Source of the DNA: an uncultured Saprospiraceae bacterium
GTDB taxonomy: Bacteria; Bacteroidota; Bacteroidia; Chitinophagales; Saprospiraceae
Assembly: GCA_937944245.1 (NCBI GenBank)
Contig: CALDYY010000075.1
Span: 1-43,725, forward strand
DNA length: 43,725 nt
Direction of reading: 5' to 3'
In this document: one piece after another, positions 1 through 43,725 of the stretch
Numbering within the stretch: the first letter of the stretch is position 1
How the letters are laid out: each line of letters starts with the position of its first letter
Program-made: the position numbers and the translations under genes
Notes under the pieces: model-generated
The model's database searches: none
Seen by the model: the letters and a program-made list of their open reading frames with translations, nothing else
What the model was told of the DNA's origin: nothing

Positions 1-158
1 ATAATGTAGCTCCGCCTTTCGATGTTTATGATGCTGCCACTTGGCTTGCCATTACTCCACTTTCGGAAGATTCAATTGCGCTAGGCAGCCAACCTATGGC
101 ATTTCCTGATTTTACGAGAGGAAGATGGATGGAGCAGAAAGCAGTCTTCGGAATGTAA
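1..158 (+). CDS. C-terminal tail of a Gfo/Idh/MocA-type oxidoreductase (partial)
   Basis: The reading frame is open from the window edge (first full codon at position 3) to a TAA at 156-158, giving about 51 residues. The tail reads [16 protein letters not shown], then PDFTRGRW and a short end. I recognise this pattern from the C-termini of Bacteroidota Gfo/Idh/MocA oxidoreductases, including the GH109-like proteins, where a YDA-x-W...PLSE...PDFT-x-G-x-W ending is common. The Rossmann NAD-binding domain lies outside the window, so substrate and function cannot be judged. The gene runs towards a minus-strand gene, with a hairpin between them. Confidence 0.65.
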
Positions 159-198
159 ACTATCCTTTTGAGCGTAGAAACGAATTTTGATTATTTTA

Positions 199-231
199 TT
201 GGTGTATTATCGAATTATGATAGTACACCAA
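199..231. terminator. Hairpin between convergent genes
   Basis: Arms 199-211 and 219-231 pair over 13 bp with one T-G wobble around a 7-nt loop. It lies between the ends of two convergent genes (158 and 277), so it may stop transcription from both sides. Neither flank has a long U tract, which weakens the terminator call. Confidence 0.5.
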
Positions 232-276
232 CGCTTACAGTTCTTTTCTGTAAATTTATTAGATTCTCTAAAGCAC

Positions 277-1272
277 TCAACCCGCTACATTCGGCTTAAC
301 ACCTGCATTTCTAACGTTGACCAATTTCCGCAATAAATCAAACCAAAAAGGTGCGCCTAGCGTAATAGATATTGCAGTAACCAACCAACCTACTAACTTC
401 AACAGCCATTCACTAATGCCATAAGTAGGAACGGCTTTAAAGTCCCAACCAATACCCAATGGGGATTGTATAGCAGCAATATCTCTATTCAAAAGAGTTA
501 GTATTTCTGTATTAATTTGTGCTTCTAAACTTGGATTGTTGCCAGCATACGCTTGTGCTTCGTTTGCAATTTTGAGTGCTAATTCAGGGTTTTTAGAAAG
601 ACTTTGATAAATCTGAATGGTATCAACATTAAAACCAATAGCGATAAGTAAGCCTAAAATGAAAAGAATTAACTGTGTTTGTCGTTTGTACCAACCCGAA
701 GTTCTATCCATTACATCGTCATACCAATATTCTACTTTTCTTTTGAAGGATACTACTTTTTCTTCTACCCCATCCGCATAGGAAATAATCTGATTTTTAA
801 TTTCTTCATTTTGTAGAAATTCCACGCTTTTCCTTACCTTATCCACTTTTCTTTTTAAAAAATCCTCTCTTTCTGCATCTTCTGCCAACTGAAGCAAAAC
901 GTTCCTTAAGTGATCGCCAATAGGTGCTTTTTCCAATCTTTCTTTGTATCCTTCAATATTATCACTTGTTTCCCTAAATATCAAACCAGAAATAATGACC
1001 CAAAAAGAATTGGAACTGATGTAAGAAGGCGGGCGATAAACATTGCTTGACCAACTTCTCTTTGCACAAAGTTGCTTGTATAACTCACTATTTTTAAACT
1101 GTTTAAATATGTAATCATCGCCATCATGTGCTAAAATATGCTTTATTCCTCTAATGAGGTTATGCCCACGCAGGGCAAAAATTCCAGAAATTAGTTCCAT
1201 GATAGTTGTTGCTAACAAGCTAAAAAGCAACATCACAAAGACTAGACCAATAATAATTTCAAGGATGTACAT
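277..1272 (-). CDS. Conserved membrane protein of unknown function
   Basis: The protein has 331 residues from the ATG at 1270-1272. An upstream in-frame ATG at 1332 would add 20 polar residues before the first hydrophobic helix and leave only 15 bp to the divergent gene, so I prefer the inner start. Membrane segments are visible at about residues 2-28 (starting MYILEIIIGLVFVMLLFSLL), 198-218 (LILFILGLLIAIGF) and near the C-terminus (LLKLVGWLVTAISITLGAPFWF). The central 150 residues are charged and helical, with many Lys and Glu, and probably lie in the cytoplasm. I know similar proteins only as uncharacterised membrane proteins and assign no function. It is divergent from the thioredoxin gene. 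Confidence 0.75.
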   Translation of the reverse strand: MYILEIIIGLVFVMLLFSLLATTIMELISGIFALRGHNLIRGIKHILAHDGDDYIFKQFKNSELYKQLCAKRSWSSNVYRPPSYISSNSFWVIISGLIFRETSDNIEGYKERLEKAPIGDHLRNVLLQLAEDAEREDFLKRKVDKVRKSVEFLQNEEIKNQIISYADGVEEKVVSFKRKVEYWYDDVMDRTSGWYKRQTQLILFILGLLIAIGFNVDTIQIYQSLSKNPELALKIANEAQAYAGNNPSLEAQINTEILTLLNRDIAAIQSPLGIGWDFKAVPTYGISEWLLKLVGWLVTAISITLGAPFWFDLLRKLVNVRNAGVKPNVAG

Positions 1273-1317
1273 AATAAATTTGTAGTTGTTTTCCTTAGTA
1301 AAGATAGTAATTGGATG

Positions 1318-1325
1318 TAATTTTG
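1318..1325 (+). promoter_or_regulatory. Candidate -7 box (TAATTTTG) for the thioredoxin gene
   Basis: TAATTTTG matches the Bacteroidota -7 consensus TAnnTTTG and ends 22 nt before the ATG at 1348. No good -33 TTTG is present at the expected distance. Confidence 0.4.
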
Positions 1326-1347
1326 TGTTCAAAATAAAAATAATATA

Positions 1348-1839
1348 ATGTCGAAAACTACTTTGTTGATTGGGATGTGTTGTTTGTTCTTTTCTATGCT
1401 ATCCGCACAAAAAGCATTACCAAGCATAGCAGTAAAAACATTGGATGGCAAAACGGTAGATTTAAAAGATTTTGTAAAGCAAGATCAAATTACGGTGATT
1501 AGTGTCTGGGCAACTTGGTGCAAACCTTGCCACAGCGAGCTAGACGCTATTGCAGAGTTATACTCCGATTGGCAAAAGCAATACAAAGTAAATCTAATTG
1601 CTGTATCTATTGATACGCAGCGCGATTTATCAAAGGTAAATCCTTTAGTTAAAACATTTGGCTGGAAATATACTATCCTTTCAGATGTAAACCAGAAGAT
1701 GCTGCAAACATTGAATTTTCAAACCATTCCTCAGACTTTTTTAATAGACCAAAAGGGAAATATCGTTTATGCACACTCTGGTTATGTGGCTGGTGTGGAA
1801 TATGAATTAGAAGATGAAATCAAGAAATTGGTGAAATAA
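1348..1839 (+). CDS. Exported TlpA/ResA-like thioredoxin-fold protein
   Basis: This 163-residue protein has an N-terminal signal sequence ending near residue 20 (CCLFFSMLSAQ). A TlpA/AhpC-TSA thioredoxin fold follows. The redox motif WATWCKPC lies near residues 53-60, and the cis-proline region is TIPQTF. Proteins of this family act in the periplasm as thiol-disulfide reductants, for example in cytochrome c maturation, or as general oxidoreductases. Nothing next to it names a partner. The start is the ATG downstream of a TAnnTTTG box, and the gene is divergent from a membrane protein gene. The family call is firm; the substrate is unknown. Confidence 0.88.
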   Translation: MSKTTLLIGMCCLFFSMLSAQKALPSIAVKTLDGKTVDLKDFVKQDQITVISVWATWCKPCHSELDAIAELYSDWQKQYKVNLIAVSIDTQRDLSKVNPLVKTFGWKYTILSDVNQKMLQTLNFQTIPQTFLIDQKGNIVYAHSGYVAGVEYELEDEIKKLVK

Positions 1840-1851
1840 GCATCGTGTTAG

Positions 1852-1917
1852 GCATTAAAGATTTTAGCATAATTTTTCCTTTGTGAAAAATTTTATCAAG
1901 TTAGACCACTTTAATGC
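1852..1917. terminator. Nested inverted repeats between convergent genes
   Basis: An outer 9-bp repeat (GCATTAAAG at 1852-1860 with its complement at 1909-1917) encloses an inner 7-bp repeat (1871-1877 with 1886-1892). It lies between the convergent thioredoxin and adaptor genes, where a bidirectional terminator would be expected. The long outer loop makes this a moderate call. Confidence 0.35.
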
Positions 1918-1936
1918 TTAATTTTAAAGGTAATAT

Positions 1937-3115
1937 TCATTCTATGATGAGATTGAATGCTCCTTTAACAAGAAATTCAGCGTTTTCTTCAAAATCTTGA
2001 TAATTCAAAATTTCTATTTTGTTTTCATTGGACAAACCTGCTTTGACTTCTTTTTTCGTAAAAGCGTAACCATTATTCGTTTTATTTTGCAGCACTAAAA
2101 CATAATATCTACCATCTATGTCCACCAACGCATCTTGAGGCAGTGACATTCTGGACAAGGAAGAAGTATAAATATCCGCCTCCACGTACATACCTGGATT
2201 AAAAATACTAGTTAGCTTTTCATCTAATAGGTGTCCATGTACGCCAACTGTTCTTTTTCCCACATCTACTATTTTATTTATTAAAAAAACGGTAGCTTGA
2301 TAAAAGTTTCTTTCATTGTTTTGTATTCTAAATCGTATCGGCTGTCCTACTTTTACTTTTGAAAGGTCTTTCTCAAAAACATTTAACTCTAAATGTAAAT
2401 GCGCTGTGTTCATGATGGAAACCGCAAACTGTGAAGGATTTAAAAAAGTCCCTTTTGAAACGGCCACTTCTGTTACGTATCCACTGATGGGAGAGAGCAC
2501 CTCAATAGTGGTACGAATATTTTGTAATGTCAACGTGTTTGGATTAATATTCATTAAGGATAATTTTTTACCTAGTGCCTCCACTTTGACGCTTGTAACA
2601 GTATAGTCAGATTCCGCTTTTAGATAGTTCTTTTGTGAAGTTACGTTATCCTGTGCTAAATTTTTTTGTCTTTCATAATCTGATTTTAAGTATTCAAGTT
2701 GCCCTTTTGCTTCTAAGAAATCTTGTTGCATTTGCACATAATCAGGGTTTTCAAGAACGAAAAGCACTTGACCTTTTTTTACACTTTGACCTGGCAATAA
2801 CTGTATGTCTTTAACGATGCCTCCAAAATGAGAACTTGCCACAGCATGATTCTCGGGTGGCACATCAAGCATTCCATTTGCTTTTACGACCTCATAAAAT
2901 TCGCCCATTTCTATTTTTCCTAACGCCATATTAGAAGACTGAAATTGGTTTATCGTGAGGTTATAAGTATCCTCTGTTGTACTTTCTGTTGCAGTGTCAT
3001 CAGAAAGTTTGGTCTCCGTATTAGATGAACAAGATGCAAATATCAATAGATAAGCAAAGACCCAATAATAATTGAAAATTTGATTTTTCATTAGATTTAT
3101 GTGCTTATTTTTCAT
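1937..3115 (-). CDS. RND efflux periplasmic adaptor lipoprotein (CzcB/CusB/HlyD family)
   Basis: The protein has 392 residues. A lipoprotein signal with its lipobox at ...IFASC (Cys29) would anchor it in a membrane on the periplasmic side. The barrel-sandwich and lipoyl halves are visible (VASSHFGGIVKDIQLLPGQSVKKGQVLFVLENPDYV, then LSPISGYVTEVAVSKGTFL). They flank a long alpha-hairpin coiled coil at about residues 130-180, followed by a beta-barrel and a membrane-proximal domain. Adaptors of this type link the RND pump to the outer-membrane channel. The ATG at 3115 lies 2 nt after the TAG of the pump gene, so the two are co-transcribed and probably translationally coupled. A second ATG at 3091 is an alternative start. 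No Met-rich or His-rich metal-binding extension is seen. Confidence 0.92.
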   Translation of the reverse strand: MKNKHINLMKNQIFNYYWVFAYLLIFASCSSNTETKLSDDTATESTTEDTYNLTINQFQSSNMALGKIEMGEFYEVVKANGMLDVPPENHAVASSHFGGIVKDIQLLPGQSVKKGQVLFVLENPDYVQMQQDFLEAKGQLEYLKSDYERQKNLAQDNVTSQKNYLKAESDYTVTSVKVEALGKKLSLMNINPNTLTLQNIRTTIEVLSPISGYVTEVAVSKGTFLNPSQFAVSIMNTAHLHLELNVFEKDLSKVKVGQPIRFRIQNNERNFYQATVFLINKIVDVGKRTVGVHGHLLDEKLTSIFNPGMYVEADIYTSSLSRMSLPQDALVDIDGRYYVLVLQNKTNNGYAFTKKEVKAGLSNENKIEILNYQDFEENAEFLVKGAFNLIIE

Positions 3116-3117
3116 TG

Positions 3118-6100
3118 CTAGTTGATTAAATAGTTGGCTTCTAATGCAGTCATATTGTATTGAAAAAGTGCATGGAGATAATTTGTCTCAATGGATTGAG
3201 CATTTTCCAATAGTTGAATGTATTGCAAAAAGTTTATTTCACCATTTCGAAAAGCTCTTTCTGCATGAAATAGCGTTTCCTCAGCAAGTTTCTTTCCTGT
3301 TGATTCGTAGTAATTGAGTCCTTCTTCATATTTCCGCAAATCAGATTGTAGTGCCAGATATGTTGAAATTAATTGTGTTTTGTAGTTCTCATTTTCAGAA
3401 GCTAAAATATAAGCTCCTGTTTTTGAAGCGTTTATTTTAGCATTTTGCGCACCCAACCACAACGGAATGGCGACACCGGCTTGAAATCCCGAGTATGCCC
3501 TTTTTCCATCGCCATTGTTTGTACCTCGAAATATGGAGATGCTTAAATCAGGCAATAATTTTTTCTTTTCTAAGATAATCTCTTTTTCAGAAAGAGCTCT
3601 TGCATCTACAAAGTATCTAAGTACAGGATGAGCAACTGTATCAAGAGGAGCTAGTGCGATGCGTTCAAATGGTTCATCATCTATGATATAATTGGCATCT
3701 GATTGAAGCCATTGATTAAGCAGAATATAAGCTCTTTCTATGCTTTCTGCAATTTGATTGAGCTGAAGTGAAATTTCTTTCTTCTTAGTCTCTGCCGTTA
3801 ATTTTTCCAAATAATTCGACTCCCCTTGCTCAAACCTCCTATTGGCAGAAAACTCGAAAGCGGTGTACAAACTATCTAAATATTGATAGTTGCCGAACAT
3901 CTCTTGCCAGTAAGCAATTTCAAAATATATTTTTAGCACTTCTTTAGTTACTACATATCTGTCAATAGCAAACTGATCATTGGCTAATTGAACCTTGCTT
4001 TCTAATACGCTACGTTGCACACCATATACCGTAGGAAATTGTATAGATTGGCTAATTCCCCAAACGTTAAGTGGTAAATTATTTGGAGCGATATTATTAT
4101 TGTCTCTGTTATAATAAAATTCGGTTTTGTTGATGTCAATAGCACTACCTACGAGTTGCTTGCTTTGCTCAACTCTTTGTGATGATGCTTTCAAACCGCT
4201 GTTGTTCTTCAGTGCAATTTCCACTGCTTGTATAGCACTAATTTTTTGATATTGACTATAACTTAACATAGGAATAAACAGTAAAAGCAACAGTGAAAGT
4301 GTGTTTACAGGTACTCTTACTTTCGGTAAATTTCCTTTTCTATCGAACATAGCATAAAGCACTGGCAGTAGTATAAGTGTAAGTAATGTCGCAGAAATTA
4401 ATCCTCCAACGACCACAGTAGCTAATGGTCTTTGTACTTCTGCACCTGCCGAAGTGGAAATTGCCATAGGCAAAAAGCCCAATGCCGCTGCCGATGCAGT
4501 AAGCAGCACGGGTCTTAATCTATTTTTAGTGCCCATAAGTATCCTTCTATTGATGTTGTTAATGCCATGCGCTTTCAGTTCTTTGAACTCCTCTATTAGT
4601 ACAATTCCGTTCAAAACTGCTATTCCGAAAAGTGCTATGAATCCTACGCCTGCCGAAATACTAAAAGGTAAGTCTCTGAGATAAAGCAATATCACGCCAC
4701 CAATCGCCGACATAGGAATGGCACTATAAATAATTAACGCTTCTTTGATGGAATTAAAGGCAAAGTAAAGTAGTACAAATATCAGTAAAAGAGCTATCGG
4801 TACAGCAATCAGTAATCGTGCTCTAGCTGTTCTCAAATTCTCAAATTGACCGCCATATTCAATAGTGTAGCCAATAGGCAATTTTATTTTTTTATTTATG
4901 ATTGCCTGTATATCCTTCACTACGGATTCCAAGTCTCTGCCCCGAACATTTACACCAACTACTATTCTTCTTTTTGTGTTGTCTCTTGAGATTTTTGCAG
5001 GTCCTTTCGTGTAGCTAATGCTCGCAAATTCAGTGAGGGGTAATTGATTGCCGTTAGAAAGTTGTACCGTAGCGGTTGCTATATCCTCAATACCTTGATG
5101 GTGTCCTTTATCAAAGCGAACGACTAAATCAAATTGCTTTTCGCCTTCAAATACCATTCCGGCTGACATTCCAGCAAACCCCATAGAGATAACATCGTTT
5201 AAATCCTTTACATTGAATCCATATTTTGCAATCTTATGCCTATCATATTTGACAGACATTTGGGGAAGCCCCACCACCTTTTCAACAGTTATATCCGAAG
5301 CACCTTCAATATTCTGAATAGCTTTTTGCACTTCAGTTGCCTTCTTATACAAAAGGTCTAAATCCTCTCCAAAGATTTTTATGGCAAGGTCAGCGCGAAC
5401 TCCAGTGATTAATTCATTGAATCTCATTTCAATAGGTTGGGTAAATTCAAATTCAACTCCTGGTATTTCAGCAATAAGTGCCTCTTTAAATTTATCAGCT
5501 ATTTCGTCTTTATCTTGTGCGGAAACCCATCCCTCTTTTGGTTTCAATTTGATAATAATATCGCTTTCTTCCATAGACATGGGGTCGGTGGGGACTTCCG
5601 CGGCTCCAATTCTGCTTACTACTTGCTCTACTTCGGGGAATCGCTTTAAAATCGTTTCAATTTTTGTTGTAGCCTCTATTGTTTTACTCAAAGAAGTACC
5701 TATTTTCAGTACAGGTTGAATGACAAAATCACCTTCATCTAGTGTAGGTATAAATTCGCCACCCATTTGATTAAAAAGAAAGATTACGAAAAAAAGGAGT
5801 ATCATCGCCAGCCCTAAGACAATTTTTTTTCTTCTTAATGCCCACAACATCATAGGTCTATATCTATTTTCCAAGAATGTTATCAAGCGAGAAGAAATCG
5901 TTTTTTTACTAGCATCTAATGGCTTGATAAATAAAGATGCCATCACTGGAACGTAAGTAAAACACAAAATCATCGCACCAATGAGCGCAAAGCAAAACAC
6001 TAAAGCCATCGGTCTGAACATTTTGCCTTCCACACCAACTAGAGAAAGAATTGGAATAAATACAATGATGATAATAAGTTGCCCAAACACGGCGGAGTTC

Positions 6101-7449
6101 ATCATCTTACTTGTACCATTATAGGTTATTTCATCTATGAGATTTTGTCTTTCTGCCTTTGGCAAAGCCAATAATTGACTGCGTTCGGCGGTAATTTTAA
6201 AAGCAATAAACTCTACAATAATGACTGCTCCGTCTATAATAATTCCAAAGTCAATAGCTCCTAAGCTCATTAGGTTGGCATCCACTCCAAAAATGTACAT
6301 AAGCGACAGCGCAAAGAGCAAACACATAGGTATAACAGAGGCTACCACTAATCCAGAACGGACATTTCCTAGCAGCAGCACAACTACAAAAATGACGATT
6401 AAACAACCTAAAATGAGATTTTCCGCAATGGTGAACGTCGTTTTATTAATGAGTTCACTACGCTCCAAAAATGGATTGATACGAATGCCTGGAGGAAGTG
6501 AGGGGGAAATTTGTGCTACTCTTGCTTTTACAGCATCTATCACTGCTTTAGAGTTGGCTCCTTTTAGCATCATCACCTGACCCAATACTTTTTCGCCTTC
6601 GCCATTGCCTGTAATTGCACCAAAGCGAGTGGCATGCCCAAAGCCAACAGTAGCAACATCTTTAATAAAAATGGGTATTCCATTTCTGTTTTCTATAACG
6701 ATATTTTCAATATCTTCTAGAGAACTAACTAATCCCTCGCCCCGAATAAAATAAGTTTGATTTGTTTTTTCAATGTAGCCGCCACCGGCTACGCTATTGT
6801 TTTTTTCAAGTGCAAAAAACACTTGAGAAAGAGATATATTCAGACTTCTAAGTTTTTCAGGATTGATTGCTACTTCATACTGCTTGAGGTAACCACCCCA
6901 AGTATTCACTTCTACCACGCCCGGAATACCAGAAAGTTGACGTTTTACAATCCAGTCTTGTATCGTTCTTACATCTGATAAGGAATACTCCTTTCGATGA
7001 GTAGAATCCACTTCTATAACATATTGATAAATTTCGCCTAGTCCAGTAGTGATAGGTCCCATGAATGGTTTACCAAATCCCGCAGGAATTTTTTCCTCGG
7101 CTGCTTTTATTTTTTCAGCAATAAGTTGTCTTGGAAGGTAAGTGCCTATTTTATCATCAAAAACTACGGTTACCACAGAAAGTCCAAACTTAGAAATAGA
7201 ACGAATTTCCTTCACATTAGGCAAATTTGCCATTTCTAGCTCTACCGGGTAAGTCAGGAATTTCTCCACATCTTCAGTCGCTAAATTTCTGGATGTGGTA
7301 ATGATTTGAACTTGGTTGTTGGTTATATCGGGTACTGCACCGATGGGAATTTCGGTAAGAGAATATACACCAAACCCAATAATTCCAAGTGAAAACAGAA
7401 GTACAATTAACTTATGGCGAGTGCTGTATTGTATAATCCTATCTAACAT
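3118..7449 (-). CDS. czcA: CzcA-type heavy-metal RND pump fused to a TolC-family channel
   Basis: From the ATG at 7449 (MLDRIIQYS, the usual family start) the protein has 1443 residues. An in-frame extension to 7479 begins with TTG inside a promoter box and is unlikely; an ATG at 7461 is possible. Residues 1 to about 1040 are a complete HME-RND pump with 12 membrane helices and two large periplasmic loops. The fourth helix reads DFGIIIDGAVIIVE with D400, D406 and E413, which correspond to the CzcA proton-relay residues. The DFGx3DGA motif is known from Co/Zn/Cd-type pumps rather than Cu/Ag-type CusA. At about 1049-1066 comes a second hydrophobic, signal-peptide-like stretch (LSLLLLLFIPMLSYSQ), followed by about 375 residues of TolC/OMF fold. 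Bacteroidota commonly carry this fusion. The adaptor gene follows directly. Confidence 0.93.
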   Translation of the reverse strand: MLDRIIQYSTRHKLIVLLFSLGIIGFGVYSLTEIPIGAVPDITNNQVQIITTSRNLATEDVEKFLTYPVELEMANLPNVKEIRSISKFGLSVVTVVFDDKIGTYLPRQLIAEKIKAAEEKIPAGFGKPFMGPITTGLGEIYQYVIEVDSTHRKEYSLSDVRTIQDWIVKRQLSGIPGVVEVNTWGGYLKQYEVAINPEKLRSLNISLSQVFFALEKNNSVAGGGYIEKTNQTYFIRGEGLVSSLEDIENIVIENRNGIPIFIKDVATVGFGHATRFGAITGNGEGEKVLGQVMMLKGANSKAVIDAVKARVAQISPSLPPGIRINPFLERSELINKTTFTIAENLILGCLIVIFVVVLLLGNVRSGLVVASVIPMCLLFALSLMYIFGVDANLMSLGAIDFGIIIDGAVIIVEFIAFKITAERSQLLALPKAERQNLIDEITYNGTSKMMNSAVFGQLIIIIVFIPILSLVGVEGKMFRPMALVFCFALIGAMILCFTYVPVMASLFIKPLDASKKTISSRLITFLENRYRPMMLWALRRKKIVLGLAMILLFFVIFLFNQMGGEFIPTLDEGDFVIQPVLKIGTSLSKTIEATTKIETILKRFPEVEQVVSRIGAAEVPTDPMSMEESDIIIKLKPKEGWVSAQDKDEIADKFKEALIAEIPGVEFEFTQPIEMRFNELITGVRADLAIKIFGEDLDLLYKKATEVQKAIQNIEGASDITVEKVVGLPQMSVKYDRHKIAKYGFNVKDLNDVISMGFAGMSAGMVFEGEKQFDLVVRFDKGHHQGIEDIATATVQLSNGNQLPLTEFASISYTKGPAKISRDNTKRRIVVGVNVRGRDLESVVKDIQAIINKKIKLPIGYTIEYGGQFENLRTARARLLIAVPIALLLIFVLLYFAFNSIKEALIIYSAIPMSAIGGVILLYLRDLPFSISAGVGFIALFGIAVLNGIVLIEEFKELKAHGINNINRRILMGTKNRLRPVLLTASAAALGFLPMAISTSAGAEVQRPLATVVVGGLISATLLTLILLPVLYAMFDRKGNLPKVRVPVNTLSLLLLLFIPMLSYSQYQKISAIQAVEIALKNNSGLKASSQRVEQSKQLVGSAIDINKTEFYYNRDNNNIAPNNLPLNVWGISQSIQFPTVYGVQRSVLESKVQLANDQFAIDRYVVTKEVLKIYFEIAYWQEMFGNYQYLDSLYTAFEFSANRRFEQGESNYLEKLTAETKKKEISLQLNQIAESIERAYILLNQWLQSDANYIIDDEPFERIALAPLDTVAHPVLRYFVDARALSEKEIILEKKKLLPDLSISIFRGTNNGDGKRAYSGFQAGVAIPLWLGAQNAKINASKTGAYILASENENYKTQLISTYLALQSDLRKYEEGLNYYESTGKKLAEETLFHAERAFRNGEINFLQYIQLLENAQSIETNYLHALFQYNMTALEANYLIN

Positions 7450-7476
7450 TAATAGTGGCATTTTATAATGACACAC

Positions 7477-7484
7477 CAAAGGTA
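7477..7484 (-). promoter_or_regulatory. -7 box (TACCTTTG) of the czcA promoter
   Basis: On the minus strand this octamer matches TAnnTTTG exactly, and it lies 27 nt before the chosen ATG. It sits exactly 11 bp downstream of a four-part direct-repeat operator (7496-7533). It also overlaps the TTG of the longer reading frame, which argues for the shorter protein. Confidence 0.65.
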
Positions 7485-7495
7485 AAGGGGATATG

Positions 7496-7533
7496 CTAAT
7501 ACTTTTATCAACCTTTTCTTAAGATTGGCTTAA
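7496..7533 (-). promoter_or_regulatory. Four-repeat operator with 11-bp period upstream of czcA
   Basis: Read on the minus strand, half-sites TTAAG (7529-7533), TTAAG (7518-7522), TTGAT (7507-7511) and ATTAG (7496-7500) are each separated by 6 bp, an 11-bp period. The first two are perfect and the last two degenerate. Eleven bases separate the last half-site from the -7 box. The same layout stands upstream of the response-regulator gene. Tandem sites at about 10-11 bp are typical of OmpR-family regulators, so this is probably the binding site of the regulator encoded at 9645-10313 (inference). Confidence 0.65.
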
Positions 7534-7537
7534 AATT

Positions 7538-8245
7538 TTAGCTAAGACTTACACCAAACAAATACCCCACTAAAGCCGTTAAGCCCATTGCCATAGTACC
7601 CCAAAAAGTAATACGAAAAACAGCTTTCCCTATTTTTGAACCTCCTATTTTAGCAGATAGAACCCCAAGAATTATTAAAAAAAAAATGGCAAATATGTAT
7701 AGGTAGTATTCCATGTATTGGATAGGCATAAGTAAGGTAACAAGTAAAGGGAGTAATCCACCGGTACTAAAGGATACCCCTGATGCCCAAGCAGCTTGAA
7801 ATGGTTTGGCTTGATTAACTTCGTTAATACCCAATTCATCTCTTATGTGTGCCTCTAAGGCGTTATGGGCTGTAAGTTCTTTGGCAACAAGCATAGCTGT
7901 TTCCTTTTTCAATCCACGCTTTTCATAGATTTCAGCAAGTTTATGCAACTCTAATTCTGGCATTTCTCCCAACTCTATTTTTTCTCGCTCAATATCAGCC
8001 GTCTCAACATCAGTTTGAGAACTAACAGATACATATTCACCTGCCGCCATAGACAATGCTCCAGCAACTAAACCAGCGAGTGTGGCTAATACAATAGCCT
8101 CTCTTGAATCACTAGCAACAGCTACACCAATAGCTAAACTAGCAGTAGAGAGAATACCGTCATTAGCACCCAAAACCGCAGCTCTCAACCAATTACTTCT
8201 ATATATATAATGATTCTCTAAGTAATTGTCTAGTGTATTTTCCAT
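7538..8245 (-). CDS. VIT1/CCC1-family divalent metal transporter
   Basis: The 235-residue protein carries family signatures: NWLRAAVLGANDGILSTASL (GANDGI at residues 26-31), AGEYVSVSSQTDVE, and a charged cytoplasmic helical insert with many Glu (about residues 80-135). That insert includes EREKIELGEMPELEL and KELTAHNALEAHIRDE. Helices are predicted at about 24-45, 50-75, 145-170, 175-195 and 205-230. Family members move Fe2+ and/or Mn2+ across membranes. The glutamate-rich insert is where the plant VIT1 structure binds metal. The gene lies 32 bp downstream of the sensor kinase gene, probably in the same transcript, and just upstream of the pump promoter. That context supports a role in metal homeostasis; the transported ion is not shown by sequence. 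Confidence 0.9.
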   Translation of the reverse strand: MENTLDNYLENHYIYRSNWLRAAVLGANDGILSTASLAIGVAVASDSREAIVLATLAGLVAGALSMAAGEYVSVSSQTDVETADIEREKIELGEMPELELHKLAEIYEKRGLKKETAMLVAKELTAHNALEAHIRDELGINEVNQAKPFQAAWASGVSFSTGGLLPLLVTLLMPIQYMEYYLYIFAIFFLIILGVLSAKIGGSKIGKAVFRITFWGTMAMGLTALVGYLFGVSLS

Positions 8246-8277
8246 TTTTTGTTTGCTAATTTATGACTTTTATGAAT

Positions 8278-9648
8278 CTAAAATATAACAGTAACATGAG
8301 TTCCTTGACCGTAAGTGCTGATAATTCTTAGCTCCGCTTGGATAGCATCTACACATTTTTTTGTAATAGAGAGTCCTAGACCATTACCATGAATATGTTT
8401 ATGATTCAAGGCATCAGAGCGATAAAAACTATTATAAATATGAGTTAAGTCTTCTTGCTTGATTCCTATTCCTTCGTCTTTGATGGTACAAGCAATTCGG
8501 TTGCCAATCAATTTTGTACTTATATTTATAACTCCGTCATTATCAGAATATTTAATGGAATTACTCAAGATATTATCAAATATAATACCGCTATAAAAAC
8601 AAGGTACCAGTGCTTTGTCTGCTTGATTAAATTCGAGATTTATCTTTAAATTCTTCTCTGTAATTTGATTTTTAAAATGTGATATTGATTCTTCAATAAT
8701 TGTAGGAAGTGAACCTAAAGTATTATTTCTTTTGTTAGGCGAAGTTTCTAGGCGTGCCAGAAGTAGGAGTTGCTCCAAAAGGGCGGTCATTCTATCAATT
8801 TCTTTTAGGCTATACCGAATCTTTTCTTCATATTCTTGTTGGGTTCTAGGTTTTCTAATCAGCACTTCTAAAGTACCTCTGAGTGTAGCAAGAGGTGTTC
8901 TAAGTTCATGTGAAGCATCAGAAGTAAATTGTTTTTCTCTTTCGATGGCTTTTTCAATACGTTCTATTAAGGCATTAAAATTTGAAGAAAGCGCATAAAT
9001 TTCATCCTGATTTTGTGGTAATCTGACACGTTCTTTTAAATTATTCCTAGTGATTCTAGTAATCGTATTTGTCATTTCTTGAATAGGGATTATGCTTCTT
9101 CCTGCTAGGAAACGCGAGACGAAATATAATCCAATCAATACTATGAAATAAGATACAATAAGTACACTTTTTAATTTTAAAATCACCGAAGAAGCAGATT
9201 CGGAAGACATAGCCGCTAGAATATATCCCATTATTTTTCCATTTTCATAAATGGGTAATTGTATTTGCCTTATTGTTCTATTATTGATAGTAGTATTAAA
9301 ATATCCTTCAAATCCAGATGTTTTAAATGGTAAATGGTTCTCCTTTAAGTTTGGGGATTTATCCATTAAGTTACCTTGATTATCAATTAGCTGAATAAAA
9401 ACAGGGTTTACTTGTACTTCACGGTGTTCGCGTTCCTCCCACACTGCTTTATTGACAAAATGAATGCTGTCGCCAATAATTTCTATTTCCGTCATGTGTT
9501 TTTTAGCTTCGTGGTATAAATCGCTATCTAAACTTCTCCACACTGCGCCTTTCATTATAAAAAAGATGATGCCAAACACAGTAGCCATGATGATGGCTGT
9601 TGCCATCATGTAATGAAAGGCAATTCTACTTTTAAAACTTAAGCTCAT
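8278..9648 (-). CDS. Two-component sensor histidine kinase (HAMP, HisKA, HATPase)
   Basis: The protein has 456 residues. Transmembrane helices lie at about 12-33 and 158-180. They enclose a periplasmic sensor domain of about 125 residues, which has several His and acidic residues (HEAKKHMTE, WEEREHRE) that could bind metal (inference). A HAMP domain (about 180-235) and HisKA domain follow, with the phospho-acceptor His247 in ASHELRTPLATL. The ATPase domain has N box FDNILSNSIKYS, G1 DEGIGI and G2 GNGLGLSI. The gene overlaps the response regulator by 4 bases (ATGA), so they form one operon. Its position upstream of a metal transporter and an RND metal pump suggests a CusS/CzcS-like metal sensor. 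The ligand is an inference from context. Confidence 0.93.
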   Translation of the reverse strand: MSLSFKSRIAFHYMMATAIIMATVFGIIFFIMKGAVWRSLDSDLYHEAKKHMTEIEIIGDSIHFVNKAVWEEREHREVQVNPVFIQLIDNQGNLMDKSPNLKENHLPFKTSGFEGYFNTTINNRTIRQIQLPIYENGKIMGYILAAMSSESASSVILKLKSVLIVSYFIVLIGLYFVSRFLAGRSIIPIQEMTNTITRITRNNLKERVRLPQNQDEIYALSSNFNALIERIEKAIEREKQFTSDASHELRTPLATLRGTLEVLIRKPRTQQEYEEKIRYSLKEIDRMTALLEQLLLLARLETSPNKRNNTLGSLPTIIEESISHFKNQITEKNLKINLEFNQADKALVPCFYSGIIFDNILSNSIKYSDNDGVINISTKLIGNRIACTIKDEGIGIKQEDLTHIYNSFYRSDALNHKHIHGNGLGLSITKKCVDAIQAELRIISTYGQGTHVTVIF

Positions 9649-10313
9649 ATTTCTTTAGCGATATAGCCCACTCCACGAACCGTTTGAATGTAATTTTCTT
9701 CCTCTGATAAGGAAAGTTTTTTCCTCAATGCGTTGATATAGACATCTATTACACTTGTATTGTAGTCGAAGTGGATGTCCCATACACTTTCTATAATCCT
9801 AGTTCTTCTACATACCTTGCCTTTGTTGCGCATAAGGTACTCCAATAATGCAAATTCTTTTTGGGTCAAACTAATTTCCTGCTCTTCTCTAAAAACTTGA
9901 TGCGTTTCTGTGTTTAGTGTGATATTTCCCAATGTGAACACTGCGTGAACACCTGATTTTGGTCTTAGTTGTACTTTAATTCGCTCTAGTAGTTCTTCAA
10001 AATGAAAGGGCTTTTTGATGTAGTCGTTTGCGCCTGATTGTAAACCAAAAATGGTTTCGTCAAGCGTATCCTTAGCCGTTAGAAAAATGATTGGCGTTTC
10101 GTAAGATTCTTTTCTAAATTGTCTGCAAATCTCAACACCACTCAATCCTGGAAGCATCCAATCTAATAATAGCAAATCATATTCTCCAGATAAAGCAAGT
10201 TGTAATCCTTTTTTTCCTTCCTCCGCTACATCCACTGCAAAGCATTCTTCCTCTAATCCTTGTTTGAGAAAGGCAGCAATACCCTGTTCGTCTTCTACTA
10301 TTAATATTTTCAT
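9645..10313 (-). CDS. OmpR/PhoB-family response regulator
   Basis: The protein has 222 residues. The receiver domain has E7 and D8, the phosphoacceptor D51 (LLLLDWMLPG), T79 and K101 (YIKKPF). The C-terminal winged-helix domain ends with the usual VIDVYINALRKKL and TVRGVGY signatures. Proteins of this type bind tandem direct repeats and activate promoters when phosphorylated by the partner kinase, which here overlaps by 4 bases. The gene is preceded by four 11-bp-spaced half-sites that also occur before the pump gene, so it probably regulates itself and the pump. The ATG at 10313 gives the canonical MKILIVEDE start. A -7-like box ends only 4 nt upstream, so the transcript may have almost no leader. 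Confidence 0.94.
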   Translation of the reverse strand: MKILIVEDEQGIAAFLKQGLEEECFAVDVAEEGKKGLQLALSGEYDLLLLDWMLPGLSGVEICRQFRKESYETPIIFLTAKDTLDETIFGLQSGANDYIKKPFHFEELLERIKVQLRPKSGVHAVFTLGNITLNTETHQVFREEQEISLTQKEFALLEYLMRNKGKVCRRTRIIESVWDIHFDYNTSVIDVYINALRKKLSLSEEENYIQTVRGVGYIAKEI

Positions 10314-10317
10314 TCCT

Positions 10318-10325
10318 CAAATGTC
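10318..10325 (-). promoter_or_regulatory. Near-consensus -7 box (GACATTTG) before the response regulator
   Basis: One base differs from TAnnTTTG. It lies exactly 11 bp from the last half-site of the 11-bp-period array, the same spacing as at the czcA promoter. Only 4 nt separate it from the ATG, which would imply a leaderless or nearly leaderless mRNA. Confidence 0.45.
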
Positions 10326-10336
10326 CATAATTCCCA

Positions 10337-10374
10337 TTTAATCTTTCATTAAAGCATTCTTAAGATTTACTTAA
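10337..10374 (-). promoter_or_regulatory. Four-repeat operator with 11-bp period upstream of the response regulator
   Basis: On the minus strand, half-sites TTAAG (10370-10374), TTAAG (10359-10363), TTAAT (10348-10352) and TTAAA (10337-10341) are separated by 6 bp each. All four start with TTAA. The array has the same length and the same 11-bp distance to the -7 box as the one before czcA. Autoregulation by the encoded OmpR-type protein is the simplest reading. Confidence 0.65.
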
Positions 10375-10432
10375 TTTTTTGACTTATTGTCAATAGGACT
10401 TTTAGATGTACTTTATTGAATGCAAAACATAT

Positions 10433-11323
10433 CTATTTGATATTTAATTGAACGACTTGATTTGGATACTTTTGCATCAGATGCTCCATATTTTTCGTAA
10501 TTCCTAAAAAAAAACCACCACCACCAGCGCCACATAACTTTAAGCGATGCTCCTCACCACTCAACATAGTTTCCCAAACAGGTCGGATGCTATTTGGAAT
10601 CATCGGCTGAAAATATTGTAATTGAAAAATACTAATCTGTTCTAACGCAATAAAAAGTTGCTCAAAATCATTTTGCAGCAAAGTTGTTACAGCAGTATCT
10701 ACTGCGGGCAATAAAGACTGTTGCACTTTTTCTAAATACTTCTTTTGTTCACATTGTGCCATGAACCAATTAACCAACTCTCCTGTCTGCCGATTTTTCT
10801 GAGCATCAAATAAAAAGAGTTCACCTAAATTGGACTTCGTCGAAGGCACTTCTGCGGTTTGAATAAATTGGTTTTTAATGAGTACCGCTTTGTTGAGATA
10901 ACAAATTAAAGGGTCAAATCCAGAACTTGTGCCATGAAAGTGGCTTTCTAATTGAGCAAATATCAATTTCAATTTCGCTAAATCACTTATTTTTTCTTTG
11001 GCAAAAACATCATAAATACCAGCAATTAAAGCACCAGAACTTCCTAAGCCATAACCCAATGGAATATTGGATTCAAACGATAGTCCTTGTTTAAGCATTT
11101 GCTGAAATGCTACTAAATCCAACTTTGCCAAGAGCTTTTCGTCTTGCTCCAACTGAACTAAATACTCAAAAAAATGGACTAAATGGTGGTGAAAATTATT
11201 TTTTGATAATTTCCATTTCCCATAAAAGCGTAGCGTAGGAATAGCTAATGCACTACCTCCTTTTAAAACAGAATGCTCTCCAAATAGCAATATTTTTGAT
11301 GGATAAATTTGATTGAATTTCAT
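10433..11323 (-). CDS. GHMP-family kinase, mevalonate-kinase-like
   Basis: The protein has 296 residues. The GHMP motifs are an N-terminal KILLFGEHSVLKGGSALA, the ATP-binding PLGYGLGSSGA loop at residues 88-98, and a C-terminal glycine-rich CGAGGGGFF at about 264-272. The segment HGTSSGFDPLICYL resembles the SG-x-D region of mevalonate kinases and related phosphorylating enzymes. Mevalonate kinase phosphorylates mevalonate in the cytoplasm during isoprenoid synthesis. No other mevalonate-pathway gene is in the window, so the exact substrate is less certain than the family. It is divergent from the aldehyde dehydrogenase gene. Confidence 0.8.
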   Translation of the reverse strand: MKFNQIYPSKILLFGEHSVLKGGSALAIPTLRFYGKWKLSKNNFHHHLVHFFEYLVQLEQDEKLLAKLDLVAFQQMLKQGLSFESNIPLGYGLGSSGALIAGIYDVFAKEKISDLAKLKLIFAQLESHFHGTSSGFDPLICYLNKAVLIKNQFIQTAEVPSTKSNLGELFLFDAQKNRQTGELVNWFMAQCEQKKYLEKVQQSLLPAVDTAVTTLLQNDFEQLFIALEQISIFQLQYFQPMIPNSIRPVWETMLSGEEHRLKLCGAGGGGFFLGITKNMEHLMQKYPNQVVQLNIK

Positions 11324-11374
11324 GTTTTCTATGTATGCCTACAAAGATGCTACGGCTTTGTCAGTTTTACCAAC

Positions 11375-11382
11375 TATTTTTG
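11375..11382 (+). promoter_or_regulatory. Candidate -7 box (TATTTTTG) for the aldehyde dehydrogenase gene
   Basis: It is an exact TAnnTTTG match ending 31 nt before the ATG at 11414. A TTTG at 11357-11360 lies upstream, but with a 14-bp spacer that is short for a -33 element. Confidence 0.45.
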
Positions 11383-11413
11383 CATCATTCGCTCATCAAA
11401 TTAGATAACAAAA

Positions 11414-12940
11414 ATGGATAAACAATTTATTCAACGACTAGGACTTCAGACATCCAATGCTGGTTCTAGCACTGGCACACAATTTAATGATAGCCAACAA
11501 TATTTAGATTCTTTTTCTCCAGTGGATGGTCAATTCATTGGTAGAGTTAGCATCACCACCAAAGAAGAATACGAGTACATTATCGAAAAGGCACAAACTG
11601 CTTTTAAAGAATGGATTAACATTCCAGCCCCAAAACGCGGTGAAATCGTTCGACAATATGGAGAAGCACTTAGAAAATACAAAGACCCACTAGGTCGGTT
11701 GGTGAGTTATGAAATGGGAAAAAGTCTGCAAGAGGGATTTGGCGAAGTACAGGAAATGATTGATATATGCGACTTTGCAGTAGGTTTGTCGCGTCAGTTG
11801 TATGGCTTAACCATTCAGTCAGAAAGACCCTCGCACCGAATGTTTGAGCAATGGCATCCACTAGGAATTGTGGGCATCATTAGTGCTTTCAACTTTCCAG
11901 TGGCAGTTTGGTCATGGAATGCTATGTTGGCATTGGTTTGTGGCGATGTTGTTGTCTGGAAACCTTCCGAAAAAACGCCTTTATGCAGCGTAGCTTGTCA
12001 ACATATTTTTCAATCAGTTTTGAAGGAAAATAAAGTTCCAGAAGGAGTAGTGAATTTGATAAATGGCGACTACCGAGTAGGGGAATGGATGACCAACGAT
12101 CATAGAATACCTTTAGTTTCTGCAACAGGCAGTACGAGAATGGGCAAAATTGTAGGACAAACCGTAGCAGCACGATTAGGCAAAACGATTTTAGAATTGG
12201 GCGGAAACAACGCCATTATCATTACGCCAAGTGCCGATATGAATTTGGTATTGACAGGTGCTTTATTTGGTGCAGTAGGTACTGCTGGTCAGCGTTGTAC
12301 GACTACTCGCCGTTTGATTATTCACGAAACTATTTATGAAGAGGTGAAGAACAAACTCGCTACCGCTTATGCACAACTACGCATCGGCAATCCATTAGAT
12401 GAAAATAACCATGTCGGACCGCTTATTGACCGCGCTGCGGTGGATATTTATTTGGCAGCGATTGACCGAGCAAAAACAGAAGGCGCAAATTTTGTGGTAG
12501 AAGGCGGCGTATTGCAAGGAGCGGGCTACGAAAGTGGGTGTTATGTGAAACCTTGTATTGCGGAGGTCGCACCAAATATGGAAGTTGTCAAAACAGAAAC
12601 TTTTGCCCCTATCTTGTACTTGATGAAATACAGCAACATTGAAGAAGCTATCGCCATTCAAAACAATGTACCTCAAGGGCTTTCTTCGGCTATTATGACC
12701 AACAATTTAAGAGAATCAGAGCTATTTCTTTCGCCTAATGGTTCAGATTGCGGTATCGCTAACGTGAACATCGGCACAAGTGGCGCAGAAATAGGTGGCG
12801 CATTTGGTGGCGAAAAAGAAACAGGTGGTGGCAGAGAAAGCGGCTCTGATGCTTGGAAAGCCTACATGCGCCGACAAACTAACACTATCAACTACAGCAC
12901 TTCGATTCCTTTGGCTCAAGGAATTAAATTTGATTTGTAA
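11414..12940 (+). CDS. ALDH7-family aldehyde dehydrogenase (aminoadipate-semialdehyde / piperideine-6-carboxylate type)
   Basis: The 508-residue protein has the full aldehyde dehydrogenase fold. It shows FNFPVAVWSWNAMLALVCGD with the cofactor-binding WKPSEKTPL, the SATGSTRMGK loop, general base Glu261 in LELGGNN, and catalytic Cys295 in GTAGQRCTTTRR. The ending NVNIGTSGAEIGGAFGGEKETGGGRESGSDAWKAY is typical of the ALDH7/antiquitin group. These enzymes oxidise alpha-aminoadipate semialdehyde (in equilibrium with piperideine-6-carboxylate) with NAD+ during lysine breakdown. No other lysine catabolic gene lies nearby, so the substrate rests on family resemblance. A strong terminator follows. Confidence 0.88.
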   Translation: MDKQFIQRLGLQTSNAGSSTGTQFNDSQQYLDSFSPVDGQFIGRVSITTKEEYEYIIEKAQTAFKEWINIPAPKRGEIVRQYGEALRKYKDPLGRLVSYEMGKSLQEGFGEVQEMIDICDFAVGLSRQLYGLTIQSERPSHRMFEQWHPLGIVGIISAFNFPVAVWSWNAMLALVCGDVVVWKPSEKTPLCSVACQHIFQSVLKENKVPEGVVNLINGDYRVGEWMTNDHRIPLVSATGSTRMGKIVGQTVAARLGKTILELGGNNAIIITPSADMNLVLTGALFGAVGTAGQRCTTTRRLIIHETIYEEVKNKLATAYAQLRIGNPLDENNHVGPLIDRAAVDIYLAAIDRAKTEGANFVVEGGVLQGAGYESGCYVKPCIAEVAPNMEVVKTETFAPILYLMKYSNIEEAIAIQNNVPQGLSSAIMTNNLRESELFLSPNGSDCGIANVNIGTSGAEIGGAFGGEKETGGGRESGSDAWKAYMRRQTNTINYSTSIPLAQGIKFDL

Positions 12941-12950
12941 TGTGGATTAA

Positions 12951-13007
12951 TAACTCAACGACTTTGTGGAAAAAGAAATACAAAGTTGTTGAGTTACTCT
13001 TTTTTTT
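12951..13007 (+). terminator. Strong intrinsic terminator after the aldehyde dehydrogenase gene
   Basis: Arms 12951-12967 and 12980-12996 pair over 17 positions with a single G-T wobble, loop of 12 nt. A T-rich run (13000-13007) follows at once. It starts 11 nt after the stop codon. Confidence 0.85.
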
Positions 13008-13528
13008 ATCTACTTAGTTGGTCGCTAAAAACATTATGATAAGAAACACAATGTTCTTAACACCGCAAAAATCAATTTCTTGTAAAGTATTGATTACTAG
13101 CCATTCTATTTTTTAACGAAATGTGTAAAACAGTGTAATAACTACGTCAGTTCTTAACGTCAATTCACAAGTAGATTGCTATACTCATATTAATTCAATG
13201 TTATCCTCATTTTACTTATTTATTAACACCATAGACTAACTTTTATTCACCACTAATGAACATGTTAAGAACCTACAAATAAGTATAATTTTAGTTATGC
13301 ACTTAATTGTGAATAAGTGGCTAATCTTTTGATTTTGAAATTTAAGCTATGTGGATAAGCAATAAAACTGAGTTAGCTTTCAATTAATATAGAATTAACA
13401 TAGTGTAGAGAAAAATATTTCTCCACGAATTAACACCCCTAATAATGAGCACTAAAAAATTTTAAAATTTGATGACTATAATTTATTAAATCAAGGTGTT
13501 TAGTCGTTAAATGATATTTAAAAACAAA

Positions 13529-13536
13529 TACTTTTG
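13529..13536 (+). promoter_or_regulatory. -7 box (TACTTTTG) for ctaA
   Basis: Exact TAnnTTTG match, 18 nt before the ATG at 13555, at the right edge of the gene-free region. Confidence 0.5.
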
Positions 13537-13554
13537 TTGCAAAATTAAAAGAAA

Positions 13555-14646
13555 ATGGTTGCTCAAAAAAGTCAAGTGGTAGTAGTCAATGTAGCCCGAC
13601 CAGTTAGAATATGGTTGCTTATTGGACTTGTTATGGTGTTTATTCAAGTTGTAGTTGGGGGGATTACGCGCTTAACCGATTCTGGACTTTCGATTACAGA
13701 ATGGGCTGTCATTCAAGGGACTATGCCGCCGTTGAACGAGGCACAATGGCTTGATGCCTTTGATAAATACAAAGTGGCTGCAAAAAAACAATTTGAATCA
13801 TTACACGCTGACATGTCCCTTTCTGAATTTAAGGTCATTTTCTTCTGGGAATACATCCACCGACTTTGGGCACGCTTAATGGGCTTTGTATTTCTTGTTC
13901 CTTTTTTGTACTTCCTGACTAAGAGATGGATACCTCAGTGGCTACTCAAACGGCTTGGTGTAGTTATTCTATTAGCGGCTACGGCAGCCACATTTGGTTG
14001 GATTATGGTGGCTAGTGGCTTAAACGATGATACACGCACTTGGGTAAGTGCCTACAAATTGATGGGGCATTTGCTGATTGCTACTTCCCTTTTTGCCTAC
14101 CTTTTTTGGACTTATCTTTTAGTAGCTCAACCCAAAGTAAAAGATACTCATTTAGTGGGGCTAAGGAAATTAGGTTGGGGGGTAGCTGTGGTGTTAGTGC
14201 TTCAAATCGCTTTTGGGGCTTTAATGGCGGGTATGCGAGCAGCTTTGATTCATCCTAGCTTTCCGATGTTTGTAGAGGGCGAACGTTTGTGGAATGCGCT
14301 AACAATAGGTGCAAACATGGAAAGCTTTGTGGATTATGAGAAATCTACCTACGCTAAGGCAATCGTACAAATCGTTCATCGAACTACCGCTTATCTTTTA
14401 GTGGGCTTTGTAATCTACTTTTTGGTTCAGTTATTCAAACAAAATATTTCTACTCACTTGAAAAAAGGTGGAGTAGTATTGGGAGGTATATTAGGGGTTC
14501 AATTTCTATTGGGCGTACTAACTATTGTGAATAGTATTGGTCGTGTTCCTATTACATATGGTGTACTGCATCAAGCAGTTGCGTTACTTTTATTCGTTGC
14601 CTTGCTCTACATCATTTATCAAGTAACACCTAAAGTACAAGAGTGA
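13555..14646 (+). CDS. ctaA: Heme A synthase (COX15/CtaA family)
   Basis: The 363-residue integral membrane protein has about eight hydrophobic helices. The family signature GGITRLTDSGLSITEW follows the first helix. The four heme-liganding histidines of the family are visible at about H102 (EYIHRLWAR), H172 (MGHLLIA), H275 (QIVHRTTAY) and H339 (LHQAVALL). The enzyme oxidises the C8 methyl of heme O to give heme A for aa3-type cytochrome oxidases. No oxidase or heme O synthase gene is adjacent here. The ATG follows a TAnnTTTG box. The length is typical of the longer COX15-type branch. Both flanking intergenic regions contain TGTGGAAAA motifs. Confidence 0.95.
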   Translation: MVAQKSQVVVVNVARPVRIWLLIGLVMVFIQVVVGGITRLTDSGLSITEWAVIQGTMPPLNEAQWLDAFDKYKVAAKKQFESLHADMSLSEFKVIFFWEYIHRLWARLMGFVFLVPFLYFLTKRWIPQWLLKRLGVVILLAATAATFGWIMVASGLNDDTRTWVSAYKLMGHLLIATSLFAYLFWTYLLVAQPKVKDTHLVGLRKLGWGVAVVLVLQIAFGALMAGMRAALIHPSFPMFVEGERLWNALTIGANMESFVDYEKSTYAKAIVQIVHRTTAYLLVGFVIYFLVQLFKQNISTHLKKGGVVLGGILGVQFLLGVLTIVNSIGRVPITYGVLHQAVALLLFVALLYIIYQVTPKVQE

Positions 14647-14675
14647 ATGTGGAAAACTTTGTTAGTAAACGTATG

Positions 14676-14786
14676 TAAAATGGAGACTATTTTTTATTCA
14701 AGATGTGTTTATTTTTAATTAATTGAATATCAATTTTTTACAAAAAATGTTCCATTTTATAGATACTGTTTTAAGTCTTGAATAAA
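14676..14786. repeat. Two interleaved inverted repeats between ctaA and pcm
   Basis: A 9-bp pair (TAAAATGGA at 14676-14684 with 14751-14759) and an 11-bp pair (TTTATTCAAGA at 14693-14703 with 14776-14786) alternate in the order A-B-A'-B'. Copies of TGTGGAAAA at 14648-14656 and 14787-14795 flank them. The genes on both sides converge, so a terminator role is possible, but there is no compact hairpin with a U tract. Confidence 0.4.
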
Positions 14787-14813
14787 TGTGGAAAAAACTG
14801 TTAATATCTTGAT

Positions 14814-15461
14814 TTACATTTTGTTGATGCCTTTTTGAAAAGGAACAAACTTGAAAGTACCATACGTTTCTACTTGGGTTTCCGTAGAATTTAGTTTTAC
14901 AATTTGCTTCATTTCTTGCTCCAATGAACCCACAGGAATAACCATAATACCATTAACATTGAGTTGTTGAAGTAAATTATCTGGAATTTCTGTACTTCCT
15001 GCAGTTACTAGAATTTTATCAAAAGGAGCAAAAGCAGGAAGTCCATTATTGCCATCGCCAAAAAAGCACCTTACTTTGTGAATACCAATCTGCTTTAACA
15101 AAAGTTTGGTTTTTTGATAAAGCACTTCTTGACGTTCCACCGTAAATACCTCTGCACCCAACAAGGCTAAAATAGCTGCTTGATAACCAGAGCCAGTACC
15201 AATTTCTAAGATTCTATCACCAATTTTTAGATTTAATAGTTCCGTCTGAAAAGCAACTGTGTAAGGTTGAGAAATGGTCTGACCTTGACCAATAGGAAAC
15301 GCTTTGTCTTCGTATGCTTGCTCCTCAAATGCTTTATCCAAAAAAAAATGACGTGGCAATGCACCAATGGCTTGTAGCACTTTTTCATCCGAAATGCCTT
15401 TTTGCTTGAGTTCATCCACCAATTTTCGTCTCATCCCCTTATGGTAATAAGTATCTTTCAT
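14814..15461 (-). CDS. pcm: Protein-L-isoaspartate O-methyltransferase
   Basis: The 215-residue protein has the family signatures IGQGQTISQPYTVAFQTELL (about 57-76) and the SAM-binding motif ILEIGTGSGYQAAILA (about 84-99). RVPRHFF-like and VTAGSTEIPDNLLQQL regions are also present. It methylates isoaspartyl residues in aged proteins using S-adenosylmethionine, which starts their repair in the cytoplasm. The start MKDTYYHKGMRRKLV fits the family. An A/G-rich stretch (AAAGGAAAG) lies about 6-8 nt upstream of the ATG and could act as a ribosome site, unusual among the genes here. Confidence 0.95.
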   Translation of the reverse strand: MKDTYYHKGMRRKLVDELKQKGISDEKVLQAIGALPRHFFLDKAFEEQAYEDKAFPIGQGQTISQPYTVAFQTELLNLKIGDRILEIGTGSGYQAAILALLGAEVFTVERQEVLYQKTKLLLKQIGIHKVRCFFGDGNNGLPAFAPFDKILVTAGSTEIPDNLLQQLNVNGIMVIPVGSLEQEMKQIVKLNSTETQVETYGTFKFVPFQKGINKM

Positions 15462-15540
15462 GCTATCTTTCCTTTGTATTATCTGTAATTAACTAATTGA
15501 TAAACAAGGGATTATACTTATGCCAAAAGAAGTAATATTT

Positions 15541-17457
15541 TTAAGACTCGCTGTATTCTTCCAATTCTAACTGTGCCATTTCCCATGCTTCCATCGCCGC
15601 TTCTAATTCTTTTTGCGTTTCCTTATGCTGTTTCATAATTTTCTCAGCATCAGAACGCTCATAAAAATTAGCTTCTGCCATTTGTAGTCCTATTTTTTCT
15701 AGCTGTGCTTCTAATTTTTCCACTTGTTTTTCGGCATTCGTAACCGCTTTATTAAGTCGTTTTCTATCCTCAAAACTCAATACTTTATGTCCATTTTGGG
15801 CGTGAGCTGCACCATTTTTGGATTGTACTTCCACAGCACGCATATCGTCCAATGAGCGTTTTTCAAGGAAATAATTAACATCCCCCAGATAAGTGTAAAG
15901 TTGCTTATCCCTAAATTCTATCGTCGTATTGGTCAAACCAGCTAGAAAATCTCTGTCGTGCGAAACAACAATTAATGTGCCATCATACTCTGATAAGGCT
16001 TTTTTTAATACCTCTTTTGAAATCATATCCAAGTGGTTGGTCGGCTCATCCAGCACAAGGAGATTGAATGGGTTGAGCAACAAACAGGCTAACGCTAATC
16101 TGGCGCGCTCACCACCCGACAAAACAGATACTTTTTTTTCGGCATCCTCACCACTGAAAAGAAATGCACCTAAAATATTGCGCAGTTGAGTACGCATTTC
16201 TGGGGGAGAATGATTTTCCATTGTCTCTAGCAGCGTGATATTGGGTTGTAAAGCATCTGACTGATTTTGAGCATAGTAACCAATTTTGACATTATGCCCT
16301 AATTGCACTTCTCCCTCCGTCGCGTTTAGTGCCTGCACTATAATTTTGGCTAAAGTAGATTTGCCTTGACCATTCTGACCTACAAACGAAACGCGTTCAC
16401 CTCGCTCTATTTTCAAATCTACTTTATTGAGTACCAACAAATCACCATATTTTTTAGCTACACCTTTGCCTTCTATTACAATTTGCCCCGAGCGTGGTGC
16501 AGGTGGAAATCGAAGGTTCATTGCTCTTACATCTTCCTCGTCAATTTCAATGCGTTCTACCTTATCCAACTGCTTTTGCATGGATTGCGCCATCTTTGTT
16601 TTAGTCGCTTTTGCCATGAAACGGTTAATGGTACGCTCGCGCTGTGCAATCACTTTTTGCTGATTCTGATAAGCAGATTGTAATTTTTCTCTACGCTCTG
16701 CTCTCAACTCCACATATTTACTGTAATTGGCTTTGTAGTCGTATAAATTACCAAGTTCTATTTCAACCGTTCTTTTAGTGGTGTTATCCAAAAACTCACG
16801 GTCGTGAGAAATAGTAATGATAGCACCAGAATAAGTCTGTAAAAATTTCTCTAACCATATAATGGATTCAATATCTAAGTGGTTAGTTGGCTCATCGAGT
16901 AGTAAGAAATTTGGACGTTGTAGTAGCATTTTTGCTAGTTCAATCCGCATTTGCCAGCCGCCACTAAACTCATCGGTTAGGCGTGAAAAGTCTTTTTGCT
17001 TAAAGCCTAATCCTTTTAATACTCGTTCTGCTTGAGCTTCTAGGGATTCTCCTCCCATGATTTGAAATCGGTCATTCAACTCGGCGAAATTATCCAGAAA
17101 GATAGCATACTCCTCACTTTCGTAATCCGTTCGTGATTCTAACTCTTTGGTCATTTCGTCAATCTTCGCCTCCAGTGCTTTCAAACTATCAAAAGCAACT
17201 AGCGTTTCTTGCATCACCGTTTTACCTTTGGGAATGTTCATTTCCTGATACAAAAAACCTAAAGTGCTATCCGTAGGTCGAGAAACATTCCCTCGTTGAG
17301 GAGAAATATGCCCTGCAATAATTTTTAGGAAAGTAGATTTTCCTGCACCATTACGCCCTACCAACCCTACTTTTTCGCCAGGCATAATCACTAAACTAAC
17401 GTGATCTAATAAAATCCGATCACCATATTGCATGTAAATATTAGATGCTGTTATCAT
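15541..17457 (-). CDS. ABC-F family ATPase (translation-associated)
   Basis: The 638-residue protein has two ABC domains and no membrane segments. Domain 1 has Walker A GRNGAGKST (34-42), signature FSGGWQMRIELAK and Walker B LLLDEPTNHLD. Domain 2 has Walker A GQNGQGKST (360-368), signature LSGGERARLALA and LLVLDEPTNHLD. The Lys/Arg-rich linker between them (about 235-310) is the P-site tRNA interaction motif of ABC-F proteins. A C-terminal coiled coil (about 560-638, LNKAVTNAEKQVEKLEAQLEKI) is also present. ABC-F proteins bind the ribosomal E site and relieve stalled or antibiotic-bound ribosomes. Its architecture resembles the general housekeeping ABC-F subfamilies; I cannot assign a resistance role. 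Confidence 0.93.
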   Translation of the reverse strand: MITASNIYMQYGDRILLDHVSLVIMPGEKVGLVGRNGAGKSTFLKIIAGHISPQRGNVSRPTDSTLGFLYQEMNIPKGKTVMQETLVAFDSLKALEAKIDEMTKELESRTDYESEEYAIFLDNFAELNDRFQIMGGESLEAQAERVLKGLGFKQKDFSRLTDEFSGGWQMRIELAKMLLQRPNFLLLDEPTNHLDIESIIWLEKFLQTYSGAIITISHDREFLDNTTKRTVEIELGNLYDYKANYSKYVELRAERREKLQSAYQNQQKVIAQRERTINRFMAKATKTKMAQSMQKQLDKVERIEIDEEDVRAMNLRFPPAPRSGQIVIEGKGVAKKYGDLLVLNKVDLKIERGERVSFVGQNGQGKSTLAKIIVQALNATEGEVQLGHNVKIGYYAQNQSDALQPNITLLETMENHSPPEMRTQLRNILGAFLFSGEDAEKKVSVLSGGERARLALACLLLNPFNLLVLDEPTNHLDMISKEVLKKALSEYDGTLIVVSHDRDFLAGLTNTTIEFRDKQLYTYLGDVNYFLEKRSLDDMRAVEVQSKNGAAHAQNGHKVLSFEDRKRLNKAVTNAEKQVEKLEAQLEKIGLQMAEANFYERSDAEKIMKQHKETQKELEAAMEAWEMAQLELEEYSES

Positions 17458-17510
17458 TTTTCAACCGATAAACTATAATTTAGGCTAATTTTTTTTCCTT
17501 CAATTTTCTG

Positions 17511-17518
17511 CAAAGTTA
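17511..17518 (-). promoter_or_regulatory. -7 box (TAACTTTG) for the ABC-F gene
   Basis: Exact TAnnTTTG match on the minus strand, 53 nt before the ATG at 17457. The rest of the 296-bp gap to the divergent lactate-dehydrogenase-like gene holds only that gene's promoter. Confidence 0.5.
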
Positions 17519-17697
17519 CAGTTTTCTTTTCACTGCTCCATTCATTCTATGCTATGAATAGGTTAAGAAGAATAGATTTGTTTATTTGTGGTATGGCTAA
17601 AATTGCATTTGTGAATGTAAATATTCCCATTTTACAAAGCAAATAACTTTAATAGCAAGCATACTGAACCTTTTATTAGCATCTTCACAATAAGCAA

Positions 17698-17727
17698 TTT
17701 GCTATTAATAAAAATACGGTATATTTG
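17698..17727 (+). promoter_or_regulatory. Promoter of the lactate-dehydrogenase-like gene: TTTG, 18 bp, TATATTTG
   Basis: A -33 element TTTG (17698-17701) and a -7 element TATATTTG (17720-17727) stand 18 bp apart, close to the Bacteroidota consensus spacing. This is the only place here where both elements are good. The -7 box ends 26 nt before the ATG. Confidence 0.7.
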
Positions 17728-17753
17728 CTTTTAGTTAACTGTACGATATCAAA

Positions 17754-18905
17754 ATGGACATTAAAATCAACTCGAAATATCCCGATATTCACTTTCTGAG
17801 AGAACGTGCCCAGCAACGTATTCCGCGCTTTGCCTTTGAATACTTGGATGGCGGTTGCAATTCGGAGAATAATTTGCAGCGCAACACGCGCGATATTAGG
17901 GAAGTGCAACTTCGCCCTTATTATTTGCGCGATTACGCTGGTGTTTCTATGAAAACAGAATTATTTGGCAAAGTTTACGATGCACCTTTTGGCATTGCGC
18001 CCATCGGTTTACAAGGTATGATTTGGCCCAAAGCCTCTGAAATATTAGCCAAAGCTGCTTTTGACCACAATATTCCTTACACATTAAGCACGGTCGGTAC
18101 AGCAAGCATTGAAAAAATTAGTGAAATCACAGAGGGCAATGCTTGGTTTCAGTTGTATCATCCAGCAGAGGATCACCTGCGCGATGACCTTATTAAACGT
18201 GCGGCGGCTGCGGAATATCCAGTGTTGGTTATTCTTTCGGATGTACCTTCTTTTGGCTATCGAGGAAAAGAAATTAGGAACGGGTTAGCCATTCCTCCTA
18301 AAATGACACTGCGCAATATTTTGCAAATAATGGGTAGTCCAAATTGGGCGATTCAAACACTGATAGCTGGTCAGCCGACTTTCAAGACGCTTTCGCCCTA
18401 TATTCCTAAAGGCATGAATTTGCAGCATTTAGGCTTGTTTATGGACAAAACTTTTTCGGGTAGATTGAGTGAAGACCGAGTGAAAAAAATTCGGGATATG
18501 TGGAAAGGAAAATTAGTGTTGAAAGGTGTTGCTAGCGAAGAAGATACGGAAAAAGCTATTCAATGGGGTTTGGATGGTGTTATCATTTCCAATCATGGAG
18601 GCAGACAGATTGACGCTGGCGAATCATCTATACAAGCCTTGAGTGGTATCGCTGAAAAATACAAAGGAAAAATTAAGCTAATAATGGACAGCGGTATTCG
18701 CATCGGTCCAGATATTGCTTGTGCCTTAGCAAGTGGAGCAGATTTTACCTTTCTTGGTCGCTCCTTCATGTACGGCGTGGGCGCACTGGGCAAGGAAGGC
18801 GGGCATCACACCGTTTCTGTGCTTAAAAAGCAATTCAAACAAGTAATGGAGCAACTTTGCTGTGAAAAAGTAAGCGATTTGCCCCATCACTTAATAAAGC
18901 GTTGA
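17754..18905 (+). CDS. lldD: FMN-dependent alpha-hydroxy acid dehydrogenase (L-lactate dehydrogenase-like)
   Basis: The 383-residue single-domain TIM-barrel protein belongs to the FMN-dependent 2-hydroxyacid oxidase/dehydrogenase family. It has the N-terminal RFAFEYLDGGCNSE, the FMN-binding FGIAPIGLQG and STVGTASIE segments, WFQLYHP, SDVPSFGYRGKEIRNGL, and the catalytic SNHGGRQID with His281 and Arg284. DSGIRIGPDIACALASGADFTFLGRSF follows. The family oxidises L-lactate or related 2-hydroxy acids and passes electrons to quinone, cytochrome or oxygen. L-lactate is the most likely substrate, but glycolate or other hydroxy acids cannot be excluded. It converges on the porin gene with only 9 bp between them. 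Confidence 0.85.
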   Translation: MDIKINSKYPDIHFLRERAQQRIPRFAFEYLDGGCNSENNLQRNTRDIREVQLRPYYLRDYAGVSMKTELFGKVYDAPFGIAPIGLQGMIWPKASEILAKAAFDHNIPYTLSTVGTASIEKISEITEGNAWFQLYHPAEDHLRDDLIKRAAAAEYPVLVILSDVPSFGYRGKEIRNGLAIPPKMTLRNILQIMGSPNWAIQTLIAGQPTFKTLSPYIPKGMNLQHLGLFMDKTFSGRLSEDRVKKIRDMWKGKLVLKGVASEEDTEKAIQWGLDGVIISNHGGRQIDAGESSIQALSGIAEKYKGKIKLIMDSGIRIGPDIACALASGADFTFLGRSFMYGVGALGKEGGHHTVSVLKKQFKQVMEQLCCEKVSDLPHHLIKR

Positions 18906-18914
18906 AGTATAAGG

Positions 18915-20345
18915 CTAAAAGTGATAATTCAAAATTAAATTATGCACCATCATATCTACTTTGTTGAATAGGTATTTGTAGTCGTTGTAAATTTCGCCGT
19001 TGTTTATTTTGTAAGCAATCAGGTATTGCATATCCAAGCCTTCAAAGAAGTTAGAAAATTCTTTTCGTAAATCTAAATTAATTTGAGTGTAAGAAGGCAG
19101 TCCGTATTTATTGAGGGCATAATTTTTTACATCGGGGAGTTGATATTTGCCTATGCCTAGCGAACTTTTAATCTTTAAGTTGGGTAATCTGTAATCTATT
19201 TTTGCCATTAGAGCCTGCACATCGCCAAAACCTTCATTTCTTTCACGAGGTAAAAAAGTGAAAAAAGGCTCTCGCCCCCATTCTCTTGGCACTAAATAGC
19301 GACCTTCTTTAGTAATGCGATTGTAATTGAGCGAAACCTCCCATTTTGTATCCTTCCAACCTGCTTTGGCACCAAAAGTGAGTGCTTTTGCTCCTTTAGG
19401 TACATAAGTATTTGTCTCATTTTCGTTTCCACCATACTTGATAGCATTTTGTCGAATCATCTGCCCAGCAGCAAGAATAGAAGAAGTATTCGGTAAAGGA
19501 ATGCTAACATCCGCTTGCAACATCGCAGTATTGATGATGTTTTCAACGAACATATCCCAAGCCTTTATTTTTAGGTATTTATGGAGAGAATAGTCAATGC
19601 CCAGTAGTCCTACACCTTTACTTTCCAGATGTTTGGCGTAATTAGAGGGTACGCCATTAATATTCACACCAGAAGGATAAACACCAATAGATTGGCTTAC
19701 TTTGAACCACTTCACTGTGGCGCGAGGAGAAATAGCATTAATCCACCCACCTTCAAAGAATATTTTTTCCCATTCATTTATTTTCCACCAAACGCCTTGT
19801 ACACCTGTGGGACGCATGCGCCCATCCTGCAAATTGATAAATGGCGTGTTAATAAGTTGACGACCTAATGTAATGTTAGAATTGCCAAAATTATACTTCA
19901 AATACAACTCTTCCAATCGGTCTATATCTGATTCGTTATTGGGGTCTTCTAAATCGAACAAGGCAAGTTCATAGCGATTGCCCCGCCCCGTCAAAGGATC
20001 GGGAATGGAAAAATCAGAAGAGCCAATGTTGAAAATATAAAAACCACTAACGCAAAATTGAAATCCTTCGTAAGGTGCAGTTTCATATCGAATACCGCCA
20101 CCTATGGCATTGGCATAATAATCGGTTAATTCCTCAGCATTATCTGTCGCCATGAAATAGTATCGGAAATGTCCGTGTGTAGTACCAGACTTGAACGACT
20201 GAAGTAAGGACAATGTGTCCTGCGCCTGTGGTCTTTTTTTGCCAGCCCACATAGTAGCGTTACGATCTAAATCGTGATGTTGTGCTTTCGCAGGTATGCA
20301 GCAGATTAGCAGTGCTGCCAATGGCAACAAATAATATTTCATCAT
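18915..20345 (-). CDS. OprD-like outer-membrane porin
   Basis: The 476-residue protein starts with a signal peptide (LLPLAALLICCIPAKAQ, cleavage near 21) and continues as alternating hydrophobic and polar beta-strands ending in the outer-membrane C-terminal signature LILNYHF. The segment ELYLKYNFGNSNITLGRQLINTPFINLQDGRMRP resembles the conserved GRQ...P...D-x-R region of OprD/Opr-type porins. A second ATG one codon in (20342) is an alternative start. It is the last gene of the sulfur-oxidation island, 44 bp after the DsrE-like gene. It may let small anions such as thiosulfate or sulfite cross the outer membrane; the solute is inferred from context only. Confidence 0.75.
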   Translation of the reverse strand: MMKYYLLPLAALLICCIPAKAQHHDLDRNATMWAGKKRPQAQDTLSLLQSFKSGTTHGHFRYYFMATDNAEELTDYYANAIGGGIRYETAPYEGFQFCVSGFYIFNIGSSDFSIPDPLTGRGNRYELALFDLEDPNNESDIDRLEELYLKYNFGNSNITLGRQLINTPFINLQDGRMRPTGVQGVWWKINEWEKIFFEGGWINAISPRATVKWFKVSQSIGVYPSGVNINGVPSNYAKHLESKGVGLLGIDYSLHKYLKIKAWDMFVENIINTAMLQADVSIPLPNTSSILAAGQMIRQNAIKYGGNENETNTYVPKGAKALTFGAKAGWKDTKWEVSLNYNRITKEGRYLVPREWGREPFFTFLPRERNEGFGDVQALMAKIDYRLPNLKIKSSLGIGKYQLPDVKNYALNKYGLPSYTQINLDLRKEFSNFFEGLDMQYLIAYKINNGEIYNDYKYLFNKVDMMVHNLILNYHF

Positions 20346-20389
20346 TCACTTCTAATATTTAGTATTAAAAATGCCAGTGCATCAAATAC

Positions 20390-20845
20390 TTAGCTTCCTG
20401 CTTTAATGTACGCCCAACCCTTTTCTTGTTTTTCTGCTATTTCTAAAACACCAGCTTGCACTGTGCCTGAACCATTAATAAGCATGTCTTTTGTGACTTT
20501 ATCTCGCGTCATCGTGAACTCGCAAGCCTTGAATTGAACTCCTTGCTGAATGTATTTTTCTACATCCTCTTTTACTGAAGATTTCTCGCTGACCAGCATT
20601 TCCAAACCTCCTCCATGACAAACTACTTCTAACTGTGTTCCTTTGGGCGCAACTGAAGTAATGTTTTTTAATTGACGCATTAAGCTAGCATGATCATTTG
20701 GTGATTTGCTAATCATTTGGAATACAATTTTGTAAGGCTTTTTTCTTACTTTTTCTGTTTTTGTAGATGAATCCGTAGTAGTGGTCTGTGCCATTGCTGC
20801 TATGCCTGACATCGCTAAGAAAAGAAGCAATAAAGTTTTTTTCAT
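20390..20845 (-). CDS. Exported DsrE-like sulfur-carrier family protein
   Basis: The 151-residue protein has a cleavable signal peptide (MKKTLLLLFLAMSGIAAMAQ) and then a DsrE/DsrF-like fold. The pieces are YKIVFQMIS, a helix with HASLMRQLKNITS, LEVVCHGGGLEML (Cys76) and VQFKACEFTM with Cys108, which sits where DsrE family members carry their active cysteine. DsrE proteins bind sulfane sulfur on that cysteine. Most are cytoplasmic; this one is predicted to work in the periplasm. It follows soxB after a terminator-like hairpin, so it may be expressed partly on its own. A role as a sulfur carrier for the neighbouring SoxB-like enzyme is an inference. Confidence 0.82.
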   Translation of the reverse strand: MKKTLLLLFLAMSGIAAMAQTTTTDSSTKTEKVRKKPYKIVFQMISKSPNDHASLMRQLKNITSVAPKGTQLEVVCHGGGLEMLVSEKSSVKEDVEKYIQQGVQFKACEFTMTRDKVTKDMLINGSGTVQAGVLEIAEKQEKGWAYIKAGS

Positions 20846-20889
20846 TGTAAATGTGATTGATGATAGAATTTGCTAAATAATTGAAAAAC

Positions 20890-20924
20890 AAGAGTATATT
20901 AACTATTTTAGTTAATATACTCTT
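20890..20924 (-). terminator. Perfect hairpin after soxB
   Basis: Sixteen bases pair perfectly around a 3-nt loop; arms are 20890-20905 and 20909-20924. On the minus strand the stem is followed by GTTTTTC. It lies 14 nt after the soxB stop, so it probably terminates or attenuates transcription between soxB and the DsrE-like gene. Confidence 0.75.
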
Positions 20925-20938
20925 CTCGGCTTACTTAC

Positions 20939-22612
20939 TTATCTGAACGAATATTTTACGCCACTCACTTGCGTTAATAAAGTCTGTGGTGCATCCAACA
21001 CTTTGGCAGCGTTTGGTGGTGTCGGTGTAACAGGTGAATTGGCAGCTAAATAGTCGCGCATGACGGTATGTAAAGTGAAAGGTGTATTTTTTGTATTTTT
21101 TACTCCTTTTATTCTACAAAGCATATCTTCAGGGTCGCCTTCTCTTTCACAAGCACAAACAGTATAAATTTTGTCCAAATCCAAAGGTTGATTGCCGATT
21201 GTAACGGATTGTACGCGCTTGCCGTTCTCGCCAAAAGCATTAAACGTAATGTTCATCCCTTTAAACTTAATGACCCAGCCGCCAAAGCGTTCCGCAGCAT
21301 TTGCGGCGAAAACATTATTCAATTCTTTTTCTAACCAATTTCTAATTTGCTGACCAGTTACTTCTCCTTTACGTACAACGCTATCCACCGGAAGCATATC
21401 GTAAATAAAGCCGTTAGTAATTGGAATATTACCTGTTTGGTCAGGTGTAGCACGTGGAGGACAAAATCTGAAGCCATTAGAAAGTACAATATCTACGTCT
21501 TTTACTTTCCACTTCAAAGCATCTAAAATCATGGTATCAATCGGATTTTCTATCACGAAATACCGATATAAAGGAATGGTGCTATATCCTACTACCTTGT
21601 AAATATCCTCTTTGAAAGGCTGTTCCTGCTCTTTAATAAGTGCAGTAATTTTTTTATCTGCTTTGTAAACATTAGGATTGATTTCTACAAGTTCGTATTT
21701 GTCGTCAATTACTTTTCCATTTTGTACCGTCAAATCTAGTTTCCCAACAAAAGAGCCAAATGCACCAGGCTCTACTACTTTTGCATATTTGCAGACGATA
21801 GGTTCTCGGACACGCTCGTGGGTGTCTGCCCCTAAGATATAGTCCACCCCTTCGCATTCTGGCATATTTGCTAAATTAATTTGTTGAGAAAGTCCTATGT
21901 GCGCTAAGATGAGCACATAAGCGCATTGCTCTTGGTCGCGCAATACTTTCACATAGTGTGCCAAGTTTTCCTCTGGCTTCGTGTAAATGATTCCTTTGCT
22001 ATAATTTGGGGATTGTCTTATGGGAACAAGGTGGTCAGTATAGCCCAAAAAACCAATTTTCACACCTGCCACATACCAAATATGATAAGGAGGAAATATC
22101 AATTCCCCTTTTTCTCCTTCGCCCACGTCGTGGTACATATTGGCACAAACCTTTGGTGCATTTAAGCCACCCAGCAGCTTTTGCATTGCAGCTTTATAAT
22201 AAACCACCTCCCAGTTTCCTGGCAAACATAAATCGTAGTTTAATTCATTTAGAATAGGGACAATGGCTTCACCTGTTGTATTAACAGATAATTCACTCCC
22301 CTGAAACATATCTCCACCATCAAAAATGAAGGTATTCTTGTTTTTTTTCCGTTCCTGTTTAAAATAAGTTGCTAGATGAGCATAGCCACCAGCTTTACGA
22401 AAAACAGCTTTATTGTTTTCCCAAAACAATTCATCGTGTGGATGAATTTGGCAGTGCACATCTGTGGATTGCAATATGGTGATTGTAGTAGTTCCAGATT
22501 CTTCTGTTAAATGTTCCTCCATTTCTTGAAGAGGCTTTCCTAAACTTACTAAACCCACACTTGCACTTAATGCACCTACCTGCTTCAAAAATGATCTTCT
22601 ACTATTTTCCAT
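20939..22612 (-). CDS. soxB: SoxB-like thiosulfohydrolase (metallophosphatase/5'-nucleotidase fold), Tat-exported
   Basis: The 557-residue protein begins with a twin-arginine signal (SRRSFLKQVG), as expected for a metalloenzyme exported folded. The N-terminal metallophosphatase domain carries metal ligands in STDVHCQIH (D51, H53), FDGGDMFQG (D101), PGNWE (132-135), ILAHIG and GADTHER. The C-terminal 5'-nucleotidase-type domain includes VVLSNGFRFCPP-like and CEREGDPEDMLCRIKGVKN segments that I associate with SoxB. The GNHE motif of nucleotidases is GNWE here, a change also seen in SoxB. SoxB removes sulfate from a cysteine-S-thiosulfonate on SoxYZ using Mn. No SoxYZ or SoxAX gene is in the window. 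A general exported 5'-nucleotidase is the alternative, but the sulfur neighbours favour SoxB. Confidence 0.78.
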   Translation of the reverse strand: MENSRRSFLKQVGALSASVGLVSLGKPLQEMEEHLTEESGTTTITILQSTDVHCQIHPHDELFWENNKAVFRKAGGYAHLATYFKQERKKNKNTFIFDGGDMFQGSELSVNTTGEAIVPILNELNYDLCLPGNWEVVYYKAAMQKLLGGLNAPKVCANMYHDVGEGEKGELIFPPYHIWYVAGVKIGFLGYTDHLVPIRQSPNYSKGIIYTKPEENLAHYVKVLRDQEQCAYVLILAHIGLSQQINLANMPECEGVDYILGADTHERVREPIVCKYAKVVEPGAFGSFVGKLDLTVQNGKVIDDKYELVEINPNVYKADKKITALIKEQEQPFKEDIYKVVGYSTIPLYRYFVIENPIDTMILDALKWKVKDVDIVLSNGFRFCPPRATPDQTGNIPITNGFIYDMLPVDSVVRKGEVTGQQIRNWLEKELNNVFAANAAERFGGWVIKFKGMNITFNAFGENGKRVQSVTIGNQPLDLDKIYTVCACEREGDPEDMLCRIKGVKNTKNTPFTLHTVMRDYLAANSPVTPTPPNAAKVLDAPQTLLTQVSGVKYSFR

Positions 22613-22649
22613 TTTATCTATTTATCAAAGGTTTAAAAAATATTCTATG

Positions 22650-23726
22650 CTACTTCTTTCTAGCAGCTTCTATTGCTTGAAAAGGACCGTATTTGTGATG
22701 TTCTTCTGAAAAAGCATCTGCATAAGGACCAAAAGGATGATCAATGGGTTTTTTAGATATGTCTGGCCAATCTTCAGGTGTATCTTTATGTGGTCGAGGT
22801 TGTGAATTGACATACGCTGCCACATCCCAAGCCTCTTCGTCCGTCAATAAGGGGTTTTCGTGAGTTGCTCCTAAAGGCATATTGTATTTTACATATTTAG
22901 CAAAATTACTAACTCGGTACAGCCCTGCTGCATCGTTGTAACTATGTTTGCCCCAGAGTGGTGGATAGGTGTATTCACTGTCTAGTTTTATGCCCTCGCC
23001 ATTTTCCTGATGGCAACTTTGGCATTTTTGTGCGTAAACTATTTTTCCTCGCTCTGAATTAGCAGCTCTATCTAGGTAATTTAAAGGCTTTAATCCAGAG
23101 CCTAAAGCTATTTCTCCTTTTTTGACGTTTGTCCCCAAAAATTCCAAATAGGCTTTTATGGATTGCATTTCGATGGATAAAGTATCTAAGGGTTGACCAT
23201 TCAAACTGCGTTGAAAACAGTCGTTCACTCGCTTGTAAATATCTTCAATACCACCACTTCGTGCCCGAAACTTTGGATAAGTGGAAGCCACTGAGCCATA
23301 ATTATTAGCAAAAACACCTGTACCTGCATTCAGATGACAGTTTTGGCAATTCATACCATTACTTATCTTAAGAACCGAGCCTTCCGGACCTAGATACTTA
23401 GCAGTGTGCGCAATCAATTCTTTACCATAGGTAATTCGATATTTAAGGGACGGATCAGTTACTTTGTTAATATCAGGTGCTTCCCAATAGGCTATTTTTT
23501 CAACCTTTGGGTTACTTTTTTGTGCTTCCTTCTGCTGTTTCTTTTTATCTTTTTTAGAAGCAATTTCTTTTTTTTCTACTGGTCTTCGCTGTGCTGGCTG
23601 ATAAGGAATGACGAAAGGCAATATCGAAAATACAGAGATAATGGCTATAATTGATACAATTAAAGTATTCAGTAGCCTAGCGGATATTTTATCCAAAAAT
23701 GATTTGTCTAAGTTGTCGTTTTTCAT
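22650..23726 (-). CDS. Membrane-anchored diheme cytochrome c, TsdA-like thiosulfate dehydrogenase
   Basis: The 358-residue protein has an N-terminal membrane anchor (about 18-41), a Lys-rich linker (51-74), and two class I cytochrome c domains with CQNCH at 127-131 and CQSCH at 235-239. The first domain has GSVASTYPKFRARSG and NDCFQRSLNG, with Cys170 in the place where TsdA has its unusual heme-ligating cysteine. Met283 (YNMPLG) may ligate the second heme. TsdA enzymes join two thiosulfate molecules to tetrathionate and pass electrons to cytochrome c, or run in reverse. Position between soxB and the YeeE/YedE genes supports thiosulfate metabolism. SoxA-like proteins are related, so tetrathionate formation is likely but unproven. 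Confidence 0.8.
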   Translation of the reverse strand: MKNDNLDKSFLDKISARLLNTLIVSIIAIISVFSILPFVIPYQPAQRRPVEKKEIASKKDKKKQQKEAQKSNPKVEKIAYWEAPDINKVTDPSLKYRITYGKELIAHTAKYLGPEGSVLKISNGMNCQNCHLNAGTGVFANNYGSVASTYPKFRARSGGIEDIYKRVNDCFQRSLNGQPLDTLSIEMQSIKAYLEFLGTNVKKGEIALGSGLKPLNYLDRAANSERGKIVYAQKCQSCHQENGEGIKLDSEYTYPPLWGKHSYNDAAGLYRVSNFAKYVKYNMPLGATHENPLLTDEEAWDVAAYVNSQPRPHKDTPEDWPDISKKPIDHPFGPYADAFSEEHHKYGPFQAIEAARKK

Positions 23727-23793
23727 TCATTTTATGATGTTTGCTTTAGACAATACAAGGTATCAGCTAGATAACTAATACCTCGTTATTAAT

Positions 23794-24309
23794 TTAATGC
23801 GGTAATCGCTCACGAAAGTAGCCATACACCCAAGTGCCTGCGATAGCACTTAATAAAGTAACTATAATAACACCTACTCCTGTACCAATTTGTGCAAACA
23901 ATGGACCAGGACAAGCTCCTGTAATTGCCCAACCCAATCCAAACAAAAGACCACCAAAAATTTGTCCTTTGTTGAATGTTTTTGAATGTATTACTACTTG
24001 CTCGCCGTACATTGTCTTGATATTGAATCGTTTGATAAGCCAAATAGAGATAATACCTACCACCACTGCACTACCGATGACACCGTACATGTGAAATGAT
24101 TGTAAGCGAAACATCTCTTGAATGCGATACCAACTAATGATTTCCGCTTTAACAAAAACAATTCCAAACAGAACACCTACTGCGAGGTACTTTAAATTGT
24201 GATACCAAGCGTGTTCAAGTTGGCTCTCATTCACACAAACCGCATCAGTCAAGCGAATATCTAAATCATTGGCAGGGGTAACCACGTTATTTTTTATTTC
24301 TTTTACCAT
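23794..24309 (-). CDS. YeeE/YedE-family (DUF6691-type) sulfur transport subunit
   Basis: The 171-residue protein has four likely membrane helices (about 38-56, 73-92, 117-131, 144-165) and the conserved GWAITGACPGPLFAQIGTG loop with Cys133. YeeE/YedE (TsuA-type) proteins carry thiosulfate across the inner membrane through a chain of conserved cysteines. In many bacteria two half-length proteins, each with one conserved cysteine loop, are encoded side by side, as here. The upstream gene ends 15 bp before this start, so the two halves are co-expressed and probably form one transporter. Direction and exact substrate are inferred from family and context. Confidence 0.87.
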   Translation of the reverse strand: MVKEIKNNVVTPANDLDIRLTDAVCVNESQLEHAWYHNLKYLAVGVLFGIVFVKAEIISWYRIQEMFRLQSFHMYGVIGSAVVVGIISIWLIKRFNIKTMYGEQVVIHSKTFNKGQIFGGLLFGLGWAITGACPGPLFAQIGTGVGVIIVTLLSAIAGTWVYGYFRERLPH

Positions 24310-24324
24310 ATTGCTGCGTTCTGT

Positions 24325-24888
24325 TTAAAGTGATAAAATGAGCGGAAGTATAAAATTTGCCATCAAGAAGCCACCTATCATAAAGCAGCAAGTAGCTAAT
24401 AAAGAGGGCCATTGCAAATTAGACAATCCCATAATAGCGTGTCCACTAGTGCAACCACCTGCATAGCGCGTGCCAAATCCTATTAAAAATCCACCAACCA
24501 CAATCATTAAAAACCCTCTGATTGTCATTAAGCTATTCCAAGTAAATAATTGCTCTGGCAACAATCCTGATATTTCAGTGATGCCATAAGTGCTTAATTC
24601 TGCTACTAGTGAAGGATGTATTTGTATAGGTTCGCTATTGGATAGCCATTGCATGGCCACGAAGCCGCCCACTAGAATACCTGCTACAAAAAATAAATTC
24701 CAAACTTCTTTTTTCCATTCGTACTTAAAAAATGGAATATTGGCAGGCAAACAAGCTGCGCAGATGTGTCGCAACGAGGAACTAATACCAAATGATTTAT
24801 TGCCCAGCAGCAATAGTGCGGGAACAGTTAATCCGATTAACGGTCCTGCAATATACCAAGGCCAAGGTTGTGAAATAAATTCAAGCAT
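24325..24888 (-). CDS. YeeE/YedE-family sulfur transport subunit (partner half)
   Basis: The 187-residue membrane protein has helices at about 11-28, 63-80, 122-140 and 163-185. The conserved loop [25 protein letters not shown] has Cys146 and fits the YeeE/YedE signature. A second cysteine pair (HICAACLP, Cys43 and Cys46) sits near the first helix and is a candidate sulfur relay. It pairs with the following half-length gene to form a likely two-component thiosulfate or sulfur-compound transporter of the inner membrane. A hairpin lies between it and the upstream metallo-beta-lactamase/rhodanese gene. Confidence 0.88.
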
Positions 24889-24950
24889 ATGTTTTATGAA
24901 AAGTCAGTTGAAAAAATATTTATATCATTAAATAAGTCAATATTTCAAAT

Positions 24951-24983
24951 AGATATACCAAACCTTTAGGATTTGGCATATCT
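24951..24983 (-). terminator. Hairpin downstream of the persulfide dioxygenase/rhodanese gene
   Basis: Arms of 14-15 bases (24951-24965 and 24969-24983) pair with two mismatches around a very short loop. It begins 24 nt past the stop of the upstream minus-strand gene. No U tract follows, so it may be an attenuator or an mRNA 3'-end stabiliser rather than a full terminator. Confidence 0.45.
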
Positions 24984-25006
24984 ACTCCGATTATTTAGGC
25001 TTTAAA

Positions 25007-26425
25007 TTATACAGTCATTACTTTGCTTTGACAGACAAAATCAGTTTTAGGAATGTCTGTCTTTGCAATTGCGTTGAAACCACCATCTACTTCGGTGAAG
25101 TTGCGATAGCCACGCGCTTGTAAAATACTAGCTGCCATCATACTTCTATAGCCGCCCGCACAATGCAAATAGAAATGCTCTTGTGGATTGATATCTTTTA
25201 CCCATTCATTGATGTATGCCAAAGGACGATTGTAAGCATCTTCAACATGTTCTGCTTTGTACTCGCTTTCTTTACGGACATCCACGACTTTATCTTCGCC
25301 AATTTTAACTGCTGCTGCGAATTGTTCTACTGTAATTCTATTAACAGTGTCTATTTCTTTGCCCGCTTTTTGCCAAGTTTCAAAACCACCTGCCAAATGC
25401 CCTAGTACATTATCAAAACCAACTCTACTCAAGCGTGTAACCGCTTCTTCTTCATCACCTAATGCAGTAACTAAGAGTATTGGTTGTTTTACATCAGCAA
25501 TCAGAGCACCAACCCAAGGTGCGAAATCACCTTTCAAGCCAATGTTAATAGACTGTGGAATGAACCCTTTAGAGAAATCACTGCTATTTCTTGTATCTAA
25601 AATCAGAGCGCCTGCACTTTCTGCTACTGTTTCAAACTCATCAGGCGTAAGTGCTTTCATCCCATTGTTGAATACTTCATCGAAGCTATCGTAACCGTGT
25701 TTGTTCATAGCTACATTAGCACCAAAGTAAGCAGGTGGAGGCAATAAGCCATCTGTTACTTCTTTCACAAACTCTGCTTCAGTCATGTCTGCACGTAAAG
25801 CATAGTTGAATTGCTTTTGGTTTCCAATAGTAGAAACAGTCTCCTTGCTCATGTTTTTGCCACAAGCACTTCCTGCACCATGCGCTGGATAGACAATCAC
25901 ATCATCCGCCAACGTCATAATCTTGTTTCTCAAAGAATGGTACAAAGTGGCAGCAAGTTGCTCTTGTGTCATAGAAGCTGCTTTTTGTGCTAAGTCGGGG
26001 CGACCAACATCACCGATGAACAAAGTGTCGCCGCTGAAAATACAGTGATCTTTACCGTTTTCATCTATTAAAAGGTACGTGGTACTTTCCATCGTGTGTC
26101 CGGGTGTATGTAACACCTTAATAGATATATTACCCACTTTAAAAATTTGTCCATCTTCAGCGATAATTGCATCAAAAGAAGGATTTGCATTTGGACCATA
26201 AACAATAGGTGCATCTGTCTTTTTGGATAAATCCAAGTGACCGCTTACAAAATCTGCATGAAAATGCGTTTCAAAGATGTATTTTAGCTGAACGTTATCG
26301 CGCTCTAATCGGTCCATGTAGGGTTGTACTTCGCGCAAAGGATCAATGATTGCGGCTTCGCCATTTGAAGTGATGTAATAAGCACCTTGTGCTAGACATC
26401 CTGTATAGATTTGTTCTATATTCAT
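25007..26425 (-). CDS. Persulfide dioxygenase-like metallo-beta-lactamase fused to two rhodanese domains
   Basis: The 472-residue protein starts with an ETHE1/BlrB-like metallo-beta-lactamase domain (1 to about 250). Its metal ligands are in THFHADFVSGH (H54, H56, D58, H63), HTPGHT, FSGDTLFIGDVGRPDL and YPAHGAGSACGKN. Two rhodanese domains follow. The first (about 260-365) has TALGDEEEA where the catalytic cysteine loop should be and is probably inactive. The second (about 370-460) keeps Cys422 in YLHCAGGYRS. Enzymes of this kind oxidise glutathione or low-molecular-weight persulfide to sulfite and move sulfane sulfur between thiols. It lies in the sulfide oxidation cluster next to a sulfite-type exporter, which supports that reading. 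Confidence 0.9.
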   Translation of the reverse strand: MNIEQIYTGCLAQGAYYITSNGEAAIIDPLREVQPYMDRLERDNVQLKYIFETHFHADFVSGHLDLSKKTDAPIVYGPNANPSFDAIIAEDGQIFKVGNISIKVLHTPGHTMESTTYLLIDENGKDHCIFSGDTLFIGDVGRPDLAQKAASMTQEQLAATLYHSLRNKIMTLADDVIVYPAHGAGSACGKNMSKETVSTIGNQKQFNYALRADMTEAEFVKEVTDGLLPPPAYFGANVAMNKHGYDSFDEVFNNGMKALTPDEFETVAESAGALILDTRNSSDFSKGFIPQSINIGLKGDFAPWVGALIADVKQPILLVTALGDEEEAVTRLSRVGFDNVLGHLAGGFETWQKAGKEIDTVNRITVEQFAAAVKIGEDKVVDVRKESEYKAEHVEDAYNRPLAYINEWVKDINPQEHFYLHCAGGYRSMMAASILQARGYRNFTEVDGGFNAIAKTDIPKTDFVCQSKVMTV

Positions 26426-26491
26426 TATTTAAGATTTATAGTTTTAGATTAATATATTGTAACACTACAAGACAGTTATTGCTATGCTTAC

Positions 26492-27295
26492 TTACCTAAA
26501 AATGGTTTCTTTTAATAGAATGTAAATGCCCATCACCAATACAAACCATCCGAAAGCAGGCTTAAGTTTATTGCCATCTATTTTTTTAGAAAGCAGAATG
26601 CCTAAAAATATACCTACGATGGCAAACCCTGAGACAAGTAGTAAAAACAACCAATCAATATAAGCATCTCCTCCTTCGCCAAAAAATCCAATTAGAGATT
26701 TAGCAGCAATAATGACTAAAGAAGTGCCAATCGCTTCTTTCATGGGTAATTTAGAAAGTACTACCAATGCTGGGATGATTAAGAATCCGCCACCAGCACC
26801 GACTAAGCCAGTTAAAATACCAACCACAGTTCCCTCTACTAAAATGAATGGATAGTTAAATTTTTGTTTGCCTTGTATATTTTTGTCTTCACTTTCTACT
26901 GTGCTTTTTTTTATCATGCTAAAAGCTGCCACAATCATTAGTACAGCGAATAGAGTCATCAAAAACATACTTTTCGTTGCTACAAAATTGCCTATACTAA
27001 ATATTTCATTGGGAATAGCAGGTACAATATATGCTCTGGTTAGAAATACAGCTATGATAGATGGAATACCAAAAACAATGGCTGTTTTGATGTTTACTAA
27101 ATCTTTTTTGAAGTAACTAACCGAGCCTACGGCACTGGTTGTACCTACAATAAAAAGTGAATAGGCAGTTGCTAAAACAGTATCTACGCTAAAAAGATAC
27201 ACCAATACTGGTACAGTTAAAATACTTCCTCCACCTCCAATTAATCCGAGTGCTACGCCAACTAATACTGATGAAATATAACCTGCAATTTCCAT
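26492..27295 (-). CDS. TauE/SafE-family sulfite exporter-like permease
   Basis: The protein has 267 residues from the ATG at 27295. A longer frame to 27319 starts with TTG and overlaps the mRNA start predicted by a -7 box, so the ATG is preferred (MEIAGYISSVLVGVALGLIGGGGS). Two related halves each begin with the family motif: GLIGGGGSILTVPVLVYL near the N-terminus and GLVGAGGGFLIIPALVVL in the middle. About eight membrane helices are visible. The family exports sulfite or organosulfonates, or moves other anions. Sitting between the persulfide dioxygenase gene and the Crp/Fnr gene, it probably removes sulfite made by persulfide oxidation (inference). Confidence 0.87.
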   Translation of the reverse strand: MEIAGYISSVLVGVALGLIGGGGSILTVPVLVYLFSVDTVLATAYSLFIVGTTSAVGSVSYFKKDLVNIKTAIVFGIPSIIAVFLTRAYIVPAIPNEIFSIGNFVATKSMFLMTLFAVLMIVAAFSMIKKSTVESEDKNIQGKQKFNYPFILVEGTVVGILTGLVGAGGGFLIIPALVVLSKLPMKEAIGTSLVIIAAKSLIGFFGEGGDAYIDWLFLLLVSGFAIVGIFLGILLSKKIDGNKLKPAFGWFVLVMGIYILLKETIFR

Positions 27296-27321
27296 TTTCT
27301 TTTTTTTCTTAATTAACAATG

Positions 27322-27329
27322 CAAAGTTA
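27322..27329 (-). promoter_or_regulatory. -7 box (TAACTTTG) before the TauE/SafE gene
   Basis: Exact TAnnTTTG match on the minus strand, 26 nt before the preferred ATG. Upstream, a direct repeat GTAAC-N4-GTAAC lies at the end of the Crp/Fnr gene (about 27351-27364). This would be an internal promoter in the sulfur island. Confidence 0.5.
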
Positions 27330-27361
27330 AGGGCATCAAAAAAGGCATACCGTTACTTTTG

Positions 27362-27994
27362 TTACATAAGGATAATTTTATTTCTTCCTAGCTGTACAAC
27401 ACCCTCTTTTTCCAGTTGCTTGAGCAACCTAGAAACCACTTCCCTTGCAGTGCCTAGTTCATTAGCTAATTGCTCATGTGTAATTTGGAGTTGCGTATTT
27501 TTAGTCAAAGCTTGCTTTTTTTGTAGTAAATCCAGCAAGCGTTCATCCATTTTTTTGAAAGCAATGTCATTAACCATTTCCAATAGCTCCTCAAATCGTT
27601 TGTGGTACAATCGAAAAATATAGTTCAACCATTCTGGATGTTCTTTGATAAAAAGTGTTACTTTTTCTAAAGGTAAAAAAAGAATTTCCGCATCTTCTTC
27701 TACTTCTGCTTTCACTTTACTGGTTTCATTATGAATACCCCCCAAAAAGGACATAATACAACTTTCGCCTGCTTTGATGTAATACAGTAAAATCTCGCGC
27801 CCATCTTCCTCAGTGCGAATTACTTTAATGCTGCCTTTTGAAACTATAGGAATGGAACGAATGGAAGCATTCTCATCCAAAATCACATATCCTGAAGGAT
27901 AGGATTTAATGATGCTGTATTCATACAATTTCTCCATTAATTTTGGAGATGATCTAAATTCTGCTATTTGCGTTAATGTTTCCATCTGTTCCAT
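27362..27994 (-). CDS. Crp/Fnr-family transcriptional regulator
   Basis: The protein has 210 residues from the ATG at 27994 (MEQMETLTQIAEF). The longer frame to 28027 begins with TTG inside a hairpin and is unlikely. An N-terminal cyclic-nucleotide-binding-like beta-barrel (about 10-120, PIVSKGSIKVIRTEEDGREILLYYIKAGESC) is followed by a long dimer helix. A winged HTH with QLANELGTAREVVSRLLKQLEKEGVV completes it. No N-terminal CxxC cluster for an Fe-S centre is seen, so it is not a classic Fnr. It probably controls the surrounding sulfur genes in response to an unknown signal. Cys82 (GESCIMSF) could be redox-active (inference). Confidence 0.9.
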   Translation of the reverse strand: MEQMETLTQIAEFRSSPKLMEKLYEYSIIKSYPSGYVILDENASIRSIPIVSKGSIKVIRTEEDGREILLYYIKAGESCIMSFLGGIHNETSKVKAEVEEDAEILFLPLEKVTLFIKEHPEWLNYIFRLYHKRFEELLEMVNDIAFKKMDERLLDLLQKKQALTKNTQLQITHEQLANELGTAREVVSRLLKQLEKEGVVQLGRNKIILM

Positions 27995-28010
27995 CAAGTA
28001 AATTAAAATA

Positions 28011-28046
28011 GATAAAGAATGCCTCAATGTATTAACATTCTTTATC
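28011..28046 (-). terminator. Hairpin between the SQR and Crp/Fnr genes
   Basis: Perfect 11-bp arms (28011-28021 and 28036-28046) with a 14-nt loop start 15 nt after the SQR stop. A moderately T-rich stretch (TATTTTAATTT) follows on the minus strand. It may be a weak terminator or an operator just before the Crp/Fnr start. Confidence 0.45.
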
Positions 28047-28061
28047 TACTTTATGGACGAA

Positions 28062-29258
28062 CTAGGCTTGTCCTGTTAAAATTCTATTCCAGTACAACCA
28101 AGGCAGTATCACTTTTTTCAATTGATACATAGACCAACGCTCTTTGGATTGGTCGAATGGAAAAGTTTCCATTGGTTTATTGTTATAGTCAAATTCTGCT
28201 AAAACCAATTTGCCATATCCTGTAACTAATGGACAAGAAGTATAGCCATTATAACTGGCACTTAGACTTGTTTGATTGATTGCAGATAGCAAATTGGCAA
28301 CAAGAACAGGAGCTTGTTTGCGAATGGCGGCACCTGTTTTGGAAGTAGGCAAGTTAGAGGAATCTCCTAAGCTAAATACATTAGCATAGCGCACATGTTG
28401 AAGTGTATTTTTATCCACATCTACCCAACCTGCTGCATTTGCTAGGGTACTATTTCTTACGAAGTCTGGCGCGCTTTGAGGTGGTACAACGTGAATCATA
28501 TCGTATTCCACCCAAGTAACAACATCTTTGTTTTGTTCACCAATACCTACAAACTTTGCTCGTTTGTTTGCGGCATCAATTTCGTCCAAACGCTGCATGA
28601 AGTTGAGTTTAATATTACCTCTTTTGCAGACTTCCAATAATGTTTTTTCGTATTTTTCTACGCTAAACAATTTGCCTGCACCACTCCAATATTGGATGTC
28701 CATATTTTTCAATACCCCATTCTTTCTGAAATAGTCTGCCGCTAAATACATGATTTTATGTGGCGCACCACCACATTTTACAGGTGTATGTGGATTATGG
28801 AAAATGGCTTTTCCTCCCTTCAAATTTTTAATACACTCATAAGTGTAGGGGGCTGTTTGAAAACTGTAATTAGAGCAAACGCCACCTTTTCCTAAGGCTT
28901 CAGGTAATCCTTTTATGCTTGACCAATTCAGTTGGATACCAGGCGCGACAACCATGAATTCATATTTTATGCTGTCGCCATTTTCCAATTGAACTATGTT
29001 AGATTCTGGCTGGAAAGCAGCAGCTTTCTGTTTAATCCATGTAGTGCCTTTAGGTATCACGTCCGCTTGATTTCTAACAGTATTACCACTATCGAACGCA
29101 CCACCACCTACTAGCGTCCAAGCAGGTTGATAATAATGCTTATCGGATGGATCAACAATAGCAATGTCTAGTTTGCGATTTTTTCTAAGTAACTGCGAAG
29201 CGACAGATATGCCCGCATTACCGCCACCTATAATGACGACTTGATGTTTATGTTGCAT
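28062..29258 (-). CDS. sqr: Type II sulfide:quinone oxidoreductase
   Basis: The 398-residue flavoprotein has an N-terminal FAD-binding motif VVIIGGGNAGISVASQL, the VAPGIQLNW loop and VFSLGDSSNLPTSKTGAAIRKQAPVL. Its cysteines match the mitochondrial-type SQR/SQOR branch: Cys162 in HTPVKCGGAPHK and Cys342 in YTSCPLVTGYGKLVLAEFDY, with Cys128 in GGVCSNYS. The enzyme oxidises sulfide to sulfane sulfur on an acceptor thiol and reduces quinone at the inner membrane. The C-terminal amphipathic region KKVILPWLYWNRILTG is the likely membrane contact. It is the first gene of the sulfur island in transcription order and has its own -7 box. Flavocytochrome c sulfide dehydrogenase is less likely, given the cysteine motifs. 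Confidence 0.92.
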   Translation of the reverse strand: MQHKHQVVIIGGGNAGISVASQLLRKNRKLDIAIVDPSDKHYYQPAWTLVGGGAFDSGNTVRNQADVIPKGTTWIKQKAAAFQPESNIVQLENGDSIKYEFMVVAPGIQLNWSSIKGLPEALGKGGVCSNYSFQTAPYTYECIKNLKGGKAIFHNPHTPVKCGGAPHKIMYLAADYFRKNGVLKNMDIQYWSGAGKLFSVEKYEKTLLEVCKRGNIKLNFMQRLDEIDAANKRAKFVGIGEQNKDVVTWVEYDMIHVVPPQSAPDFVRNSTLANAAGWVDVDKNTLQHVRYANVFSLGDSSNLPTSKTGAAIRKQAPVLVANLLSAINQTSLSASYNGYTSCPLVTGYGKLVLAEFDYNNKPMETFPFDQSKERWSMYQLKKVILPWLYWNRILTGQA

Positions 29259-29296
29259 ATACTTTATGATTTAAGTAGTAGAATAACATTACCACA

Positions 29297-29304
29297 CAAA
29301 TATA
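29297..29304 (-). promoter_or_regulatory. -7 box (TATATTTG) for the SQR gene
   Basis: Exact TAnnTTTG match on the minus strand, 38 nt before the ATG. The adjacent 16-mer 29304-29319 has mirror arms ATGAA/TTCAT and could be a regulator site, possibly for the Crp/Fnr protein encoded next door (inference). Confidence 0.5.
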
Positions 29305-29573
29305 TGAACATTGATTCATTAATTTATATAAAAAGTGTCATTTTTTTTGTTATTTTAATGAAGATACAACTATTGTTTTGGGTTACGTGAAAAAGATAGG
29401 TTTGAATTTCGTTTTTTGAAGAAGAATAAGTTTGAGGAAACCCCAATTATCAATAGACTTCTTGCGAAAATAATTTTTTTTGCCTCATCCCAACCTATTC
29501 TTATTAATTTTTGTCTAAATAGAAAAGAGAGGCTGAAGGACTTCCGAAAGAAGTCTAATAATATAAGCCTAAA

Positions 29574-29618
29574 AAAAGGGGAGATGCGTTTGTCCAAAGC
29601 AAACGCATCTCCCCTTTT
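29574..29618 (-). terminator. Strong intrinsic terminator after nadB
   Basis: Nineteen perfectly paired bases (29574-29592 with 29600-29618), GC-rich in the middle, with a 7-nt loop. On the minus strand it is followed by T residues (complement of the A run at 29571-29577). It begins 33 nt beyond the nadB stop. The sense-strand tail is also T-rich, so it could work both ways. Confidence 0.92.
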
Positions 29619-29650
29619 ACGAAATCGAATGTAAAACACCAGAATAGCGA

Positions 29651-31261
29651 CTACAAAATGGAATATTCGATGTATTCTTTTTTGTCAGGGTAATCAGTAG
29701 TGTAATGCAATCCTCTACTTTCGCGGCGCATGGCAGCGGAGCGGGAAATGAGATAACTTACGGTAATCAAGTTTCTAAGTTCACACAGTTGCGGAGAAAC
29801 TAGCGAAGCATTATACATCTCTTCTGTTTCTGTGTAGAGTAAATGCAGTCTATCTAAGGCTCTTTTTAAGCGTACTTTGGAGCGCACTATACCAACATAA
29901 TTGCTCATAATTTCTTTGACTTCTTTGACACTTTGCGTAAGCAAAACCTTCTCCTTAGGTTCGGTTGTGCCGCGCGTCATCCATTCTGGAATGTTTTCTT
30001 GATAGTCATAAAGATGAATAGTCTGTGCAATAGCCTCGTGTATTCTATGACCAAACACTAATGCTTCTAATAAGGAATTGGACGCCAAGCGATTAGCACC
30101 ATGTAGGCCCGTGCAAGTGCATTCTCCGCAAGCATACAAACGTCCGATAGAACTTCTACCATATTTGTCCACACGAATGCCACCGCAAATATAGTGGCAA
30201 GCAGGCACGACAGGAATCATATCTTTCATTGGGTCTATGCCAACACTCAAACATTTGTTGTAAATATTAGGAAAATGATGAACGAAGGCATCTTTATCTA
30301 AGTGCGTGCAATCTAAATACATACATTCTTCTCCCCGAGCTTTGATTTCATTATCAATCGCTCTCGCCACAATATCTCGCGGAGCAAGTGATTTTCGATA
30401 GTCGTATTTTTGCATAAATTCCTCGCCTTCTCCATTTTTTAAGATACCTCCGAAACCGCGAACTGCTTCAGAAATGAGAAAAACAGGATTCTCGCCCGCA
30501 GGATTGAACAATGCTGTTGGGTGAAATTGAACAAATTCCATGTTCTCGATATGCCCCTTGGCTCGATAGACAATAGCAATGCCGTCGCCAGTAGCAATCA
30601 CTGGGTTAGTCGTGTTGCGATATACCTGACCTGCGCCACCTGAAGCCATCACGGTTACACGTGCAAGGAAAGTTTCTATTTCGTTGGTTTGTTTATTGAG
30701 CGCGTAAACGCCAAAGCACTCCAAATTAGGCGTTAAACGGGTTACGTTATGCCCAAGATGATGCTGCGTGATGATATCAATAGCAAAATAATGCTCCAAT
30801 ATCTCAATATTGCTTAACTGACTAGCTTTTTCAAGCAAAGCGCGTTGTATTTCCCAACCTGTAATGTCTTTGTAGTGTAAAATCCTATTTTCAGAATGTC
30901 CACCCTCTCTACCTAAATCGTAGTTATCCTCAACTTCCAGTTGCTTATCAAAGCGCGTACCCCAATCAATAATTTCTTGCACCCGCAAAGGACCTTCTTT
31001 TACTACTATTTCAACTATATCTCGGTTGCAAAGCCCTGCACCAGCATCCAATGTATCTTCAATGTGTTTTTCATAGGAATCTATGGTGTTGTTCCATACT
31101 GCTGCTACGCCACCTTGTGCATAGCTAGTATTAGTTTCCTCTTCATTCACTTTGGTGAGTACCAATACTTTTCGGTCAGGGTGAGCCATAGCTGTTTTTA
31201 TGGCGGTCATTAAACCTGCTGCCCCTGCCCCTACAATAAGTATGTCAACTTTATTTGTCAT
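29651..31261 (-). CDS. nadB: L-aspartate oxidase
   Basis: The 536-residue flavoprotein has an N-terminal FAD motif ILIVGAGAAGLMTAIKTA. The succinate-dehydrogenase/fumarate-reductase-like signatures are NTSYAQGGVAAV, GREGGHSENRILH, MASGGAGQVYRNTTNP and MEFVQFHPTAL. ICGGIRVDKYGRSSIGRLYACGE, NRLASNSLLEALVFG and a C-terminal helical domain follow. The EGGHSENRI and HPTAL segments distinguish NadB from the SdhA/FrdA proteins. The enzyme oxidises L-aspartate to iminoaspartate, the first step of bacterial NAD synthesis; NadA and NadC are not in the window. A 214-bp gap with no clear -7 box separates it from the divergent ileS. Confidence 0.95.
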   Translation of the reverse strand: MTNKVDILIVGAGAAGLMTAIKTAMAHPDRKVLVLTKVNEEETNTSYAQGGVAAVWNNTIDSYEKHIEDTLDAGAGLCNRDIVEIVVKEGPLRVQEIIDWGTRFDKQLEVEDNYDLGREGGHSENRILHYKDITGWEIQRALLEKASQLSNIEILEHYFAIDIITQHHLGHNVTRLTPNLECFGVYALNKQTNEIETFLARVTVMASGGAGQVYRNTTNPVIATGDGIAIVYRAKGHIENMEFVQFHPTALFNPAGENPVFLISEAVRGFGGILKNGEGEEFMQKYDYRKSLAPRDIVARAIDNEIKARGEECMYLDCTHLDKDAFVHHFPNIYNKCLSVGIDPMKDMIPVVPACHYICGGIRVDKYGRSSIGRLYACGECTCTGLHGANRLASNSLLEALVFGHRIHEAIAQTIHLYDYQENIPEWMTRGTTEPKEKVLLTQSVKEVKEIMSNYVGIVRSKVRLKRALDRLHLLYTETEEMYNASLVSPQLCELRNLITVSYLISRSAAMRRESRGLHYTTDYPDKKEYIEYSIL

Positions 31262-31447
31262 TTAACTAGGTTGTTTTTATTGTCGTCGTCTGTATAAATA
31301 CTAAAAATCTTACTAACCAATACTAATGCGTTTTTATCGTACTTGTTCTAATTTTTTTGAGTAATTTTTTTCCTTGATCAATAATAATACAGAGTAGCAA
31401 AAATAATTTAGACTATCTTTTTATTTTTCACAAAACTTCAACTTTAC

Positions 31448-31455
31448 TACCTTTG
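31448..31455 (+). promoter_or_regulatory. -7 box (TACCTTTG) for ileS
   Basis: Exact TAnnTTTG match, 20 nt before the ileS ATG. A T-rich stretch at about 31424-31428 stands where the -33 element would be. Confidence 0.55.
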
Positions 31456-31475
31456 CACCTCAAACGAGAAAAAAG

Positions 31476-34400
31476 ATGTATAAGGATTATAAACAACTTA
31501 ACCTGCCAGAAATAGACCGCAACATACTTGAGTTTTGGGAAAGAGAAAAAATTTTTGAAAAAAGCATTACGCAACGACCTGCTGATAAAAGTTTTGTCTT
31601 TTACGAAGGTCCGCCTTCTGCCAATGGAAAACCTGGCATTCACCATGTGATGGCGAGAACGGTAAAGGATGTTTATTGCCGTTTTCATTCTATGAAAGGC
31701 AAGCGTGTAGAGCGAAAAGGGGGTTGGGATACGCATGGTTTGCCCATTGAATTGAACGTAGAAAAAGAACTAGGCATCACAAAAGAGGATATTGGCACTA
31801 AAATTTCGGTGGACGACTACAATAAAGCCTGCCGTGAAATGGTGATGCGCTATAAAAATATGTGGGATGACCTCACCCGCAAAATGGGCTATTGGGTGGA
31901 CTTGGATAATCCCTACATTACGTTTGAGAATAATTACATTGAATCGGTTTGGTGGCTTTTGCAGCAGCTTTACAAAAAAGATTTGCTTTATAAAGGCTAC
32001 ACCATACAGCCTTATTCGCCAGCAGCAGGCACTGGCTTAAGTTCCCATGAATTGAACATGCCTGGTGCTTACAAAAATGTTAAAGATACTTCTATTGTAG
32101 CCGCTTTTAAGGTGGAATATAGCGAAAAATCTGCATTTTTATTTGATGACAAGGCAGAAGATGTACGTATTTTAGCATGGACAACTACTCCTTGGACTTT
32201 GCCCTCCAACACCGCGTTAACCGTTGGTCCGAAAATTAAATATGTCAAAATAAAAACCCATAATCCTTATACCAACTTACTGCAAAGTGTAGTATTGGCA
32301 GAGGATTTAGTGTCCAAATGGTTCGACACTAGCGGTGATGCCAACACTAAGAAGCCACAAATTTTGGCGCAAAGTGCTTCTTTTTTGGGTAGTCAACTAG
32401 CAGGTATTCGCTATGAGCAACTGTTGGTGTTTGGCAATCCAATTGAACCTGTGGATGGTGCAACGGATGCTTTTAGAGTAATTACAGATACCTTTGTAAC
32501 GACTTCTGATGGCACTGGCATTGTGCATACTGCTCCTTCTTTTGGTGCAGATGACCGAATGGCAGGCAAAAAAAATGGTATCGGTGCGCTTACACTGGTA
32601 GATAGAGCGGGAAAGTTTTTGCCTACGGTGGGTGAATTTTCTAACCGATATATTAAGGACTATAAGAATGAGCCTAATTATCGCTCCGTAGATATTGATA
32701 TTTCTATCAAGTTGAAGCAAGAAAACAAAGCTTTTGATGTCCGAAAATATGAACACAATTATCCACATTGCTGGCGGACAGATAAGCCAGTGCTCTATTA
32801 TCCATTAGATAGTTGGTTTATCAAAGCCTCTAAAATGAAGGGGCGTATGGTAGAATTGAATAAAACAATTAATTGGAAACCTAAATCCACAGGCGAGGGG
32901 CGCTTCGGAACTTGGCTTGAAAATTTGCAAGATTGGAACTTATCTCGTTCGCGCTATTGGGGCATTCCTCTGCCTATTTGGCGTACAGAGGACGGCAAAG
33001 AAGAAATTTGTATAGGCTCTTTTGCGGAATTAGAAGTTGAAATCGAAAAAGCAAATGCTGCACTTCATCTTTCGCAAACCTTGCCTAAAGATATGCACCG
33101 CCCTTATGTGGACGAAATTGTGCTAGTTAGCCCAAGTGGTCAGCCTATGAAGCGGGAGTTGGACTTGATTGATGTTTGGTTTGATTCTGGCTCAATGCCT
33201 TATGCGCAATGGCACTACCCGTTTGAGAACAAAGACGTTTTTGAAAAGAATTTTCCTGCCGATTTTATTGCTGAAGGAGTGGATCAAACAAGAGGCTGGT
33301 TCTATACGCTTCATGCGATTGCTACGATGGTGTTCGACAGTGTAGCCTTCAAAAATGTAGTTTCTAATGGTTTGGTGCTAGACGAAAAAGGCGAAAAGAT
33401 GTCAAAGAGCAAAGGTAACATCGTTAATCCTTTTGACACACTATCGCTATATGGCGCAGATGCTACACGCTGGTATATGATGGGCAATTCCAATCATTGG
33501 GACAACCTCAAATTTGACCTAAAAGGAGTAGAAGAGGTGCGCAATAAATTCTTTGGTACACTTTATAATACTTATAATTTCTTTGCGCTTTACGCCAATA
33601 TTGATGGCTTCAAATACAAAGAGAAGGATATTCCGCACGAAAATCGTCCTGAAATTGACCGCTGGATTATTTCAAAACTTTACTCATTAATGCAAGAAGT
33701 TAATGAGGATTATCAACAATATGAATCTACACAAGCGGTGCGCAAAATTCAGGATTTTGTGCTGGAACAGTTGAGTAATTGGTACGTTCGCTTAAGTCGC
33801 CGCCGCTTCTGGAAAGGTGATTACACAATAGATAAAATTTCTGCTTATCAAACACTCTACAAATGTATGGTAGGAGTAGCTAAAATGATGGCACCTGTTT
33901 CTCCATTCTTTTCTGATTGGTTGTTCCAAAACCTCAACGAGGTGAGTAAAAAGGAAAAAGTATCTTCAGTACACTTAACAAACTTTCCTAAACCACTGCG
34001 TACCAGTCATATTGACAAGGGATTAGAGGAGCGTATGGAGTATGCTCAGAAAATTTCTTCTTTAGTGCTTTCGCTTAGAAAGAAGGAGAAAATTAGAGTG
34101 CGTCAACCGCTACAAAAAATTATGTTGCCAATACTTGACCCCAATTTCCAATCACAGGTAGAAGGCGTAAAAGATTTAATCCTTTCAGAAGTAAATGTGA
34201 AAGAAATTGAGTTCTTGACCGATGCCTCTGGTGTGATTAAGAAAAAAATTAAACCTAACTTCAAAACGCTTGGTAAACGTTTGGGTAAGCATATGAAAAC
34301 AGCTTCGCAAATAATTAGTGACTTACAGCAATCGGATATTGCTCAATTTGAACAATCTGGAAAATTTGTGCTTTCCATAGAAGAAGAAAGATTTGAACTT

Positions 34401-34766
34401 AATTTAGAGGATGTTGAGATTGTAGCAGAAGATATTCCAGGTTTATTAGTAGCTAATGATGGTGCATTAACTGTGGCTTTGGATGTAAATATCACGCCTA
34501 TACTGGAAGCTGAAGGCATTGCTCGCGAAATTGTAAACCGTATTCAGAACATTCGCAAAGAGCAAAACTTTGAGGTGACAGATAGAATAAACGTTGAAAT
34601 TCAAACAGATGATTTGATTGTGCCTGCTGTGGAGCAATTTGGCGATTACATAAAAGCAGAAGTTTTGGGCAACACAATAAGTTTGGTGTCAATCATAGAA
34701 AATGGTGTATTAGTAGATTTGATAGGTGAAAAAAAGCTACATTTGAGTGTGATAAAGCATCACTAA
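31476..34766 (+). CDS. ileS: Isoleucyl-tRNA synthetase
   Basis: The 1096-residue class I synthetase has the HIGH-like motif in GPPSANGKPGIHH (about 45-57) and RKGGWDTHGLPIE after it. The CP1 editing domain is inserted at about 190-400 (ILAWTTTPWTLPSNTAL, TSDGTGIVHTAPSFGADD). The catalytic core resumes with DVWFDSGSMPYAQWHYP and GVDQTRGWFYTLH, and the KMSKS loop is at 641-645 (EKMSKSKGN). A long anticodon-binding and C-terminal region without a zinc-finger cysteine cluster suggests the longer type 2 (eukaryote-like) IleS. That type is common in Bacteroidota and often insensitive to mupirocin. It charges tRNA-Ile in the cytoplasm. It stands alone with its own promoter. Confidence 0.97.
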   Translation: MYKDYKQLNLPEIDRNILEFWEREKIFEKSITQRPADKSFVFYEGPPSANGKPGIHHVMARTVKDVYCRFHSMKGKRVERKGGWDTHGLPIELNVEKELGITKEDIGTKISVDDYNKACREMVMRYKNMWDDLTRKMGYWVDLDNPYITFENNYIESVWWLLQQLYKKDLLYKGYTIQPYSPAAGTGLSSHELNMPGAYKNVKDTSIVAAFKVEYSEKSAFLFDDKAEDVRILAWTTTPWTLPSNTALTVGPKIKYVKIKTHNPYTNLLQSVVLAEDLVSKWFDTSGDANTKKPQILAQSASFLGSQLAGIRYEQLLVFGNPIEPVDGATDAFRVITDTFVTTSDGTGIVHTAPSFGADDRMAGKKNGIGALTLVDRAGKFLPTVGEFSNRYIKDYKNEPNYRSVDIDISIKLKQENKAFDVRKYEHNYPHCWRTDKPVLYYPLDSWFIKASKMKGRMVELNKTINWKPKSTGEGRFGTWLENLQDWNLSRSRYWGIPLPIWRTEDGKEEICIGSFAELEVEIEKANAALHLSQTLPKDMHRPYVDEIVLVSPSGQPMKRELDLIDVWFDSGSMPYAQWHYPFENKDVFEKNFPADFIAEGVDQTRGWFYTLHAIATMVFDSVAFKNVVSNGLVLDEKGEKMSKSKGNIVNPFDTLSLYGADATRWYMMGNSNHWDNLKFDLKGVEEVRNKFFGTLYNTYNFFALYANIDGFKYKEKDIPHENRPEIDRWIISKLYSLMQEVNEDYQQYESTQAVRKIQDFVLEQLSNWYVRLSRRRFWKGDYTIDKISAYQTLYKCMVGVAKMMAPVSPFFSDWLFQNLNEVSKKEKVSSVHLTNFPKPLRTSHIDKGLEERMEYAQKISSLVLSLRKKEKIRVRQPLQKIMLPILDPNFQSQVEGVKDLILSEVNVKEIEFLTDASGVIKKKIKPNFKTLGKRLGKHMKTASQIISDLQQSDIAQFEQSGKFVLSIEEERFELNLEDVEIVAEDIPGLLVANDGALTVALDVNITPILEAEGIAREIVNRIQNIRKEQNFEVTDRINVEIQTDDLIVPAVEQFGDYIKAEVLGNTISLVSIIENGVLVDLIGEKKLHLSVIKHH

Positions 34767-34835
34767 GTAAACTGATTTTTGTTATCGGAAAAATTCTTGA
34801 CATGATTTAATCCAATACAACATTCAGCCTGTTGT

Positions 34836-34843
34836 TACATTTG
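34836..34843 (+). promoter_or_regulatory. -7 box (TACATTTG) for the ferredoxin gene
   Basis: Exact TAnnTTTG match in the 124-bp gap after ileS, 47 nt before the ferredoxin ATG, suggesting separate transcription. Confidence 0.5.
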
Positions 34844-34890
34844 AAATAAAAAAGTATTTAACGACTGTTATTGACTAAAACATAACTAAG

Positions 34891-35238
34891 ATGGCGATAA
34901 TGATTACGGACGAGTGCATCAATTGTGGTGCATGTGAACCAGAATGTCCAAATAATGCAATATATGAGGGAGGGGTGCAGTGGAAAATCTCTGACGGGAC
35001 AGGTATAAATACGCCCTACACCATTGAAACGGGCGAAAAAATTGCTCCTGATGCCGAGCAAGCACCTATTTCGGATGAATATTATTACATTGTTCCAGAT
35101 AAATGTACAGAATGTGTAGGTTTTCACGAAGAACCGCAATGTGCAGCAGTATGCCCTGTGGATTGTTGCGTGCCTGATCCAGAGCGTGTGGAGAGCGAGG
35201 AAGTTCTTTTAGCACGAAAAGACCGACTGCATTTGTAG
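34891..35238 (+). CDS. 2[4Fe-4S] ferredoxin (Alvin/FdxN type)
   Basis: The 115-residue soluble protein has a first cluster motif [12 protein letters not shown] (Cys9, 12, 15, 19) and a second [22 protein letters not shown] (Cys72, 75, 84, 88). Eight residues are inserted between the second and third cysteine of the second motif, typical of Alvin-type ferredoxins. A loop of about 50 residues with no cysteines separates the two motifs; this is longer than in minimal bacterial ferredoxins but is seen in Bacteroidota members. It carries electrons at low potential in the cytoplasm. No dedicated partner is adjacent. An internal ATG at codon 4 is an alternative start. Confidence 0.92.
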
Positions 35239-35251
35239 TACGTTGAGGTGG

Positions 35252-35287
35252 GGTTAGATGAAAATGATGTAAACTTTTCATCCAACC
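35252..35287. terminator. Hairpin between convergent ferredoxin and carboxypeptidase genes
   Basis: Arms 35252-35264 and 35275-35287 pair over 13 bases with one mismatch around a 10-nt loop. The stem starts 14 nt after the ferredoxin stop and ends 21 nt before the stop of the opposing gene, so it could serve both. T/A runs flank the loop side of each arm. Confidence 0.55.
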
Positions 35288-35307
35288 TTGAATCTTTATA
35301 TTCACTA

Positions 35308-37875
35308 TCATTCCATTGAACGCCTATCAATAGTAGAGCCAAAAAAGATAGCATTGGCTAACATTTTATTCCCTCCAAACCAAAATCCTCTAAATACTGG
35401 ATTATCAACGAAGCAAATAACCTGTCCTCGACCTGAATTACTTACCACAATACTTGCACCATTAGCAGCATCCTGCAAGTTTTTAGCATTAATATAGCCG
35501 CTCAGCAAAGGCTTTTCTGTGTAGGCTAATGGCGTAGCATAAGGATTTTTGCCCATTGCCATAAAGTTGATGCCTGTGCGAAATACAGGAAGTATAGATT
35601 GTTGATAGCCAAATAATAGTGGATGCGTCAAATCTGCTTTAGCTTGAAAAATAGCACCACCTAGCACAGCCCCTCCTTCATTATTCCCTAAATCTGCGTA
35701 AGGCAGTTGTTGATTTTTCTTGTCCATAGTATTTCCTGCTGAACTTTTGAAACTAACGTTAGCAAGTCTTTGTCCTACTGCCCAGTTTACTGCATTTTTG
35801 ATTGCGATTAAATTACCTCCTGCTGCAAGCCATTGTTTTAACTTATCTACTGCGCTGTTAGACAAGTCATTGTAATTGCCGTCAGGTAAAATAATGGTAG
35901 TGTATCGGTTTAAATCCATGCGGTTAAAAGTTGTAGTTTCTACTTTAGTCAGTACTATGTCATAACGCTGGTCAAGTTGAAACCAAATTTCGCCTGCATT
36001 CAAACTAGCAACACTGCCACCAACCAACATCAATACTTCCTGACGATTAATAGCATTAAAATTATTGCTACCCAAATCTATTCCACTATCGCTCAATCCT
36101 GTATTTATAGGATAAACATTTACAGCATTTTTAGTGGCTACATCCACTATCAATTCGTGTATTTGACGCGGGAGCAATGACTGGTTTTGTGCTGCAATTA
36201 TGATTGTTCCTGCTTGAAAGTCGCGTCCACCATTCCGAAAAGGCAAACTGGCGACTTTTGCCCTTAGACCTGCATTGAGCAGTTGGTTTAGCACTTTAGG
36301 AGCGTAATAATCGTTCCAATTTAGTAAATAAGCATAATCGCTGTAAGCAGGCGCTTGAGTAGTGGATAAGGTAGGTTTTCCGATACGCTCTCCGAGCAAA
36401 TCTTTGAAATTGCTGCCTGCGGTAGCGTAAGTTAGGTTAAAGGCAAGGGGCATCGTCCAAGTAGAAATATCATAAAAAATACTATCCTCAAAAGTAGTTT
36501 GCGTTTCAAAAATGGCTCTAATCAAACGATATTGTTGTTGTTCTAATGGCACAACATAAGCTGTTTTGGGTTCAAAACGTTTACCATCTATGGTTACTGC
36601 TTTTTTTAATTCATGTACCGCTATTTGATGCGCATGCAAAATATCTAAGAAATGATAAACACGAGCAGCATCGTGAGCGTCGCCAAAAATAAAGGCACGA
36701 CGGCTATCGGCTTTGGCTTCTGCCTTTGCGGATTGATAAAAATCGCGTTGATATTCCAGTAGTTCCTTACGCATTTCAAAAGCAGCTTTTTGTGTGGAAA
36801 AAGAAGTTGCTACTTGATTGCGGATAGTAGTAGCAAAGGTAAGCAAGCCATTTTCGCTTTCCTGAACGTGTCCGCGTGAACTTGCCTGCTCAAATAGAAT
36901 ACCAATGCAGCCATTAAAGTCAGGATAAGTAGAACCCTTTCCCGCATAAAAATCATCGAATCCTTCTTTGGTGTAATACAAAGAACCAATTTTATCTAGC
37001 TCCTTAGCATGATAATTTCCAATTTTGGCAGTCAATTCTTGATTTCGTTTAGGATTGATAGGGTTAGCACGAGTGGGTGCGCCCGGCATAAAGAAATAGG
37101 TCGCATTCGTTCCCATTTCATGATGATCGGTTAACACATTGGGTTTCCAATGGTGAAAAACACCAATTCGCCCCCTACTTTCAGGATGCTGCACAGGTAG
37201 CCAATCGCGGTTTAAGTCAAACCAATAGTGATTGGAGCGACCGCGAGGCCAACTTTCTGTAAATTCTCTATCATTAGGGTCAGCGGTTAAATTTTTGTTG
37301 CGGTGCATATTCACCCAGTTGGCAAATCGGTGAAAACCGTCTGGATTTAAACAAGGATCAAATACGATGACCATTTTATCTAACATCGCCTCCAGTTCTG
37401 GCGTTTGAGCCGCAGCTAAGTAGTATGCCATTAGGATGGCTGCATTTCCACCACTAGGCTCATTGCCGTGAATGCTGTATCCTTGATAAATAACAATGGG
37501 TTGCTGGTCATTAGGTTGAACATTTTGTTCGGGGTCGCTCAAGCGCAAATGCTGCTGACGAATTTCCTCCAAACGAGCATGATTTTTTTCTGAAGTGATG
37601 GTTAAATAAACTAATGGTCTCAATTCATGCGTGCGTGCATATTCCGTCAGTGTAATACGTGGCGAAGCATCGGCAAGCGCGCGCATATACATGTATTGCA
37701 TATCGTGGCTAACGTGATATTCGCCAATCTGGAATCCAAAAAAGGATGTGGGTGTTGGAATAGATTTGTCGTAACTGACTTCTGGTAGGTAGTAATTTAG
37801 TGGGATGCCTTGCGCATGAACTATCACATTCATAAATAAAAATAAGGCAATCACTAGCGGACTTGTTTTTTTCAT
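35308..37875 (-). CDS. Exported M14-family zinc carboxypeptidase
   Basis: The 855-residue protein has a signal peptide (LVIALFLFMNVIVHAQ, cleavage near 22). The M14 catalytic domain runs to about residue 370, with zinc ligands in YSIHGNEPSG (H136, E139). FDPCLNPDGFHRFANWVNMHRNKN, WFDLNRDWLPVQHPES and TDHHEMGTNATYFFMPG follow, and an EQASSRG region carries the probable catalytic Glu. The remaining part (about 370-855) has no zinc motif. It shows a glutamine-amidotransferase-like fold signature near 640-690 (TTIILPDGNYNDLS...LKQWLAAGGNLIAIKNAV). Family members remove C-terminal residues from peptides, or act on peptidoglycan, outside the cytoplasm. The exact substrate is unknown. Confidence 0.88.
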   Translation of the reverse strand: MKKTSPLVIALFLFMNVIVHAQGIPLNYYLPEVSYDKSIPTPTSFFGFQIGEYHVSHDMQYMYMRALADASPRITLTEYARTHELRPLVYLTITSEKNHARLEEIRQQHLRLSDPEQNVQPNDQQPIVIYQGYSIHGNEPSGGNAAILMAYYLAAAQTPELEAMLDKMVIVFDPCLNPDGFHRFANWVNMHRNKNLTADPNDREFTESWPRGRSNHYWFDLNRDWLPVQHPESRGRIGVFHHWKPNVLTDHHEMGTNATYFFMPGAPTRANPINPKRNQELTAKIGNYHAKELDKIGSLYYTKEGFDDFYAGKGSTYPDFNGCIGILFEQASSRGHVQESENGLLTFATTIRNQVATSFSTQKAAFEMRKELLEYQRDFYQSAKAEAKADSRRAFIFGDAHDAARVYHFLDILHAHQIAVHELKKAVTIDGKRFEPKTAYVVPLEQQQYRLIRAIFETQTTFEDSIFYDISTWTMPLAFNLTYATAGSNFKDLLGERIGKPTLSTTQAPAYSDYAYLLNWNDYYAPKVLNQLLNAGLRAKVASLPFRNGGRDFQAGTIIIAAQNQSLLPRQIHELIVDVATKNAVNVYPINTGLSDSGIDLGSNNFNAINRQEVLMLVGGSVASLNAGEIWFQLDQRYDIVLTKVETTTFNRMDLNRYTTIILPDGNYNDLSNSAVDKLKQWLAAGGNLIAIKNAVNWAVGQRLANVSFKSSAGNTMDKKNQQLPYADLGNNEGGAVLGGAIFQAKADLTHPLLFGYQQSILPVFRTGINFMAMGKNPYATPLAYTEKPLLSGYINAKNLQDAANGASIVVSNSGRGQVICFVDNPVFRGFWFGGNKMLANAIFFGSTIDRRSME

Positions 37876-38021
37876 AATTGTATTTTTACGGTAATTAATT
37901 TTGCAAGACTATATTACAGCTTATGCTTGAAAACACAAATTTAATGACGTAAAAAAGATGAGATTTTATTTGAGATGTAGCGGTAATGGATGAAATAGAA
38001 GACCAATATTTTTCTAGCAAA

Positions 38022-38828
38022 TTAACTATTTTTCTTTGCCAACATTGTTTGATATTGTGCTTTCAATGCTTTTAATTCTCTACGTTTGTTGCGATTGAAG
38101 CGAAATTGTAGGGAAATTTTGACGGTTTGCCAAGCCATTTTTATACCATCTCGCAGTACATCAATTTTTTCATCGTCCACATGTTTCCACTCGATTGGCA
38201 TTGCTTTAACGGAGATACCGAGATAGTAGGCTTTGTAAAGTAATTCAATATCGTGTGCCCAGCCTTTAAGGTGCAGATTTTGAAAAAGCATTTGCCCAAT
38301 TGCTCTGGGGTATAATTTGAAGCCACATTGGGTATCCGATTGTTTGATGGGTGTAAAAAGTTTAACCAATTGGTTGAATAAACTTCCTGTAATTTTTCGA
38401 TGCGTTTTTGCCTCAATTTTGGAGAGGACATGATTGCGAGAAGCAATTAAAACACTGTCTTCAGGAAAAGCACCATCCATTTGTTTGAGCCAAGTGATGA
38501 GTTGAGTTGGTTTTGCTGCCATATCCGCATCAAGGGTGAGAATAAAATCACCTTTGGCTTGTCTTACGCCTGCTTGTAATGCCCCACCTTTACCTTGATT
38601 TTTGGGCAAAGAAATCACTTTAAATAATCGGTTGAAAAATCTATTTTCTAAAAGTTGTGTTACTATCAAAGCAGTGCCATCTTTACTGCCATCGTCCACA
38701 ACCACTATCTCAAACTCGTGTTTCCAATTTGTCTGAAACGTCTCTAACCCTTTGATAAGCAAGTGTAATCGCCTGCTTTCATTGTAACAGGGTATGACCA
38801 AAGAGACAAATAGTGGCTTTGTTTTCAA
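38022..38828 (-). CDS. Family 2 glycosyltransferase, dolichyl-phosphate glucosyltransferase-like
   Basis: The 268-residue protein has the GT2 core: VSLVIPCYNES, the nucleotide-binding VVVDDGSKDGT (Asp45-Asp46), LPKNQGKGGALQAGV, the metal-binding LTLDADM (Asp100, Asp102) and DTQCGFKLYPR. The order and wording match ALG5/DPG-synthase-like enzymes, which move a sugar from a nucleotide donor to a polyprenyl phosphate. A Lys/Arg-rich C-terminal helix without the extra membrane domains of DPM-type enzymes ends the protein. The only usable start before the core is TTG at 38828, since no in-frame ATG or GTG was found upstream in the region I read. No cluster partners are nearby. Confidence 0.85.
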   Translation of the reverse strand: MKTKPLFVSLVIPCYNESRRLHLLIKGLETFQTNWKHEFEIVVVDDGSKDGTALIVTQLLENRFFNRLFKVISLPKNQGKGGALQAGVRQAKGDFILTLDADMAAKPTQLITWLKQMDGAFPEDSVLIASRNHVLSKIEAKTHRKITGSLFNQLVKLFTPIKQSDTQCGFKLYPRAIGQMLFQNLHLKGWAHDIELLYKAYYLGISVKAMPIEWKHVDDEKIDVLRDGIKMAWQTVKISLQFRFNRNKRRELKALKAQYQTMLAKKNS

Positions 38829-38928
38829 TATAGTTGATATTTTCTTGAGTAAAAAAACAGATTTTGATAGAGATATAGCAAATTATAATAAAAATATTTA
38901 ATTTAGCGAAAATTCGCTAACTAGATTA

Positions 38929-40293
38929 ATGCACATGATACAAGTCATTATTTTCACCATAATTACATTGATTGCATTTGGTTATGCAGGGCTTCAATTT
39001 TCAAAGTTGCGCCGCAATATCTTGCTTGGCAAAGATGAAAAGGTTGAATTAAATACTGCGCAAAGTTGGAAAAATTTATTACTCGTTGCTTTTGGGCAAA
39101 AGAAAATGTTTACTCGATTGGTGCCTGCATTTATGCACTTATTCATTTATGTAGCATTTTTGTTCACGCAAGTGGAACTTATTGAAATTCTTTTAGATGG
39201 CTTTCTCGGCATTCATCGCTTTTTTGCTGACAAATTGAGTAGCCTTTACACCATTATTATTAGCACTATTGAGGTACTCTCTGTCTTAGCTTTTGTAGGG
39301 ACAGTTGTTTTTCTTGTGAGAAGAAATATTTTGAGAACGCCTCGTTTGCACAAGCCAGAAATGAAGGGCTGGCCCACATTGGATGGTAACTTAATTTTGA
39401 TTTTTGAAATCTTATTGCTTATTGGCATATTTTCAATGAATGGCGCAGATACTTTACTACAAAAAGCTGATCCGGAACACTATCCGAATACAGGAAATTT
39501 ATTGGTGAGTAGCTGGCTAGGACCTGCACTTTTTGGAGGTTTGGAGCAAAGTACCTTAATGGGGATTGAGCGCTTTGGTTGGTGGCTGCACTTAGGTATG
39601 GTGCTTGTCTTTTTAAATTATCTGCCGCATTCCAAGCATTTGCATATTTTTATGGCATTTCCCAATACTTATTTTGCCAAGCAAACAGCAAAAGCGGAAA
39701 TTGACAATATGCCAGAAGTGATGAATGAAGTGAAAAGTATGATGGGCTTGAGCGAAAGCACTTCCGATTCAGAGGAACTCCCTGATTTTGGTGCAAATGA
39801 TGTCTTCACTTTGAGTTGGCGCAATATTATGGGGGCTTATGCTTGTACGGAATGTGGACGCTGTACCTCAGTTTGTCCAGCGAATCAAACAGGTAAAGTG
39901 CTTTCCCCTCGAAAAATTATGATGGATATTAGAGACCGCGCTGCTGAGGTAGGTAAGAATTTAGATAGTGGAGATTTGAAGTTTATCCGTGAGGATTTGC
40001 GTGATGAAGGTGTAAAATTAACAAAAGAAAACTACGACGATGGCAAATCCCTTTTTGATTACATTAGCCGAGAAGAGTTACACGCCTGCACTACCTGCAT
40101 GGCTTGTGTGGAAGCCTGCCCAATTTTGATTAACCCACTGGAGCCGATTGTTAAATTGCGTCGCTATGAAATCCTGACAGAATCCGCTGGACCAAGTGAT
40201 TGGCTGCCTATGTTCAACAGTATAGAAAATAGTGGTTCTGCATGGCAAATACCAAAAGATAGAGATGCGTGGAGAAAAGAAGCGGTTTCGTAG
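38929..40293 (+). CDS. Membrane-bound Fe-S electron-transfer protein (NarI-like plus 2[4Fe-4S])
   Basis: The 454-residue protein has about five or six N-terminal membrane helices (about 3-20, 65-90, 110-135, 155-172, 215-235). Histidines (H70, H218 and others) could hold heme, resembling NarI-type cytochromes. The soluble C-terminal half carries two [4Fe-4S] motifs: CTECGRCTSVCP (Cys306, 309, 312, 316) and CTTCMACVEACP (Cys387, 390, 393, 397). Similar proteins shuttle electrons between the quinone pool and a cytoplasmic Fe-S partner of the heterodisulfide-reductase or acyl-CoA dehydrogenase type. In Bacteroidota the next gene is usually a CCG-domain (HdrB-like) partner; here it is an unrelated exported protein. 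A second ATG at codon 3 is possible. Confidence 0.85.
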   Translation: MHMIQVIIFTIITLIAFGYAGLQFSKLRRNILLGKDEKVELNTAQSWKNLLLVAFGQKKMFTRLVPAFMHLFIYVAFLFTQVELIEILLDGFLGIHRFFADKLSSLYTIIISTIEVLSVLAFVGTVVFLVRRNILRTPRLHKPEMKGWPTLDGNLILIFEILLLIGIFSMNGADTLLQKADPEHYPNTGNLLVSSWLGPALFGGLEQSTLMGIERFGWWLHLGMVLVFLNYLPHSKHLHIFMAFPNTYFAKQTAKAEIDNMPEVMNEVKSMMGLSESTSDSEELPDFGANDVFTLSWRNIMGAYACTECGRCTSVCPANQTGKVLSPRKIMMDIRDRAAEVGKNLDSGDLKFIREDLRDEGVKLTKENYDDGKSLFDYISREELHACTTCMACVEACPILINPLEPIVKLRRYEILTESAGPSDWLPMFNSIENSGSAWQIPKDRDAWRKEAVS

Positions 40294-40324
40294 AATAAAT
40301 TTAAGCGGAATGATTTTTTGCCAG

Positions 40325-40332
40325 TATCTTTG
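40325..40332 (+). promoter_or_regulatory. -7 box (TATCTTTG) upstream of the exported protein gene
   Basis: Exact TAnnTTTG match in the gap after the Fe-S protein gene, 55 nt before the ATG at 40388. The repeated CCAGTAT around it (about 40321 and 40344) may be incidental. Confidence 0.45.
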
Positions 40333-40387
40333 AAGTGATTTGACCAGTATAAAATAAGGTCGTTTTTATTAACAACAAAATTATGTT

Positions 40388-41185
40388 ATGATGAAGTTTT
40401 CTTTCATTTCAATGTTGACTTTTTTAAGTTTTACTGTTTGCGCACAAGATGCGCTTACACCTATTGCAAGCCCTGAAGATGGCAAGTTTACTTACACGAT
40501 GATGCTTAATATGGGGGGACAGGAAATGTCTTTCAATGTGGAACGCACAGTCAAGGTGGCTGGTGAAAAAGTAATGATTACGGACAAAACTGCCACACCA
40601 ATGGGAACGAGCGAAACAATCGTAGCGCTGGCAAAAGGTACTTTAAAAACAATTTCCAACGAGTCTTCGGGTTTTATGACAAGCCGTTTAGAATTTTCAG
40701 ACAAGAAAATTACAGGTGAAACATCTGATTTTACGGGCAATAAAAAACCTATTAATTTGGATTTAACTGGGGAGGTCTATGGAAATCCAGACCTCATGTT
40801 GCCGTTTCTTGATTTGAAAGAAGGTTACAAGGCAAGCATAAAGACTTACAATGCTCAAATAGGAAAAGTAGTGGATATGAGTATCGCAGTGGAAGGCATT
40901 GAAAAGGTAAAAGTGGGTGCAGGTGAATTTGATGCGTTCAAAGTAATTATGAGCTATCCGGATATGAAAGAAGTTCAGGTGGCTACTTGGGTGAAAACGG
41001 AAGCACCGCGCTACGCTGTGAAAACGGATATAGCTATGCCACAAGGTGGCAAAATGGTGACAGAACTAAGCAAAGCTCAACTTAGCGAAAAAGCGGATAC
41101 CAGCAAGATAGTATCTCCAGCAGAAGGTAAAAAGAAAGTGAAAACGCCAAAACAGCCAAAAACGCCGAAGAAACCAAAACAATAA
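40388..41185 (+). CDS. Exported protein of unknown function with Lys/Pro-rich tail
   Basis: The 265-residue protein has a signal peptide (MMKFSFISMLTFLSFTVCAQ). About 210 residues of beta-strand-rich sequence follow, with short repeating phrases such as GKFTYTMMLNMGGQEMSFNVERTVKV and VKVGAGEFDAFKVIMSYPDMKEVQVATWVKTEAPRYAVKTDI. The pattern recalls DUF3108-like periplasmic proteins (an A-G-E-F-x-A-F-K-V segment near the C-terminal half), but I am not sure of the family. The last 30 residues form a strongly basic tail rich in KTPKQPK-type repeats, which could contact a negatively charged surface such as lipid or polysaccharide (inference). No function is assigned. A hairpin follows. Confidence 0.75.
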   Translation: MMKFSFISMLTFLSFTVCAQDALTPIASPEDGKFTYTMMLNMGGQEMSFNVERTVKVAGEKVMITDKTATPMGTSETIVALAKGTLKTISNESSGFMTSRLEFSDKKITGETSDFTGNKKPINLDLTGEVYGNPDLMLPFLDLKEGYKASIKTYNAQIGKVVDMSIAVEGIEKVKVGAGEFDAFKVIMSYPDMKEVQVATWVKTEAPRYAVKTDIAMPQGGKMVTELSKAQLSEKADTSKIVSPAEGKKKVKTPKQPKTPKKPKQ

Positions 41186-41231
41186 AGTAGTTTGGTCTAC
41201 TCTAATTAAATAAACCACAATGCCTAATTTC

Positions 41232-41265
41232 TGCTGGGTCAATATATTTTTATGTTGACCTAGCA
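41232..41265 (+). terminator. Hairpin after the exported protein gene
   Basis: Arms 41232-41246 and 41251-41265 pair over 15 positions (two wobble pairs) around TTTT. It begins 46 nt past the stop at 41185. A U tract after the stem is lacking, so termination would be inefficient or Rho-linked. Confidence 0.5.
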
Positions 41266-41427
41266 ACATTGTTATAAACCTACACTTGCAAAAAAATTAG
41301 CTACAACAAAAGCAATACTACAAATAATGCATCAACTACAATACTCAAAATCCCCTTTAACACACCCTAGCATTAAACACAAAAGAATAATTTTGATGTG
41401 TTTATTCTAATTCTTCATTTTTGTGCA

Positions 41428-41457
41428 ACGATATTCCACGATATTCTACTATATTTG
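41428..41457 (+). promoter_or_regulatory. secDF promoter: tandem 10-bp repeats running into the -7 box (TATATTTG)
   Basis: TATATTTG at 41450-41457 matches TAnnTTTG and ends 51 nt before the ATG. Directly upstream are two copies of ACGATATTC (41428-41436 and 41438-41446). A third, degenerate copy (ACTATATTT, 41448-41456) overlaps the -7 box, so the period is exactly 10 bp. This could be a regulator site. Confidence 0.5.
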
Positions 41458-41508
41458 CCGAACTTTTTTCTAACGCTTTTTTAATATTTTAAAACAAAAT
41501 TTTTTGAC

Positions 41509-43725
41509 ATGCAAGGCAAAGGAATTATTAGGTTCTTCCTTGTAGCAATGGTTTTAGTGAGTTTGGTGCAGTATTTGTTTATGCTACCTACTAGAAAGGT
41601 AGAAAAACAAGCTGAAGAATTTGCCAATAAAGCTGCCTCCAATGCTTCGGAAGAAGAGCGATCAGTGGTGTTGAAAGCTGCCCGAGCAGCTTATCTGGAC
41701 TCAATGTCCTCAGAAACAGTCCTAAAAATACCCCTCTTACCTAGCTTTACCTATCAGGATTTGAAGTCAAGACAGTTGGCTTTAGGTTTAGATTTGAAAG
41801 GTGGTATGAGTGTTGTATTACAAGTGGACTTGAGAGAGTTAATTCGTTCATTAGCCAATAATGCAGAAGACCCTACCCTAAATGAAGCGTTAGAAAAGGC
41901 TTCCGCAGCACAGGCGAACACTCAGGATGACTATGTTACTTTGTTTGTGAGAAATTGGAGAGCCATTACTAAAGATAAATTAGCACCATTATTCGCTACT
42001 ACCTTAGATGGTGTAAACTATGAAACTTCTGATGGAGAGGTAGAGCGCGAACTGCGAAAACAGGCAGATAAGACAGTGAATCTTACTTATCAAATGTTGA
42101 GCAAACGTATTGATAAACTTGGTGTTACGCAACCAAATATCTCTGTGGACGAAGCACGAGATTTGATTACGGTAGAGCTACCAGGTATCGACAACCCAGA
42201 ACGTGCTAGAACGTTTTTACAGGCTGCTGCTGCATTAGAGTTTTGGGATGCCTACCGAATAACGGATAATAATTTATTCAATGCTTTCATAGAGGCTGAT
42301 ACACGTTTAGCAGCACAATTAAAGGCTAGCGAAGGCAAAGAGCGCACTATTCAGCGTATTGATACTATCTATCAAGTGGATTCCACAGGTAACTTTACAC
42401 AAAACATTGCTCGAATTGATACTATTTATGATCAAGACCTTACTGGAGGTCCACTATTGAGCAATATTTCTTTGTTTCAGCAAGGTTCTGTACTGGGCTT
42501 TGTAGAGCGCAACAAAAAAGCTCTAGTCATGGAATACCTAAAGAGAGAAGATGTAAAGGCACTCTTTCCAAAAGATATAAAATTCATGTACTCTAGGCAG
42601 CCCGTTACGGACCCTACTACTAAAAACTTGACCACGCAATATGAACTTTATGCCGTAAAAGTGCCACGCAGTGGTAAAGCACCTCTCGAAGGAGATGTAG
42701 TTACCAACGCAAGTGCAGATCCAGACCCGAATACAGGTCAAATGCAGGTGAGTTTGAACATGAACCAACGCGGTGCAAAATTGTGGGCAAACATGACGAC
42801 CAAAGCCGCCAATGAAGGCAACCGTGAAATAGCGATTGTGCTGGATGATGAAGTCGTTTCTGCACCACGAGTAAATGGACCAATTACAGGTGGTCGTTCC
42901 TCAATTACAGGAAATTTTACGACACAAGAAGCTAAAGACTTAGCGAGTATTCTCGAAGTTGGTAAACTACCTGCTAAAACACAAATCGTACAAGAGTCCC
43001 TTGTAGGTCCTTCTTTAGGAGCAGACAACATTCGCCGTTCTATTAATGCTTTGCTAGCTGGATTGGTGATATTGGTAATGTTTATGATTATGTACTATGG
43101 TGGCGGTGGCATTGTTTCTATCCTTACCTTGCTACTAAATATTATTTTCATTTTCGGAACATTAGCTTCCTTTGGTACAGTATTAACGCTACCTGGTATT
43201 GCGGGTATTGTGTTGACTATCGGTATGGCGGTAGATGCCAACGTTATCATTTTTGAACGTATCAAGGAAGAGCTACGCGATGGCAAAGCACTGAGAACAG
43301 CTATTCAAGACGGTTTTCAGAACTCCTACTCTGCCATTTTTGATGCAAACACGACTACATTCATCGTAGCTATGATTCTTAATTACTTCGGTCTGGGACC
43401 AATTAAAGGATTTGCCGTAGTATTGATGATTGGTGTGATTTCTTCTATGTTTACCGCAGTATTTGTAGGACGTTTAATCGTCGAAGGATGGTTAAGTAAA
43501 GATAAAAGACGCATCTCCTTTTTTACAGGAGTATCTAAGACAGCGTTTAGTAATATCCAAATTGATTGGTTGAGCAAGCGTCGAATTGCTTATATTATTT
43601 CTGGAATATTTATCACTGCTGGTATTGTATCTATGTTGGTCAGAGGATTTGCTCTTGGAGTGGATTTCAAAGGAGGATATTCTTACACGGTTAAGTTTGA
43701 ACAAAGCATTAATCCAGAAACTTTG
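41509..43725 (+). CDS. secDF: Protein translocase SecD-SecF fusion (partial, cut by window end)
   Basis: The ATG at 41509 opens a frame of 739 codons that runs off the window without a stop. The start MQGKGIIRFFLVAMVLVSLVQYLF is the first membrane helix. Then come LALGLDLKGGMSVVLQVDL (the SecD D-L-K-G-G signature), the large periplasmic P1 domain and DVVTNASADPDPNTGQMQVSLNMN. GPSLGADNIRRSINALLAGLVILVMFMIMYYGGGG is followed by the TM4-5 region GIVLTIGMAVDANVIIFERIKEELRDGK with the conserved Asp. The SecF part begins with RIAYIISGIF and GVDFKGGYSYTVKFE. SecDF uses the proton gradient to pull exported proteins across the inner membrane. One fused chain of about 1000 residues is usual in Bacteroidota. 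Confidence 0.96.
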   Translation, partial: MQGKGIIRFFLVAMVLVSLVQYLFMLPTRKVEKQAEEFANKAASNASEEERSVVLKAARAAYLDSMSSETVLKIPLLPSFTYQDLKSRQLALGLDLKGGMSVVLQVDLRELIRSLANNAEDPTLNEALEKASAAQANTQDDYVTLFVRNWRAITKDKLAPLFATTLDGVNYETSDGEVERELRKQADKTVNLTYQMLSKRIDKLGVTQPNISVDEARDLITVELPGIDNPERARTFLQAAAALEFWDAYRITDNNLFNAFIEADTRLAAQLKASEGKERTIQRIDTIYQVDSTGNFTQNIARIDTIYDQDLTGGPLLSNISLFQQGSVLGFVERNKKALVMEYLKREDVKALFPKDIKFMYSRQPVTDPTTKNLTTQYELYAVKVPRSGKAPLEGDVVTNASADPDPNTGQMQVSLNMNQRGAKLWANMTTKAANEGNREIAIVLDDEVVSAPRVNGPITGGRSSITGNFTTQEAKDLASILEVGKLPAKTQIVQESLVGPSLGADNIRRSINALLAGLVILVMFMIMYYGGGGIVSILTLLLNIIFIFGTLASFGTVLTLPGIAGIVLTIGMAVDANVIIFERIKEELRDGKALRTAIQDGFQNSYSAIFDANTTTFIVAMILNYFGLGPIKGFAVVLMIGVISSMFTAVFVGRLIVEGWLSKDKRRISFFTGVSKTAFSNIQIDWLSKRRIAYIISGIFITAGIVSMLVRGFALGVDFKGGYSYTVKFEQSINPETL

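Follow-up and report, generated by a model that had tools for sequence, protein, structure and literature searches.

Predicted four-part operators before an OmpR/PhoB-family response regulator and a CzcA-TolC pump in an uncultured Saprospiraceae bacterium

Two genes of an uncultured Saprospiraceae bacterium, one coding for a response regulator and the other for a metal pump, are preceded by look-alike arrays of TTAAG-type repeats. Which protein would bind these arrays, and what would it control? We addressed this question in a stretch of 43,725 nucleotides (contig CALDYY010000075.1, hereafter the window). The reading that we favour, at a probability of about 0.86, is that the arrays serve as operators for the OmpR/PhoB-family response regulator encoded next to them (9645-10313), through which it would control the CzcA-TolC/CzcB operon as well as its own; we infer binding from the comparisons given below.

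The locus and its two arrays

The genes, predicted operators and -7 boxes, all on the minus strand, are as follows; the operators were derived from the sequence.

9645..10313, (-): OmpR/PhoB-family response regulator, 222 aa (P0001; Pfam Response_reg and Trans_reg_C)
8278..9648, (-): sensor histidine kinase, 456 aa (P0003; Pfam)
7538..8245, (-): VIT1-family membrane protein (P0004; Pfam VIT1)
3118..7449, (-): RND pump of the CzcA/CusA type with a fused TolC-like outer-membrane factor, 1443 aa counted from the conserved start (P0006)
1937..3115, (-): CzcB-like periplasmic adaptor, 392 aa (P0005; Pfam HlyD_D23)
10374-10337, (-): predicted operator of the regulator operon, TTAAG-6-TTAAG-6-TTAAT-6-TTAAA; half-sites TTAAG 10374-10370, TTAAG 10363-10359, TTAAT 10352-10348, TTAAA 10341-10337
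10325-10318, (-): -7 box of the regulator promoter, GACATTTG, 11 bp after the array, one mismatch to TAnnTTTG
7533-7496, (-): predicted operator of the pump operon, TTAAG-6-TTAAG-6-TTGAT-6-ATTAG; half-sites TTAAG 7533-7529, TTAAG 7522-7518, TTGAT 7511-7507, ATTAG 7500-7496
7484-7477, (-): -7 box of the pump promoter, TACCTTTG, 11 bp after the array, exact TAnnTTTG

The regulator scored above the cut-off for Pfam PF00072 (receiver) and PF00486 (winged-helix Trans_reg_C). Its best NCBIfam model was TIGR01387 (CzcR/SilR/CopR heavy-metal regulators), below the curated cut-off (231.9 vs 279.2 bits); its gene is linked to a heavy-metal RND pump at this locus. P0006 reached 1126.9 bits with TIGR00914 (cut-off 701.45) and matched Pfam ACR_tran and OEP. 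In the sensor kinase, the periplasmic residues E47, H51, W70, E72, E74 and H75 are conserved. Judging from its position, the VIT1 gene is probably the third gene of the regulator operon.

Both promoters carry four head-to-tail 5-bp half-sites with a period of 11 bp, the last one 11 bp before the -7 box. The initial annotation had described the same minus-strand layout at the two promoters (four half-sites, 6-bp gaps, TTAAG twice), and this description is exact to the base. It had also placed a TAnnTTTG-type -7 box 11 bp past the last half-site; the distance is correct at both promoters, whereas the box is exact at the pump only. Such a box, at -12 to -5, is characteristic of Bacteroidota sigma-A promoters (PMC9723704). 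A sigma-70 scan, which does not cover Bacteroidota promoters, remained at background level, and Rfam gave no match within 7200-10700.

Conservation of arrays and promoters among relatives

The regions upstream of orthologous regulator and pump genes were compared, as the initial annotation had advised. Of the 196 relatives found, the 80 best served as orthologs; they are thus a capped and close set. L097, where the regulator starts at base 4 with no upstream sequence, was left out of the upstream counts, leaving 79. Within the 250 bp before the regulator, TTAAG-N6-TTAAG was present in 66 of these 79 orthologs, or 67 of 80 when the window was included. When TTAAG pairs with gaps of 0 to 15 bp were tested in the regulator upstream regions, only the gap of 6 was enriched (67/80, the runner-up gap reaching 2/80). 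A CzcA N-terminus lies downstream of the regulator in 66 of the 79 ortholog loci; the loci without a usable one were left out of the pump set, and TTAAG-N6-TTAAG preceded the pump in 65 of the remaining 66.

Among 44 offsets, those of the third and fourth half-sites (22 and 33) gave the two best matches in each promoter set, as tested on non-redundant collections of 41 regulator and 44 pump promoters. Neither value was reached in any of 1000 shuffles, and offset 44 was under the mean. The two half-sites are degenerate in relatives too, reading YTAAT and TTAA before the regulator, and TT(T/G)AG and YTTAG before the pump. At both promoters of one conserved locus, the first pair is nearly invariant and the second pair degenerate.

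In thirteen of the 80 regulator upstream regions, no exact pair lies within 250 bp. L051, L090 and L099 have it at the usual place with a single mismatch, and L074 has it with one mismatch 104 bp upstream; the remaining nine show at least three mismatches. A site is found further upstream in six of the thirteen (L046, L101, L105, L108, L112, L117), and in all of these except L101 the regulator lies inside a run of genes, with the site before the first gene. This leaves L047, L053, L074 and L116 as exceptions not accounted for. Overall, the spacing is kept nearly base for base in many relatives, and the arrays are therefore very probably binding sites of the regulator.

The promoter boxes keep the same register. 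In 58 of 66 regulator promoters and 58 of 65 pump promoters of the relatives, TTTG begins at offsets 51-53, the exact TAnnTTTG being present in only 6/66 of the former as compared to 48/65 of the latter. At the regulator, the ATG stands exactly 4 nt past the TTTG of the -7 box in 54 of 67 promoters. From this distance, the regulator mRNA is predicted to be leaderless and autoregulated, with the A of the ATG (10313) as +1; this prediction and the ATG distance are new here. For the pump, +1 is predicted at 7472, which would give a 23-nt leader. This estimate uses 7449 as the most likely start codon, rather than 7479 or 7461, since all 63 relatives examined have ATG at the aligned codon.

The position of the arrays, at about -60 to -23, could also suit a repressor, the four half-sites blocking RNA polymerase until metal relieves binding. 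The last half-site overlaps the would-be -33 element, and position alone is no proof of activation. However, the array stops 11 bp short of the -7 box and covers neither this box nor the start site. In addition, the column counts are without a prominent TTG at -33, as expected for an activator-dependent promoter, and CiaR activates from similar spacing (PMC3091779). We therefore consider repression very unlikely, and activation by the adjacent regulator is retained below.

Distribution in the genome and across Bacteroidota

The genome is AT-rich (37.9% GC in the window), and similarity by chance or low complexity had to be weighed. Across the 3.80 Mb of the genome, the core pair TTAAG-N6-TTAAG was counted 8 times and the reversed control pattern 21 times, so the pair is not rare by itself. 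Of the extended motif TTAAGNNAATCTTAAGAA, the genome contains only two copies, both at this locus, and of its control none; the search of the rest of the genome thus gave no scattered copies. With two mismatches allowed, 10 copies stand against 11 reversed-control matches in all and look like background. It is conservation and register in dozens of relatives, together with co-occurrence with the regulator, and not the counts of the core pair, that make chance hardly credible. The earlier judgement that two such arrays would seldom match by accident is borne out on these grounds.

The genome has six other core-pair sites. L002 and L005 are within open frames, and the other four fall between open frames; at L001, a TACATTTG box follows by 21 bp a TTAAT pair that reads in the opposite sense. 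None of the six has the window's array and -7 box spacing, and we took them as chance occurrences rather than operators.

Across 395 Bacteroidota genomes, the strict motif was found in 6 of 6 genomes having a regulator of at least 70% identity and in 11 of the 389 others. Looser cuts weakened the co-occurrence, to 7/19 genomes at ≥65% identity and 14/115 at E≤1e-70, all cuts (70%, 65% identity, 330 bits) having been set after seeing the data. More distant homologs of the regulator are therefore mostly without the strict motif.

Might the arrays serve another transcription factor acting from outside, either a different OmpR-family regulator or an unlinked metal sensor? At E≤1e-30, the regulator has five further matches in this genome. 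Moreover, in five genomes of genus g72, the motif stands before a TonB-type receptor, away from a regulator of 56-58% identity. In contrast, the strict motif tracks close homologs of the adjacent regulator across genomes, precedes the regulator gene itself, and has both its copies in this genome at this locus. It was found at 0 of 23 other OmpR-family regulators, three of 26 (L021, L025, L033) having been left out as matches near contig ends; a looser TTAA-N7-TTAA lies upstream of the L013 paralog (48% identity). The other RND matches in this genome, at loci L179-L182, are without the strict motif too. An outside factor thus appears unlikely, and the earlier proposal that the 9645-10313 regulator controls itself and the pump is supported by the conserved arrays and by their co-occurrence with its close homologs.

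Known operators and a proposed mode of action

Regulators of the CzcR/CopR/CusR type stand, like the system described here, beside a CzcA/CusA pump and a sensor kinase. CusR and CopR boxes are TGACA-type inverted sites, unlike the TTAAG direct repeats of the window. In PhoB class II promoters, direct repeats with an 11-bp period, in some cases four of them, take the place of the upstream promoter element, as we propose here; their half-site, TGTCA, and the phosphate regulon differ from the present case.

The initial annotation had invoked tandem repeats of about 10-11 bp, and direct repeats of 11 bp are indeed a known OmpR/PhoB binding mode, PmrA and CiaR of this family binding TTAAG-type repeats with that period (PMC3973317, PMC10927774 and PMC3091779). 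As given in the first two of these sources, the PmrA/BasR box of gamma-proteobacteria is HTTAAD-N5-HTTAAD, bound head-to-tail by an OmpR-family dimer, which is the mode proposed here. The first two half-sites of both arrays in the window agree with it (ATTAAG-N5-CTTAAG and TTTAAG-N5-CTTAAG). However, the arrays have four half-sites, their target is a metal pump, and the regulator fails the PmrA equivalog model NF007928 (168 bits, cut-off 330).

In streptococci, the CiaR operator TTTAAG-N5-TTTAAG was revised to NTTAAG-N5-TTTAAG (PMC3091779). It resembles the present arrays by its TTAAG core, its 11-bp period and orientation, and the distance of about ten bases from the last half-site to the core promoter box. 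The recognition helices, VVEVYVSKVRKKL in CiaR and VIDVYINALRKKL here, are identical at 7 of 13 positions when compared by eye. In contrast, CiaR has two half-sites instead of four, and its second one is TTTAAG, where the window, and usually its relatives, have CTTAAG. Phylum, core promoter and regulon also differ, and no CiaR model was among the 25 NCBIfam matches listed for the regulator. For Bacteroidota, no description of the operator was found among the matches listed from open-licence literature.

In the mechanism that we propose, the kinase would sense a transition metal in the periplasm and phosphorylate the regulator. One regulator dimer would fill the strong distal pair of half-sites and help another to occupy the weak proximal pair. 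The proximal dimer would replace the missing -33 element and recruit sigma-A RNA polymerase. The two head-to-tail dimers would thereby activate transcription, resulting in positive autoregulation of regulator-kinase-VIT1, from a predicted leaderless transcript, and in induction of CzcA-TolC-CzcB.

In some relatives, the site is also present before rubrerythrin, VIT1, DUF2231 and haem-binding genes. A broader picture, to which we give even odds as a whole, would have two parts. Operator, -7 box and start codon of the regulator may form a rigid unit, conserved over several Bacteroidota families and giving a leaderless mRNA from the A of the AUG, the pump having an ordinary leader. The TTAAG array may at the same time mark an undescribed metal (perhaps iron/manganese) stress regulon, comprising in some lineages rubrerythrin lipoproteins, transporters of the VIT1 type, and DUF2231 and haem-binding proteins, possibly joined in one genus by a TonB receptor.

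A base-resolved operator common to dozens of relatives would make it possible to predict the regulon of a widespread two-component system for metal resistance, and could yield a portable metal-inducible promoter for Bacteroidota. It would also provide a clear-cut example of a regulator whose gene appears to be autoregulated and also transcribed without a leader.

Conserved arrays upstream of the regulator and of the pump

The source genome of the window (contig C75) is 3.80 Mb in size. The locus comprises the following genes and arrays.

9645-10313, minus strand: response regulator
8278-9648, minus strand: histidine kinase
7538-8245, minus strand: VIT1-family protein
3118-7449, minus strand: CzcA-TolC fusion, 1443 aa, one polypeptide (RND pump and TolC-like outer-membrane factor)
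1937-3115, minus strand: CzcB-like adaptor
10374-10337, minus strand: regulator array TTAAG TTAAG TTAAT TTAAA, all gaps 6 bp
7533-7496, minus strand: pump array TTAAG TTAAG TTGAT ATTAG, all gaps 6 bp

The half-sites and 6-bp gaps described in the initial annotation were confirmed in the window sequence, as was the distance from the last half-site to the -7 box, exactly 11 bp in both arrays (GACATTTG for the regulator, TACCTTTG for the pump). A genome search returned two copies of the extended form TTAAGNNAATCTTAAGAA, both within the window. By itself, the pair TTAAG-N6-TTAAG is no rarity in this genome, with 8 copies against 21 of the reversed control (the pattern read backwards).

Conservation was the decisive test. 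Among the best 80 of 196 regulator relatives (named genomes, 75-88% identity), TTAAG-N6-TTAAG was found within 250 bp upstream of the regulator in 66 of 79 usable orthologs, as well as in the window; each other TTAAG-TTAAG gap from 0 to 15 occurred in at most two of 80 regulator upstream regions. A downstream CzcA gene with a usable N-terminus was available in 66 of the 79 loci, and the site lies just upstream of CzcA in 65 of them. In most of these loci the gene order is regulator, kinase, in some VIT1 or another gene, then site, CzcA, TolC and CzcB. In 62 of 63 relatives, a single open frame covers both CzcA and TolC. The arrays are therefore real and conserved, and a chance origin is ruled out.

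Thirteen regulator upstream regions lack the exact pair. Three (L051, L090, L099) have a one-mismatch pair at the usual position, L074 has one 104 bp upstream, and the remaining nine show at least three mismatches. At L046 and at four Algoriphagus loci (L105:4933, L108:4925, L112:4916, L117:2158), same-strand genes precede the regulator and the site stands before the first gene of the run; in the Algoriphagus loci these are a glycosyltransferase gene (assigned by Pfam in one example) and one ~750-codon gene. At L101, the site lies 308 bp up from the regulator. No explanation was found for the missing exact site upstream of the regulator at L047, L053, L074 and L116.

Structure of the array and of the core promoter

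After removal of similar promoters, the mean TTAAG match was scored at 44 downstream offsets, counted in bp from the first TTAAG half-site, in 41 regulator and 44 pump promoters. Offsets 22 and 33 were the top two in both sets, with 0 of 1000 shuffles reaching either, and the match at offset 44 was below the mean. The array is therefore four units long. The first pair, which also served as anchor for picking the promoters, is nearly invariant; the second is degenerate (YTAAT / TTAA for the regulator, TT(T/G)AG / YTTAG for the pump). Because a G is conserved in pump units 3 and 4 (86% and 89%), all four units face the promoter, despite TTAA being palindromic.

The start of TTTG falls within offsets 51-53 in 58 of 66 promoters of the regulator and in 58 of 65 of the pump. 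An exact TAnnTTTG is present in 48 of 65 pump promoters but in only 6 of 66 regulator promoters. In flavobacterial sigma-A promoters, TAnnTTTG is reported at -12 to -5 (PMC9723704). When this register is applied, the array spans about -60 to -23. No TTG at -33 was prominent in column counts of the regulator and pump promoters. By analogy with OmpR/PhoB proteins, we infer a class II activator layout at both promoters, where an activator bound to the array would stand in for the upstream promoter element.

The adjacent regulator and its candidate targets

The adjacent regulator, which has a receiver and a winged-helix domain, most likely uses the arrays as its operator. In 60 kin genomes (own included), TTAAGNNAATCTTAAGAA was found in three, precisely those whose regulator is at least 78% identical, and its reversed control in none. 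In 395 Bacteroidota genomes (own included), the strict motif TTAAGNNAATCTTAAGRA was found in 17, with 5 matches of the reversed control. With p-values that ignore shared ancestry, the motif co-occurs with regulators of at least 70% identity (6/6 genomes vs 11/389 others, Fisher p = 2e-9), at least 330 bits (7/10 vs 10/385, p = 8e-9), at least 65% identity (7/19 vs 10/376, p = 3e-6) and E<=1e-70 (14/115 vs 3/280, p = 5e-6). Since the majority of distant homologs lack it, the strict motif belongs to the close regulator clade. The site was absent upstream of 23/23 paralogous OmpR-family regulators (the usable ones of 26 loci) and at the loci of the genome's other RND matches (L179-L182); the L013 paralog is preceded by a looser TTAA-N7-TTAA.

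CiaR binds NTTAAG-N5-TTTAAG, for which the distance to the -10 box was set at ten in searches (PMC3091779). The recognition helix quoted there for CiaR, VVEVYVSKVRKKL, is similar to VIDVYINALRKKL of the window regulator. PmrA is reported to bind HTTAAD-N5-HTTAAD (PMC10927774, PMC3973317). By analogy, the regulator likely works as CiaR and PmrA do; it scores below the PmrA and TIGR01387 model cut-offs, so we describe it as resembling them in mode of action and not as an established member. Judging by titles and abstracts, the papers listed by a literature search appeared to contain no description of this operator in Bacteroidota.

Periplasmic residues of the kinase, among them E47, H51, W70, E72, E74, H75, N81 and P82, are at least 95% conserved in 81 sequences, and these acid and histidine clusters suggest a candidate metal site. 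CzcS and PmrB use residues of the acid/histidine type.

Extra sites in relatives precede genes for DUF2231 membrane proteins, a rubrerythrin protein, a haem-binding-domain protein and a Rieske protein, and for a 364-aa VIT1 protein, whose Pfam match is VIT1 only and whose long N-terminal part looks ferritin-like (Pfam run on one example per type). At L079:10139, L081:10078 and L085:6375, the site comes directly after the kinase and before this protein, which occupies the place that the pump takes in most relatives; the examined stretch contains no CzcA. In five genomes of genus g72 (L153-L157), a TTAAG array stands 125-128 bp before a TonB-type receptor (Pfam on one), distant from the regulator gene; a link to the regulator would be tentative, as the g72 regulators share only 56-58% identity.

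A predicted leaderless regulator mRNA

The G of TTTG is separated from the ATG by exactly 4 nt in 54 of 67 regulator promoters, window included (10313-10325, minus strand), and by 3 nt in one; in eight of the 67, TTTG is missing from the register, and gaps of 18-45 occur in four. This 4-nt spacing would place +1 on the A of the regulator ATG, and the regulator mRNA is predicted to be leaderless. In 61 of 63 relatives, the start codon of the pump follows the box by 20-29 nt, and TTTG-N4-ATG was found in 0 of 23 other OmpR-family regulators. In F. psychrophilum, leaderless transcripts are reported to make up 5.5% of mapped mRNAs (PMC9723704). The leaderless promoter would be a twist on the OmpR/PhoB-type operator, and one that is directly checkable.
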